Assembly: GCA_963575645.1 (NCBI GenBank)
Contig: OY754464.1
Span: 73,940,948-74,004,947, forward strand
Direction: 5' to 3'
Origin: Xanthostigma xanthostigma
Lineage: Eukaryota; Arthropoda; Insecta; Raphidioptera; Raphidiidae
Length of the DNA: 64,000 nt
The position numbers and the translations under genes are program-made. A model generated the notes under the pieces. It did no database searches and was not told the origin of the DNA. It saw nothing but the letters and a program-made list of their open reading frames with translations. Numbering within the stretch: the first letter of the stretch is position 1; each line of letters starts with the position of its first letter. Below, one piece after another: positions 1 to 64,000 of this stretch.

Positions 1-21
1 AATTTTGATCGATGATTTTAT

Positions 22-115
22 TACGGTTTTTAGGATTCCGTAGCCAAATGGCAAAAAACGGAACTCTTATAATTTCGTCATGTCTGTTCGTCCGTCCATC
101 CGTCATCTTTCCGTC
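22..115. repeat. Fragment of dispersed insect repeat (CCGTCCGTCC type)
   Basis: Contains GGTTTTTAGGATTCCGTAGCC-like sequence followed by GTTCGTCCGTCCATCCGTC. From memory this resembles one end of a very common lepidopteran interspersed repeat; a likely opposite-end fragment lies near 36934. It has no coding content. The family name is not known to me. Confidence 0.4.
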
Positions 116-294
116 GATTCGAATGAAATTTTGCAAGCAGATGTCTTATGTGAACCGTCATACAACTGTATAATGAAATTACAAAAAAAAATAATTTTAT
201 GAGTATCTTGCCATATAATAGAACTGAGGCAAGAAAATTTGTAATTTTTTTGCTAATTTTCCTAAAAAGCTGATCTTTTTTATTAATTATCTTT

Positions 295-605
295 TAATCT
301 AGTCGGACACTACGGTTTTTTTATTTTTTTTATTTCTTTATTAATGTCTTAACTTGCAATTAGATAGTTTTTTTTTTCATTTTCTTCTATAAATTTGGGT
401 GAAAATTATTAAAACATGTCGCGGATTCGAAGCTTGGTCATAAGACCAATGTTAAATATGGTTACTTTTGAAGTCAATTATTTATTTAAATAATCGATTA
501 ACGTCCCTCAACTTTTCAGAATTTCTTTAGACTTATTTAAACTTCATATAAAAAAAAGAATCAAGTCTTTTTTTCAAATTGCTATCGTATTTGTACTTCT
601 TCAAA
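295..605. repeat. Degenerate right arm of foldback family A
   Basis: This stretch parallels the right arm of the better copy at 1028-1232: an AGTCGGACACTACGG motif, a T-rich run, and a TCAAGTC...TTGCTATCGTATTTG end that matches the element terminus. It is strongly diverged and its left arm is not clear, so it is an old copy beside a younger one. Confidence 0.5.
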
Positions 606-667
606 TATTAAAGCTTAGAAATTTTAAACATTGGAGCATGTTTTATACATTAGAAATGTTTTGTTTT

Positions 668-757
668 AAAATCTGTGATTAGCGTCTGAATAAGTACTCT
701 TCAAATGAATAAAATTATCGACCAATTTTTTCAGACTATATATTAACAAAAAATATA
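668..757. repeat. Fragment of the hammerhead-bearing inverted-repeat element (arm only)
   Basis: The sequence GATTAGCGTCTGAATAAG, then AAAATTATCGACCAATTTTT and a TATATTAACAAAAAATA run match the left arm of the elements at 11705 and 41542. The central CTGAAGA...GAAAC core is missing, so this is a truncated copy between two foldback A copies. Confidence 0.6.
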
Positions 758-774
758 AATTTTTTATTTATTTG

Positions 775-1232
775 TTGGACTAAGTCTAAACCAATTCTGA
801 AAATTTAAGGGTGGTTGCCCGATTATTTAAATAAATAAATGACTTCAAAAGTAAGCATATTAAACATTAGTTTTATGGTAAAACGGTAGATGGATGATAT
901 GTTTTCATTGATTTCTCCAAAACTAGTCGCTGGAAATTAACAAAAAACTATTTAAAATAGAGTTAAAACCTTCATAAATTATTGAAAACAAAAAAAAACC
1001 CGTTGTGCCCGACTAATTAAAAAGATTTAATATCTTTTTAATTAGTCGGGCACAACGGTTTTTTTTTGTTTTCAATAATTTATTAAGGTTTTAACTTTAA
1101 TTGAAATAGTTTTTTTTTTTAATTTCCACCGACTAGTTTTGGAGAAATCAATGAAAACATATCATCCATCTACCGAAATATAAAAAATCAAGCCTTTTAT
1201 TTAAAATTGCCTTGGTGCTCGTACCATCTTAA
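775..1232. mobile_element. Foldback element, family A, copy 1
   Basis: Long near-perfect inverted repeat. The arm from about 884 (GGTAGATGGATGATATG) to 1024 pairs with 1028-1175 (CATATCATCCATCTACC), with the centre at AAAGATTTAATATCTTTT. The right side continues to a terminus reading GCCTTGGTGCTCGTACCATC, which matches, inverted, the left terminus of copy 2 at 61782. There is no transposase. The left end is truncated relative to copy 2. The superfamily is not assignable from the sequence alone. Confidence 0.75.
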
Positions 1233-2222
1233 GTTGAAGAATAATTTTTTGCTCGCCTTGACTACAACAATGTGTCAATGAGTGAATATTTGGACATGGG
1301 ATAGTTTCTAGTTGGACGGACGTTACATTTTGTCGGGTTGTCTCCAGAGTTATAATCCCGATGAAGACCTCGAGTTTGTAAAATAATCTGCTTGTTATGG
1401 TTACGGTTTAATTAGCTGTCTAAACGTGCTATTTCTCCGCGAATTTAATCTTTCCAGCAAAATGCAAATGAGCTACGATATTTACAACTAAATGCTAATT
1501 ACTTTGTGCATATTATTAGTATTATTATAAAAATGTTTTAACAGAGCCTGTTAAAATATATTGGTTAAAAAAAAATCATTTGAAGTAGTACTAATGTCCA
1601 ACGAGCCTTAGAAAATCTCAACGTTTTTTGCACATTTTGTAGCTATAGTATTGTAAGCACTAAATAAAGTTCTTACTTTAAAATAAAATGCTTAGACTTG
1701 AATTATTAAAAATTCGTGATAAATTGTTTTCTGAGATATTATGAATAAGTAAATTGATTTTTTCCAAATTAATAACCACATTCATTTTTCCTGCGTAGCT
1801 AAGGAAAACTAATTTTGACAATATTACAAAAGAGAGAGAGAGAGTTAATGTAACAAAAGTTGCTACATTAGCTATTTTGTAGAGGACTTTTGAATTTTGC
1901 CGTTTTTTTTAAGCGCCTCAGCGGCGTACCGCAACGCGCTTGACCTATTCCAGCAAGCGGATTTGTAGAGGGGGGCTCAGACTACACGAAAGAGAGCGTT
2001 TCTGCCACGGAGTGCTCCTTGACCATTTCTGTCGTTGACTCATTGTCTATCTACTCAATGTGTGGTGAGTGAAGGCAACAAAGCGTATCGAAAATATATC
2101 TGCGTCTCTTTCTTCGATGTAATTCCCTGATTTCTCCGATGATAGGATTGGTTGATGTACTTGCATTCAATCTGAATGAAGTATTTCTGTTTCAAAAATT
2201 CTGTCTTTTTCTATGACGTTAC
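1233..2222. other. Unassigned AT-rich sequence
   Basis: I see no convincing gene, RNA or complete repeat here. There is a short (GA)n run near 1831-1843, and a GC-richer patch around 1915-1990 (GCGCCTCAGCGGCGTACC) that may be a repeat remnant. Confidence 0.4.
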
Positions 2223-2316
2223 CATGGCCGTACCCAGCTTTTAGCCCAGGAGGGGGCAAATTAGAAATTTCTTAAGCCGGGTCCCCCGTGCTTGTTTTGC
2301 CCTCCTGGATACGCCA
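2223..2316. repeat. Repeat fragment, inverted relative to 12978-13044
   Basis: The segment with GGAGGGGGCAAATTAGAAAT and TTCTTAAGCCGGGTCCCCC recurs in reverse complement at about 12978-13044. It is a short dispersed-repeat piece. The Met-initiated frame at 2292-2489 that overlaps it has no recognisable domain. Confidence 0.5.
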
Positions 2317-2963
2317 GTGCTTACGGCGTAAAAAAAGACAGAAGTATAGGTTTGACCCTAATGGTTCGATTGCTACTTTATTCCTATAATGCTCTGCAGT
2401 ATAGAATAAAAGTATATGGTAAAAATGTATTTTCTAATTGTGGTTCCGTTCATGTAAGCCGCGTAAAAAAAACATCTGGAAACGGGTAGCTATGCACGAA
2501 CATGAACGAATCGAGACTTTTTTCGATAATGACGCTAAAAAAATTATTTATCGACATTCAAAGTTGCATATTTAATTTAAAGAAAATTTCAAGGAAAAAA
2601 AATCGTGTAGAAAATTTCCAAACAAGAAAAGTTTCAACACTTTCTCTTATGAGTTAATAATATGCGACATAAATTATACGCGGATTATTCGTGCAGTTTT
2701 TGCGAGAAAATTTATTCAGTTTGTCGAATATTTTAACTGCAGTTTAAAACTTTAACTTGCGCTAAAAGTTGAGAATGAAAATCCAATATTATTCACATAA
2801 CTCAATTTTTTGTAATTTAAGAGCTGCAATACAATGACGTTATAACATAGAATGCAGTCAGTCAATAAATGTAGAGCTATTATATAAAACTTAAGCCAGC
2901 CTCAGTGCTACAATCACTATTAAATGTTGGGTGCTGGATACAGTTTTGAATCTTGCACTAGTC
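2317..2963. other. Unassigned sequence
   Basis: AT-rich, with no ORF of recognisable content and no clear repeat structure. It ends at a short hAT-like terminus. Confidence 0.4.
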
Positions 2964-2981
2964 CAGTGGTGCCCAACCTTT
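2964..2981 (+). repeat. hAT-like terminal sequence (single end)
   Basis: CAGTGGTGCCCAACCTTT resembles the CAGnGnTNCCCAA terminal repeats of hAT elements, like the better-supported copies at 39041 and 50851. The Harbinger-type element starting at 2992 interrupts it. I did not find the matching right end. Confidence 0.35.
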
Positions 2982-2991
2982 AATCAATTAA

Positions 2992-3791
2992 GGGTCGTAT
3001 TCATAAAGACTTGTTAAATCTCTCAATAGTTATAGAATCGTTAAATTTTATTGAACCAATAAGGAAAGTTGGTATTCATGAAGCAGAACTGTTAAATATA
3101 TAACTAACGACTCGTTAAGATTTGTGTCCTTATTATAAATTGTAAGTTTTTCAGTGGATATCAGGTAAAATGAAATATCCCTAAATATCTTATCTTTTTC
3201 ACGCTGATGAAAACAAAACAATAATCAAATCTGTGTTAACATCTGATTATATTATATAATAAATAAGATTTCGGACTAATTTTCAGATAATCTTTCGTAC
3301 TAACCAAATTAACATATTATCTATGGAGGGTAGAGATTCCTCCATGATGTGATCAATAACGCAGCAGCCATATTGGATTAATTGTCAAAAATCGAAAAGA
3401 AATGAAATAGAATATTATATTTCTTTCCTTGTTAAAAACTTAAGTTGTTAACGATTTTAATAAAGATTGTCTGAAAACTTAGTTAAAAACAATATTCGAT
3501 CCTAAAATAACGAATCTCCAAATAAAACATTATTCGAACACTTTGTAATTATCTGGAATAATACCTACTAACCAAATTTGCATGTGATCAATAACATAGC
3601 AGCCAAATTGGATTATGTGAAACGCCGAAAAGAAATGAAATAGAACTTATTTTTATCCTAGTCAAATCGTTTAATAAATAGTTTAATAGGTGGGTCGTTT
3701 ACCTATTAAATTATTTGACGACTTAATATTATTTGGTATAATAGTACAATCTACCCGTTAAATTATTTATTGGCTCTTTATGAATACGACC
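2992..3791. mobile_element. Harbinger-type non-autonomous element, copy 1
   Basis: An 800-bp element with terminal inverted repeats GGGTCGTATTCATAAAGAC and TCTTTATGAATACGACCC, flanked on both sides by TAA. The 3-bp TWA target duplication and the GGG...CCC ends are the signature of the PIF/Harbinger superfamily. A second full copy at 9411-10227 aligns along its whole length, including TTGAACCAATAAGGAAAGTT and the repeated GATCAATAACGCAGCAGCC motif. There is no transposase ORF, so it must have been moved in trans. Confidence 0.8.
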
Positions 3792-3794
3792 CTA

Positions 3795-5187
3795 AGTGTT
3801 TAAAATTTTTGGAGTTTTAACTTTTAATTTAATGGATTTATAAGCAACTTGTTTTGGCCACAGTAATATAATAAACTTGTCAATTCAACTCAAAAAGTAT
3901 AACTCTCTATAAAACCGGCCCTATGTGTTGTGAAAACTTTTTCAATCATTCTTATTTAAATTTACATCCTCCTACCAAAATTTCTGATACGACTTGCAAC
4001 GCTTAAAGTACTTTTAGTAGGTACTGCATTTCCAAGGAAACCGCAGTAAAGTACTTTAATATTTAAAAGTCGCAACAGAAAGTCAGCATTACTCTAATTT
4101 CGAGTACCTTCATTATATTAATTTCAATTTTAAATAGCTTATGACACGTTGTCTCACCATGAACACCGTTACTCCCACCACTTACTTTTTTATTTCCATT
4201 TTTTAACTTGTTATATAATTAGAATTGTATTCAAAATACCAGAATATTGTTTTGTCATCAAAAGGACACACGACTGCAAAGTTTCACGTCAACTGAACAT
4301 TTGGAAGACGGTGAAAATCGAGATGTAAGATTTTTTACATACAACATAGAAGTCTAGCGAGTTAAAAATGGGTTCTTGTAATCTTTACAGATGGTTGACC
4401 CGTTTACATGTAATCCGCAACGGCCAGACTTCATGTACTGTGGTGCCGCCGTATGGATACTTCGTATACTACTAGTATTTAACCCCCGCACATTTGACCC
4501 ATGACGGTCTGTCATACGCAAATATAGAAGTTTCATTTTAATAAACGTGTGGCGCAATATGCATTTTTCTAATGCAGTTTTCGGTGCATGCACCGGCACC
4601 CATCAGTGTTTAATAGTGTAAAAGTCCATAATTCAAGCAGCATTTAATCTGCAGTTTGTATGCTTGCTGAATCGCAATTCCAATTTGGCTCCGATCACCG
4701 GATCTAATTCCTTACGCGCTTATCGAATGCTAATGAACTTCCCGTTGCTCTCTTGTTGTAGCCCTTTGCAAAGAGCTAGTCTAGCTCGAGAGCTATATAA
4801 GAACCATGGAGCTTATGTCGTCCGTTTCTATACCGGCTATTGTCTCAGATAAGCCATGGTCAGCTTACGGAGCTATATAATTGTTACTGAACTAACTTTG
4901 TCCGAAATCAAAAAAGTTGAACAATGACTGATAGAATATTGTAGAATTTTTAATACGTGCAACTTAAAAGTGGCAAAAAAGAAGGGTTATGAAATTATGT
5001 TTCCTCGTAGCTTCTAAATTTTTAGGATGAGAGATTGTTTGTTTGTTTGTGTGTGCATCCCAATGTTGCAATTTATTTCTAAAACGGTTCAACCGATTCA
5101 GATGCGGTTTTCTCTAAAAGATTTGTCCTTCATCTGCGATGGTCCTTAGATAGATGGTACGATGGTAAACTCCCAGGCGCAGCGCTG
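3795..5187. other. Unassigned sequence
   Basis: No recognisable gene. The small Met-initiated frames at 4354-4599 (minus) and 4664-4852 (plus) show no domain, signal peptide or codon signature that I trust. A (GTTT)n run at 5037-5050, with CGGTTCAACCGATTCAGATG downstream, resembles the internal region of a dispersed repeat. Confidence 0.4.
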
Positions 5188-5733
5188 CAAAAAAAAAAAA
5201 CAAAATTAAAATTTTTTAAATCCCACGACGGATGTAAACGTTTTAATAGAAAAAAATTTACTCTCAACGCGCATAAAGAAGTATAACTACAATAATATTT
5301 TGTAAGAAATCTCTAGAAAGTTTAAAATAAAAAACAAAATTATACATTTTGAAAAAAACCCACGACGATTCTAAACGTTGTAGGTAATATAAAAAGGATT
5401 ACCTAAATAAAATTTTAAACTTCCCGACTAAAAGGAGGTAAGTAACCGAAGAAAATCCGTCGGAGACTACCATTCGCTGCCCTGAATTAAGAATAGGAAA
5501 ATATCAATTAAAGCCTACAATAATTTACGTAGCCAACGTGCTTTAAATCAGTCATATACTTTAAATTGCAATATTTTAGTTCATTTCAGGGCAAGAAATG
5601 GTAGCCCTCGGCGGATTTTCTTTGGCTACTTACCTCCTTTTAGTCGGGGGGTTTTAAAATTTTATTTAATCTTTTTTCAATTACGTTTACATCCGTCGTG
5701 GGTTTTTCAAAATTTTTATTTTGTTTTTTTTTC
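5188..5733. mobile_element. Foldback element with nested inner and outer arms
   Basis: The outer arms are AT-rich with CCCACGACGGATGTAAACGT on the left (about 5222-5241) and its complement on the right (about 5683-5702). The inner arms, near 5425-5490 and 5578-5655, share GACTAAAAGGAGGTAAGTA and its complement. A third partial arm copy (CCCACGACGATTCTAAACG) lies near 5358. There is no coding capacity. Confidence 0.7.
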
Positions 5734-5778
5734 ACAATCGGATTTCCGTTTACCAAACTTTTATTTTTATTATAACTA

Positions 5779-6280
5779 CAGTGTAACCTCTTTATAACGT
5801 CCTCCGTTGTAACAAAAAACTCCCTATAACGTAGACTTTTTACAATTGTGGTTGGTTTACCTTAAAACCTATACATTAATACTTCCTGTATAGCGCAACA
5901 GCCATTCTCTATTACGAAGAAATATATGTTCTTATTTAGGCGTCAGCAAATATTTACAGACGTAAAGAAGACGACTCTGACTCTGAACCATCACCAATTA
6001 TTCAACAAGCACTTGATGCTGCCAAACTTATCGAAAAATTCCTATTATCCAATAAAGATGATTCCACTAAATTCCAAGACATGCATAAGATACTTAATAA
6101 AATACAAAACAAATATTGGAAAAGCAAAAAACGCCAGGCAAAGTTAACCTACTATGTGTGGAATAAATTAATTAGGTGAAATTTGGTTATTTTTTTTACT
6201 TCCTTCCATATAACGAAAACTCTTTATAATGAAAAAAAAATGCTTGGTCCCTTGAGATTCATTATAAAGAGGTTACACTG
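5779..6280 (+). mobile_element. pogo/Tigger-type Tc1-mariner element (degenerate)
   Basis: Terminal inverted repeats CAGTGTAACCTCTTTATAA and TTATAAAGAGGTTACACTG are flanked by the TA dinucleotide on both sides (5777-5778 and 6281-6282), the standard Tc1/mariner target. The 502-bp length and the internal remnant of a transposase C-terminus mark it as a deletion derivative of a pogo/Tigger-like element. Confidence 0.8.
5958..6167 (+). pseudogene. Remnant C-terminal tail of pogo/Tigger-like transposase
   Basis: This frame starts RRKEDDSDSEPSPIIQQALD and continues through AAKLIEKFLLSNKDD to a TAA stop. The acidic stretch followed by an amphipathic helix resembles the C-terminal end of pogo/Tigger and jerky-type transposases, downstream of the DDE domain. 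No catalytic residues remain, and a stop lies just upstream (about 5937), so it is non-functional. The Met-initiated frame at 5926-6147 is a shadow in another frame. The family assignment is inference from this tail together with the enclosing TA-flanked termini. Confidence 0.5.
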
Positions 6281-6514
6281 TAACTGATTCTCGTATGTAG
6301 TGGAAATAATTTTTGGCTGAACATAGTTTTATATCTGATTTGTCGATTGGTAGATGATATCAGTTTATCGATTAAGGATAATAGGTAGGTATAGGCATAT
6401 TGTCCGTTAATTGTTTGCGATTCTGTCTTCCTCTTGTAACGCTCAGACGTATTGTTTTGATAATTGATTTCCAGGTCATATTATTTGTAAAGGAACTAAA
6501 AAATCCGTATTTAA

Positions 6515-7093
6515 GGTAGTTTGGTAGCCAAATGACTTAAACTTGACCCTACATTTTTTTATATTTATTCAAAAGATTATAAATAAAGACACCTACAGAA
6601 AAAGAATCAGATTTTTTTACCACACCGTTTAAGAGATATAATTAATTAAAGTTATGCAAAAATACACGAGCCGTTATGAGTGTCCTTGTTCAATAACTCC
6701 GGAAATTGAGGGTCTGTAAAAAATTGACAAACTTGACCACACAAAAAAACTTTTTAATGGATAGAACGATGTCTGAAATACACACTGCAAAAATTTCAGA
6801 ATAATTTACCACGTACTTTTGATTTTATTAATTTTTTAATACAGACATGTGGCCTCTATCTCTGTTGTTTATCTCTGTTGTTGTAGTGACAGTGGCTAGT
6901 GACAGCTGAGTACTAATCAATAAATTAATATTTTATTAATTACATTACTAAAATTATTTAATTATAATTCGCATTAAATTAAATCAAATAAATTTTTATA
7001 TTTATTTCTATTAATTATTACAGCATGATTTGGGTAATTATTTGAGGAAAAAAAGTCATTTATTTGACTTGGGATTGCGGCTCCCAAACTACC
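6515..7093. mobile_element. TTAA-flanked non-autonomous element (piggyBac-type?)
   Basis: A 579-bp element with inverted ends GGTAGTTTGGTAGCC and GGCTCCCAAACTACC, bordered on each side by TTAA (6511-6514 and 7094-7097). TTAA target duplications are diagnostic of piggyBac; a TAA duplication (Harbinger) would also fit these bases. The interior is AT-rich and non-coding. Confidence 0.6.
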
Positions 7094-7467
7094 TTAAAGT
7101 AAGAAAACAGTGGTTATTTTTTAAGGTATCCAGTTGTCGGTCCTAGTATATTAACACACACTTTCATTTCATTATTTTTTTTTTAATTGTCAGCTAAAAC
7201 GTCAGGATTTGAGAGTTTGTAGGAATGTTTTGTTTTTATGCACTTCCATTTGTTCAGTTGTTTCAATTGACCTGTTTCTGGTGAACGGATCTCTGTTGCA
7301 ATAATATTGAAAGTAAAGACGTAAAATTTGTGAGTTTGGATGCAGGAGATAATCTCCCAAACTACTCATCTGATTTCAAAAATTTCCATTTCGAAATTCG
7401 AAACGAGATTGAGAATAGTCATCTTTATTGAGACGAGATAGAAAAACTATTCAAATCATAATTTTTT

Positions 7468-7557
7468 TTGAACAACAAAACCAACATGACTTGTTGTAAA
7501 TGCACCAAATATTTGTGTAAAGCTCACATGACATATTGTCCTGACTGCAAGAAGTAA
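7468..7557 (+). pseudogene. piggyBac-like transposase C-terminal cysteine-rich domain relic
   Basis: The frame ends with TCCKCTKYLCKAHMTYC, PDCKK and a TAA stop. The spacing C-x2-C-x4-C-x2-H, then a second Cys pair just before the stop, matches the cysteine-rich zinc-binding tail that ends piggyBac transposases and binds their terminal repeats. The DDD catalytic domain is not readable upstream, where the sequence is AT-rich and broken. Being a short relic, the assignment rests on the motif alone, but it lies within 400 bp of a TTAA-flanked element. Confidence 0.5.
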
Positions 7558-7898
7558 CATTATAATAATGAGAAAAAATCTATTCTGTTCTATTCTAAAA
7601 TTAGTTTATTTTGATTTTTGTTACAGCTAAAAACGATCTATTGAAAAAATAAAGTTTATAGTGCACAAAGGTTTAAGTTATTTTGAGCTGATTTTGTATT
7701 TCAGATATCTGGTCACTATGACCCGAAGGAGTACAAGTGTATAGTTTGACCGAGGAGAACAGCAGGGTTAAGGAAAATCGAAATCACTTCAATACCAAAA
7801 GACAATTGGGATTTGACATAAAACGATGTGACATCTAGTGACAGAAATTTAAACCATAAGCACATTAATTTTACATGCTGCTAGTATTACTATATATA

Positions 7899-8630
7899 GG
7901 TGATCGGTAATTGCTCGTATTTCTCTCGGAAGAACTATAATTTGGATGATTTAACCTCTATCACTTGGGGGCTGGAAATGCATCATTTTTTCATGATAAT
8001 GACACTTCTGTGAAGGATTTTTATTTTAATTTCTTTATTTATTGTAAGTTTTAACACACAACATAAAATCTAACTTGTATAATTTTAAACAAGTTACATT
8101 GGACACATTTATACAATTTTCAGTAAAAATCAGACGTTTTTTCAAGAAAAATAGCAATTTTAATACCCGTTGATGACATTTTTTATTTTAATTTATTTTA
8201 TACATAACAACAATACTGGGAAAACAGACAGTATTGATTCTCCGAAGATGGCCTAAAGTTTGCCGAAACGTCAGACAATAAAATGCAATAAAAAAACCTT
8301 CAGTGTTTGCTTAGTTCATCGATCCTATGCCACCAGGATTCATCCTTTAATCTTCCAATAAAATCTAACACAAAATTTCTGGGTTTTTAGCTTTAGGAAG
8401 TTTGGCCTATTAGTAAACTGTCAAATCATGGAAAAATTCAGACCAAAAAGTGAGAATATATATGCTTTTTTTAAATTTTTTACTCCCATAATTCGGATTT
8501 TTGTAAAAAGAAAATCGAAGTAATTTTTTTTCGAAAATGACGCATTTTGACCCCAAGTGATAGAGGTTCATTCTAAATTAGTCATAGTTTCTTTTCCCAA
8601 GAGGATTACGAGCAATTACCGGTCACCCTG
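7899..8630. mobile_element. Foldback element with TA-rich flanks and internal hammerhead fragment
   Basis: The left end GGTGATCGGTAATTGCTCGT pairs with the right end ACGAGCAATTACCGGTCACC. The arms extend inward to CCTCTATCACTTGGGG and its complement CCCCAAGTGATAGAGG. Flanking TATATA/TATA suggests insertion at TA. It encloses the hammerhead-like sequence at 8232-8290, so a retroelement-derived piece is embedded in a DNA-transposon-like foldback. Confidence 0.65.
8232..8290 (+). ncRNA. Hammerhead-ribozyme-like motif (Penelope-type), one core change
   Basis: The order is helix I 5' strand (TATTG-AT-TCT, 8232-8241), core CCGAAGA (8242-8248; consensus CUGANGA, so U4 is C), a stem II hairpin GGC...GCC, then GAAACGTC (8275-8282) and helix I 3' strand AGACAATA (8283-8290). 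The two helix I strands pair fully, with a 2-nt bulge. Cleavage would fall after C8282. A minimal helix III (self-complementary ACGT) is the form described for Penelope-like elements, which may act as dimers. The core change predicts weak or no activity. Confidence 0.55.
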
Positions 8631-9407
8631 TATATGAAAAATGGCGGATTTGCCTTAAGCTCCGCCTATAAGTCAAATCCCAATAGGATAGACGAACCTG
8701 TCATATGCGATGGGTCAGAATCATTAATGCTGGTTAGCTGTGCTAGTTGGCATCTGAAATTCAATCGATTTGTTTATACGAATTTGAAAACATGAATATA
8801 CCGGCGCTATGCAAACGTTGTGAAAAACGTCAAAGAAAAGACAGACATCAGTGCCCCCAGCACTACCTGCAATGTAAAATATAATGACTTGATTCTGCCA
8901 CAACAGATAGCACTGAAATTCGTTTACGCGCTTTTTTAACATTGTGTTTCGCTTATCCTCTTAGGCAAATATGACTCATCCTGTATGTGAACCCCACTTT
9001 AGAATATCTGTTATTCCTTTTCCGAACCATTGCAATCGTCGTCATTTTAAGTTATGCAGCGCGATCCTTGCTTCGTCAATCGTCGGTATTGGTGCCATCT
9101 TCGTCTGTGTGTATATATATATCCACACGTGATACTATGTCCCCTTTTCTTCTTCTTCTTCAACACCACACAATACGCACATTCTGGTCACAGAAGAGAA
9201 CTTATGGAAGAGGACCTAACAAGAGTAATTTTAAAATCAATCTTGTGAGCTAGCAGGCGTGCCCGCAGTGACGTTATTTCCAGCCTCATACCCAGCCTAC
9301 CGGTCAGCAGAAATCCAAGCATTGTTTCCAACATCGTATGCAGCGGCCCTTTATAGATACTTAACACACACTTTTAAAAATACCTGTGTCACCCGTAAAT
9401 ACACTTT
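8631..9407. other. Unassigned sequence
   Basis: Small overlapping frames on both strands (8724-8942 minus; 8987-9253, 9054-9248 and 9259-9453 plus) have no recognisable domain. The last one runs into the Harbinger-type element. No gene is supported. Confidence 0.35.
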
Positions 9408-9410
9408 TAA

Positions 9411-10227
9411 GGGCCGTATTCATAAAGACTTATTAAATCTCTCAATAGTTTAGAATCGTTCAATTTTATTGAACCAATAAGGAAAGTTGGTATTCATGAA
9501 GCAGAACTGTCAAATATATAACTAATGACTCGTTAAGATTTGTGTTCTTATTAGAAATTGTAAGTTGTTCAGTGGATGTCAGTAAAATGAAATATCCCTA
9601 AATATCTTATCTTTTTCACGCTGATGAAAACAAAACAACAATCAAATCTTTGTTAACGTCTGATTATATTATATAATAAATAAGATTTCTCACTAATCTT
9701 TCGTACTAACCAAATTAACATGTGATCTATAAGGGTTCCTCCATGATGTGATCAATAACGCAGCAGCCATATTAGATTAATTATCAAAAACCGAAAAAAA
9801 AAATGGAATAGAATACGAGTATATTTCTTTCCTTGTTAAAAACTTAAGTTGTTAACGATTTTAATGAAGATTGTTCAAAACAATATTCGATCCTAAAAAT
9901 AATGAATTTCCAAATAAAACATTATTCGAACACGTAATTATCTGGAATAATACTTACTAACCAAATTTGCATGTGATCAATAACACAGCAGCCATTTAAT
10001 TAAATGTCAAACGCCGAAAATAAATGAAATATAACATATTTTTGTCCTTGTCAAATAGTCTAATAAATATAGTTTAATAGGTGGGTCTTCTACCTATTAA
10101 ATTATTTGACGATTTAAACGTCCAATAGCACTAAATGTTCTTTGTGAATGCCAAATCTGTCTATTATTTGGTTTATTAGTACAATCTACCTGTTAAATTA
10201 GTTATTGGCTCTTTATGAATACGACCC
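9411..10227. mobile_element. Harbinger-type non-autonomous element, copy 2
   Basis: An 817-bp copy of the element at 2992. It has ends GGGCCGTATTCATAAAGAC and TCTTTATGAATACGACCC and TAA on both sides (9408-9410 and 10228-10230). Small indels distinguish it from copy 1, for example an extra segment near 10125-10160. It is non-coding. Confidence 0.8.
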
Positions 10228-10230
10228 TAA

Positions 10231-10540
10231 GTCACGAGGACCGGAAAACAACCTCCTGTTTCAAGGTCACGGATTATTGACAGTGAGTGTCTCTTCTGCA
10301 ATGTTCTTTTCTGTGACCACGCGGTGTATCTCTCTTCTTGGCGACGGTTGCGCGAGAGAATAGTCCAGGGGGTCAGAGTTCGTGCGCGAATCGACCTCCA
10401 GTGACCTGTCACCTGTCTACATAAAATAGACCCTCGTCTTCTGACCGCCACCCATGACCAATCTGGTGAATGCAATCTGTGCGTTTGTGTGTGTGTTTTT
10501 GAGAAGAACACTCGACAAAATTCACTGTCTTCCTGGCTTC
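10231..10540. other. GC-richer unassigned patch
   Basis: This stretch is noticeably less AT-rich than its surroundings. It is open on the minus strand, with a 94-codon frame ending at 10227, but I recognise no domain and the frame terminates inside the neighbouring transposon. It could be part of an old repeat or exon. Confidence 0.25.
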
Positions 10541-10861
10541 ATTTTAGAACGGTGTGTAAAATTATACCAAATACGTTCGGATATATTTCGTCGAATAAAT
10601 TCAGATAAATAAAAATGTAATGTAATCTTTTTGCGGTATTTTACCACGTTTATATTAATTTGCTTTTCGTGTATATCGGGCGGAACTTTATAATTGATTT
10701 TAAACTAACTTCGTGATGAGATAGACTTGAAATTTTCAACATAACTCAGAATTAGATGACATTACCAGAAAATACTCAAATAATAAAAGAAATAAAGAAA
10801 TTTTTATAAATACATATAATTCATTCTTACCTATTTACCGTTGTACGACGCCTTGCGATCA

Positions 10862-10934
10862 TTGGTCGTAGCTCAGTTGGTTAGAGCGTCGTGCTAACAA
10901 CGCGAAGGTCGTGGGTTCGATCCCTATGGCGCAT
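10862..10934 (+). tRNA. tRNA-Ile-like pseudogene / SINE head, unit 1
   Basis: A box TAGCTCAGTTGGTTAG, an anticodon arm GTCGTGCTAACAACGCG and a B box GGTTCGATCCC are clear and closest to tRNA-Ile(AAT). The anticodon position reads AAC. The acceptor strands (TTGGTCG and GGCGCAT) do not pair, so this is not a functional tRNA. It is followed by ATAATATTTTTATTTTTTTA, a tail also found after tRNA-like heads at 11063 and 18386. Confidence 0.6.
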
Positions 10935-11062
10935 ATAATATTTTTATTTTTTTACGACGTATTTTTTATTAACTAAAAAGAAAAAATTAATAAATACAAT
11001 TTTAATAAATACTAGGTACAATTCATTCTTATTTATTTACCGTTGTACTAAGCCTTCCAAAC

Positions 11063-11145
11063 ATCGGTCGTAGCTCAGTTGGTTGGAGCGTCGTGTGGTA
11101 ACAACGCGTAGGTCGCGTGTTCGATCCCGCCCCCCTCCCGTAGGG
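11063..11145 (+). tRNA. tRNA-Ile-like pseudogene / SINE head, unit 2
   Basis: A second copy of the preceding unit about 200 bp downstream. It has TAGCTCAGTTGGTTGGAGCG, an expanded anticodon arm (GTGTGGTAACAACGCG) and a T-arm followed by a C-rich insertion. The upstream TACCGTTGTAC and downstream AATAATATTTTTATTTTTT sequences are shared with unit 1, which implies a local tandem duplication of the whole unit. Confidence 0.55.
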
Positions 11146-11239
11146 CAAATAATATTTTTATTTTTTGACGATGTATTTTTGTTTTTAGCACGTTTTTATT
11201 AACCAAAATGAAGAAAATAATAAAATAAAGCAGAAAAAT

Positions 11240-11440
11240 GTTTAATATACCACGTTTTTAAAACGAACTAAAAAGTATAAAATATTTTTTTTAACTTGTA
11301 TAGGATTTGAAACGGAAAACGTGGGGCGCATGCAACAGTTATATAAGAAGCGTAGAGAGTAGCTATCAATGAAAAAATCTATAATTATGAGATAAAACGA
11401 ATAATGCGCCCCACGTTTTTAGTTTGAAATTCTACATATT
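11240..11440. repeat. Hairpin element with AACGTGGGGCGCAT stem
   Basis: AACGTGGGGCGCAT (about 11318-11331) pairs with ATGCGCCCCACGTT (about 11404-11417) across a roughly 70-bp spacer. It resembles the GTGGGGCGC-containing centres of the palindromes at 14822 and 19799, so it may be a distant member of that family. Confidence 0.5.
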
Positions 11441-11704
11441 AATGTATATTAAAAATTTATTTTATTATCAGCTATACTAATATATAAAACTGAAGAGTTT
11501 GTTTGTTTGTTTGTTTGAACGCGCTAATCTCAGGAACTACTGGTTCAAATTGAAAAAAAAAATTTGTTGGATAGCCCATTTATCGAGGAAGGCTATAGGC
11601 TATATAAAATCAGGCTACGACCATTAGGAGCGGAGCAGTAATGAAAAATGTTCCAAATGTATCTAAAAAATAAGCTTCTATTCAGGTGAAATGCACTAAC
11701 TAAG

Positions 11705-11936
11705 CAAATCTTTGATTAACGTCTGATTAGAACTCTTCAATAAATAAAATTATCGACCAATTTTTCAGACAATATATTAACAAAATATAATTAATACATT
11801 AACGTTTCGATCCCGATTTGGATCCATTCTGAAGAAGATCCAAATCGGGATCGAAACGTTAATGTATTAATTATATTTTGTTAATATATTGTCTGAAAAA
11901 TTGGTCGATAATTTTATTTATTGAAGTGCACTAACT
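11705..11936 (+). mobile_element. Inverted-repeat element with central hammerhead-like core, copy in Helitron 1
   Basis: A 232-bp insertion flanked by a perfect 13-bp duplication TGCACTAACTAAG (11692-11704 and 11937-11949). The arms (AAAATTATCGACCAATTTTT...AACGTTTCGATCC) pair with the right half. The centre reads CTGAAGA-A-GATCC-loop-GGATC-GAAAC. Helitron 2 has the uninterrupted sequence at this point and so supplies the empty site. The asymmetric ends (CAAATCTTTGATTAACG on the left only) and the long duplication argue for retrotransposition, perhaps of a Penelope-like element, rather than for a cut-and-paste MITE. Confidence 0.7.
11825..11864 (+). ncRNA. Hammerhead-ribozyme-like core
   Basis: CATT (helix I), CTGAAGA (11829-11835, matches CUGANGA), stem II GATCC/GGATC (11837-11841 with 11848-11852, five perfect pairs), GAAAC (11853-11857), GTT as the NUH site, then AATG, which pairs with CATT. 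All invariant core residues are present. Helix III would be the minimal ACGT. Activity is inference. Confidence 0.6.
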
Positions 11937-11980
11937 AAGTATACTCATATTAGCGATGTAAGAATACAACGCCAGGAAGC

Positions 11981-12051
11981 GTAATCGGTAGAGCACAAGG
12001 CTGTCAATACCAGGGTCGTGGGTTCGAGCCCTACGTTGGGCAAATGCGTTT
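11981..12051 (+). tRNA. tRNA-Lys-like sequence inside Helitron 1 (decayed)
   Basis: GCCAGGAAGCGTAATCGGTA, AGAGCACAAGGCTGTCAATA and a T-arm GGTTCGAGCC ending GTTGGGC align with the tRNA-Lys(CTT)-like sequence of Helitron 2, with an altered anticodon arm. The D-arm lacks the TAGCTC consensus. It is a pseudogene carried by the transposon. Confidence 0.5.
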
Positions 12052-12719
12052 TTTTTTTCCTACATTGCTTTCTTCTAAGGCTTACATTAAAATTTATTTT
12101 AATTTTATTTAATTAATTAAAAAAATTATTAGTTAAAAAAAGTATAAATACTGCTTTTTATCGACAAAAAATTTTGAACGGTAACTCCGATCATCATGAA
12201 ATTTGGACACAACATTCATCTCGGTAAACTAATATGAATGTGTGTACTCATGTTCCTCCCTTCCCCATTCGTTCTTTTACACCCGGGTGAAACCGGACGG
12301 GACCGCTAGTCTTATATAAATGTCTAAAACTGAGTTTGCTTCTATTGATCGAATACTGATTTTGATAATCCAGTAAAGTTATGCATACGGGAATTCGGAC
12401 GATATGGCCAACCCTATCATTTACATATGAATTAATAGGCAGAAATGGCGACTTAAGTTTCGATTGTCAGCATTTTGCTAAGAGCTGTATTGGATTTATT
12501 CAAATCGACATTAAAATGCAAAACAAATGTACAAATCATTATTATACAGAGTGTTCAACAAGTCCCGAAACGCCTGAATATCACAAAGAGATTACGTTTT
12601 TTGAAAAGCTGCTCAACTCGTCGTTGTAATGTATTTTTCGGTCACAACAATTCCTTCCAAGGGGGTGTCCCAGTGGGGGGTAGGACCAGCAGACTAGCAG
12701 GCGACGACAAAGAATTTCG

Positions 12720-12835
12720 TGAGACAACATTTGACTCGTCATTCTAACAATGACACACAGATTGTTGCGGGACAACAATCGACTTGTTGTTCTATAACAA
12801 TATAACAAGCCGATTTTTGCCCCATAACAATCTGT
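12720..12835. repeat. Short inverted repeat, AACAA-rich
   Basis: ACACAGATTGTTGCGGGACA pairs imperfectly with the right side TTGCCCCATAACAATCTGTG around repeated AACAA/TTGTT units. This is probably a small foldback remnant. The overlapping frames are chance. Confidence 0.35.
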
Positions 12836-12977
12836 GTATCTCTGTCTCTTTTACAATATTTAATATTTATTTGTTTATTTATTTGACTATACCTATAAAA
12901 CAGAATCTACCGCGGGCGTTTCCCCTACACACTACATACCTCTAATGTTTTGTGTATGCGTGCATTCGTGGACTGTG

Positions 12978-13044
12978 TAGAGAAAAACAAGCGGGAGGAC
13001 CCGGCTTAAGAAATTTCTGATTTGCCCCCCCCCAAGCCTACGAA
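12978..13044. repeat. Repeat fragment, inverted copy of 2223-2316
   Basis: GGAGGACCCGGCTTAAGAAA, then TTTCTGATTTGCCCCCCCCC, correspond in reverse complement to the segment near 2240-2300. Confidence 0.5.
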
Positions 13045-13413
13045 TGCAAGCGATGTCGCGTTAAACTCGTTTTCCTTATATTTGCTACTTTATCAAGCTA
13101 GCAAGTTCGTAGTCACCTCTAGCAGTGATAAGTGCAGAGACCGGATAAAATCGCTTTGACGTTAACTTCAAGTGGATACTGCAAGGGTATTCACAGATTT
13201 GTAAGAAATTAGTTTCCGTGTACGTTGAGAGAGACGACTTGAGCACAGTTGTTGAACACGGACTGACCTTAGGTGCATCATTAATTTAACTCAACAATCA
13301 CATTGCAAGTCCGCCCACTGCATCCACCGGGCAGTAGTTCTATCGATCTCCCGATGACACGACTTTAATCTACAGTATGCAACATTGATCGTAGCATAAG
13401 ACAGAGTGTACTG

Positions 13414-14018
13414 TAGTGGTGTGTCCGTCCATATGACTCTTTACTGGGAGCTGGCTCCGTGCGCTCCGCTCACTAAAAAGAATCGCTCAGAGGGAGTCGT
13501 TCAAAGAAGTGACACTAGACAGTACGCACTACTGCAGAGGTGTGAACTGTCATCATGCCCCATGCTCAGGAGTCACGAAGCATTGCACAGCACAATACAC
13601 ACTCAGCTCTGTACTCATTTTAATATGATTCTGATCTTATATTATTCGCATTTCGGATAAACTATAAAGTATAATAAAATCTTAACAATAATAATGTTTG
13701 TTGTTATAGTATTAGGATCTTTGTCAACGACGTCAATGTGAATGGTTTGTCACTGTTAAGCTTAGTACTATTACATTTACAGTGTGTCATTCAACATTAA
13801 ATGACTCAGCAAAGATAACTCCGTACGTGCAAAGTTTACTAGTCTCTGTGCCCTGTGCTGTGTGCGCTCTGTAATTGTACGAATGCAACAGTACAGAAAG
13901 CTCAGCACAGAACAATGGCGCTCGGAGTGAGTCATTCACAAAAAAAAGAGTGACTCGCTCCGCTCCGAGAAAGGAGTCGTTCATTATGAACGACTCGCTC
14001 AGGAGTGACACATTACTA
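13414..14018 (+). mobile_element. hAT-type non-autonomous element (family G), copy 1
   Basis: A 605-bp element with ends TAGTGGTGTGTC and GACACATTACTA, flanked by a perfect 8-bp duplication GTGTACTG (13406-13413 and 14019-14026). An 8-bp duplication with TAGnG-type ends indicates the hAT superfamily. The ends are rich in GAGTCGTTC/GACTCGCTC motifs repeated in both orientations. It has no transposase, and the frames within it are shadows. Other copies are at 38748-39826 (minus) and 52487-53060. Confidence 0.8.
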
Positions 14019-14089
14019 GTGTACTGTTCATCTTCGGACATGTTTACCGGGGCAAGGTTAGATGGGGCAAGTTCTAAAACGACACGAAT

Positions 14090-14330
14090 ATTATAGTCGA
14101 GGACAGGAGTCGGGATTTTTTGAAGTTTTTGCTTTTTTTGCCAGGGCCCCGTTTTCAAGGTCACTGAACACGATGGTGTAGGTCCTACTATTTTTGTTCC
14201 TTGGCAACCCTTTCAAATTAGCCTACCTGATTTCTACCCCTTGGAGAAAAATTATAAAATATTTTGAACACAACAGTTTTGTAGGCAAATTTATTCTCTA
14301 CAAAAAATCTTTCTTGTTTTTTTAAAATTT
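14090..14330. repeat. Fragment of foldback family C2 (paralogue of 60335-60600)
   Basis: GGGATTTTTTGAAGTTTTTG, CCCCGTTTTCAAGGTCACTG and TAGGCAAATTTATTCTCTAC match the left half of the foldback at 60335-60770. The right arm is absent here. Confidence 0.55.
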
Positions 14331-14559
14331 TATTAGAAAATCGGGGCGTCTGACAACGCTGATTATTATCCACAATTTACTGAAATCATCATATATATTA
14401 ATACGCTAAGGTTAAAGATGTTTGCCTCCCTTTTTAGAAAAAACCACACAATTTCTCCACATAAATTATATATCATTTTACAGATAATTACTTGCTCTAC
14501 TGACATCGACAACTAAAAAATGTATTATTGCGTTTGTTTTTGTAAATTAATTAATTAAC

Positions 14560-14812
14560 AGCAACGCTGAACAACGTCTGCCATCTGACGGCTATAATTT
14601 TGAAACAACGTCAATACTTCGATCTGTCATCTGACCTTCATATTGTAAATACTGCATACTGCCATCTGACGGGCAACGCTGAACAACGTCACAGCAATGC
14701 TGCATGATGCCATCTGACGGCTTAGTTCAACGCTTTGGCTACTTGCGCCTCTATATGACAATTTTAGTAAAATATTTCTTCGATCTGTCATCTGAGCTTC
14801 ATATTGTAATAC
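14560..14812. repeat. Degenerate tandem repeat of GCCATCTGACGG-type units
   Basis: CAACGCTGAACAACGTC, GCCATCTGACGG and CTTCGATCTGTCATCTGA recur two to four times at irregular spacing, a decayed minisatellite abutting the palindrome at 14822. Confidence 0.55.
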
Positions 14813-14816
14813 AACA

Positions 14817-15612
14817 AAAAATATAGTTTAAAAAAAACTAAAAAACACGCTTTATATCGGACTAAAAAGTAAAAAATAATTGTTTTAAAATAAGCTTAAA
14901 AAGCGTGGGGCGCTTTGTTCCACATTTTCGTACATCGAGCGCCCAACGCTTTTTAAGCTTATTTTAAAACAATTATTTTTTACTTTTTAGTCCGATATAA
15001 AGCGTGTTTTTTAGTTTTTTTTAAACTATATTTTATTTTTCACTTTTTAGTTTGAGGATCTATAAAAGAATTTATTAATCCTGGGGGTCCTAATAAGGAT
15101 AATGGGAAACTGTTATCAAATTATTGCATTGTCATCGGTCCTTGATACGTATGCAAAGTTTCAAATTAATCAGACTTCGGGAAATTGGTGAAAATTATGC
15201 TCAAAGATTCCGTTACGGACATACATACATAGTTACAACCCAAACTAATATAAAGCGTTTAATAATAAGGATAATGGGAAACTGTTATCAAATTATTGCA
15301 TTGTCATCGGTCCTTGATACGTATGCAAAGTTTCAAATTAATCAGACTTCGGGAAATTGGTGAAAATAAAGCGTTTACTACAGAGGATCTATAAAAGAAT
15401 TTATTAATCCTGGGGGTCCTAATAAGGATAATGGGAAACTGTTATCAAATTATTGCATTGTCATCGGTCCTTGATACGTATGCAAAGTTTCAAATTAATC
15501 AGACTTCGGGAAATTGGTGAAAATTATGCTCAAAGATTCCGTTACGGACATACATACATAGTTACATACATACATAGTTAGTTACAACCCAAACTAATAT
15601 AAAGCGTTTAAA
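14817..15612. mobile_element. Composite palindrome plus tandem-repeat element, copy 1
   Basis: It begins with a palindrome (14822-15030) whose arms pair essentially perfectly around the spacer GGGCGCTTTGTTCCACATTT. Then come roughly three tandem units of about 145 bp that share CCTGGGGGTCCTAATAAGG and CATCGGTCCTTGATACGTAT, ending AATATAAAGCGTTTA. The beginning (AAACACGCTTTATAT) and end (ATATAAAGCGTTT) are inverted. A second copy sits in Helitron 2 (19799-22500), where Helitron 1 provides the empty site. There is no coding capacity. Confidence 0.7.
15045..15600 (+). repeat. Tandem repeat, about 145-bp unit, three units
   Basis: Each unit contains GGATAATGGGAAACTGTTAT, CATTGTCATCGGTCC and TTTCAAATTAATCAGACTTC with almost no divergence, so the array is recently homogenised. 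The units differ by partial truncations and by short (CATA)n runs near 15220 and 15550. Confidence 0.8.
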
Positions 15613-15750
15613 AAGAAGAACGTTATAAGCAGTGTGCAAAATTAGAAACGAATTGAATACCTGCAATCATATTTAAAAAATAATTTTGTAAAGTAATAAT
15701 TATTATACTTATTTAGTGCGAATAATTCGCACAGGTCACACTAGTTTTAA

Positions 15751-15933
15751 TTAGTGAGATAATTTCTGTGAGCATGTTAAGTCAATGATGTTTGAATAGT
15801 TGCAAGATGGTCCAGCAGACAGCGCTGTTTTAACTGTAACAGCAGCATCGACATGGTTAGTCGATCGTGAATCTGACGTCGCCTCCGTTGCCGCCTCCAC
15901 TGCCTCCAGACTGTTGCCCCTTGACATGGACAC
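15751..15933 (-). CDS. Candidate protein-coding exon or spurious frame in GC-rich island
   Basis: On the minus strand a 60-codon frame starts MSMSRGNSLEAVEAATEATS and is rich in Ala/Ser/Thr/Val. The DNA (about 15790-16240) is clearly less AT-rich than the surrounding 10 kb and contains no repeat found elsewhere in the window. The plus strand is also open here (15800-16045), and that frame contains VASVAASTAS, so strand choice is uncertain. I recognise no domain and cannot place splice sites. It could be a first exon or a promoter-proximal region of a host gene, or GC-rich repeat DNA. Confidence 0.2.
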   Translation of the reverse strand: MSMSRGNSLEAVEAATEATSDSRSTNHVDAAVTVKTALSAGPSCNYSNIIDLTCSQKLSH

Positions 15934-16240
15934 GTACGGAGATTTAAAGCTTGGTCAGAGAAAATCGAAAGTATATTCTGTACACTGTTCTGTGTTCGTT
16001 GGCAAAACGAAACGTGTGTCTACCAGACCGAACACTAAAACATGAAAAATACACGCTTTGGCCTCGGACAGTTGGATTACCCAGTCAGAGGGGGCGGCGG
16101 CGGCGGCTTCAATGTAGCGTGTGTGTGGCGAAACTACAGGACTGTGTTAGCCCAGCGACCAATCGCGTCAGACATTTGCTGGGCTGCAGAAAATTTGGTT
16201 GTGACCTTAGATCGAGATTACATAATACTGTTATACACCA

Positions 16241-16420
16241 AGCTGTGTAGCGTAGTGGTGAGAGCACTAGACTCGCATTCGGGAGGTATCGGGTTCGAAT
16301 CCCGGCCGAAGCAGATGAGGCTGGTGTTTTCCTGCTGCCTCTCGCCGAGAAACGGTAATTCCTGTACCGGTCATCTTGTTAAGGTTTTCCATGGTTTCCC
16401 TCAATAATACCAAATAAATA
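16241..16420 (+). mobile_element. tRNA-derived SINE (Ala-like head), copy 1
   Basis: The head (16242-16313) has GTGTAGCGTAGTGGTGAGAG, anticodon loop CTCGCAT (CGC, Ala) and B box GGTTCGAATCC. The acceptor strands do not pair. The body contains TTTTCCTGCTGCCTCTCGCC and ends in AATACCAAATAAATA. A related copy at 54414-54560 shares the body motif. Confidence 0.6.
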
Positions 16421-16637
16421 TCGAGATGGTTCCTTATTCAAGGCTTGACCGATTACCTGTCAAACTCCTATGCTCACAATTTGCCTAAAATTCCTTCATT
16501 CGCCCATTGCTATTAATTAAGTGGAAGTAAAATGTAGAAAATAACGGGAAGTGTGATAGATGGAAAATAGTAATGGTGCGAATGGCGTCTGTTATAACAT
16601 AAAGTCGAGAAACGGACAATATAGTAGCTATGGAATT

Positions 16638-16716
16638 GATTAATGCATTACAGAAAATCGTTCCACACAAAAGTATGCATTTGATGTTGAATGATTTTCT
16701 GTAATGCATTAATGAT
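16638..16716. repeat. Hairpin around TTAATGCATTACAGAAAATC
   Basis: TTAATGCATTACAGAAAATC (about 16639-16658) pairs with GATTTTCTGTAATGCATTAA (about 16692-16711), giving about 20 perfect base pairs and a roughly 33-nt loop. A TTTCTGTAATGTATTAATGA relative lies near 56841. Confidence 0.6.
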
Positions 16717-16889
16717 CTTTGCGCCCTCTCGTGTTTTTTTTTTAATTCTGGTTCAGCCAAAACCTTAGTGTCATATGTTATACGTGCATTTTAATAAAGA
16801 TTAATTGTTGAATAAAATGGGTTAAAAGCTATCAAATCGGAAGTTCTGTGTTGTTGGTTGTAAAGATACACCAACTAAATTTAATCGTG

Positions 16890-17400
16890 CAATATGGTAT
16901 CATTTTTTTGGGGCAGTTCCATTCATACCATTAAGATTTTTAAGCTGCAAACAAAGTGTATCAGAATTATGGCAAATGTGACACCTCGCGCTAGCTGTCG
17001 TGGATTATTTACTAAACTGTCTATTTTTACTGTCTATGATCTATACATCTATGAATGCAGCAAATTTATTAAAGATCATCCATATTTATTCAATAGGAAC
17101 CACAGAACTCATAATTACATCACTCGTGACAAAAATAATTTGAAAACCGAATTCTCGGCGCTGATAGTCATATATAGGGGTGTCAGAAATTCCATGATTA
17201 GATTATATAATAAAATGCCAAATCATCTAAAAGATGAACCAAATAAAAATAAATTTAAAAGGGAATTAAAAATATACGTGCTGGGACTTAGTAGTTATTC
17301 TTTAAAAGGAATACTGTAAATTAATTTTATGACGCTATTTATACTGTGTGGTAAACCAAATAAAGAGTTTTATCATTATTATTATTATTATTATTATTAA
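16890..17400 (+). pseudogene. LINE 3' end: RT C-terminal region and (ATT)n tail
   Basis: A 141-codon frame (16894-17319) matches the C-terminal part of the LINE ORF2 at 20625-22472. Corresponding features are FFWGSS, KLQTKCIRIM, DLYIYECSKFI, a HNTR-like HNYITR motif, a RNSMIRLYNKMPNHLK segment and a final basic helix. After the stop come AAATAAAGAG and an (ATT)n run (about 17373-17398), which acts as the 3' tail. The catalytic RT domain is absent because of 5' truncation. It belongs to a CR1/jockey-like group with a microsatellite tail; the exact clade is not resolved. Confidence 0.7.
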
Positions 17401-18040
17401 TAGAACCAGTTTGGAAACGTCAGATCTGCACCACCACACCTATTATCACTGCATAGAAACTATGCGCTTAAAAAGTAAGGTTAAGTTGTGAAATTGCTGG
17501 GAAGTCCGTTACTGTAATATATGTATATTTGAGATATAAGAAGAAGAGACAAGTGGGATATGTTCTCCCCACATGCTCGGCACGTGTGTACATACATATA
17601 TGCCGTCCCAACAGCAGGTTTTGTGGGATTCGTGACGAGGGGATGAGTGGGGATGACAAGGTATGAGAGGATGAACCCTGTGTTATTAAGTTAGTGCATG
17701 CGAGTGTCTGTTTGATGTTTGCGGCTCAGAAAACACAACACAACGTGCAACCAATAATCCTTATTTAAACTTCACATCTAATTTGTGCAAACTGGAAAAA
17801 AACGTTATATTTATGTGTTTTATATGAGAGAAAAAATGTATATGGCGCAGTAATCAGGGTTTTTGCATAAGAACCAGATGTTTTGCAAAATAGCGACCGA
17901 ATAGCATTGCAAAACATATTTACACTAACCATTTCGAGCCCTTTTCAACCTCCCTCTATCTTCAAGACTGAATGAATGAATGGCTTGATAGCCAGTTATG
18001 CACGTCATCCTAAAAGAAATTTTGTGCTCCCCCTTGACCT
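17400..18040. other. Unassigned sequence
   Basis: No gene is recognised. The minus frame at 17468-17659 has no domain. The stretch contains a GAATGAATGAATGGCTTG direct repeat near 17970. Confidence 0.35.
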
Positions 18041-18044
18041 GGAT

Positions 18045-18350
18045 CTAGTCCTCCAATAGTTTTGATCTTCTCATGAACTCCAGAAGATTGGTGACTAGAT
18101 TGTCCTGAGGAATTACTCTGCTCTCATCAATGTATCCAAAGATGGTTGTTCTCTTGTAAGCTAGGTCCTCGCATTCGAACAGTAAATGGTTGGCTGTTTC
18201 GTCCTCCATTTCGCAATATCTACATTGTGTCGATTCCTGAAGTATCCCCATCTCAGGAAAGTGATTGGGCTCTTGGTTAAGAGCCCAATTAGGTCTATTG
18301 AGTTTGATCAAGTCCTCTGTAAGCCTGTCTGAAGGGCCCACAAACATTCT
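18045..18350 (-). pseudogene. LINE ORF2 C-terminal fragment with Cys/His motif
   Basis: A frame of about 100 codons contains CRYCEMEDETANHLLFEC, a C-x2-C-x7-H-x4-C arrangement that follows the RNase H domain in I/R1/jockey-type LINE ORF2 proteins, then a short tail ending FMRRSKLLED. RT and endonuclease are absent. The NHLLFEC core with upstream RPNW (LNRPNWALNQ) fits a retroelement rather than a host gene. Confidence 0.6.
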
Positions 18351-18385
18351 TTTCCTCGGTTATTTTGAAATTAGCGAAATCTATG

Positions 18386-18577
18386 CAAGGTCAATGGTTC
18401 AGTGCGTGAATACTCGTCTGCCACGCGGGTGTCCCGTGTTCGATTTCCGACAAATGTGCAACAAATAATATTTTTATTTTTTTAGAGTTGCAAATCACAA
18501 GATTCATTTTTGTTTATAATAATCATATTATATTATAATTTATCAGACAAATTAGTAAAAAAATTATTTGATTCATA
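18386..18577 (+). mobile_element. tRNA-Gly(GCC)-headed SINE, copy 1
   Basis: The head has CAATGGTTCAGTGCGTGAAT, anticodon arm CGTCTGCCACGCG (GCC) and B-box-like TGTTCGATTTCC. The tail begins GCAACAAATAATATTTTTAT, then AGAGTTGCAAATCA. The copy on the minus strand at 46690-46905 shares head and tail. The same TAATATTTTTATTTTT tail follows the Ile-like heads at 10862 and 11063. Confidence 0.6.
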
Positions 18578-18844
18578 TCTATACTAATATATAAAGCTGA
18601 AGAGTTTGTTTGTTTGTTTGAACGCGCTAATCTCTGAAACTACTGGTTCGAATTGAAAAAAAAATTTGTTGGATAGCCCATTTATCGAGGAAGGCTATAG
18701 GCTATATAATCACGCTACGACCAATTGGAGCGAAACATCAATGAAAAATGTTGCAAGATGTATCTCAAAATTAGTCCGTTCGGCATATATTATCAGGTGA
18801 AATGCTTTAACTAAGCATTGCAATATTAGCGCATGACGATCACA

Positions 18845-18917
18845 AGCCCGGATAGCTCACTCGGTAGAGCGTAAGACTCTTAATGCCAGGGTGTTGGGTT
18901 CAAGCCCGACGTCGGCG
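18845..18917 (+). tRNA. tRNA-Lys(CTT)-like sequence carried by Helitron 2
   Basis: GCCCGGATAGCTCACTCGGT, AGAGCGTAAGACTCTTAATG and GGTTCAAGCCCGACGTCGGC give all four arms. The acceptor GCCCGGA pairs only partly with the 3' side, and the anticodon is CTT. Helitron copies at 11472 and 61690 carry related sequences, so the tRNA-like part travels with the element. Confidence 0.6.
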
Positions 18918-18926
18918 AATATGTTT

Positions 18927-19585
18927 TTGACGTGATAACGTCTTATAAATTGATGAATCACCAATATTATAAATTGATAAAACACCGGCTGCATGTTCGA
19001 AAAAGTGTAACGTAACGTTCCTAACGTTCCGCCTGACCCTGTGCGTGCTTTTTGCTAATTTCTCGCTCAATTTAAATCAGATCGGTTTGAAACCAGTCTT
19101 AAACGAAAGAGGAGAACATTTTACATAGATTTCGTATAACAGAATTTGCCTAAACAGTTTTTTTACACAAATTTATATAGAAAAATATTTTATACAAATT
19201 TATATAGAAAAATAGCTGTATAAATGCAATGTTGTGTAATGCATGGCGCGACTCGGTCGGTTGTCTTTGTTTTCCGTACATGGAAATTAGAAGCAAACGT
19301 ATGTCTTGTCTTAACATGAAAACAGCTGCATTTCTAATGTTTAATTCAATTTTTTGACATTAGTATATTGTGAAATGTAAAGCCTTCTAAGTTAAGTATT
19401 GGAATAACTAATTATTATTAGAACATAATACTTTGTAAGTTGCAAACGTCACTTTTGACATTTCTTATCATGCCGACACCAAGGATAAGCGGATTGAAAC
19501 CAAATTTTGGGAGGTTTAGGTTATGTATTACGGAATACGTTATCACGTAAAACTATCGTCCGTAAACCGACTTTACAGACAACCA
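18927..19585. mobile_element. GACGTGATAACG repeat, long copy in Helitron 2
   Basis: It starts TTGACGTGATAACGTCTTAT and ends TATCACGTAAAACTATCGTC then GACTTTACAGACAACC. The GACGTGATAACGT start and ACGTTATCACGT near the end are inverted. Other copies are at 28554 (short) and 58226 (long), with a fragment at 47165. I recall this as very common in moth genomes but cannot name its class. Helitron 1 has a T-run at the insertion point. Confidence 0.7.
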
Positions 19586-19798
19586 TTTTTTTTTTTTAAT
19601 TTTTTTACATTGCTTTCTTCTAAGGCTTACATTTTAATTTTTTAAGATTTTATTACGACTAATTAAAATGAAATAAATTTAATTAATAGCTCATTTGAAA
19701 ACTGTTACAACTATACGTAGGTACCTATATAAAAATAATTTTCCTACAATGTTTTCAATTAAATATTTATTATATAAAAAGAAATTTATTACTTAAAA

Positions 19799-20009
19799 TA
19801 TAGTTTAAAAAAAACTAAAAAACACGCTTTATATCGCACTAAAAAGTAAAAAATAATTGTTTTAAAATAAGCTTAAAAAGCGTGGGGCGCTTTGTTCCAC
19901 ATTTTCGTACATCGAGCGCCCAACGCTTTTTAAGCTTATTTTAAAACAATTATTTTTTACTTTTTAGTGCGATATAAAGCGTGTTTTTTAGTTTTTTTTA
20001 AACTATATT
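19799..20009. repeat. Long perfect palindrome, copy 2
   Basis: The arms match the palindrome at 14822-15030, including ACACGCTTTATATCG and GCTTAAAAAGCGTGGGGCGC. It differs by a paired substitution: C19837 with G19969 here, against G14860 with C14992 in copy 1, so pairing is kept. Confidence 0.8.
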
Positions 20010-20034
20010 TTATTTTTCACTTTTTAGTTTGAGG

Positions 20035-20480
20035 ATCTATAAAAGAATTTATTAATCCTGGGGGTCCTAATAAGGATAATGGGAAACTGTTATCAAATTA
20101 TTGCATTGTCATCGGTCCTTGATACGTATGCAAAGTTTCAAATTAATCTGAGGATCTATAAAAGAATTTATTAATCCTGGGGGTCCTAATAAGGATAATG
20201 GGAAACTGTTATCAAATTATTGCATTGTCATCGGTCCTTGATACGTATGCAAAGTTTCAAATTAATCAGACTTCGGGAAATTGGTGAAAATAAAGCGTTT
20301 ACTACAGAGGATCTATAAAAGAATTTATTAATCCTGGGGGTCCTAATAAGGATAATGGGAAACTGTTATCAAATTATTGCATTGTCATCGGTCCTTGATA
20401 CGTATGCAAAGTTTCAAATTAATCAGACTTCGGGAAATTGGTGAAAATTATGCTCAAAGATTCCGTTACGGAGTTAGTTA
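20035..20480 (+). repeat. Tandem repeat, about 145-bp unit, in composite copy 2
   Basis: Three partial or complete units with GGATCTATAAAAGAATTTAT and CCTGGGGGTCCTAATAAGG, nearly identical to 15045-15600. The array is cut near 20490 by the LINE insertion and resumes at 22478 with AACCCAAACTAATATAAAGC. Confidence 0.8.
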
Positions 20481-20492
20481 CATACATACATA

Positions 20493-22477
20493 TTTAGAAT
20501 AGAATAGAATAGAATATATATTTATTCAATTGGCCTTACAGCATAGAATATGTCAATACATGTAAAATTAAAATTAAAATATAAAAAAAAAACAAAACAA
20601 TTAAAATACAGTATTTAAAAATAATTAATCATTTAGATATTCTTGGGTCGTGTAGTACGCTTTTTGTATTAATATTTGTTTAAATTTTTTTTCAAAAGTT
20701 TTTATTGGTAATTTTTTAATACCATCTGGTATTTTATTGTATATCTTTATTACTTGAAAAGTCACGCTTCTCTGTATAAGACTCAGTTTAGTGTGTATAT
20801 TTGTCATTTGTCTTTTTCCTCTGGTATTGTGTGGATGGTTACCTTCAAGTTGTTCAAAATCTTTATAGTTTTTTTTTACATATACGGCACATTCTAATAT
20901 ATACATTGACGCCAAGGTAAGTATCTTATTTTCTTTAAATATTTTTTTGCAGGTGTTTCTTTGTTTTATATTGAATATAATTCTAATACATTTTTTTTGT
21001 AGGATGAACATTTTATTTACGTCCGTGGAGTTTCCCCAGAAGATTATTCCATATCGCATTCTCGAGTATACGTAGGCATAGTATGCATTCAGACAGGTTT
21101 GTATGTCAACCGTTTGTGTAAGTATTCGGAGTGCAAATATATAGCAGCTTATTTTATTGCAGGTTTCTTCAATGTGCCTTTTCCAATTTAGATGTTGATC
21201 CAATACTAGTCCAAGGAATTTTGTGGAGTTATCTGTGGTAAGTTTATTCATATTCCAGCTCATCGTTAGTCTGTCTTCTTTATTGCATGAAAAAAGAAGT
21301 ACTTGTGTTTTGTTTATATTTAGCTTCATGTTGTGAGCTTTAAACCATTGTTCTAGTTTGCTTAGGACATTTATTATTTCATTCTGTAATGACACAATAG
21401 AGAGTTCTCTGATAATTAGTGATGTATCATCTGCAAATAACGTGACTTTGTTTTTTGTGATATTTGGCAATTCATTTGTGTAGGTCACAAATAGCAAAGG
21501 TCCTAACGTGCTTCCTTGCGGAACTCCAGTGTGTACATCTTCCCAGTCTGAACATAAGCTACCTCCCTCTTTGTCTGTAGTCTTAATGCATTGTTTCCTA
21601 TGACTCAAATATGATTTGAAAAGATCAAGTGGTATTCCTCTCACACCATAACTCTCTAATTTAGCCAATAGTATATCTATATCCACGCAGTCAAAAGCCT
21701 TCGATAAGTCTACAAAAAGCCCGCCAACCTTTTCGCCTCTATTTATGCCTTCCAGTACTTCTTCTAACATCTGATATACGGCTGTATTTGTCGATCTGTT
21801 TTTAATAAACCCATTCTGGTTGTGTGTTATAATGTCATTTGCCTGGAAGAAGCTGTATAGTCTGATATGTATAATTTTTTCTATAATTTTAGATATATTT
21901 GATAATAAAGCTATGGGTCTATAATTTTCCGATATTTTTTTGTCACCTTTTTTATAAACCGGCGTTATGGTAGCAATTTTTAGCTTATCAGGGAAAATTC
22001 CATATTGGATGCATGAATTTATTATAATTGTCATGGGTTCAGCTATACTTTGGGCGCAATATTTTAGTAGCTTCGTGGGGATATCGTCATGGCCAGTGGA
22101 CGATGTATTTTTTAGTGACATAATTTCTTTGTAGACTTCATATCGATCTGTTGGATATAAATATAAGCATTTGTTTATGTTTTTTGTTGATACGTCATAA
22201 TATGTAGTTTTATTCAAGTTTTGTCCAACATTAGCGAAAAAAATATTCAAATTATTTATAACATCTTCCTTACTTTGGGTACCAGTCTTCAGGTTTTCCC
22301 AATTGAATGTTTTTTTTTGTTTTTTAGTTCCCAGTGTGTTGTTCACTATATCCCAGGTTGCCTTAGTTCTGTTATGTGCATTGCTTATGTATTTAGATGA
22401 TGCCTCTTGTTTTGCCTCCTTTACTTCTCTTTTTAGGTCTGTACATATCCGCTTGTAATTTGCATCGTGTTCTAAGA
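20493..22477 (-). mobile_element. 5'-truncated non-LTR retrotransposon (LINE)
   Basis: Inserted in the tandem-repeat element: host sequence resumes exactly at AACCCAAACTAATATAAAGC. The 3' end on the minus strand is a (TTCTA)n tail (about 20494-20515). It is 5'-truncated within ORF2, before or at the end of the endonuclease region. The reading frame is open throughout, so it is the youngest large insertion in the window. Confidence 0.85.
20625..22472 (-). CDS. LINE ORF2 reverse transcriptase (partial, no stop)
   Basis: The frame is open from the truncation point (first residues FLEHDANYKRICTDL) to a stop at 20625; there is no true start codon because the 5' part is missing. Counting from position 22346: NYRPIALLSN at 141-150 (RT block 2), FVDLSKAFD at 211-219 with the first catalytic Asp, GVPQGSTLGPLLF at 274-286, and FADDT at 304-308 with the catalytic Asp pair. 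The C-terminal third has a thumb and a connection-like region with QKKCIRII, and HNTRGK. RT uses the element RNA to make cDNA at a nicked target. All catalytic residues are present, but the endonuclease domain and ORF1 are missing, so it cannot move itself. It resembles CR1/jockey-superfamily elements; clade uncertain. Confidence 0.85.
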   Translation of the reverse strand, partial: EHDANYKRICTDLKREVKEAKQEASSKYISNAHNRTKATWDIVNNTLGTKKQKKTFNWENLKTGTQSKEDVINNLNIFFANVGQNLNKTTYYDVSTKNINKCLYLYPTDRYEVYKEIMSLKNTSSTGHDDIPTKLLKYCAQSIAEPMTIIINSCIQYGIFPDKLKIATITPVYKKGDKKISENYRPIALLSNISKIIEKIIHIRLYSFFQANDIITHNQNGFIKNRSTNTAVYQMLEEVLEGINRGEKVGGLFVDLSKAFDCVDIDILLAKLESYGVRGIPLDLFKSYLSHRKQCIKTTDKEGGSLCSDWEDVHTGVPQGSTLGPLLFVTYTNELPNITKNKVTLFADDTSLIIRELSIVSLQNEIINVLSKLEQWFKAHNMKLNINKTQVLLFSCNKEDRLTMSWNMNKLTTDNSTKFLGLVLDQHLNWKRHIEETCNKISCYIFALRILTQTVDIQTCLNAYYAYVYSRMRYGIIFWGNSTDVNKMFILQKKCIRIIFNIKQRNTCKKIFKENKILTLASMYILECAVYVKKNYKDFEQLEGNHPHNTRGKRQMTNIHTKLSLIQRSVTFQVIKIYNKIPDGIKKLPIKTFEKKFKQILIQKAYYTTQEYLND

Positions 22478-22674
22478 ACCCAAACTAATATAAAGCGTTT
22501 AAAAAAGTATAAATACTGCTTTTTAACGACAAAAACTTTTGAAGGGTAACTCCGATCATTATGAAGTTTGGACACAACATTCATCTCGGTAAACTAAGAT
22601 TAATGTGCGTACTCATGTCCCTTTCTTCGCCATTCGTTCTTTTGCACCCGAGTGAAACCGGACGGGACCGCTAG

Positions 22675-23140
22675 TAGTTTATAAATAGCGAAAAGAATTT
22701 CGTTCCAGCCGGGTGTTCCACGACATTTTTTTTTCAGATACTTTCATACTAACGGTTGCCGATTACATGGAGTTAATCTGTATAATAAATTAAAGAAAGG
22801 CGATAATACACAATATTTTGTTAATATTTTTGTTCATCGTTAAGCAAAGTACCATTAATATTCCGTCCAAACAAACTTTATAAATAGTTGGCAAAACCAA
22901 AAGTGCACATCCCGCAAGTTTTCCACTGTATGATAAAAAAATAACAATTAAAAAATATTTTTAATAAATTTAAAAAGATTTAAAAATTTAAAGAAATAAA
23001 TAATTAAAAATTGAAAAAATATTTTTTTTTAAGTTTGCAAAAATAAAAAAAATTAAGAACTATACATAATATAATATATAATTAATATCAAGTGGAATAA
23101 AATAAAACAAAATAAAAAGAAAAAAAAAAGAAAAAAGTCA
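22675..23140. other. AT-rich low-complexity sequence
   Basis: A/T runs dominate (AATAAAACAAAATAAAAAG). No gene or structured repeat is seen. Confidence 0.5.
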
Positions 23141-23143
23141 ATG

Positions 23144-23215
23144 ATACCGTAAGGAATCGAACCCAGGACCTTGCCCTTGGGAATCCAACGGCATAACCAT
23201 TACGCCACGGCTGCC
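23144..23215 (-). tRNA. tRNA-like pseudogene (Gly(TCC)-like)
   Basis: On the minus strand: GGCAGCCGTGGCGTAATGGT, TATGCCGTTGGATTCCCAAG and B box GGTTCGATTCC. The anticodon loop ATTCCCA reads TCC. Acceptor strands GGCAGCC and CGGTATC do not pair. It is a pseudogene or SINE head followed by an A-rich tail. Confidence 0.5.
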
Positions 23216-23472
23216 TAATACGTCTAGTGGTGTTATCACGGTATACAAGTGTAGCACTTGTTTTATGGATTACACTATATTTTCACAGCGATTATTATAT
23301 TGTTTTTAAACTATATTAGCTGTCAAAAATAATAAAAAATAAAACTGTTTATAAAAATTAAACTACTGAACACATTTTAGTGAATTTAAATAGGGTTCTG
23401 GTCTGATAGTAAACAAAGTGAATAAAATATAACCCAAGGCAATCCGACCAAAATTGCGATCTGTAGAGTCGT

Positions 23473-23511
23473 GACGTACGTACGTACATACGTACGTACG
23501 TACATACGTAC
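23473..23511. repeat. (ACGT)n / (ACAT) microsatellite
   Basis: Alternating ACGT tetramers with two ACAT variants, self-complementary over its length. Confidence 0.85.
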
Positions 23512-23720
23512 AGACCAACCGACAACTGCTGTTTGTGATTTTCAATTACAATTTTAATAGTATTTATGAACTCAAATTGATTTAAAAATGGTTCTATTTT
23601 ATAGATTAGAATCTCCTCTTTTCAAAAATCTTCAATTTGAATGGATTTCGTGTGAAATTAACTTAAATATAACTTCTTATATGAACGAAAGTCAGCTCTG
23701 ACGCACAAAGCGATAATAAA

Positions 23721-23749
23721 GCACATACCGCTAGTTTAGCGGTATGTGC
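23721..23749. repeat. Perfect hairpin, 13-bp stem
   Basis: GCACATACCGCTA and TAGCGGTATGTGC flank the loop GTT. It is isolated, with an AATAAA just upstream. Function unknown. Confidence 0.6.
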
Positions 23750-23892
23750 AATTTTGAACTTTATACAATACGTATTGCAGTAGGTATGTGTGTATGTAGG
23801 TATATTACCATTGAAGCAAATTGACTACGTAAGTAGCAAGTCAGGGTGTAATTAATCTAAGGAAGGCGACGTACGCCATGTTAGTTTATGTG

Positions 23893-23902
23893 TATATAAA
23901 AA
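23893..23902 (+). promoter_or_regulatory. Possible TATA box before GC-rich sequence
   Basis: TATATAAAAAGG is followed, about 40 bp on, by the GC-rich GAAGCTGCGGCGCGTGTTGG. No ORF follows, so this is only a candidate. Confidence 0.2.
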
Positions 23903-24107
23903 GGTCTCCTAAACGCGAAGCTGCGGCGCGTGTTGGAATCCTTCACCTCCCGCTGCTGCCGTAAGCATGTCTGTGATTGATTGTTCCTCCACCTGACATA
24001 TTTATACATACGTAGTAAAGCTCGCTAAAGACCGATCCAGACAATGCGGCGTGTCCAAAAAGACTACTAGTGCTATCAGGACCGGATTTAGAGATGTGGA
24101 GAATAGA

Positions 24108-24527
24108 TAGATGGTTTATTCATCATAGCGTCAAAACATAGTTTGAATGTGACAAGTCACAATATACAAAATGCGAGAATTAGAACATAGAAAAAAAAAT
24201 AGTAATAAAGTGCTAATATATAGGTATATACAACTTATGAGGTATAAAAATCGTCTAGTGAATAAAAAAATTGCTCAATTAAAAAATTTTTTAAAATGCG
24301 CTTGAAGCTATTAAAGTCGTTGATGCGTCGAATTGATTCAGGCAATTTATTATAAATAGCACTGCCAGCACACACAGGACTTTTTCTATAAAAACTGAGC
24401 CGGTAATTGCCTATATTATTGTTTTGGCGCGTGTTATACTCATCTACTTCATTATTATGAGTGAAGGACGCGGTGTTCTGTTTTATATATTTAGCCATTT
24501 CCAAAATATAGATACAAGGAAATGGAT
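24108..24527 (-). pseudogene. LINE 3' end fragment (ORF2 C-terminus)
   Basis: The minus-strand frame (24235-24504) contains EYNTRQNNNIGNYRLSFYRK, VCAGSAIYNKLPESIRR and a closing basic helix KRILKNFLIEQFF. This is the same order (HNTR-like motif, YNKLP, lysine-rich tail) as the C-terminus of the LINE at 20625. The residues just upstream (PFPCIYILEMAKYIK) continue the homology. The RT core is gone. The 3' UTR ends near CATCTATCTATTC. Confidence 0.65.
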
Positions 24528-24614
24528 TTGGGGCAACGGAGAAGTCAAGGCATCTAGCCGCTAATTATTTTTAAAACAGAAATCGTTACGGTGCTTGAAT
24601 AATTGATGGTCAAA

Positions 24615-24838
24615 CTAGCGGCCCGGTTCGGCTTCGCCCGAATTTGTAGCTTGTCGCCGTTTTTTCGTCGACTTGCGTTGCAAAATTGGTCGCCACGAAA
24701 AGCGCTTTTATTTAAACGCCATAAACTTAGACTGTATCAATTCTGAATATTGGTGAAAAATTTTGAAATCGATTGAGTAGTTTTGGAGATTGCCTCTTAT
24801 ATCCAAACTTCAAAATTTACCTCTTTATAATATTATAG
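24615..24838 (-). mobile_element. Helitron, second lepidopteran type, short copy
   Basis: The minus-strand 3' end is at CTAGCGGCCCGGTTCGGCTT (CTAG next to a GC-rich hairpin), and the 5' end is near CTATAATATTATAAAGAGG. The interior has the TTTGAAATCGATTGAGTAGT motif that I recall from such elements. It abuts the end of another Helitron. Confidence 0.5.
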
Positions 24839-25450
24839 CGGTCCGTCCCGGTTTCACCTGGGTGCGATAGAATATATAATTCTGCAAAATGTATTTCGAT
24901 TCGGCGTGTGAACTAATAGCTTTGAGCAAGTTCTAACAGATGTCGCTATTTGGTACTAAAACAGTTTTAGGTCGTTTGCTTTTGAACTGATATTAATTCA
25001 GAAGCAAACAAACAAAATTGACTTCTGATAGAATTTACTCAAAGCTATTTAGCTTTGAGTAAATTCCATCAGATGCCGTTACGTGTTAGTAAAACAGATT
25101 TTTTGAGAAAATACCGTAATTCAGTACAAAATATTTAATAAAAACTATCCTATAGCGTAAGTTGCACTAAGCAAGACACATTTACAAAATTCACTGGGTT
25201 AAATATATAAAAATTTGCCGTTATAAATTTAGCGTTATATTGCCATCTTGCAACCCTATTGCGCATCTGTGGGTGAAAGTAAAAATACTAATATCGCTAT
25301 TAAAAAATAGGGGTTGGTGGTAAAACGGTGAAAATTTAAGGTTATAAGTATTCTTTAATGGCAAATCATAAAAAAATAAAAAAAAATTGTCCAAAAAATA
25401 AAAAAAAATCTGGAAAGGGCCACCCTTATCACCTAGGGGTATAAAAATAG
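24838..25450 (-). mobile_element. Helitron 3' segment, type of Helitron 1/2
   Basis: CGGTCCGTCCCGGTTTCACC is the complement of the terminal hairpin of Helitrons 1 and 2. The CCACCCTTATCACCTAGGGG segment near 25430 is probably Helitron interior. The 5' end is not found. Confidence 0.45.
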
Positions 25451-26064
25451 CCTACGATCTATACTCATATCTACCAAGGGAGGTCTTTCTCTTTTAGGGC
25501 TCCAGTTCCTTTTCTGTATAACTTTCAAAATGATTTGTGACTATATAGAAACAAATCGTTTTGAAAGTTTCAATTTGAAATGCCTAGGAAAATATTATTT
25601 CAAAGGTTGAATAGTATGAAAAAACAAGTTAAATACATACACACAGTTTAAAAAAAAGTCTTTTTGAATCATTTAAAACTTTTTTGAGCAGTATCGATTT
25701 CACTAAAATTTGTAAAATTATTTTGAAATATGGTAATCATGTTTGGTTCTCCAAATAGATTTGAAAGAAAAATTTTTTTTGCTGTGGCCCACCGTGTCAT
25801 TGAAAATATACACGATATCTCCGAAGGCGACGTCTGTAGCCGGCTTAAAACCTCATCATATAGCCACAGATCGTCATTCCGTTGGTACGAATACTGAAGA
25901 CTACCTTGCTGACAGTTCATGTCTGTTCTAGAGGAATATTATATTGTTTGAATAGAGCTAAAGCTGTGAGTTTACACATTATCCAAACACATCTAATCGT
26001 TCTTTTGTTTTTACGCGCAGCTATACACCTGCAGCGACAAACAATTCTGGGTCCAGTACGATAA
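25451..26064. other. Unassigned sequence with small overlapping frames
   Basis: Frames at 25743-25931 and 25882-26064 (plus) and 25669-25920 (minus) overlap. None shows a domain I recognise. An inverted pair AACTTTCAAAATGATTTGTG and ACAAATCGTTTTGAAAGTTT forms a hairpin near 25520-25571. Confidence 0.35.
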
Positions 26065-26175
26065 CTCGATGAGCCCAAACTTTGATTTTTTTAAGTCATA
26101 GAAAACACTAAATTTTACGTTCAAAAAAAAAAAACTGCGGATTATTCATAAATTTCCTCAAAAATATGTAAAAAA
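26065..26175. repeat. Dispersed repeat, paralogue of 42598-42712
   Basis: GAGCCCAAACTTTGATTTTT, AGTCATAGAAAACACTAAAT and GCGGATTATTCATAAATTTC align with the segment near 42600. Confidence 0.65.
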
Positions 26176-26519
26176 TGGAACTACCTTTCGTCTTGTAAAT
26201 GCAAATTTTATAAAAGTCCCAAAACTTACTAACGTATTAACGCTTTCGAAAAAAATCATCATTAGATACAGTGTTATAAATCAGTTTATATAAACAGAAT
26301 AGATAGCTAATTAATATCTCCGCTACATCTTAAATTATAATGATTCAATTTGAAATTGCTTTATCAAAGTTGCAAATATTTAATTAAAATTTCAATCATT
26401 ATAATTTACGATGTATAGTCCAGTCAAAATAGACAAAAAAAATAGTAGTGGGTTTACAATAATTCGCATAGAACTGAAAATTGGTACAGGTCTTAGATAC
26501 ACTATTACAAATAAAATAT

Positions 26520-26770
26520 TTTTTTTTTTTTTTGTTTAATAAAGGTATATCCAATTGTATATATCCACATATATAGAGTATATGCACATATACAAGAGAA
26601 TATCACTTGGGGGGGTGGCACTACCTCTTAGTATCTGGCCAGTATAATTAAATTTCAAAGCTGGGTCTAAACGACAATCACAAAATATCCATGAGCAGAG
26701 GTGGGATTCGAACCCACGACAGTGCGATCCAAAGGCCAGCACGCTGACCATTACACCACGCTGTCCCCAC
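26520..26770 (-). mobile_element. tRNA-Gln-headed SINE
   Basis: The minus-strand head (26694-26767) has GTGTAATGGTCAGCGTGCTG, anticodon TTG in GCCTTTGGATC, and B box GGTTCGAATCCC. It ends in a poly(A) tract (the T-run at 26520-26534). Flanking duplications AAATAAAATAT (26509-26519) and AAATGAAATAT (26771-26781) differ by one base. It interrupts the left arm of the outer foldback. Confidence 0.75.
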
Positions 26771-27243
26771 AAATGAAATATAAAAAAATCCCCATCGATC
26801 CTACATCTGCTAAAAATTGGTTCAAGGTCAAAGGTTAAAAGTATCAGTTTTTTGCACCCTTCTCGTACACGGTAAATGTTACCTAAAAATAGGTCAGACA
26901 AAAGTTGTAGATCTTAAAATTGTCTACAAGAATTGTTCTTATAATTTTTTCCCTACGAATCATCATTCTTTTCAAATGGTGATTTTACACATCGAAAATA
27001 CTAATATGCATACTAACATTTAACGGTATCTAAGGAATAGTGATTCGTAGGAAAAAAATATGAGAACAGTTTTTATAGACAATTTCATGGTATACAACTT
27101 TTGTCTGACCTATTTTTAGATAATATTTACAGTTTACTATAAAAGTGCAAAAACCGATACTTTTGACCTTTGATATTGAATAAATTTTGAAGATGTAGGA
27201 TCAGTGGGGACTTTTGATATTTTATTTGTAATAGTGTACTTAA

Positions 27244-27940
27244 GGAGGTTGATCCGTTACAGTCCCAATCAAAAGTAAGTCGAATTCTAAATGGGAGCTT
27301 TTCCATAATAAATTTTTACAAAAGATTATAAGTCGATGATACCAATAAATTATTGTCATAAAGGCATAAATAAATAATTTTTTTAATATTAATTAAATAT
27401 TTCAGTATTTTACTTAATAGACTAACTTTTGAATTTTTTGTACAAAGTTAGGTTAGAAAAAATTTTATGTAAATATCTGTATTTTACATATTTTTTGCAG
27501 TAAATAATTAAAAAAAGAAATTAGAAGTAATAAAAATTAAAATTAAATAATTAAAAAGTCGAAAATTCAGTTAAAATTGTTAAAATTGTCAAGAATAAAA
27601 GTCCATAATCGAAAAGTGCTAAGGTTTAATAATTTTTTTTATTGATTAAAAGTCTCCTAATTAAATTGGAAAAAATATTAAAATATGCGTAAGACATCGA
27701 TGCTTTACATAGTTAGTTTTCGGAACTGCTGACATTATTTGGTTATTTGCAAAAAATTAAAATGTACCGTTTGCATGCTAGGTTGACATATTTTCCATAA
27801 GACTACATGTAAAAGTTTTTTTAATTTTTAACTTTATAAATCTTCTAATGATTTTGGATTTTTTACAGAAAATTTTTGTCATAAAAAATCTATTAAAAAA
27901 ACTTTATTTCAGATTTTCTTCGTAAAACGGTTCAACCTCC
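27244..27940. mobile_element. TTAA-flanked element (piggyBac-type) nested in foldback
   Basis: Ends GGAGGTTGATCCGTTAC and AACGGTTCAACCTCC are inverted and bordered by TTAA on both sides (27240-27243 and 27941-27944). The 697-bp AT-rich interior has no transposase. Its removal rejoins the right arm of the outer foldback at GTAC-TTAA-GACC. Confidence 0.75.
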
Positions 27941-28017
27941 TTAAGACCTGCAGTACCCATTTTCAGCTCTATGCGAATTATAGTAAATTGAAATATTTAT
28001 ATTTTGACTGGACTATA

Positions 28018-28553
28018 ACGGGTATAAGAATTATCTCTTCTCTGTAGATTAACTAATCTATAACGCTGTATCCGATGATGATTTTTGTAAATATTGTGAG
28101 TGTGCCCATAACGACTTAAAAAAATCGGCGCCTATGGGTTCACAGTGTTACGTGAGACTGCTTTTAATATATTGTAGTTTAATGCATTATGAAAACTGCG
28201 CATACATGTATGTGTTATGCATTCACATGCTTGGCTTTTATCAAACTGTCAGTTTGACGTGGCATGTTACCTTAGTTCGCGCTCAATTGTTTACTCGATA
28301 TTCAGCGGAACATTACACAACTTCCCGTACATTAAACTAATGTGTTACATAAGTACCAACCTGACCACAATATACGTTCCTCCAATAATAATGCGTGTAA
28401 ACTGTCAGCCGTTTTGTGGTTTGATAGGTTTGGTTGGTAATATTAAACACATTTGTCATATTGTTCAAGTTGTATTATAATTATGTTGATTTAGTGGTCA
28501 GTGGTTCACCGCAGAGAGGTGCATGTATTTCCACGTGCCTCCTCATATTTTTT
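28018..28553. other. Unassigned sequence
   Basis: No recognised gene or repeat. The frames at 28134-28340 and 28217-28480 overlap and lack domains. Confidence 0.35.
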
Positions 28554-28799
28554 TTGACGTGATAACGTCTTATAAATTGATGAAACACCAGCTGCACGCA
28601 CGAAAAAGTGTAACGTTCCGCCTGACCCTGTGCGTGCAAGCGAGAGCGCAGTATAAGCGATAGAGAGTCGGTAAAAATATAGTTTGACAGCTACTAAAAT
28701 TTAGGTAACTATGTATTATTAAATATGATATTCGAGCGGAATACGTTATCACGTAAAACTATCGTCCGTAAACCGACTTTACAGACAACCAATTTTTTT
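28554..28799. mobile_element. GACGTGATAACG repeat, short copy
   Basis: A 246-bp version of the element at 18927 with the same two ends but a different, shorter centre (GCGAGAGCGCAGTATAAGCG). It is flanked by T-runs on both sides. Confidence 0.7.
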
Positions 28800-29071
28800 G
28801 CAGTGAAACTTCTTTAGGTGTGGTACACAGAAACGATTGCGATCGGTTGTGAAACAAGCGGAAGAGGTCAGAACAAGAAACTAATTATTATCAATCAAAT
28901 TTCATGGTTCTAGGTCAAATAGTTTCCAATTGCGACCAAAATTAATCACTTTGCGGGTTTTTCCAATTTCACAAACTCAAAAACATGTTAAGACTTGAAA
29001 TAGCTAGTACAAAAATGACCGATGGCTCTTTGGATTTGGAATGACATCTAGAAAAATGTATTAATTGTATT

Positions 29072-29365
29072 TTGTGCGATTAGTGAGAGAAGGAGAAGAT
29101 TGATGAGCGTGAAATTTGCCGCTCGAGCGTAGCGAGTTCGGTAACACGTGAGTGGAATATTCTCCTTCGATCAATAGTCGCACATTATACTTTATTCAAC
29201 TAGCACGAGTAATATGTAATCGGGGCCCTGATAAAAGAGGGAGAAATAAAAAATCACTTCATTGATTGACGTACCCACCACCCTCGATGCACACAAGATG
29301 GCCCTGACTTTCGCTGAATTGCGATGCTGTTTTAATATATACAAATCGCTACCGCGTTCCTATTA
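29072..29365. repeat. Dispersed element R, copy 1
   Basis: TGTGCGATTAGTGAGAGAAG, GCGTGAAATTTGCCGCTCGA, GTAATCGGGGCCCTGATAAA and CACACAAGATGGCCCTGACT are shared with 32037-32480. The GC content exceeds that of the flanks. The termini are not certain. Confidence 0.6.
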
Positions 29366-30068
29366 TATACTATATACTATATATATCTAAAAAGTTCGGA
29401 AGTTAGTCACAAATAGCGTCGCAAAGGCACATTTTAGAGCCGTTGAGACTCCCACCACATCCCAGCTACCTGCACGGAACGTGCGCTCGTCGATGATTGG
29501 CCGTGATCGCTCGTTGCCTTTGTCACTTGTCGCTTTCCTGCTTTAAAACACAGTCGAGTACGCTATTGTCAAATTGTTATTGTTATTTTAGTTTTGTTGA
29601 GTTGCGAGTTTGTAGTTTTTCAACAGGCTGTACAAGCGCAATCCCGCATTCGCATCTAACTTCCGAGCCTTTTAGATGCGTGGCGCGCATTGTATACTGG
29701 GTTATATTTCGGAACACACCTAATGTGTGCTTTCTCGATAATATGAAAAGTTTTTTTTTGGTATTTTTCAGTTTTACAAATTATTCACAAGTGTGAAGTG
29801 TGCAATAAGCACACATAACAAATAGAGTAAATCAACAAAGAAGCGGTCAGTTGCTAGCCGACTCCGCGCGACTAACTTCAGACAGCTGACCCAGTTCTCT
29901 ACTCGGTCCGATTACAGTTTTTGTTGGAAGTGTTTTGCTTTCAAATGCAAAAACTGTAAAACTAAACAAAAATAAATCGCAAATGCATGAAGTGTTAATA
30001 AAATGATTTTGAAGTGAATTCCTGTTTTGTAATGCTTCACAAACTAAAAATAATTTGTTATGGTTTGT
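29366..30068. other. Unassigned, moderately GC-rich sequence
   Basis: No domain is found in the frames at 29497-29796 (plus) or 29847-30077 (minus). The lower AT content, with GGCGCGCATTGT and CGTGCGCTCGTCG, might mark an old exon or promoter region, but nothing decisive is visible. Confidence 0.3.
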
Positions 30069-30076
30069 GTAACACA

Positions 30077-30611
30077 TAGTGATGTGCCGGATATCCGTAT
30101 CCGTATCCGCGGATATCCGAGGGAGAAGAAAGATCCGTATCCGTATCCATTAGTTTTTGGCGGATCTTTTACAATATTAATTTTCAATTCATAGATGAAA
30201 TTTTATATACATAGGTGATTAGGTAATAATGAAAACCTGTCAAATTCCATTCAGATTATTTTTTATTTTTTTAAATCGTATTTGCCACTTTTATATTGCA
30301 AACATTTATCGTAGTGAGTACCATACTGATAGTACATAACTCAAAGGTACTAAATCAACTATCTTTATAATGAGATATTGCACATCGATCTTTGGAAAGA
30401 GACAATCTGTTATGAGAGTTAACTCTTAAAGTGGTCAATAACTTTTTCCCATAACAGATAGTCTCTTTCCAAAGGTCGATGTGCAATATTTACCGCCGCG
30501 TACTCTAAGAAAGTTAAGATCCGTATCCGTAATCGTGGATCTTGAATCCAAAAATCCGTATTCAGATCCGTATCCGCGGATATACATTTTTAACGATCCG
30601 GCACATCACTA
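30077..30611. mobile_element. hAT-type element with TAGTGATGTGCCGGAT ends
   Basis: A 535-bp element. Ends TAGTGATGTGCCGGAT and ATCCGGCACATCACTA (one-base register slip) are flanked by 8-bp GTAACACA and GTAACAAA. The subterminal regions hold repeated ATCCGTATCC motifs in both orientations, a pattern suggesting transposase-binding sites. An internal hairpin pairs GCACATCGATCTTTGGAAAG with CTTTCCAAAGGTCGATGTGC (about 30380-30487). No transposase. Confidence 0.75.
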
Positions 30612-30619
30612 GTAACAAA

Positions 30620-32036
30620 TAACAAAAGGCCGCTGCACACGAGGCTAGAAACGCTGCTAGATTCCTTGCTAGATTTGGTAACCAGTTTTCTAGAGCTGGT
30701 TTTCTTGATTGCTGTTAAGTTCTCGCTTCACATGAGACGTCTTTTCAAGCTTGTTTTGTGAATATCTCTGGTGCGCGCGCAGTGACAGTTCAAATATAGG
30801 TAAACACAGAGCAAAACGTGTCTGTTGTCTGACTCTGAGCAGAATGGCGCCATGTTGGGCGTTTGTTCAAGTGCCCACGTGACATGATACTGCTTCCTGA
30901 TTCTTACGCATACCTAGCAGCAAATCTAGCAACAATCTATCAACTAGAAAAATTTAATTAAATAAACTTTTCTAATGTTGATAGCGTTTTAACAATGGGT
31001 GTTCTTAACAATTGTAGCTACACTGTAACATGAATGTTAAAATACATTTTTTGTAGCATTGTGGGGTAGACTTTTGCGCGGTCAGAGTTCTGTCACGGAA
31101 AATTGTAGAAATACAATAAAAATTGTTGTTAATTTGAAATTCCATAAATTCTCCAGCAATTTGTTTTAAAACACCTGAAAAGATTCGGACGTCTAATTTA
31201 TGCGTGTCCTGCACATGGTTGCCCGGCTTTTATTACTTTGCAGTAGTTTTACCACATTTCGTAACGAAATTCCGAATTAGGACAACGCCTACGAAGATAA
31301 TTTGGACATTTAAGTTTAACGTACAAACCATAAAAAGAAAAAAGTAATTAATTTTTCTTATTTCTCAAAGTAAGTTTTAATGTAAAGAGGTAATTTTAAA
31401 GGAGTAACTGCAGGCTAAAGATGCTATGAAATATTTTATACATTCGTCATGGCGACATTATTTATGTTACATTAAAAAATGCTCTGAAGTTTCTGCAAAA
31501 AGCGTATTGTTATATTCTTTTATTTGAGACTAAATATTACGAGAAAGATAAAGTTGTTAGCTAACATTTATAACATCATTATGATTTTATATAGTTAAAA
31601 TAGGGTTGTAAGTTGTCACTTTCGGGCAACCAGTCAAAAAAATTGACTTAAAAATTTAGACTTTAGAGTTTAGACGCAAGATATTCTCTACATATTTAAA
31701 AAAACTCGGGTCGCAGTGCGAAACCCTGCCGACAATATAGTGTATTTGCTATTACAGTTAGTGTGGCTTGTATTATGTGAACTAAACTTTGTTTTTGGCC
31801 TAAATAAAAAAAATCCCTTAATACGCCCCTTTTCATAAAATTTGTAAATCCGGTCCCGTTGGGCCGATTTTAATAAAATTTTGGCAGCACATTTTTATCT
31901 TTACTATGGGTTAAGTTTCAATTTTGAAACGATTCTAACATTTTTTTCGGTATTTTTGGGCCCAAAAATTGTTTTCAACAATTGTAAATGAAAATAACGA
32001 CCAAAAATATTTGTACATCTAGAATAATAATAGTAT
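30620..32036. other. Unassigned sequence
   Basis: A GC-richer patch at 30620-30930 contains GCTGCTAGATT/ACCTAGCAGC motifs in inverted arrangement, suggesting an old repeat. The rest is AT-rich without recognisable genes. Confidence 0.3.
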
Positions 32037-32480
32037 ATTGTGCGACTAGTGAGAGAAGGAGAAGATTCCATGAGCGTGAAATTTGCCGCACGAGCGTAGC
32101 GAGCGCGGTAACACGCGAGTGGAATATTCTTCTTCTATTAATAGTCGCACATAATACTTTATTCCACTAACACGAGTAATATGTAACCGGGGCCCTGATA
32201 AAAGAGGAAAAAATAATAAATCACTTCATTGATTCACGTACCCACCACTCTCGATGCACACAAGATGGCCCTGACTTTCGCTGAATTGCGATGCTGTTTT
32301 CATATATATTAATCGCTACCGCGTTTTTATTGGTCCAGAAACTATGCAGTAATACATTATCGTACAGTTTCGGCTCATTATTAGCACTCTACGCGTCAAC
32401 ATGAAGTAATTTATTATTTCTCCCCAATTTAGCAGGGCCCCGAAATTATATATTACTCACGCGTGTTGAATAAATTGTAT
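32037..32480. repeat. Dispersed element R, copy 2, with inverted right part
   Basis: It matches 29072-29365 and continues to a right part in which GCAGGGCCCCGAAATTATAT and TATTACTCACGCGTGTTGAA are the inverse of the AGTAATATGTAACCGGGGCC region. The full element is therefore probably a foldback of about 440 bp. Confidence 0.55.
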
Positions 32481-33164
32481 TACTTGTCATTATTTATATT
32501 AATTTACCTCAAAGTTAATAGGACTACGCTGAAAAGAGAACGCAAAAAATCAACATTGAATCATTGTAAATCAGAACAATAAGGTTGGACATCCCTAATC
32601 AGTGATTGAAGTTTTTCTGAGTATATAGCGCATATATAACAAACAGACGCCTTTATTGCCTCTAATTTTTTTTTCGTAATGGAATGTATTTTAATTTGCA
32701 CTGAGTGGCGACCATGCTCTCTGTAAATATCCATACCTAGTATTTCAAAAGATGAGATATATCATCGCTCATGATAAAGAGGAATCTTTATACAGAATGT
32801 GACGAAATGACGTCAGTTCTACGCCATTTTCTTTTTTGTTTCGTAAATTTGTTGTCCGTTAGGAATTCAACGATCTCAAAATTATTGTACAGGCTCGTAT
32901 TAGCCGAAACAAGTTCGGTCTAACTTGTTTCAGTTAATACGAATATGTAATGGTTGTTCCATTAGGGATTTTTTTTTTGACAGCTGTCAATTCAGCCATG
33001 TTGACCTCCATTTTTTTTGACATTTGGAAAAAGGAAGGTTTTCCTTTTATTATTTATCGTATAGTACGAAATTTTCCAAAAAAATCATCTTCAGCGATAA
33101 ACCACATTTTCATCTCAACGGCTATATAAACAATTAAAAAAAATTCTTTTTTATTTTATTTTTG

Positions 33165-33535
33165 TGGCGTGAATTAGTAAATATTGATCTGCATGACATG
33201 TGGTTTCAACAGGATGGAACCACTTGTCTTACAGTAGCTCTAACAGTGGATTTATTGTGCCAAAAATTTCCTGGACGAATTATCTCAAAAAATGGTGTTG
33301 TTGCATGGTCACTAAGAATTAATTTGACACCTTAGGACTTCTTTCTCTGGACTATGTGAAATCGCAAGTCTACAGTAATAATCTACATAAAATTGATGAA
33401 TTAAAAGCGGATTTTATTCGTGTTAGTGGTGAGATTCAGCCCAATTTGTGTGAAAAAGTCATCGAAAATTTTGACCAGTCACCATCTGTAGAGAATCAAG
33501 AGGTGGTTACTTACATGATATTCTTTTTAATACGT
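33165..33535 (+). pseudogene. mariner-like transposase relic
   Basis: Successive frames read MWFQQDGTTC, LLCQKFPGRIISKNGVVAW, a stop-broken LTP-DFFLW block, then KSQVYSNNLHKIDELKADF, and end EIQPNLCEKVIENFDQ. This order (QQDGA with the second catalytic Asp region, SPDLTPLDFFLWG with the third acidic residue, the conserved YANNP-TIDELK tail) is that of Tc1/mariner transposases. It is broken by a frameshift near 33322 and an in-frame TAG. The N-terminal helix-turn-helix and the first Asp are missing. Upstream, TTTGACAGCTGTCAATTCAG may be part of the left end. Confidence 0.7.
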
Positions 33536-33601
33536 AAATGGCAAACCTTTAACATAATGCAAAAATTAAGATACTTTCATGTAAACGTTGTGTAAACGTT
33601 G

Positions 33602-33996
33602 GACTAAATTAAATTAGAGCATACTATAACTAAATAAAAATAGGTAAGAATTTTTTTAAGTTAAACGCTTTTATTGTAGGTACAATCGATAATGTATTAA
33701 AAACTAGAAAATAAATATCAGTCACCATAGAGGGCTTTGATTAAACTAAAATAAAATCGTGGGGGGCATTTATAATTACATTATAGTCGAAGAAGACAGT
33801 CGAAAGCTAAATATGATTTCCAATCTCAAACAAATGAAAATTTTCTACTAAATGCCCCCACGATTCTATCTATATGGTGACTCATATTTATTTTCTAGTT
33901 TTTAGTACATTATTGATTGTACAATAAAAACGTTTAGCTTAAAATTTTTTTTAGCAATTTTTATTTAGTTGTAATAAGCTCTAATTTAATTTAGTC
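33602..33996. mobile_element. Foldback/MITE with about 130-bp arms and CGTGGGGGGCATTTA core
   Basis: The left end GACTAAATTAAATTAGAGC pairs with the right end GCTCTAATTTAATTTAGTC. Long arms include ATTAAAAACTAGAAAATAAA and CGTGGGGGGCATTTA, the latter matching TAAATGCCCCCACG on the right. The interior is about 100 bp. It is inserted directly downstream of the mariner relic. Confidence 0.7.
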
Positions 33997-34384
33997 ACAT
34001 CAGATCTATTTTTATAGAGATCAGTAAGATGAACATCGGTTAAACGAGGATCAAATTTTACTCTGTATTTTAAACCAAATTTCCGGCGTCTGGTGAGTTG
34101 ACAATTTGCTTTGACTGTAAACGCCGATTAAATCTAAGTCGACATAAAAGTCTGGAACGCGTTGCATAATGAAACATCAAGTATGGAAGAACCGCGGAAT
34201 GATAAAATTCTATTGTAATAAAGAGTAAATTACCCTTTTAAAAGGGACGAGGATAATCATTAAATACACAAGCCGTCCGAAGTAATTGCGAATATGAGAC
34301 GGTCATCTCATTCCAGTGAGAAATACGAGTTATTACTGCGGCCCGTTGGACAGACTGTTTGCCAGTGGCGTGCAGGAGAGAAAC

Positions 34385-34853
34385 GCACAATAAATAATAA
34401 TATCTATATTCAGAAAAGATGTATACGTATCATCTGCAAAGCAGGCTACCGAGACAGCTGTAGGGAACTATTTAAAAGCTTAAAATTATTATCGCTCGCT
34501 GATCTATACATTTATGAATGTGCACTTTTTGCCAAAGAAAATCCTGAATTATTTAAAATGAATCATTTTAACCATCCTCACAATACGAGACATAAACAGA
34601 ACTGGAAACAACTGCAATCCAGTCTAACTGTAGTTCAGAAAGGAGTAATGAACTCAATAATAAAATTTTTAACAATATTCCAGGAGAAATAAAAGACCTA
34701 CCGCTCAGTACATTTAAAAAAAGACTAAAGGACACGCTGTGTGATCAGTGTCATTATAATATCAAAGACTTTTTGTAAATTGTAATTTTTTGTATGACAT
34801 TTTTCTATGCACTTGTGCAAATCAGAAATAAAACATTCTATCTATCTATCTAT
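34385..34853 (+). pseudogene. LINE 3' end with (TCTA)n tail, frameshifted
   Basis: It encodes IYIQKRCIRIICKAGYRDSC, ADLYIYECALFAKENPELF, a HPHNTRHKQNW motif and VQKGVMNSIIKF. The frame then shifts near 34664 and continues IPGEIKDLPLSTFKKRLKDT to a TAA at about 34778. This is the ORF2 C-terminus of the same broad group as the LINE at 20625. The 3' UTR carries AATAAAACA and a (TCTA)n tail (34838-34853). The 5' part, including RT, is missing. Confidence 0.7.
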
Positions 34854-34858
34854 AATAT

Positions 34859-35122
34859 TTATTTTACCACATTGACAAAAAAGTATATGGCATATCCATA
34901 AAAAACAATTAAAAAATTACATATAAAAAAATTATTAATGCAATAAAATTCTCTGGTTACCAAATCATTCTTTAACTTCCTTTTCATGGTTTGCAATGGC
35001 AAAGGTTTGATCTCAGCTGACAGATGGTAGTAAAGTTTAATACAGTTGTAGAGCACACCTTTTTCAAAGGTAGTCAAAGAATGATCTGGCAAGCGAAGTC
35101 ATTGTTTCCCCTGGTGTTTTAT
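34859..35122 (-). pseudogene. LINE 3' end, opposite strand, sharing the TCTA junction
   Basis: The minus frame SLTTFEKGVLYNCIKLYYHL, LPLQTMKRKLKNDLVTREF is the same C-terminal module as the neighbour (VQKGVMNSIIKF...PLSTFKKRLKD). A NTRGNN motif is visible in another frame upstream, so there is a frameshift. Its 3' end lies next to the (TCTA)n run. Confidence 0.55.
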
Positions 35123-35124
35123 AG

Positions 35125-35680
35125 TCAGAGTGCCCGTCAGCAAAAATTTTACTGACACATACTCTCCTCAAACTTTGTATATGGCTTCATTAGGCCTAGT
35201 CTGACACCTATTTCCACTATGACTTTTATTGATTTTGGGGCGTTTTCCCTCTAAATTTTCCGAAAGATGTCGTTTTGACATGTAAAAATTTATAGATACT
35301 GTTTGTTTTTTTTAATTGGATAGCTTTAAAACTTCAATCAAAACGCTAAAATAATGTTCTCTGACAAATAACATGAACCATTTAAAATGTCTGACACCTC
35401 GAATATGTTCGACATATTCGAGGTGTTAGACATTCATGTTATTTGTCAGAGAAGATTATTTTAGCGTTTTAGTTGAAGTTTTTAAGCTATCCAATTAAAA
35501 AACAAGCAGTATAAACTTTTACATGTTGTCAAAACGGCATCTTTCGGAAAATTTAGAGGGAAAACGTCCCAAAATCAAGAAAAGTCATAGAGGAAATAGG
35601 TGTCAGACTAGGCCTAATGAAGCCAGGTGTCAGACATTTTAAACGGTTCATGTTATTTGTCACAGAATGTGATCAAATTG
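35125..35680. mobile_element. Foldback family D, copy 1 (rearranged)
   Basis: The left terminus GTCAGAGTGCCCGTCAGC leads into CATTAGGCCTAGTCTGACAC. The arms pair through CGTTTTCCCTCTAAATTTTC, GATAGCTTTAAAACTTCAAT and AATGTCTGACACCTCGAATA to a centre at GTTCGACATATTCGA. After GGCCTAATGAAGCC the expected right terminus is replaced by a further copy of the central segment (GGTGTCAGACATTTTAAAC). Copy 2 at 59930 keeps the right terminus. Confidence 0.75.
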
Positions 35681-36215
35681 CTAAGGAAAGCGTTTCATGG
35701 TTGAACTCCCTTAAGAAAATATTTTTTATTTTTAAAGTTGCGCCACTGGCAAGGTAGGGTGCTTGAACGAACCAACAGATGCTGCGAGTCGTCGGCAGAC
35801 TTCTCTATATGTCCATGCGTCATTTGTTTTATTTTATATAATCTACGTGCGATTTTATTTTTGTTAGAATTGCCCTCCCTTTTTTTTACATGAATACAAA
35901 TTTGATGGTTTAATTGTTATATCATTTGTGTTGCTTTGCGCTTACAAAGGCGCCTATTTTATGTTATCGAGGGTTTTATGTAAAAAAGTGCTTTGAATTT
36001 TTCGACGACTAATTTCGTATTTGCATAACTGGATTTAAGGTCTGAATTTTTCGTTAATTTATTTATAATTCTGATTCAACAATAAAAATAGACCGTGAAG
36101 GTTTCTGAAACATATTCAGGAGCTAACGCGCAAAAAAACCATGTTGTCCCAACTTTCTGCCGTCTGCTACATAAGCCATTTAAGTAATTTAGAGCATTTT
36201 TCCTTATATGATATA
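35681..36215. other. Unassigned sequence
   Basis: No recognised gene or repeat. The short GCGCCACTGGCAAGGTAGGG segment recalls TAGCGCCACTGGCAAGTAAA near 55793. Confidence 0.35.
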
Positions 36216-36573
36216 CTAGCAGTCGCACCAGGGTGCGAAAGAACGAATGGGGGGGGGGGGGGCGGAAATAAGTACAAACATTCATCTTAGTTTAACGAGA
36301 TGAATGTTGTGTCGAAATTTCATGGTAATCGGAGTTACCGTTCAAAAGTTTTTGTCGAACGGACAAATTTTGAGTTACATTTTGCAACATTTTTCATTGA
36401 TGCTCCGGTCCTAATGGTCGTAGCGTGATTTTATATAGCCTATAGCCTTCCTCGATAAATGGGCTATCCAACAAAAACATTTTTTTTCAATTCGAACCAG
36501 TACTTCCTGAGATTAGTGCGTTCAACCAACCAAACAAACAAACAAACTCTTCAGCTTGATATATTAGTATAGA
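36216..36573 (-). mobile_element. Helitron, short minus-strand copy with poly(G)
   Basis: Minus-strand start TCTATACTAATATATC at the right, CTAG at the left. The interior has GGATAGCCCATTTATCGAGG (complement) and ATCGGAGTTACCGTTCAAAA. A run of 14 G at 36249-36262 replaces the usual AGGGAGG segment. About 360 bp; it has no tRNA-like insert. Confidence 0.75.
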
Positions 36574-36933
36574 TAGGCGGAATTTGGACCCATTTTAAGA
36601 TAGTTACATCACAAAAAAAAATGTTTTTAAACCGCAACAACATGCTACGCACGTACACAGTAACAAAAAAAAAACGAGCGTCCGCTATCGGTGCGTTTAT
36701 ACAGCACAATATGAGAACTCTCGCATACAACACGGTACGACAACTAGGCTTTCATATATTGCCACGATACAGTTCAGTAGACCATTTGAACTCTTTACAA
36801 TTACACGCTCAGTTGGCAAACTTACCGCGACTTTTGTCGATATATGGGGACAACAGTTTTCCAAAGACTAAGCGGGAAAAATTTTCTAGGCTCGATTCCC
36901 GTGATGGACGAACTATTTACATACCTACGAGTT

Positions 36934-36983
36934 TGTACGGAACCCTCGGTGCGCGAGTCCGACTCGCGCTTGGCCGGTTTTTT
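36934..36983 (+). repeat. Fragment of common insect repeat (GTGCGCGAGTCCGACTCGCG)
   Basis: CGGAACCCTCGGTGCGCGAG, TCCGACTCGCGCTTGGCCGG then a T-run. I recall this as a very common lepidopteran repeat end, probably the partner of 22-115. Confidence 0.45.
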
Positions 36984-36999
36984 TCGACAATTTTTTATA

Positions 37000-37240
37000 C
37001 AAAACTTGAATTACTTGTTTATTTTTGTATTCAAGTATTTCTATTCGGCACGAATTTTTTATGACTATTTTTTCTATACTTCACTCGATTTTTCCGATCT
37101 TTTTCTATACACAACTCGATTTTTGGCCCATTTTTTCTGTACGAGTGTTTTTTCTATTCAACCCAAATTTTCTCGATTAACTACTTTTTTTACTCGACTC
37201 GCATCTTTTCGAATATTTTTCGTGATCGACACAACGATCG
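37000..37240 (+). repeat. Degenerate tandem repeat, TTTTTCTATACACAACTCGA type
   Basis: Units of roughly 30 bp with TTTTTCTATAC and ACTCGATTTTT recur with heavy divergence. The overlapping frames (36621-37064 and 36844-37245) simply read this repeat. Confidence 0.5.
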
Positions 37241-37304
37241 AGTAATTTTACTATTCTACTGATATTTAATAAACTTTCTTTTGAACTCATTTGCGACACC
37301 CTTT

Positions 37305-37652
37305 ACATAAATATATAAAGCTGAAGAGTTTGTTTGTTTGGTTGAACGCGCTAATCTCAGGAACTACTGGTTCGAATTGAAAACATTTTTTTTGTTGGAT
37401 AGCCCATTTATCGAGGAAGACTATAGGCTATATAATATCACGCTACGACCAATAGGAGCGGAGCATCAATGAAAAATGGTGCAACATGTATCTCAAAATA
37501 TGTCCGCCCGACAAAAACTTTTGAACGGTAACTCCGATCATCATGAAATTCGGACACAACATTCATCTCAGTAAACTAAGATGAACGTTCGCACTCATAT
37601 CCCCCTTCCATTCGTTCTTTTGCACCCTGGTGAAACCAGGCGGGACCGCTAG
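37305..37652 (+). mobile_element. Helitron, short plus-strand copy
   Basis: From the 5' region ATATATAAAGCTGAAGAG with (GTTT)n to GAAACCAGGCGGGACCGCTAG, 348 bp. It lacks the tRNA-Lys-like insert. A foldback element follows 9 bp downstream. Confidence 0.75.
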
Positions 37653-37661
37653 TTATTTATA

Positions 37662-38142
37662 CAGGGTGAGTTTTAAGTTGATGCTTTTTTTACAGCGTGT
37701 AAAAATCAAATAGACGAGCAAATATTTCAAATAGTTTTTTTTACCAAAACTCAAAAATAAGGGAGAAACAGCCTTTCAAAGTTTAAATAAATTTTATTAA
37801 ATTTTCTTTAATTTTGAGGTCGGTCCTGGGGTTATATTATGTCACTATGGAAATATGTTATTATTATCAAGTAGGTATTAACAGAAATAATTAAGGCACA
37901 CACAATTCTCTCAAAAACAGAACAATACACATACTTGATAATAACAACTTATTTCCATAGTGACATAATATAACCCCAGGACCGACCTCAAAATTAAAGA
38001 AAATTTAATAAAATTTATTTAAACTTCGAAAGGCTGTTTCTCTCTTATTTTTGAGTTTTGATAAAAAAACTATTTGAAATATTTGCTCGTCTATTTGATT
38101 TTTACACGCTGTAAAAAAAAGCATCAACTTAAAACTCACCTG
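37662..38142. mobile_element. Foldback element E
   Basis: Ends CAGGGTGAGTTTTAAGTTGA and TCAACTTAAAACTCACCTG with TATA on both sides (37658-37661 and 38143-38146). The arms of about 210 bp pair almost perfectly, through AATAGACGAGCAAATATTTC and GAGGTCGGTCCTGGGGTTAT, around a spacer of about 60 bp. The minus frame at 38005-38298 runs out of it and is not supported. Confidence 0.8.
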
Positions 38143-38146
38143 TATA

Positions 38147-38747
38147 TGCACTGAATTTTCGCCAAACAATAGAGTCGACTTTATAATGAAGTTCCCCTTC
38201 TGCCCCATCGAAAATAAGTAACAGTGTGCTTTTCTCAAGTTTCCATTCGCGGGCAATCTTTTTCCCGACCAGAGTTTGTCTTTCTTCTGCCGGAACATTT
38301 TTCTAGCGTGCTTTTGAAGTCATTTCAATAGCATAGTGACATAATAAATAACCCGTTAGTATAAGGGAACGCTGATATTCAGAAGAGTTTCCATTCTCCA
38401 TTTGCACTCGTAGTACCGAGTCTTTGTCGTCGAGACAGCTACTTACAAAGTGGGGACGGCAGGGCAGGCATTAATGCCATCATGCTACGTATTCATAACT
38501 TCACAGTAGACGGTCGTTTTGCAAAGGATTCCGCATAAACCTTACGGTATTTGGTTCTCGGTTAAATTGATCGAAAATGGTTTTATTTTATAGTTTAAAG
38601 GTCACTAAGAAAAAGTGTCCATGGGCGCACAGCCTGAAAACTAATTGTTTATTAGCTACACATATTATGTTTAGCGAGATTTTAGATATAGGGATATCCA
38701 TTGAATTCACAATCATAAAAAATCATTAGCTCTAGAAAAATGTTTCC
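38147..38747. other. Unassigned sequence
   Basis: On the minus strand, 38150-38298 is open (starting MFRQKKDKLWSG) and a little less AT-rich, but no domain is recognised. No other feature is seen. Confidence 0.3.
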
Positions 38748-39826
38748 GATTGTGAATGACTCACTCCGAGCGCCATTGCTCTGTGCTGTGCTATTCTGTA
38801 CTGTTGCATTCGCACATTTACAGAGTGCACACAGCACAGGCCACAGAGGCACTAGTGGACTTTGCACGTACGGAGTTATCTTTGCTGAGTCATTTAATGT
38901 TGAATGACACACTGTAAGTGTAATAGTACTAAGCTTAACAGTGACTTAAACCATCCACATTGACGTCGTTGACAAAGATATAATATTGTAACAATAAACA
39001 TTATTATTGTTAAGCTTATATTATACATTATAGTTTATCCCAGAGGTCCCCAAACTTTTTTGTCTCGTAGACCACTTGCCATGCTTTTCGGTTTTGGGTT
39101 GACCCCCTGCTTATCTGATATTGATTTTTTGCAAATTCATTAATTTCAAATGTATTTTTGACAACCGGTGTAGTGCTACTCACTTTGAACGATTTAAATT
39201 TATAACGGTAGTGAAATGTAGTGAGAAATGTTTAGTTTTATACATTTATTAATTAGATTCAAATTAAACGAATCAAATTAAAATTTGCTTTCTGTTACAT
39301 AAAATAACTAAGCAAAAAATAAATGCTTTTAGTGTGAGGGATGAACCTGATGCTTTAATAATAAATTTTCAACATTTGGCATCAATTTAGTTAGATTTAA
39401 TCTTAAATCTCTTCGATTAACGATGTCCAGTTTGTTTCTTTTTTTGTTAGGAGATTCACTATCGTGAACCCCCATTTTCATTTCATGGACCCCCAATTTT
39501 TTTTCCCGCTGACATGGACCCCTTGCAAGTTGTCGTCGATCCCTGGGGGTCGATATAGACCACTTTGGGAATCACTGGTTTATCCGAAATGCGAATAATA
39601 TAAGATCAGAATCATATTAAAATGAGCTCAGAGCTGAGTGTGTCTTGTGCTGTGCAATTCTTCGTGACTCCTGAGCATGGCCTGATGACAGTTCACACCT
39701 CTGCAGTGTGTAGTGCGTACTGTCTAGTGTCGCTCCTTTGAACGACTCGCTCTGAGTGACTCTTTTTAGTGAGCGGAGCGCACGGAGCCAGCTCCCAATA
39801 AAGAGTCATGTGGACACATCGCGTAC
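38748..39826 (-). mobile_element. hAT-type element family G, copy 2, split by another hAT element
   Basis: In reverse complement it matches 13414-14018, from CATGACTCTTTATTGGGAGC to the CACTCCGAGCGCCATTG region, but lacks the GACTCGCTC-rich end. At 39041-39577 a different hAT element is inserted; removal rejoins ATAGTTTATCC with GAAATGCGAATAATA. Confidence 0.75.
39041..39577 (+). mobile_element. hAT-type element (CAGAGGTCCCCAAACTTTTT), copy 1
   Basis: A 537-bp element. Ends CAGAGGTCCCCAAACTTTTT and CCACTTTGGGAATCACTG, with a perfect 8-bp duplication GTTTATCC (39033-39040 and 39578-39585). It contains GACCCCC and CATGGACCCCC repeats near its right end. A shorter copy is at 50851 on the opposite strand. 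No transposase. Confidence 0.85.
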
Positions 39827-39829
39827 TGT

Positions 39830-40270
39830 GAATGTGAGCATCTTAACCTAACAGTCTGTCTTCCACACACGTATAGTTGCTATAATATGCACGGCGGCGG
39901 CCTAACTAAAGTGTGACAGGCCACATTAGTTGGCACGGAATAAAATAACGCGTCCCGCAAAATACTCTCCGCAAATGCGCTGACGGTATTACAGCAGCCG
40001 CCGTAGCAAATGGAGTTTGTGATTGTTGAACGCGGCGCTGATGGCCTCTCTCTGAGTTGTAGACCACTTTTTTTTCTCTGCCATACTCCTTTGGCTAACT
40101 TAAGCATCGTTCACACCGTGTGTCCAATGAACATTAAAATTAGAGCTGTAACAAACCGTATGTATTCGTTACTGAGTAACGGGTACATCGTCTGACTCGA
40201 AGTAACGAATCGTTACTTACAAATTCATTTCGTTACTCGCATTTGTCGTATCCATGTTAGTTCGACTTCG
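39830..40270. other. Unassigned; possible hAT-like fragment
   Basis: GTTACTGAGTAACGGGTAC and AAGTAACGAATCGTTACTT (about 40169-40220) form short inverted repeats like a transposon subterminal region. The segment at 39880-40010 is GC-richer. No domain found. Confidence 0.3.
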
Positions 40271-40580
40271 ACTTTCAACCCTTATTTCAGATTTTTTTTA
40301 ATAACAAAATAATGTACAATCATTTCAATTTTGTTACATGTTTTTACTGACATTGTAAACTAAGAAAAAAAAATTTTTTTTGCTTAATTTTACGCTATTT
40401 TATAATTGTTTTTTTTTTAACTTAAAGTAGAGGTAGGTGGGTAGCGCGGGTGATAACGTCACTTGGAGTCATCTGAATTATGAAAATTAAATTGATTATT
40501 GTTTTGTAGGCTTGTGGCTCTATCCCGTACTAGAAATAAACATTTTTATTGATAAATAATAATAATAATAATAATAATAA

Positions 40581-40917
40581 GCCTGATATAGTTCTCCTTG
40601 ATAAATCTGCGCGATCTATGTATGTCATCGAGTTCTCAGCTCCTGCTGAAACGAACATAGCCGCGAAGGAGACTGACAAACGGACAAAATATCAAGACCT
40701 ACTTTTTGAGCTCAGGAAGCAGTACCCAGAGTATTCTGTCAAATTAATTGTCCTTATAATTGGTGTCCTTGGAGGAGCCAAACCGTCACTGTTGGCAAGT
40801 ATGAAAGCTATTCCGGCATGTCAGCGCAATGCTGAATCACTAGTCTGCCGCATGCAGAAGGCTGCGCTTATTGGGTCGCTCCGTGTACTCCGTGCGCACG
40901 ACCCAAACTCACTGTAA
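40581..40917 (+). pseudogene. Restriction-like endonuclease domain of Dong/R4-type ORF (partial)
   Basis: The reading frame after the TAA run reads KPDIVLLDKSARSMYVIEFS, APAETNIAAKETDKRTKYQD, LIVLIIGVLGGAKPSL and ends AHDPNSL with a TAA stop. PD...(12-14 residues)...E/D is the PD-(D/E)XK nuclease core used by R2/R4-type LINEs to cut a specific target, and GVLGGAK is a conserved block downstream. RT and zinc fingers are missing through 5' truncation. The frame itself is intact to its stop. The Met at 40549 lies in the microsatellite and is not a real start. Confidence 0.7.
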
Positions 40918-41049
40918 TCGCCCATTTCATGGTTTGAGACGCGGTTATGGTTTCAACTTGCTCCGCAAGTATCCCTTGTGTGACGGTGACGAACCCGAAG
41001 TTTAGGGGGCTTGTGGATGCAAAATTCTTTAAGGAATTTATCCTTCACA
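40581..41049 (+). mobile_element. Dong-like (R4-clade) LINE 3' fragment in (TAA)n
   Basis: It is flanked by (TAA)n on the left (about 40553-40580) and the right (about 41050-41070). It encodes a restriction-like endonuclease tail and a short 3' UTR. Dong of Bombyx mori is known to insert in TAA repeats, so target and domain agree. Here the target is probably the (TAA)n tail of an older minus-strand LINE (ATCAATAAAGACATT on the minus strand next to 41070). Confidence 0.7.
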
Positions 41050-41541
41050 TAATAATAATAATAATAATAATGTCTTTATTGATGAAAAAAACAGTTTTAT
41101 CAAAAGGCGTGAATTCAGCTTAAAGTTGGTTTTAATGGCGGGTTTAAAAAAAAAACAACGATTAAATTGTGATTTTGTCGTTGAAAATCGTTAAAAAAAT
41201 AGAAATAATTTTTATAATTAAGTAATTCTAGTACCGGACGAAGCTATTGTTGTGTAGAATACCCTGTGCAAAATTGAAAGCAATCGGTTGTATACAATTG
41301 TTTCAATCACCCGCGCCACTTACAAAAACGTAGTTTTGAGAAAAACGCATTTAAAGTTTTGATTTCAGATTTCTTTAAAAAAAAATAAAAATTAATATTT
41401 ACACTAATTGCAGCTATGCCTGGTGTATAGTAAACCTTCCGTTTCTTCAAAGACATCGTTTTCTGCTAATTTTTTTGCTATGCTCTGCGAGAGTATAAGG
41501 GTTACGTGATAACAATTGAGAGGTAAGAGCAGGTAAGAGTC

Positions 41542-41817
41542 AAATCTTTGATTAACGTCTGAATAGAACTCTTCAAGTAAATAAAATTGTCGACCAATTT
41601 TTCTCAGACCAAACGATATATTGACAAAAAATGATAAAAATACAAATCAATATAACATACTAATTAGGTAATTTTTATATTTTTTAGATATTTCTGAAGA
41701 AGATCCAAATCCGGATCGAAACGTCATCTTGTGTTATATTGATTTGCATTTTTATCATTTTTTGTCAATATATCGTTTGGTCTGAGAAAAATTGGTCGAC
41801 AATTTTATTTACTTGAA
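41542..41817 (+). mobile_element. Inverted-repeat element with central hammerhead-like core, copy 2
   Basis: A 276-bp insertion with perfect 13-bp duplication GCAGGTAAGAGTC (41529-41541 and 41818-41830); the paralogous site at 49280-49310 is empty. Left end AAATCTTTGATTAACGTCTG; arms ATTGTCGACCAATTTTT...AAAATTGGTCGACAAT and ATGATAAAAATACAAATCAA with its complement. Same family as 11705 and 57412. Confidence 0.75.
41686..41735 (+). ncRNA. Hammerhead-ribozyme-like core
   Basis: CTGAAGA (41694-41700), stem II GATCC (41702-41706) with GGATC (41713-41717), GAAAC (41718-41722), then GTC as cleavage triplet (after C41725) and ATCT, which can pair with AGAT upstream (with a bulge). Every core residue of the CUGANGA...GAAA...NUH consensus is present. 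Helix III is minimal ACGT. Confidence 0.6.
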
Positions 41818-41996
41818 GCAGGTAAGAGTCTTACCGTAAGACCGTTGCTGCTCTCGACTATATGCTATAGCTTTGTAAATATTTAATATTTCGGTCTAAA
41901 ATTTTTACAGTATTTTCTCAATATATTATACTTACTAAAAATGTAAAAAAAATAAATTCAATTTTCCGAAACTCGAACACCAGACTACGTCCTTAA

Positions 41997-42140
41997 GGCT
42001 AGGTTTATATGAGAGGCGTTTAATACAATTGTATGGGCCCACCAACGCGCGTTATCATATAAACAGTTATATACAATTATATAGAAATTGTAAACGCGTT
42101 AGGCTAACGCGCGTTGAACACCTCTCATTTAAACCTAGCC
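41997..42140. mobile_element. Small MITE, TAA-flanked
   Basis: A 144-bp element with ends GGCTAGGTTTATATGAGAGG and CCTCTCATTTAAACCTAGCC and TAA at both sides (41994-41996 and 42141-42143), and an ACGCGCGTT inner pair. Harbinger-like by target. It abuts the end of the larger Harbinger-like copy. Confidence 0.7.
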
Positions 42141-42597
42141 TAAGTATATGTAGGTACTCAATTAATAAACATCCTGCGTATCAATTGATAGTTGTTTGAT
42201 CTATGAAAACAAGCGACTAATGGTTTTTAATTAACTAATAACTAATGGCGTTTACTCTCTACTAAACTTCGTCTATTTGGACTGCACTTGAGAGCTTGAA
42301 GTGTGAAAACAGCTTCATGTTTGGATAATAAAGCCGCAATATGAATTGGAATGAATACACAATGATGTACGAGCTTTGAACTTTTGACGAAACGTGCATT
42401 ATTACGTGAGTACGTAGGCAGGTCCCGCTCTCCCCAATCCCACTATCCCAGTCCCGCCATACATCTGTGGCCACAAAACGAAGTGGCACGTAATACTTTA
42501 GAAAAAAGGTTTAATAATGACAAAACCATTCTGTGAGCGGATGTTTCGGTTACTTATTTTCATTGCAATTTAATATAATTTATTATGTTCGAAACTC

Positions 42598-42712
42598 GAT
42601 GTGCCCAAACTTTGACTTTTTCTTTTTTAAGTCATAGAAAACGCTAAATGTTGACGTTCAAAAAAAAAAAAACTTTGCGGATGATTCACAAATTTCCTTC
42701 AAAATACGTAAA
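42598..42712. repeat. Dispersed repeat, paralogue of 26065-26175
   Basis: GTGCCCAAACTTTGACTTTT and AGTCATAGAAAACGCTAAAT match the earlier copy. Confidence 0.65.
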
Positions 42713-42847
42713 AACTTTTCATCTTTCACTGTCATTTTTTTAATCTAACCAATCAGAAATCACATTATACGTCATAGCAACTGGTGTAGAATTACTGTAT
42801 TACTATCTCACTTTGTATACACGACCTCGTAATATATTTTATAAAGT

Positions 42848-43215
42848 ACTCTCTCCAAACGCCATCCCCTTTTCACTGCGCAAAAAAACGTCATCGCATG
42901 ACCACGACCCCATAAATGTTTTTTTAAAGAACTCCCTCAGACGCCTTCCCCTTTGCTTGCGTTAAAAAAGCGCCTTTGCATCGACACGATTCCGTAATTG
43001 TTTTTAAAGAACTCCCCCCAGACGCCTTCCTCTTTTCACTGCGTTAAAAAAGCGCCATCGCATCGACACGACCCCATAATTGTTTTTTAAAAAACTCTCC
43101 CCCAGACGCCTTCCCCTTTTCACTGCGTTAAAAAAGCGCCATGGCATCGACACGACCCCGTAATTGTTTTTTAAAGAGCTTCCCCCCAACACCTTCCCCT
43201 TTTCACTACGCAAAA
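42848..43215 (+). repeat. Minisatellite, about 93-bp unit, four units
   Basis: The unit contains CAGACGCCTTCCCCTTTTCA, CTGCGTTAAAAAAGCGCC and ATCGACACGACCCCATAATT, then a TTTTTTAAAGAACTCCC run. There are four full units plus a partial one, a few percent to 15% divergent by eye. The minus frame at 43004-43222 merely reads the repeat. Confidence 0.85.
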
Positions 43216-43488
43216 AAAACAATTTATAAAAAAAAAATTACGGACCTAAAACGGCTAATAATACTGTTATATGATATACAAAATAATAATTGTGAGTTAT
43301 ACTCTAACCCGTTTTCTCTAATATTAACACAATCTAACTGTAATTTGAAGAGTTGTAATCTTCGGGTTCGCAGCTAGTTAATAGAAAATTTATTACAGAG
43401 TAGCTACTGTTTGCTACAATTGTTAAGAAACACCCATTGTTACAACGCTATCAACATAGAAAAATTAGTTTATTTTTTTACAAACAAT

Positions 43489-43565
43489 GTCACCGTCGCG
43501 TCGGGATACGAGCCCCGAATCTTTCCACTCTCGCGGCGGACTGAGTTACATTACACCACAGTGAC
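43489..43565 (-). tRNA. tRNA-like sequence with nearly intact acceptor stem
   Basis: On the minus strand GTCACTG at the 5' end pairs with CGGTGAC at the 3' end in six of seven positions. The anticodon stem TCCGC/GTGGA and the T-arm (GATTCGGGGCTCGTATCCCG) also pair. Against function, position 33 is G, the B box has CTCGTATCC instead of TTCGANTCC, and the D-arm is poor. A T-run (T7 on the minus side as A-run) follows. Best read as a tRNA-derived pseudogene or SINE head; isotype uncertain. Confidence 0.4.
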
Positions 43566-44076
43566 ACAACTATCAAACTATCATTCTAATATTTATAGCA
43601 TTGGTAATTGATTTTATCACATCACGTGAGATCCAATTATATTGTTTACGCTAGATGTGAACCATCACAGTAGTTAGGAGCTATGAGTGAATCAAAGGTA
43701 AAATTGTTTCTTTACATTTTACTTTACTTTTAAATTATTGCCAGTATTTTCAAGTTTATTGACTGCATTCTTAGAGCCTTCACACCAATGGTATCATTCC
43801 TCTTCAAGGATTTAAATTACCAAAAATCCAGCTTGAGCCATTTTACCTTGTGTCCTTCGATATACTCACACCATGCTGTGCAAAGAGGCATTATATGTGT
43901 AATAATATGGCGGCAATGTCAACGACGCTACCGAAACTTCTGTTATGTGAAAATATCTGTTTGTGTCACATCAGTGATATACCTTTATACTTTACCGGCA
44001 GTGTTTCTCAAACTACTAATAATGGTGATTGAGGTTTCACTATAATCTTAGAACGCGACCCTCACTGTCTTTAGTA

Positions 44077-44370
44077 ATTATTTTGTGTATTTTTTGCTTC
44101 GACTGTGTAAACATATCATTTTTAATGTCGAAACTTTATTCACTAGGTATAAGAGGATTTGCTGCCGACTGGATCTCTTCATTTCTGTCAGAGAGATATA
44201 ATATGACTGTTCAAAATGGTAACGTTCGTTCAAACTTTTATAAAACTCTAATAGGTGTGCCCCAGGGTTCCGTCCTCGGTCCGCTATTATTTTTAATTTA
44301 TATAAATGATCTGCCCAAACATGTCCTTTACGATCACATAACCATGTTTGCTGTTTTGCTATTTTTTCTT
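44077..44370 (+). pseudogene. LINE reverse-transcriptase core fragment
   Basis: The frame contains CFDCVNISFLMSKLYSLGIR, GFAADWISSFLSERY, GVPQGSVLGPLLFLIYINDL and ends LYDHITMFA just before the expected FADD motif. It therefore covers the first catalytic Asp block to just short of the catalytic Asp pair. Both ends are truncated. The SLGIRG and GVPQGSVLGP wording fits a CR1/jockey-type RT. The Met-initiated frame 44029-44430 adds unrelated flanks. Confidence 0.7.
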
Positions 44371-44439
44371 GACTGCCGCCCGAACGTACGTACTTCCCAC
44401 ATCGGTGCGCGTAATCCCACCAATGCGTAAATGTTAGAC

Positions 44440-45165
44440 TTTCTACCTTACAAATTGATGCCGAAAGTATGTACTTTCGATCGAGGTATGAAGAAAAATT
44501 CTATACACTTGGTTTTGTCGTCTGGTCAATTGGCATGACAAAAGCGATTGCGTTCGGCTGGTGCAGGTTAGCCTTAACAAAGATTCAACCAACAATGCTT
44601 TCAGAAACGTAAGTCCACACACATATACACATTGCATTATGCATATCCATTGGAGTGGTTTGATAAGTTATAATCCTTATTACAGAAATATAGAAAGAGG
44701 GAAAAGCGACTTTGTCTACTCTGTTTTATGAATGATATATAGTGATGTAACCCATTGAAGGAATTTGTCAGAGCGAAAGCTTTCAGTCTTTTGTTTCAAA
44801 TAGCTCTACAATACTTTTGAAATTTGAAACGTATAATCCTACATTTCGAGTGCCACTTTTGACTTCGCGTCAATAGCAATAGTAGATTGTGTAACTGTTG
44901 GGATTTTACCTGAAAATAGTCAATATGGCCGACCTATGCGAAGCGTTTTCGTAGACGGTATACGAGGTTATTATTTTTTTTTTAATTTAAATTTGTCATT
45001 GAAGTGATACTAATCCTTAAAAACGTAGTTATATTGAGTTATATTGAGTAGGTACAGTAGGTAGCTATAGTGACAAGGTTAACTTTGTTGCTTTCGGCAT
45101 ATGTAAATGTCAAATTTGAAAGGGAAATCGCATGAAATCAACGCTGTCACTTTTCAATCTATACT
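44440..45165. other. Unassigned sequence
   Basis: No recognised gene or repeat. Confidence 0.35.
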
Positions 45166-45412
45166 TCTATACTATTATATAAAGCTGAAGTGTTTGTTTG
45201 GTTGGTTGAACGCGCTAATCTCAGGAACTACTGGTTCAAACTGAAATTTTTTTTTGTTGGATAGCCCATTTATCGAGGAAGGCTATAGGCTTTTTAATAT
45301 CACGCTACGACCAATAGAAGCGGAGCATCAATGAAAAATGTTGCAAAATGTATCTCAAAAATAAGCTTCTATTCAGGTGAAATGCCAATCGACCACGGCA
45401 TACAAGCCCGGA
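45166..45412 (+). mobile_element. Helitron 5' fragment
   Basis: TCTATACTATTATATAAAGC, a (GTTT/GGTT) run, GATAGCCCATTTATCGAGGA and GGTGAAATGC, then ACAAGCCCGGA, where the tRNA-Lys-like part starts and stops. The 3' half is missing. Confidence 0.7.
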
Positions 45413-46689
45413 AACCAAAAAGATTTGGATCAACACCGGCCGTAAAAGCCTACACACTTGGGTGATACTCCATTGTTAAACTGGAAGTTTTGAGTTCAAA
45501 ACAGTGACTTCATTTAATTAATAAACACTGAGTGCCAGCATTTTTTTTATTACTAAATACATATTCCTTACAATGTGTTAAAGAAATACAAAAATAGTTA
45601 CCACCTCGTTCTTCAGTATATTCTCTTTGTTTATTCAAGCGTTGAAAACACACATTTAATATAACAGATGATTGATTGACTGCTTTACTAATAGTTCTGC
45701 TGTTCTTATATAAAAGTTCATTGAACGCTTTTTGACCAATCAGAGAAATTGTTATAAATCTATTATTTATTAATCGTGCCGTAATTAATACAGCAGTCAG
45801 AAGTTATTTTTGTAGCCAGTGGCGGTTCCTCTACGTCAAAAGTAAATTTCAATACCTAATTTTTTTATTCCGTCTTTTTTAGGTCAGTCACTAAGGCTAA
45901 ATCTTTAATTTATACAACTCGAATTGTTGAATAAATGTGCTTATATCGGCTTGAACTTGAAAATAAAAAAATGAGCCCGCTGCGTTAATTTGTAAATCAA
46001 ATTTTGACGCCAATTTAGTGAAGTACATAGTATAGTCCAATTAATAAAGGAGTTGTAGAGTCCATGAGCAGGGACCTAATCGATTTCTTCAGATATTTGT
46101 TCAGGGTGCTTAGGGAGTGAACATACCAAAATTCCTGACATTTAGGAGGTGAACCGGAGAGAGGATGGCACAAAGAAGGTATCGCTTTTGGTTTTTTAGC
46201 TTATATCTTGAAAACGATACGTCGCAGGGAAAAAATTTCTTATGCCAAATTAATGCTCATAAAATTTTATACAGCTTTTATTTTATACATTTTTTTCAAA
46301 TTCTCAACCGTTTTTGAGCTACACGCTTCAGAAAAATGAAAATTTTACCGCATATTTTTCATCAAACATTCCTTCATGTCGTCTAAGAAAGAAATTAATT
46401 TAGAGGAAGTTGTAGAGAATTTAATTATCTTCAAGAATATATTATATAGTTTATGTCGTGGCTTGCGTCGTAACTGGGACCCACTTGTTCCAAAACCAAA
46501 ATTTGGGAAGTTATGGTAATTAAATTGGCGCCAACCTCAAAACTTTATTATTGTACGTTTTTTAGTAGCCTCTTTTGGAGGTGGTTTAATTTTTTGAGAA
46601 ACTTTTTTTGTAATAGAAGCAATAAACATATTTATTTATTTAACTAAGATCATCAGCGTAAGATCATCGTGCGGACACCTGGTTGAAAC
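45413..46689. other. Unassigned sequence
   Basis: No gene, RNA or clear repeat recognised. Confidence 0.35.
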
Positions 46690-46905
46690 GAAGTAATTTT
46701 CGCTAATTATTATGTATCATATAATTTGTATGTAAATTAAAAGAAAATTTTATTTATACTAAAATATGATTATTAAACAAAAATTAATCGTATAATTTGC
46801 AACTCTAAAAAAAAAATAACATTTGTTGCGCATCTGCCGGGAATCGAACCCGGGCCACCCGCATGGCAGATGGGTATTCTACCACTGAACCATTGAAATT
46901 GTTTA
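46690..46905 (-). mobile_element. tRNA-Gly(GCC)-headed SINE, copy 2
   Basis: The minus head (about 46829-46900) is TGGTTCAGTGGTAGAATACC, anticodon GCC in CATCTGCCATGCG, and GGTTCGATTCCC. The T and anticodon arms are intact but the acceptor (ATTTCAA with CAGATGC) is unpaired. The tail GCAACAAATGTTATTTTTTT, AGAGTTGCAAATTA aligns with 18386-18577. Confidence 0.65.
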
Positions 46906-47164
46906 GATATCGCTATTTATATAGGTTTAATAACAAATCGTGAATTTAGAAGGCATTGCATTTAACAAAATATTAATATCAAAATACTAACTAATATATA
47001 TTTGAAATGGCATCCGTTTTCGAACAAATGCAATCTTTTTATTTTAAAACAGAACATACCCAATCTTTAAATTTCCATAACACGCCGTGTAAGAGAAAAG
47101 GATAGCTGATCCACGAGCGCGATGTATTAGGCAAAATCGAATTTATATACAGTGTTTATTTCTG

Positions 47165-47285
47165 TTCTTTTATGTATAAAAAAACTATTTGCGCGAATTC
47201 TGTTATACAAAATCTATGTCTCCTCTTTCGTTTAAGACAGGTCTCGAACCGATCTGATTTAAATTAAGCGAATAACTTTTTTGTT
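47165..47285 (-). repeat. Internal fragment of the GACGTGATAACG repeat
   Basis: AATTCTGTTATACAAAATCT, CTCCTCTTTCGTTTAAGACA and CCGATCTGATTTAAATTAAG are the complement of the central part of the element at 18927/58226. Confidence 0.65.
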
Positions 47286-48622
47286 TTCAATTTGCTCTCC
47301 TCTGGGACCAAACTTCAAAAATCCGACTCCGTTAGGATCTGTCCCGTGCCCTATATTATAAGTGTGCCAAATTTCAACTTTCTAAGTCTACGGACAGACC
47401 TACAATAGTTAATTAGATTAGATTTTCTTTACAGATTTTCTTTACGCTGTTTTCTTACGTTTTTTTTCCAGCCTTCTCCATTCATATCTATAACGTCCCA
47501 TAAGGAACTTCGTTCTAATAACCGTAAGATCACCTAGAACCTATTAATTTATCGCGAAACACCTGTCAGTGTATACCTAAGAATACAATAAAACTAGCGT
47601 TACATAATGTAGCATGCATAGAATTTATGCAAATAAGCAAAACAGCATTATGCAATAAGTTACACATTCAAATGTATAAATTAAATTTGAATCTTGTAAA
47701 CACTTCTTGCAGTTGAATAGTCAATATCCAACACTTTATCTGCCATTTTCTAATCATGAGTTTCTGATATAGAATAGTTATTGGCGTATCGCGCTGACAG
47801 GTCATGACTTAGCCTACAAGTTACGCCCATAATTTTATTCAACAATTGCGCGTTATTCATGTTTTATTTATTGTTATTAATGAGATGTTGTAAATATCTA
47901 TTTATTTCTTTATAAAAAAAACTGTCAATACTAACAGCACCAAACAGCACGATTCAATGTTTTGGTTTGAGGTTACCCGGTTATGAATAAACTCCATGTC
48001 GAAAACATTCGGCCTCTCAATTTTAGCCTCAATGGGTAACAACGGAGTTGTTGTTACCTACTATTTCGTTACGATTCAGAAAATAGTTACGTTTATTTTC
48101 ATTACTCCACAATGGCCGAGCTAGTAGGAATCTTCATTGAGTTATGACAAGTAATTGTCACCAGTCGGTAAATGGCTATTTAGGGTTCGGTTTTTAGGCA
48201 TGATAAAACATGAATAGCGCGCATGAGTTGAATAAATGTTATTTAAATAATATATCAGAAGTATTTCAGACTGAATTTCGTCTAATATTCATTTTGCGGT
48301 CTCTTTCCAGTCCTTTTTCAGTCTTATATTTTCACACGGGAAGGTTTATACGGATTGCGAGGTCCTTTTATGACTGTGCACAAATCTGGACTTGTGTGGA
48401 AAGTGAATTGTTGAATATCTTGAATATTCGCCATCAAGGGAGTCGAAAAGACAGACGTTATCTGCAGCTTCTGAATATACAAATACACAGATATACTTAA
48501 TGAAATTTACACTTTGTTGCAGTGTCTAATGTGCAGTCGGAGCTTGTAGCCGAATCGTTTCAGCTTCTGAAATCTGAGAACGGTTCACTCTTGACAGAAA
48601 TGTATTTCGAAGTGTGACTTAA
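47286..48622. other. Unassigned sequence
   Basis: No recognised gene. The 96-codon frame at 48210-48500 has no domain that I recognise. Confidence 0.3.
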
Positions 48623-49473
48623 GGACGTAGTCCTTTGTTCAGGCTCGAGTTCAACCCTTATTTCAGAATTTTTTTGTAATAACAAAATAATGTACAATCA
48701 TTTCAATTTCGTTACATGTTTTTACTGACATCGTAAACTAAGAAAAAATGTTTTTTTTTGCTTAAGTTTACGCCATTTTATAATTGTTTTTTTAACCTAA
48801 AGTAGACAACTTTAAATGGAGGTAGGTGGGTAGAGCGGGTGATAACGTCTCTTGGAGTCATCTGAATTATAAAAATTAAATTGGTTATTGTTTCGTACTA
48901 GAAATAAACATTTTTATTGGTAAATAACAAAATGGCGGGTTTAAAAAAAAACAACGAGAAAATCGTGATTATGTCGTTGAAAATCGGTTAAAAAAATAGA
49001 AATAATTTTTATAATTAAATAATTCTAGTACCGGACGGAGCTATTGTTGTGTAGAAATATCCTGTGCAAAATTGAAAGCAATCGGTTGTATACAATTGTT
49101 CCAATCACCCGCGCCGCTTACAAAAACGTAGTTTTGAGAAAAACGTGTTCAAAGTTTTGATTTCAGATTTCTTACAAAAAAATAAAAATGAATATTTACA
49201 CTAATCAGCTATGCCTGGTGTATAGTAAACCTTCCGTTTCTTCAAAGGCATCGTTTTCTGTATAAGGGTAACGTAATAACAATTGAGAGGTAAGAGCAGA
49301 TAAGAGTCTTACCGTAAGATCGTTGCTGCTCTCGACTATAATATGCTATAGCTTTGTAAATATTTAATATTTCGGTCTAAAATTTTTACAGTATTTTCTC
49401 AATATATTATACTTACTAAAAATGTAAAGAAAATAAATTCGTTTTTCCGAAACCCGAACAACAGACTACGTTC
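48623..49473. mobile_element. Harbinger-like element, second family, copy 2 (uninterrupted)
   Basis: An 851-bp element. Ends GGACGTAGTC and GACTACGTTC, with TAA at 48620-48622 and 49474-49476. It supplies the empty sites for the two insertions in the copy at 40271. Contains GGTGATAACGTCTCTTGG and GTACCGGACGGAGC motifs common to both copies. No transposase. Confidence 0.75.
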
Positions 49474-49476
49474 TAA

Positions 49477-50102
49477 AATCGACACTAAACTACTATCTAC
49501 ACAGAATACTTATATCTCACAGATGTCTATTTATCTCTATATTTATTTAGAACACTTATTTATTTATGCTGCGAACTGTTCATTGTCACTGACGCTGACT
49601 TCTGATTTCCACGCTAGCGCTGTTTATATAAGTTCTTCAGCCGCCTTCTGAAATATTCTTCTATGTGGTTCCGATAACAATTCGTAACAATATGTATAAA
49701 AATACACTGCTAGTTTCTACATTTCCCCCGCCACTGAGTACTTAGCAGCTTGCGTAATGTAACTTTGAAACTTACGTAAATGGTTGTTAATACACTTTTG
49801 ATTTAATAAAAAGGTTATGCAGCTGTAGCCGAATTTGTCTGACTTTTGTGTTGTCAAGTTTTGATCTAGTGATTTGATTAAATATTAATTAATTATTATT
49901 AAGTGAATTTAAGCTGTGTAGATTGTGTGAACTTTATTGGTTATGCAGAGCTCAGTCAATGACATATCAGACAAGGCTCAGGTAAATAATACAGCGTGTG
50001 ATTTGTAATTGCAATCAATTTTTGTCCTAATTATTGATAATTATTTATTTTAATGTCATTTTTTAAGGTCCTGTACTTAAATTGTGGAACCCTATTGGTT
50101 TC
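49477..50102. other. Unassigned sequence
   Basis: Contains CTAGTTTCTACATTTCCCCC, reminiscent of retroelement edges, but no matching second end is visible. No ORF. Confidence 0.3.
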
Positions 50103-50152
50103 ACTATTTTGTCTATCTGAACGTAGGTATACGTTCAGATAGACAAAATAGT
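50103..50152. repeat. Perfect 23-bp-stem hairpin
   Basis: ACTATTTTGTCTATCTGAAC plus GTA at 50103-50125 is the exact complement of 50130-50152, with loop GGTA. No mismatch at all. Confidence 0.8.
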
Positions 50153-50842
50153 ATATAATAAATTATAAATGCTGCAACGAATAATAATGAATATATTACA
50201 GGGTGATTGATTAACTAACCGACAAACTGTGACAGATTAAATCTCATCTATTTAAACACAATAACAGAAAAAAATTATTACGACTTTAAAAAAGGTCTCA
50301 GCAAAGGATAAAATTATTTTCCGGGCTGAAATCTTAAAGAAAAACGTTTTTTTACGTTTACTGCTCATTGCCTAGAATAAGTTATGGATTTTTTAACAAT
50401 TAAATGACCGCTATTTTGAAGTAAGGTCAGACCTACTAATGAACACACCTTGGGCTTAGCTGAAAAATTTGATACATGTTTTTTGATGTATACAATGAAT
50501 GTTCAATTTCTTGAAAAAAGTACGCTCAAATATGATTTTTTTCTTGAAATAAGATTGACTTTCGTCTGTTACATCGTCGGTGCGCTAATAAAGCTACATG
50601 GAGTGAAACGATTTTTGTTATTTCTTTAAAGAAAAGATACTAAACCCTAGGCATGAAGACTTTGAATGCGTATTTTATGGCTAGTGTTTTGGTATTAACA
50701 TTTCAGAATCTTCATATCAAATTGGATTAGATTAGATATTTATTTAGTCAGTCGAGATTTACAAAAAACTATTTGACATGTCAATTAAACACAATTATCA
50801 ACATAAAAATTTGAAGAAGGCCTAAAATAAGCGAGTGGAATA
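50153..50842. other. Unassigned sequence
   Basis: TTACAGGGTGATTGATTAAC near 50198 resembles a mariner-type end, but I find no partner. No gene. Confidence 0.3.
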
Positions 50843-50850
50843 CCCTAAGA

Positions 50851-51296
50851 CAGTGATTCCCAAAGTGGTCTATATCGACACCCAGGGGTCGACGACAACT
50901 TGCAAGGGGTCCATGTCAGCGGGAAAAAAATTGGGGGTCCATGAAATGAAAATGGGGGTCAAAGATAGTGAATCTCCTAACAAAAAAAGAAACAAACTGG
51001 ACATCGTTAACCGAAGAGATTTAAGATTAAATCTAACTAAATTGATGCCAAATGTTGAAAATTTATTATTTTAATTTAAATCTAATTAATAAATGTATAA
51101 AACTAAACATTTCACACGATATTTCACTACCGTTATAAATTTAAATCGTTCAAAGTGAGTAGCACTATACCGGTTGTCAAAAATACATTTGAAATTAATG
51201 AATTTGCAAAAAATCAATATCAGATAAGCAGGGGTCTACCCAAAACCGAAAAACATGGCAAGTGGTCTACGAGACAAAAAAGTTTGGGGATCTCTG
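50851..51296 (-). mobile_element. hAT-type element (CAGTGATTCCCAAAGTGG), copy 2
   Basis: 446 bp with a perfect 8-bp duplication CCCTAAGA (50843-50850 and 51297-51304). It is a deletion variant of 39041-39577 in the opposite orientation. The frame at 50835-51074 is a shadow. Confidence 0.85.
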
Positions 51297-51304
51297 CCCT
51301 AAGA

Positions 51305-51875
51305 CAATAAAATAACAATTTACTCCCAATAAAAATAATATTTAAATTAAATAAAATTAAATAATCAACGGTTGAAAGATTCCGTCTCTGAAGAGGGTCA
51401 TTAACAGTTTATTCTGGATTTATAAGTCAGATAATATTAATTTGCTTGACATATTGTTTTTCCTCAATTCTGCGGGTAGTATACAATTAAATTTAATTCG
51501 CAGTAACGGACGATTGCTTAATTAATCCAACTGCAAATGTTTGCAGTATCCAGTTAACAATGAATACATACAAATACGTTATAGAAGTGGGTACATTATT
51601 ATACAAATATACATATATCTACGGTCGTTAGACAAAACCACACACGGCAAATTTGTGATTAATTACAATCAATCATTTAATGTTCGTTAGTTTCTTCTTT
51701 TGCGATCGGCCCGGCTCGGGCGTTGCTATTTCTTTTTATCGCATCGAAAAATGTAGATATTGTAACGAAACTGTTCTTTGTTGGTGGTAAAAATTACTAT
51801 GTAAAAAGCAATTTTCTACAATATTGAAATAAATAACGGAAAAACAAATGAATTCTAAGTCATAATTGTAATTTC
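51305..51875. other. Unassigned sequence
   Basis: No gene or repeat recognised. Confidence 0.35.
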
Positions 51876-52385
51876 TATTGAATTATCGTGGGAATCTTGA
51901 GGATTTCTATTTTATTTTGATTTATATTTATTTTACTTGGCTTTTTTAATAACAAAAAACTCTTATAAATCATTATTTCAATTTTTTGTACAAAAATAAA
52001 ACAAAAAAACAACTCCATCTGTTTGGAAACATTTCATTCAAAAATTGTTTGACTGGTATGACGTATGCGCGTCAGTAAATCAGTGACCCAATGTCTTTAG
52101 GTTCAACACGAATAGGCGGAGATATTTGATCTCGCACCATATTTAAGTATTTTTGGGAATTTAATGTCCCATTAATAAAAAAAGTCCCATTATGTTGTAT
52201 TTGAATATTTTCTTCGATAGTATGCACATTCATTTTTCAAAAGAATATTATCTGTCAAATTGAAAAACAAGATTTCAAGGCTCACTCTGATCCAGTCATT
52301 TTTTCCCAATGTTAATTTCCCTATGTGCACCTTACGTGTTTACATACTGTATAGAACGCTTATTGAGGAATTCCGTTGTCTACAT
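51876..52385 (-). pseudogene. mariner-like element relic, inverted copy of 54530-55050
   Basis: In reverse complement it aligns over about 500 bp with 54530-55050, including TTTAGGTTCAACACGAATAG and TCAAGGCTCACTCTGATCC. The minus strand carries the NGTLNSQKYL... and PVRQFLNEMFPNRW blocks in broken frames. Together with 54530 it flanks a 2-kb interval. Confidence 0.6.
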
Positions 52386-52486
52386 TCGGATTCCTTGATC
52401 AGATCCTGATGAAGTCTACATGGGACTATGTGGAACGTATCGTTTTTCAAACAAAAAATAAATCGATCGCATTAAAAAACTTTGTG

Positions 52487-53060
52487 TGTGTCCACATGAC
52501 TCTTTATTGGGAGCTGGCTCCGTGCGCTCCGCTCACTAAAAAGAGTCACTCATAGGAAGTCGTTCAAAGGAGCGACACTAGACAGTACGCGCTACTGCAG
52601 AGGTGTGAACTGTCATCATGCCATTGCTCAGGAGTCACGAAGCATTGCACAGCACAATACACACTCAGCTCTGAGCTCATTTTAATATGATTCTGATCTT
52701 ATTATTCGCATTTCGGATAAACCATAAAGTATAATAAAAACTTAACAATAATAATGTTTATTGTTACAATGTTATATCTTTGTCAACGACGTCGATGTGA
52801 ATAGTTTAAGTCACTGTTAGGCTTAGTACTATTACACTTACAGTGTCATTTAACATTAAATGACTCAGCAAAGATAACTCCGTACGTGCAAAATTCACTA
52901 GTGCCTCTGTAAATGTGCGAATGCAACAGTACAGAACAGCTCAGCACAGAGTAATGGCGCTCGGAGTGAGTCATTTTCAAAAAAAAGAGCGACTCGCTCC
53001 GCTCCGAAAAGAGAGTCGTTCATTACGAACGACTCGCTCAGGATCGACACATCAGTAGTG
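52487..53060 (+). mobile_element. hAT-type element family G, copy 3
   Basis: It matches 13414-14018 from CCACATGACTCTTTATTGGG to GACACATCAGTAGTG. The terminal 8-bp duplication is not clear. It retains the GACTCGCTC/GAGTCGTTC-rich right end. Confidence 0.75.
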
Positions 53061-53517
53061 TAAACATACAAAATTCTACATACATGTTGAATTGATATAA
53101 TCTTCTCATTTTCTAAAGTCGGAAGTGATCAGATCCTAACTAAATTGGTCTTGGAACGTCGAGGGCATATCCTTTTTCAAGCAAAAAATAAAAAAACATT
53201 TACGTATTACGAAAAATTGCATACGAGCCGAATTGATAAAACCGCCTTTATTTGAAAGTCAGTTATGAAAATGGCAAATAATTTTAAATAAGCTGTTTTG
53301 GACTTTGGTTATAGATTCAGTTGTTGAAGTACAGGCCAACTTAAACATTGCCAACTGAGTACAAATGTGTGAACCACCCCCTGTGTTTCCATTCACCCGG
53401 TTTGGTGTTTCACTCAGTCTCTCCGTTGCATAGTATATTCGTTTTGTCTCTTACTTTGTTCTGTTTTACTATTCATTATGGCCGCGGGATGGAAGCGTAT
53501 GAAACAACTGGTACATA

Positions 53518-53536
53518 TTCTTGAAACTTTCCAGAA
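53518..53536 (+). promoter_or_regulatory. Heat-shock-element-like sequence
   Basis: TTCTTGAAACTTTCCAGAA holds two TTCnnGAA dimers (53518-53525 and 53529-53536), out of register by one base. Confidence 0.4.
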
Positions 53537-53784
53537 CGGTTGTGTCCAAACTGAACTGCGAATACATAGAGAAAAAAAGTGTATGTGTATGTGTCAGCTC
53601 CGACGGACGAGTGGAGTTTACTCCTTAGATACGCTGTGTAATGTATTCCATCTCATTCATTCACACGTTAAATCCTACATATATATATGTTTGTCTCTAT
53701 ACATAATATACAAGATTAGTCTAGCATCGCACAAATGTAATGTATTGTTGCGTGCTCCCTATTGGGACGATAATGTGTTCCATA

Positions 53785-53797
53785 GAATGTTCCAGAC
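53785..53797 (+). promoter_or_regulatory. Heat-shock-element-like sequence
   Basis: GAATGTTCCAGAC: GAAnnTTCnnGA(C), three modules with one mismatch in the third. About 100 bp upstream of the perfect element. Confidence 0.45.
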
Positions 53798-53885
53798 CAA
53801 GACAACAACAACAATGGAAAGCAGGTAAAAATCCGACTTTCTTAGAATTGCCTGGAGAAATGCATGTCAAGAAAGGTTGAGATGC

Positions 53886-53960
53886 TTCTAGAACATTCGA
53901 CAGGTGGGGGACAAAGCTATAAAATGTGAGCGGAGTGGTTGGCAAGTCAGTCAGTCAGAA
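53886..53960 (+). promoter_or_regulatory. Heat-shock-type core promoter: HSE, TATA box, TCAGT initiator
   Basis: TTCTAGAACATTC (53886-53898) is a perfect three-module heat-shock element. TATAAAA lies at 53918-53924, and TCAGTCAGTCAG (53947-53958) places an arthropod TCAGT initiator with its A 31 bases after the TATA start. This geometry is that of an HSF-driven promoter. The following 130 bp read like a 5' leader, but no heat-shock protein ORF follows before repeat DNA. It may be a promoter severed from its gene, a 5' exon with a distant coding exon, or transposon-borne. Confidence 0.55.
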
Positions 53961-54413
53961 CAGCGCGTTAACAGCAACTGGCAAACGTACAGCGGATTAC
54001 AGATAACTGTGTGACATAAATTGTTCAGTCGGTACAGCAAGACGGAAGTAGCTGCTAAGATAGACCCAAATAAATATTTATTATCATCATTTTTTCTAAA
54101 CTCCCTTTAGGACCAAAAAATCCTCTTAATGTCCAGAAATATCGTCCTTATTAGCAATATTGCATTAGTATCAACTTCTCGAAAATATTCTCTTTGTCGA
54201 TATTAATTTTGAAGCCTAATCCTTAAAATACTGTTTTGGTTCAGCATAGTTAGTGACTAAACTAACGATATTTTATTGTAAACTTCATCTGTATGACTTG
54301 TTTGTTAAGTAAATGCAATAACTATAGTATCATTAGCAAGTGAACAATCTATTTGCCACTTGGAAAGTTTCAAATTTTCAGTGAAAATGCTCTAGGTACG
54401 TTTATCTTTCTAA

Positions 54414-54560
54414 AGACTTAGTGGCTTAAGGCGAGAGCAAAAGACTTGCATTCGGTAGAAACTGACTTCGAATCTCGGCGGGAGAAAATCTAGCTGAGAC
54501 TTTTTCCTACTGGCTCTCGCCGGATATCTTATTGAGGAATTCGATGGTTTTGTTCTACAG
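54414..54560 (+). mobile_element. tRNA-derived SINE (Ala-like head), diverged copy
   Basis: TTAGTGGCTTAAGGCGAGAG, GACTTGCATTCGG, TTCGAATCTCGG and TTTTTCCTACTGGCTCTCGC correspond to the head and body of the SINE at 16241. Its end overlaps the GAGGAATTC sequence that also borders the relic at 51876-52385. Confidence 0.5.
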
Positions 54561-55050
54561 TATGTAAACACGTAAGGAGCACATAGGGAAATTAACATTG
54601 GGAAAAAATGACTGGATCAGAGTGAGCCTTGAAATCTTGTTTTTCAATTTGACAGATAATATTCTTTTGCAAAATGAATGTGTATACTACCGAAGAAAAT
54701 ATTTAAATGATTACAACATAATCGGACTTTTTTTATTAATGGGACATTAATTAAATTCCCAAAAATACTTAAATATGGTGCGAGATCAAATACTTTCGCC
54801 TATTCGTGTTGAACCTAAAGACATTTGGGTCACTGATTTACCAACGCGCATACGTCATACCAGTCAGACAATTTTTGAATGAAATGTTTCCAAACAGATG
54901 GAGTTGTTTTTTTGTTTTATTTTTGTACAAAAAAATTAAAATAATGATTTATAAGAGCTTTTTATTATTAAAAAATCCAAGTAAAATAAAAATAAATCAA
55001 AATAAAATAGAAATCCTCAAGATTACCACGATAATTCAATAGAAATAACC
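54560..55050 (+). pseudogene. mariner-like transposase relic
   Basis: Broken frames contain INGTLNSQKYLNMVRDQIF (as a frame joined over small gaps) and AYVIPVRQFLNEMFPNRWS. The first resembles the FI-GTVT-QKYL-ML block after the first catalytic Asp, and the second the HY..PVR-FL-E-FPNRW block after the second, both seen in insect Tc1/mariner transposases. The catalytic Asp residues are not preserved in a usable frame. An additional partial copy of the 5' sequence lies at about 55080-55145. Confidence 0.55.
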
Positions 55051-55149
55051 ATTAATGCAGTCATGGCTAACTCTAATCCAAGATATTTTTTCCCAATGCT
55101 AATTTCCCTATGTGCACCTTACGCGTTTACATACTGTATAATTTTTAGT

Positions 55150-56986
55150 GTCGGCTCCATACATGGCAAGCCTCGCCCAATATCTTCCAATAACGATTCA
55201 TTACAAGTCATAATGATCGTCAAATATTGGAGACTGAAAGAATTATTTTTGTTGATTAATTTAGGGGTTTCTCTGTAACATCTTCTTTACTTTCTAAGCC
55301 ATCGGACTTTTATAATATATAGATAAAATTATAATGAATTATTATTAATACTATTTTTTTTGTTACAGGTGAGTCGACAACCTTTTATTAATGAAATACG
55401 AAAATGTAAGTTATTTAATTAGCATTAAATTATTTACGAAACACTGTTAACTTAAAAAAAAGACGAGTATGCATTAGTCCACACGACTGAAGTAAAACTT
55501 CTTCCTGCCATAATTTGTTATTATTCACCCGAAAATTCACAAAATATGAACTTTAAAATGAATTTACAATTTTATTCACTTTAAATGTAGAATATTTAAT
55601 GTACTGAACAAAATATTAATTTATAAAATTGTTCAAGAACGAAAGAAAATATATAAACATAAAGATAATGAAAACAAAAGTAATACATTGCAATTACTTA
55701 GCTCTCGTTGGATTTTAAGCGTAAATCTTTATGAAATATTATTTAGCTCTGCACGTTAAGCAGGTTTACAAAACTTTTTTCTGTCACCCAATAGCGCCAC
55801 TGGCAAGTAAATTATGTGTCATTCTATTGTTAGTATTGCTTATATTTTCGGCCACCTGTTGGCGCCACTAGCCAGTGAAGTATTTGTCATCCAAATCACT
55901 GTTCGCGTCAACTTCCGTTCGCTTCGCCCGATTACACTTTTCGTAAATGCTCCCTTCTCTTAAAGCCGGTCCTGAAAAATAAAATTTAATTCATCTTAAT
56001 AATTAAAAACGAAGCATTCCAAAGTTATGTACATTTTTCGCTTACAAAATGGACGCATTGATGCAACCTTACATAACCTATACACAATGATCAACATATA
56101 CTTAAAGCCGGTAGTACGTATGACCTATTTTCATTTGGCAAAGTTCCCGTGCCGGCATTCATTTGTTCCGTTATGATGTGACATCAAAAATGAAAGTAAT
56201 GAACATTGAACACCACACCAGTGGAACAGATGAACGATGCCAACAGCTGTGACGTCACATAATTATAACTTGACAATCGTAATATGGTTTTATGTCACAC
56301 CTATAGGATGTCTGGAAAATCTTAATGACTATTTGTAATATATAATGTCGCTTGTCTTTGACTATGTATATTTATGAACTGTCAACGTTAACTTCACTCT
56401 AGCAATCTAGAGTGGGTAGAGAAGTAGAGTATGGCCAATACATTGTGGAGCGCTGATTGGTTCCGCCATTTTCAATGCATCTCCGGAATCTACTTTTTTT
56501 TATTTAAATAAAACACGCTCAGCATCTAAGGCTAAGGATCTACTTTAAATTCGTGCTTGTTACGTTATAGTTTGTTGTGTTTTGTGTCACGTATGTTGCA
56601 AGATGTACAAATATGTTGAAATAATAAAGTACTTAAACAACTACCTTCTTTAATATCACTTTTGCGACTGATAGATTATGTAACAATATGATGCCATCTT
56701 ATCAATAATAACATTAAATTTGTCTATGCCGAGTTTTAAGAGTGGCTATGTAAATCGTTAATGTATTATAGAATGTTCCGTATAAAATGCATACGAATGT
56801 CCCTTGAGGTCCGGTCTATGTTTCATTTTATATGGAACGAGTTTCTGTAATGTATTAATGATTTTCATAGTTACCATATCTATAAAACTTTTTTTTTAAT
56901 ATACGGTTTGTTGGCTTTTACGTCTTATAAAACTTTTAAATTGCCATTAAACTTCAATAAAATGGTTTAAATAGTCTAGTAGTCCA
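55150..56986. other. Unassigned sequence
   Basis: No recognised gene. The CTGATTGGTTCCGCCATTTT segment near 56453 holds an inverted CCAAT box and a YY1-like GCCATTTT, and GCTGTGACGTCACATAA near 56246 holds a CRE, so a promoter is possible but unsupported by any coding sequence. Confidence 0.3.
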
Positions 56987-57385
56987 AGGGATGACGACGA
57001 ATTTAGGGTAATGTATTTTAGGCAAGTTGAAATAATAAAAAAATTGTATTTTATCAATGAGAATCTGAAATCGCGAGTCTGGCATTGCGTTTGCGGTTAT
57101 TTCGCTTCTGCGCAGCATATGACAGCAGAAAAATAAACCGACAAAATAGTCTGGGATTTTTATTTTTGGATTATATAAATGCTAAAATAAAAGATTAAAA
57201 AAATTTCAAGTTGCCTAATATGTTTTTGGTTAATTTTTTTGCAAATGTCATAAGCTGCGCAGAAGCGAAATAACCGCAAACGCTCTGCCAGACTCGCGAT
57301 TCCAGATTCACTTATTGATAAAATCCTGTTTTTTAATTATTTCAACTTACTCAAAATGCATACCTTAAATTCGTCGTCGGCTTTC
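56987..57385. mobile_element. Foldback/MITE with GACGACGAATTTA ends
   Basis: GATGACGACGAATTTAGGGT pairs with CCTTAAATTCGTCGTCGGC. Arms of about 140 bp include TTGCGGTTATTTCGCTTCTG and its complement CAGAAGCGAAATAACCGCAA. The spacer is about 130 bp. No ORF. Confidence 0.75.
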
Positions 57386-57504
57386 CGGCTATATCTCTGT
57401 AGCGCTAAATTGAAGAAATTTTTAATAAATAAAATTATCGACCAATTTTTCAGACAAATATATTAACAAAAAATATATAACTTCAATACAATAACGTTTC
57501 GGTC

Positions 57505-57545
57505 TGGATTTGAATCTTCTTCAGATCTGATCTAAAATATATAAA
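57505..57545 (-). ncRNA. Hammerhead-like core, minus strand, degenerate stem II
   Basis: Minus strand: CTGAAGA, AGATTCAAATCCAGACC, GAAACGTT. The core is intact, but stem II (GATTC against AGACC) pairs poorly. Confidence 0.45.
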
Positions 57546-57699
57546 AATTAATTAATAATTAGTTTTTAATAAAACTCGCTAAAGTTTTTTATTATCGAAA
57601 TATTGAAAAAATAATAACAATTTCAATATTTCCATATAATGAAAAAACTTTGGCGAATTATATTAAAAACTAATTATTAATTAGTTTTTATATATTTTA

Positions 57700-57745
57700 G
57701 ATCAGTTCTGAAGACGGTCCAAATCCGTACCGAAACGTTATTGTT
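57700..57745 (+). ncRNA. Hammerhead-like core, plus strand
   Basis: CTGAAGA, C, GGTCC-AAATCC-GTACC, GAAACGTT. The core is intact and stem II has four of five pairs. Confidence 0.5.
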
Positions 57746-57860
57746 TTGAATTTATATACTATTATATAAATATTTTTTGTTAATATATTTGTCTGAAAAA
57801 TTGGTCGATAATTTTATTTATTGAAGAGTTCTAATCAGACGTTAATCAAAGATTTTAAGA

Positions 57861-58225
57861 GTTATTTTAAATAATACCGCTGTTGTGGCTAAATTTTTGC
57901 TTGCTAGCTACACAATCATTAAGTTTTAGGAAAAGCTTCGGTATATAGACTTTCTGGTATACCGTACCTCTTATGTTTCACCTCAGTTTTTTCAGTGTAG
58001 GTGACAAAAAGATGTAGGTAGATACTACAACTCTGTATGCATGAACATGCAGCCATTTGTAAAAATAATTCAGGTTAGCAGACGTTTCTCGAGAAAATAT
58101 GTCAGTTACTGACATACTTCTGTTGGTGAATGAAAAAAAAAATTTTCATAGATTGTAAACTTGGATTGCGAATAGGTCATATGCATGGGACTCCAAATTG
58201 GTTTAAATTTTTATTTCAAAATATA
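57861..58225. other. Unassigned sequence
   Basis: No gene or repeat recognised. Confidence 0.35.
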
Positions 58226-58892
58226 TTGACGTGATAACGTCTTATAAATTGATGAATCACCAATCTTATAAATTGATAAAACACCGGCTGCATGCACGAA
58301 AAAGTGTAACGGTCGTAACGTTCCTAACGTTCGTAACGCGTAACGCGTAACGTTCCGCCTGACCCTGTGCGTGCTTTTTGCTAATTTCTCGCTCAATTTA
58401 AATCAGATCGGTTTGAAACCAGTCTTAAACGAAAGAGGAGAACATTTTACATAGATTTCGTATAACAGAATTTGCCTAAACAGTTTTTTTATACAAATTT
58501 ATATAGAAAAATAGCTGTATAAAATATAAATGCAATGTTGTCTAATGCATGGCGCGACGCGGTCGGTCGTCTTTGTTTGCCGTACATGGAAATTAGAATA
58601 TAACGTATGTCTTGTCTTAACATGAAAACGGCTGCATTTCTAATGTTTAATTCAATTTTTTGACATTAGTATTTTGTGAAATGCAACGCCTTCTAAGTTA
58701 AGTATTGGAATAACTAATTATTATTAGAACATAATACTTTGACAGTTGCAAACGTCACTTTTGACATTTCTTATCATTCCGACACCAAGGATAAGCGGAT
58801 TGAAACCAAATTTTGGGAGGTTTAGGTTATGTATTACGGAATACGTTATCACGTAAAACTATCGTCCGTAAACCGACTTTACAGACAACCAA
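58226..58892. mobile_element. GACGTGATAACG repeat, long copy 2
   Basis: Nearly identical to 18927-19585 along its length. An internal (TAACGTTCG/TAACGCG) run near 58308-58350 is expanded here. Both ends are intact. Confidence 0.75.
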
Positions 58893-59929
58893 TTTTTTTA
58901 GTTCCTGTTCATATCGTAATGGTTATTTTATCTAATCACTGAAAAAAAATGCAAATAATAAAGAAGAAATGTAGAAAATACCCGCTATTTTCGAATTTTC
59001 AAAACGCAGCGTGACGTCAGAGTATATACCAACAACAGTTTCCATGACGACTGTGTCGTCTCACAGTAAGATTATGTCAGTATTTAGAGAAAACACCAAA
59101 TAAACTTCATTTAGAATATTGACAATTTGACATCAAGGTTGACATGCATCATATATCATGACGTCACATAAGCCCGCCAACATGGCCGATTGTTTAAACT
59201 GTCTATTTTTGAATGTGAAATTTAATATTTTTTTTCTTATGATAATATTACATTTTTAAATGATTATCAATTTTTTTCCGTATTATGGTTGATTAAATAA
59301 TCTACTAAAAATATAAAAAAAATACATGCATATGACCTATTATCATATTACACGAACACAATCCGTGTAATTCAAAGTAGAAAACGAATTATTGTATACT
59401 GTTTTTTTTTTGTCAATTACCCTGTATATCTTAATTGTAATTAAAATTGGCTGAATTCTATTTCATTATTTATCGAGGAAGCATTAATTAATTGACCATT
59501 TATAACGAAATACGCAGTATAAATGTACATAATATAATAGGTATATAGATGGTATACAAATTTGAGTTTAATGAATAAAGAATTAGTGTTTTTTTTGTGC
59601 ACAAATGTATATTAAAACTTTTTTAAATTAATTCCTGGAAAAAATACCTCGAAATGATTATATTATTTAAGGGAATTAAATACGAATAAAAAGGCGAGGG
59701 CAGCTTGACCGCACATGATGCATGTCTGATCTGTTGAGCTAACATTCAAGGATATATATCATGAGCTTTACGGAAAATTACACTCCATAAAATATATCAT
59801 GATAAATAACTTATTATAATTACTAGCTACGGATCAAATTTTGTGCGAATACAATCTTTAAATTGCTAAGAGTGTGAGTATAAGTATTGATTTGAATTAA
59901 TACTATATCAATAGTCGAGGTTATAGTCA
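58893..59929. other. Unassigned sequence with two CRE motifs
   Basis: TGACGTCA occurs at 59012-59019 and 59159-59166, followed by CCCGCCAACATGGCCGA. No coding sequence is attached. The remainder is AT-rich. Confidence 0.3.
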
Positions 59930-60332
59930 GAGGGCCCGTTAGCAAAAATTTTACTGACACATATTCTTCCCAAACTTTGTATATGGCTTCATTAGGCCTA
60001 GTCTGACACCTTTTCTTGATTTTGGGGCGTTTTCCCTCTAATTTTTCCGAAAGATGTCGTTTTGACGACATGTAAAAATTTATAGATACTGTTTGTTTTT
60101 TTAATTGGATAGCTTAAAACCTTCAACCAAAACGCTAAAATAATGTTCTCTGATAAATAACATGAACCATTTAAAATGTCTGACACCTCGAATATGTCGA
60201 ACATATTCGAGGTGTCAGACATTTTAAATGGTCATAGAGGAAATAGGTGTCAGACTAGGCCTAATGGAGCTATATACAAAGTTTGGGGAGAGTAGGTACG
60301 TGCAGTAAAATTTTTGCCGACGGGCACTCACA
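59930..60332. mobile_element. Foldback family D, copy 2 (both termini)
   Basis: Left GTCAGAGGGCCCGTTAGCAA, right TTGCCGACGGGCACTCAC. The centre is AATATGTCGAACATATTCG. Compared with copy 1 the right arm has a deletion of the AGCTATCCAATT segment, so the hairpin is lopsided. Confidence 0.75.
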
Positions 60333-60334
60333 CT

Positions 60335-60770
60335 ATTATGAGTTGGGATTTTTCGGAGTTTTTACTTTATTTTGTCAGAGTGCCAATCTAGAGACCCCGT
60401 TTTCAAGGTCACTGATCACGATGGTGACGGTCCCACAATTTTTTTTCCTCTTCAAATTGACCCCCCTGATTTCCATCCCTTTGAAAAAAATTATAAAAAA
60501 ATTCGAACACAATAATTTTGTAGGAAAATTAATTCTCTACAAAAAACTAACTTGTGTTTTTTACTGTAAATGTGATACTTTAAGAATTACAGGCCTTCAA
60601 AGATGATCATTTATAGAAATTTCCATAAATTTAATGTTCATCTTTGAAGGCCTGTAATTCTAAAAGTATCACATTTACTGTAAAAAAAAGAAAGATTTTT
60701 TGTAGAGAATTAATTTTCCTATAAAACTGTTGTATTCAAAATTTTTTATAATTTTTTTGTACAAAAAAAT
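60335..60770. mobile_element. Foldback family C2, complete palindrome
   Basis: The arm 60490-60606 (TAGGAAAATTAATTCTCTAC, GTAAATGTGATACTTTAAGA, GGCCTTCAAAGATGA) pairs with 60642-60765. It directly follows foldback D copy 2. The left flank (CCCCGTTTTCAAGGTCACTG) is shared with 14090-14330. Confidence 0.75.
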
Positions 60771-61371
60771 ATGTTAATAGATACGTAGTTTTAAGAAAAT
60801 ATCGATTCAATCGATCAATTATTTTTCGAGCAGGATCGAAACGCTTTTCGTATGTAGAAATATGCGTGGTCGCAAATCACAATCTAACACCATTGTTAAA
60901 TAAGATTTTTTGACAATGTTTTCCGCAGCCCCGCGTTTATTCATCATTATTATTGTTGTTTTTTATTTTTAGTATTTTACGTAGTTCTATGAAAATTTTG
61001 TTTTTGAATTGTGTGTTTAAAAACGTACCGTTATTCTAATTAATGAAACATTTGCATATATTTGATAATAATCTTCACTTGACCAGCTTACTGAATATTT
61101 ATTACTTTTTAAATTCATAAATATGCGCTTTAAAGGTGTCATTTTGAAAAAAGTTAATTTTTGTTTTTTTAAATTTATTCACACAATATTTGGCGAGCGC
61201 TCTTAAAAAGCGTATATACAATCTCACTCACACATAAATGAAAAAAAAACTCATTTTTTGCAACACTTGAACCAAATAAAAACGAATAATTAATTGGATA
61301 TGCTCTTTTATTCATCAAAGTGGTTCCCTCTCAGGAATGAGTTGCTATCAGAACCAACTTCGGGTTGGTTG
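60771..61371. other. Unassigned AT-rich sequence
   Basis: No gene or repeat recognised. Confidence 0.35.
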
Positions 61372-61701
61372 TTACACATACATGGTGAACATGTGCAGAC
61401 ACCGCTCATGTCCATATGAACAATATTGCACAAATTTGTTACGTTGCTGTTGCGTCAAATTCAAAAATTTAAGAATTTTTCTCTGTAAAACTACTAATGG
61501 AGTGCCGTAAGGTTTATACCTCGGAACCCGGGTAAACTGAACGGATTTTTGTAAAACCTTTTGGAATGTGTTTTTAACACTAAATACTAAAATGTTTACC
61601 CATTTATTATTGCCGCTTTTGACATATATGTTGATATGTCTCGGGGGTGGAATTTTTTTTGGAAAAAGTAACCCCAGGAATCGATACATCATTTTAAGCA
61701 A
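61372..61701 (-). CDS. Unrecognised 109-codon frame
   Basis: The open minus frame starts MLKMMYRFLGLLFPKKIPPP and contains VLQRKILKFLNLTQQQRN. It is basic, with no transmembrane segment, signal peptide or family motif that I recognise. It borders the truncated Helitron at 61690. Its length slightly exceeds chance expectation for such AT-rich DNA, and it may be part of an unknown mobile element. Confidence 0.2.
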   Translation of the reverse strand: MLKMMYRFLGLLFPKKIPPPRHINIYVKSGNNKWVNILVFSVKNTFQKVLQKSVQFTRVPRYKPYGTPLVVLQRKILKFLNLTQQQRNKFVQYCSYGHERCLHMFTMYV

Positions 61702-62563
61702 AACGTGTTAAGACTCTTACGCTCTACCGATTGAGCTATCCGGGCTTGTAAACTTTACGCGCTAATATTGCAATATTTAGTTAAGGTAGTACGAGCGCCA
61801 AGGCAATTTTAAATAAAAGGCTTGATTTTTTTTATATGAAGTTTGGACTAAGTCTAAACCAATTCTGAAAATTTTAAGGGGGGTTGCCCGATTATTTAAA
61901 TAAATAAATGACTTCAAAAGTAGGCATATTTAACATTGGCTTTATGGTAAAACGGTAGATGGATGACGTTTTCAATCTTTTCTCCAAAACTAGTCGGTAG
62001 AAATTAAAAAAAACTATTTAAATTAAAGTTAAAACCTTAAAAAATTATTGAAAACAAAAAAAAAACCCGTTGTGCCCGACTAATTAAAAAGATATTTAAT
62101 CATTTTAAATAAATATCTTTTTAATTAGCCGGCACAACGGGTTTTTTTTGTTTTCAATAATTTATTAAGGTATTAACATTAATTTAAATAGTTTTTTTTA
62201 TTTTCCACCGACTAGTTTTGGAGAAATCAATGAAAACATATCCATGTACCGAAATATTAAAAAAAAATCAAGCCTTTTGTTTAAAGTTGCCTTGGTCCTT
62301 GAGCAACGCTAATATGGGTATATTTAGTTACAGCATTTCACCTAAATAGAAGCTTATTTTTGAGATACATTTTGCAACATTTTTCATTGATGTTCCGCTC
62401 CAATTGGTCGTAGCGTGATATTATATAGCCTATAAGCGTTCCTCGATAAATGGGCTATCCAACAAAAAATTTTTTTTCAATTTGAACCAGTAGTTTCTGA
62501 GATTAGCGCGTTCAACCAAACAAACTAACAAACGAACTCTTCAGCTTTATATATTAGTATAGA
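61690..62563 (-). mobile_element. Helitron, minus strand, 3'-truncated and interrupted
   Basis: The 5' end TCTATACTAATATATAAAGC is at 62563. The element runs leftward through (GTTT)n, CCTCGATAAATGGGCTATCC and GCATTTCACC, is interrupted by foldback A copy 2 (about 61782-62318), and ends in the tRNA-Lys-like part (AGACTCTTACGCTCTACCGA, TTGAGCTATCCGGGC on the plus strand, 61711-61747). Confidence 0.7.
61782..62318. mobile_element. Foldback family A, copy 2
   Basis: The left end TAAGGTAGTACGAGCGCCAA and AGGCTTGATTTTTTTT pair with AAAAAAAATCAAGCCTTTTG near 62270. Inner arms ACGGTAGATGGATGACG..., CCGTTGTGCCCGACTAATTA and complements. The flanking Helitron sequence GCTAATAT...ATATTTAGTTA appears on both sides, suggesting a long target duplication. 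Confidence 0.75.
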
Positions 62564-62955
62564 TTACGTTATGTTAAACAGTAATCTCTTACATGGACTT
62601 CTAAACAGCGTGTTAATCTATTTTGGAAATTACGTCTTATGCAAAGACCATAAAGATAGAAAGTTTTCAGTAATACTTTCAATTTTCTCAGGAAATTATG
62701 TCTTTTAAATCTTGAATAGTTTGAGGTTGGCGCCTACATTCTTTTTGAGATTTACAGAAGATCTTGGCAACATGACTTCTAATTTTATAGTTATGCAGTA
62801 TTTCCAAAATAGATTTGTACAGTGTTAGAAGTCAATGAAAGTAATTTTAAAATAGGCGATGACGTAACAGAAAAGTTAGTTACGAGCAATGAATGTATGC
62901 ATGCAAGATACCCGTTGGTAGCGACGGTGGTGCTATAAAACCTTCATACATACAA
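62564..62955. other. Unassigned sequence
   Basis: No gene or repeat recognised. Confidence 0.35.
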
Positions 62956-63695
62956 ATATCTCATTTGACGTGGCTCTTTACCTCCACTCAACTTGCGCAA
63001 CTCTCTCTGCGTATTTGTGTATATTACGGGTGCTCCGCGCTATTTGACCATTGACTCTATGCATAAATACGTACATAGACTAGGATTTAAATTGGAAGAA
63101 ACCAGGGCGTGGCTTTGCACAAATAAAAAATCGCATTACAGAAGTGAAACTTTCATGTGGACAAGTATAAAAAAAAATACGTGTGGCACTCGGGGACTGC
63201 CGCGGTAAAGCTATTGCATATTCTTTTTAGGTCTTTAATTTTTTCTTCTCTATAAAACGAAAATAGGTAGGTATAAATAGTAAGGTATAAATAGTGTAAT
63301 TACACACCAAAACAATTATTCATTCAAAAAATTTGAACAAAAAGAACGATATTAAGAGTTTGATCATAGAATTTCGCGCGATGTCCATTTATATAGATAT
63401 AATATCATATATACTTTCTCTGCACATAACCTAAATAATTTAGGTTATTTTTATAGCAGTATTATATATAAATTCATTTATACACAAATAAAGATACAAT
63501 CAGTTATGAGCAGTTATGCAGTTATGAGCACACAAACACCGTGCCGAAGTCTGCCGAACTGAAACGATGCACGGCTTTCAACGCCGCACCGCTGTGCCGG
63601 TCGGAGTGGGGGGTGTTAAGTTTTTTCGTTACGGAATTTCTTGATTCGGTCGCCGCGCTCAAAGCCCGCGATAGAAGCTATGCAATAGCTTAAAA
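62956..63695. repeat. Dispersed insect repeat with internal inverted motif
   Basis: TTTACCTCCACTCAACTTGC, GTGGCACTCGGGGACTGCCG and CAAAGCCCGCGATAGAAGCT are sequences I associate with common moth repeats. GTAAAGCTATTGCATA near 63206 and TATGCAATAGCTT near 63679 are inverted. The frame at 62993-63208 lies wholly in this repeat. Confidence 0.45.
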
Positions 63696-63697
63696 AG

Positions 63698-63852
63698 AAG
63701 TAAAGTGAACAAGTGGAAAAAATATAAGAAGTCTTATGGACAAGTGGAAAAAAGATTAATGGACAAGTAGAAAAAAAGATAAGCAGTCCAATGGACAAGT
63801 GGAAAAAAGATAAGAAGTCCAATAAACAAGTGGAAAAAAGTAAGAGTAAGAA
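63698..63852. repeat. Minisatellite, about 31-bp unit
   Basis: Five units built on GGACAAGTGGAAAAAAGATA and AGAAGTCCAAT, with small length variation. The minus frame 63616-63864 (poly-Phe/Ser/Thr/Cys) is its translation and not a gene. Confidence 0.8.
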
Positions 63853-63990
63853 GAAAAGAATCATAATTAATTTTTATCATTTAACTTATAGTTTCACGTT
63901 CAGATATTTCGTCTATACAAGTTAATCTGAACGTGAAACTATGAGTTAAATGATAAAAATTAGATAATTATGAATCTTTTCCTCTTACTG
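63847..63990. repeat. Inverted repeat at window end
   Basis: GTAAGAGTAAGAAGAAAAGA, TTTATCATTTAACTTATAGT and TTCACGTTCAGAT on the left pair with ATCTGAACGTGAAACTATGA and GTTAAATGATAAAAATTAGA on the right, with a spacer of about 20 bp. It may continue beyond the window. Confidence 0.75.
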
Positions 63991-64000
63991 TTGCTTTTTT

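What the first reader, a model, noticed from the sequence alone, without database searches (positions are those of the whole stretch)
41542..41817. Inverted-repeat retroelement with a complete hammerhead-like core and a 13-bp target duplication
The element's centre reads CTGAAGA, a five-pair stem II (GATCC/GGATC), GAAAC and a GTC cleavage triplet, all consensus residues of the hammerhead core. It is flanked by a perfect 13-bp duplication, and the paralogous Harbinger-like copy at 48623 shows the empty site. Known: hammerheads with minimal helix III occur in Penelope-like elements. Inference: this is a very short non-autonomous Penelope-type or retrozyme-like element in which the two arms are an inverted copy of each other, so transcripts of both strands fold on themselves.
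Basis: partly seen in the sequence, partly recalled or inferred. Interest (0 to 1): 0.8.

Follow-up and report, generated by a model that had tools for sequence, protein, structure and literature searches.

The report
Tiny head-to-head Penelope retroelement insertion
This 276-base repeat is a very short, two-armed insertion of an endonuclease-bearing Penelope-like retrotransposon that is abundant in this genome; the kind of element is known, but its many small insertions record how Penelope elements write themselves into DNA.

Summary
Window 41542-41817 has two inverted arms (87 nt, 99%), a one-sided end of 29 nt, a flanking 14-nt direct repeat, and a paralogue with the empty site at 49295-49308. 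The class guess (Penelope) is right: the same hammerhead core, arm and tail follow an 822-codon frame with RT and GIY-YIG segments (L100). The tail has 17,523 near-exact places in this 623-Mb genome, reversed control 0. It is not a retrozyme-like family but a 5'-truncated, head-to-head PLE insertion. 64 of 91 sampled tail copies have their own target duplication; of 59 compared, one pair shares a centre. The tail-less arm is longer in 21, the tail arm in 20; a second tail in 0 (copies drawn by tail or similarity). That favours two reverse transcriptions per insertion, one per target strand, over self-priming; this step is inferred. The hammerhead is the minimal PLE form: conserved core, no helix III, one extra nucleotide before stem II, no Rfam match. 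Architecture known; a large natural data set for an open mechanism.

The parts
41528..41541 (.). left copy of the target-site duplication AGCAGGTAAGAGTC
   Evidence: empty site
41542..41570 (-). one-sided PLE 'tail' (29 nt), reads AGTTCTATTCAGACGTTAATCAAAGATTT on the minus strand; by analogy the stretch between the two RT start sites
   Evidence: 17,523 places in own genome; follows the arm in L100 3209-3237; meaning of the tail from PMC11167929
41571..41657 (-). tail-bearing pLTR arm, 5'-truncated before the hammerhead
41658..41693 (+). upstream leader belonging to the longer, tail-less arm
   Evidence: one search leaves 11 nt at the junction unassigned
41694..41725 (+). minimal hammerhead core: CTGAAGA, extra A, stem II GATCC/GGATC, GAAAC, GTC; predicted cleavage after 41725
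   Evidence: conservation across copies; no Rfam match
41732..41818 (+). tail-less pLTR arm (inverted copy of 41571-41657)
41817..41830 (.). right copy of the target-site duplication
49295..49308 (.). empty site in the paralogous host repeat
11705..11927 (+). second insertion of the same PLE, own 13-bp duplication TGCACTAACTAAG; one complete core (+) and, in the other arm, stem II with GAAAC but without CTGAAGA
57414..57855 (-). third insertion with longer arms; no target duplication recovered
669..759 (+). tail plus arm fragment of the same family

Best explanation
The element is a 5'-truncated insertion of an autonomous, GIY-YIG-endonuclease-bearing Penelope-like element (PLE). Two antisense cDNAs of its pLTR stand head to head between a 13-14 bp target duplication. 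Most likely steps: (1) PLE RNA ending in pLTR, hammerhead and the tail region is bound by the RT-endonuclease [binding known from a relative; linkage of the ORF to these ends shown here]; (2) the two target strands are cut with a stagger of about 13 nt [duplication and empty site shown]; (3) one target strand primes reverse transcription at the far start site, leaving the tail, and the other primes at the near start site, leaving no tail [one tail per insertion shown in the sample; priming inferred]; (4) both cDNAs stop early and their ends are joined at the centre, often with a few shared bases [junctions shown; process inferred]. The hammerhead is carried along as part of the pLTR and does not usually fix the cDNA ends. 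Identity about 0.95; the two-strand step about 0.6.
For: PLE ORF with RT piece (PF00078, 8.5e-7, 29.3 bits against a cut-off of 29.6) and GIY-YIG piece (PF01541, 24.0 bits, cut-off 22.6) followed by the same hammerhead, arm and tail; a second such linkage in L031. 150 scored matches (first look 2896 candidates) of the endonuclease end in this genome. TSD score >=8 in 64 of 79 tail copies with an inverted arm (91 tail copies in all); partners shuffled: 0.26%. Of 59 TSD copies that could be compared: no-tail arm longer 21, tail arm longer 20, alignment of the arms runs through the centre (near-symmetric) 16, unclear 2; second tail 0 of 59. The window element itself has the longer tail-less arm. 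Arms of one copy agree at the diagnostic sites read in 28 of 33, but L032 and L035 have arms differing at several sites within one target duplication, as if from two templates. Published: a PLE protein cuts and extends both strands, RT starts at two internal sites, the tail lies between them (PMC11167929, main text).
Against: Near-symmetric centres (16 of 59) seem to me more frequent than two independent stops would give and fit self-priming as well. L042 and L045, at different sites with different duplications, share the same centre: either a recurrent junction or copying of an inverted unit. The differences in L032 and L035 sit only in the outer 65 or so nt, the inner 100 or more nt being identical, so conversion or mosaic sources are possible. 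Own arm is not usually the strictly nearest arm (8 nearest, 10 tied, 15 farther of 33). 12 of 91 tail copies had no detectable inverted arm, and 15 of 79 with an arm had no duplication at score 8. The whole ORF gave no Pfam hit at E<=0.01 and no NCBIfam hit at E<=1; domains appear only when pieces are scanned.
Confidence: 0.75

Rival explanations
1. Self-priming: one cDNA folds back on itself and copies its own strand, giving the inverted arms (the published suggestion for rotifer Penelope elements, there on an antisense template).
For: PMC3846280 discussion proposes it from palindromic junctions; 16 of 59 centres here are near-symmetric, and 20 of 59 have the tail arm longer.
Against: In 21 of 59 copies, the window element included, the tail-less arm is the longer; a fold-back copy of a tail-less cDNA cannot contain the tail, and a fold-back copy of the tail arm cannot exceed it. 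L032 and L035 arms look like two templates.
Confidence: 0.2
2. A separate non-autonomous family (retrozyme-like or MITE-like) whose inverted form is itself transcribed and copied as a unit.
For: Very high copy number, no ORF inside the element, strong hairpin; L042 and L045 share one centre at two sites.
Against: Of all pairs among 59 copies only L042/L045 match closely across the centre, and five other pairs loosely with different letters at the junction; ORF-bearing copies have the same 3' end. Metazoan retrozymes are tandem repeats with canonical type I hammerheads (PMC7229834 passages).
Confidence: 0.07
3. A DNA transposon (MITE) with terminal inverted repeats.
For: Inverted arms and a target duplication.
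Against: One end carries an extra 29 nt, duplication length varies (9-17 as scored), arms are truncated variably from the centre, and the same ends follow RT and endonuclease.
Confidence: 0.01

Closest known systems
Endonuclease-bearing Penelope elements of Adineta vaga (Pen2a and others, PMC3846280; passages and discussion seen)
   Same: Head-to-head inverted pLTRs, a 31-bp tail optionally on one of them, 8-10 bp TSDs in the three inserts for which I saw a length
   Different: There a low copy number is stressed; here 17,523 tail places, and the 29 TSD copies of the positional sample are 67-764 bp long, median 237, TSD mode 13-14
PAc, the Poseidon/Penelope element of the green anole (PMC11167929; main text seen)
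   Same: Tail equals the stretch between two internal RT starts; hammerhead with stems I and II and no stem III listed; both target strands cut and extended in vitro
   Different: There the ORF begins within the hammerhead and tandem arrays are described; here the hammerhead lies between the ORF stop and the tail of the copy seen (L100), and activity is untested
Metazoan non-LTR retrozymes (PMC7229834; passages seen)
   Same: Small, ORF-less, hammerhead-bearing repeats with TSDs when present
   Different: Tandem not inverted, canonical type I hammerhead, circular RNA; PLEs are named there as a strong candidate for mobilising them

Membership tests
Endonuclease-bearing Penelope-like element | ORF with RT and C-terminal GIY-YIG linked to the same ends | tested here: met
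   L100 and, for the endonuclease end only, L031; RVT_1 0.3 bits under its cut-off, GIY-YIG over its cut-off
Endonuclease-bearing Penelope-like element | Optional 30-40 nt tail on one arm | tested here: met
   29 nt or a base or two more; second tail 0 of 59, copies drawn by tail or similarity
Endonuclease-bearing Penelope-like element | Inverted or partial-tandem pLTRs | tested here: met
   58 head-to-head pairs against 10 other neighbouring arm pairs (5 minus-minus, 3 plus-minus, 2 plus-plus) in fetched DNA
Endonuclease-bearing Penelope-like element | Target duplication of variable length | tested here: met
   64 of 79, 9-17 nt as scored, mode 13-14
Endonuclease-bearing Penelope-like element | Place in the RT tree | not tested
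   no tree built
Hammerhead ribozyme | Conserved core residues and stem II | tested here: met
   present; most core positions >0.9 over 64 instances against 0.5-0.7 at many flanking positions, instances chosen by similarity to the core; one extra nucleotide before stem II relative to the canonical core (canonical form recalled)
Hammerhead ribozyme | Match to an Rfam hammerhead model | tested here: not met
   none at E<=10 in the window stretches scanned or in 10 loci
Hammerhead ribozyme | Helices I and III | tested here: not met
   no helix III; helix I one adjacent pair in this copy, four in copy B (read); predicted fold puts CTGAAGA into another hairpin in two of three stretches folded
Hammerhead ribozyme | Self-cleavage | not testable with these tools
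   bench assay needed
Metazoan retrozyme | Tandem units with canonical type I hammerhead | tested here: not met
   inverted arms, minimal hammerhead
Metazoan retrozyme | Circular RNA | not testable with these tools
   no RNA data

The most novel reading that the evidence does not exclude
Every insertion of this PLE is a paired event: two RNA templates are reverse-transcribed on the two target strands, one obligatorily from the tail start site and one from the tail-less site, so a dimeric complex with fixed division of labour makes head-to-head pairs, and full-length elements are rare survivors of early termination.
Probability: 0.4. Interest if true: 0.65.

Novelty: new member of a known kind. 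Interest (0 to 1): 0.45.

Why it matters
How Penelope-like elements integrate, and why their copies are so often inverted with one tail, is unsettled: one published suggestion is self-priming (PMC3846280), while a later in-vitro study saw both target strands cut and extended (PMC11167929). This genome holds 17,523 near-exact tail places; in the sample many copies are short enough to show both ends, both cDNA stops and the target duplication within a few hundred bases. A full census could separate self-priming from two-strand priming without a bench experiment. It also shows that a hammerhead inside a short inverted repeat need not mark a retrozyme.

Tried and rejected
Rfam: on the element only miRNA-precursor, CRISPR-repeat, bacterial small-RNA and similar matches below their gathering scores, the miRNA ones reflecting the long hairpin. 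Hammerhead cleavage as the source of cDNA 5' ends: 5 of 108 arm ends lie within 4 nt of the cleavage point, 3 of them exactly, two of these being the two arms of L083 where the reference fits poorly; about what random stops would give by my estimate, so rejected as the general rule. Same-RNA test by nearest arm: arms match their own partner far better than shuffled partners (mean 3.0 against a lowest shuffled mean of 8.2, n = 33; with another anchor own mean 1.6 against 7.7 for others, n = 32), but this shows a common source, not one molecule. A second tail in L007 flagged is a loose-match artefact: its right flank starts with the target duplication. Viral contigs: no exact core match and no relative of the ORF. 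Papers: five answered full-text searches; in the titles and abstract starts listed I saw nothing on short inverted PLE insertions as a mechanistic data set; the 2014 paper on hammerheads in PLEs is not held and is known only as cited.

Rows dropped: one search left out seven copies without an anchor (L046, L047, L048, L054, L061, L062, L086) and the 12 of 91 without an arm; L046-L095 come from 50 of the first 55 places listed, five places (three with a close neighbour among them) being left out when I wrote the request. L079 holds three tail copies, hence 52 copies in 50 loci. The set called 'similar' holds L001-L045, a second copy in L018 and window copy B. Long foreign insertions inside L072, L074, L082, L089 and L090 make their arm classes less certain.

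Full report
Observation. The stretch 41542-41817 is as described: inverted arms of 87 nt at 99%, a hammerhead-like core, a one-sided end, and a perfect 14-nt direct repeat outside. A paralogous host repeat at 49.1-49.5 kb carries the word once, in register, with one mismatch. As RNA the stretch folds at -136 kcal/mol against a shuffled mean of -43.

Other copies in the window. The same family is present at 11705-11927 (own 13-bp duplication), 57414-57855 (no duplication recovered) and, as a fragment, 669-759. The one-sided end occurs four times in the window with up to three mismatches; the shuffles gave none.

The genome. The window lies in a 623-Mb assembly of 28 contigs. The end AAATCTTTGATTAACGTCTGA with at most one mismatch has 17,523 places, the core 11,034 (two mismatches), the arm end 28,763 (one mismatch); the reversed control patterns have none. 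Among the 100 core places listed (all exact, all on C1) I read 11 neighbouring pairs within 1.2 kb as minus-plus (head to head), none as plus-minus, and one as plus-plus.

What the family is. L031 keeps a longer arm whose upstream part encodes the C-terminal end of a GIY-YIG-like protein; alone that 90-residue piece has no Pfam hit over its cut-off. It has 150 scored matches in the genome, with open frames up to 822 codons. At one of them, L100, the 822-codon frame carries an RT segment (PF00078, just under its cut-off) and a GIY-YIG segment (PF01541, over its cut-off) when pieces are scanned; the whole protein gave no Pfam hit at E<=0.01, none in NCBIfam, and only weak matches to retron and group II intron RTs among solved structures (best 0.016, besides an unrelated neck protein at 0.01). 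About 180 bases after the stop comes the same core, then the same arm, then the tail. So the window element has the 3' end of an endonuclease-bearing Penelope-like element at both its ends and no coding part.

Structure of the copies. I oriented 91 distinct tail copies. 79 have an inverted, tail-less arm downstream; 64 of these have a target duplication at score 8 or more, against 0.26% when flanks are shuffled among copies; length 9-17 as scored, mode 13-14. In the sample taken by position (L046-L095, 52 tail copies) 43 have an arm and 29 a duplication; these 29 are 67-764 bp long, median 237. The base before the tail is C in 67 of 91 and the one before it T in 72 of 91, so the start site may lie a base or two outside the 29-nt tail.

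Arms. For 59 copies with a duplication and an anchor, the tail-less arm is longer in 21, the tail arm in 20, 16 are near-symmetric and 2 unclear; by sample 9, 7, 6, 2 of 24 (positional) and 12, 13, 10, 0 of 35 (similar to the window element). No second tail in 59. A looser scan of all fetched DNA found 58 head-to-head pairs; of the 57 not at an edge 54 have one tail, 2 none and 1 two, the last being an artefact in L007. Nearly all these copies were found through a tail or by similarity, so the rate of tail-less insertions is not known. For 54 copies the arms were laid on references: 24 centres have 0-7 shared bases, 5 more than 7, 6 have 1-5 unassigned bases and 19 more than 10, some of the last because no reference spans them or another element sits inside.

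Shared centres. Comparing 28 nt across the junction among the 59 copies gave six pairs within three edits both ways. L042 and L045 share the same centre at two sites with different duplications; the other five pairs differ in letters at the junction. So independent formation is the rule in this sample, with one case that could be a recurrent junction or a copied unit.

Templates. Partner arms are alike: 28 of 33 copies agree at all diagnostic sites that could be read. Exceptions: L032 and L035 have arms of differing type within a single target duplication; L042, L045 and L060 differ at one site or a length run. The differences in L032 and L035 lie in the outer part only. Two templates explain this best; conversion is not excluded.

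Mechanism. A fold-back copy of the tail arm cannot be longer than the tail arm, and a fold-back copy of a tail-less cDNA cannot gain a tail. So self-priming, proposed in PMC3846280 (discussion read), does not cover the 21 copies with a longer tail-less arm, the window element among them. Two priming events, one per target strand and one per start site, cover all three arm classes. PMC11167929 (main text read) reports for the anole element both-strand cutting and extension, two adjacent internal RT starts and the tail between them, with no difference in start site between strands in vitro; a strict division of start sites between strands is therefore my inference from the genomic copies. PMC3846280 already says that the tail is optionally present at one of the inverted pLTRs (passage).

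The hammerhead. The core is conserved across subfamilies (most positions above 0.9 of 64 instances; position 17 is C 43, T 18, A 3, G 0; stem II pair 2 is AT 45, GT 9, AC 5, GC 5), while many flanking positions are at 0.5-0.7; instances were chosen by similarity to the core, which inflates this. Relative to the canonical core as I recall it there is one extra A before stem II; a strict scan found 0 canonical and 2 one-extra forms in the window. Helix III is absent, as reviewed for PLE hammerheads (PMC6155905 passage). The local fold prefers a hairpin that hides CTGAAGA in the window copy and in L100, not in the shorter stretch of copy B (all three z-scores weaker than -1.3). That would fit the protein-dependent cleavage reported for the anole element. 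Few arm ends coincide with the cleavage point (5 of 108 within 4 nt).

Verdict. A new family of a known kind, in unusual numbers and short copies, useful as a natural record of PLE integration. The host species was not identified.

Noticed in passing
L100 (C7:27762900-27766300), 1-408 and 590-997: A long PLE copy is itself head to head, with the centre inside the N-terminal part of the ORF (99.8% arms); the same architecture on a larger scale.
   Followed up: partly
L042 and L045, centres: Two insertions at different sites share one inverted centre: recurrent junction or unit copying.
   Followed up: partly
window 41682-41735 and L100 3072-3135: A predicted alternative hairpin (UUUUUAGAU..UUCUGAAGA) pairs the first strand of the hammerhead core; it could be a protein-binding or regulatory fold.
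   Followed up: no
window 20625-22484 (-): 619-codon open frame that reads like a LINE reverse transcriptase (FADD motif), not classified.
   Followed up: no
window 46837-46892 (-): tRNA match above the Rfam gathering score (36.5 bits) covering model positions 8-63 of 71 only, perhaps a SINE head.
   Followed up: no
window 884-1175, 35182-35625, 37658-38146, 60484-60758: Several other long self-inverted repeats in the same window, not identified.
   Followed up: no
L081: Short insertion whose centre reads like PLE endonuclease-end sequence joined to very short arms, as if one cDNA started or jumped far upstream.
   Followed up: no
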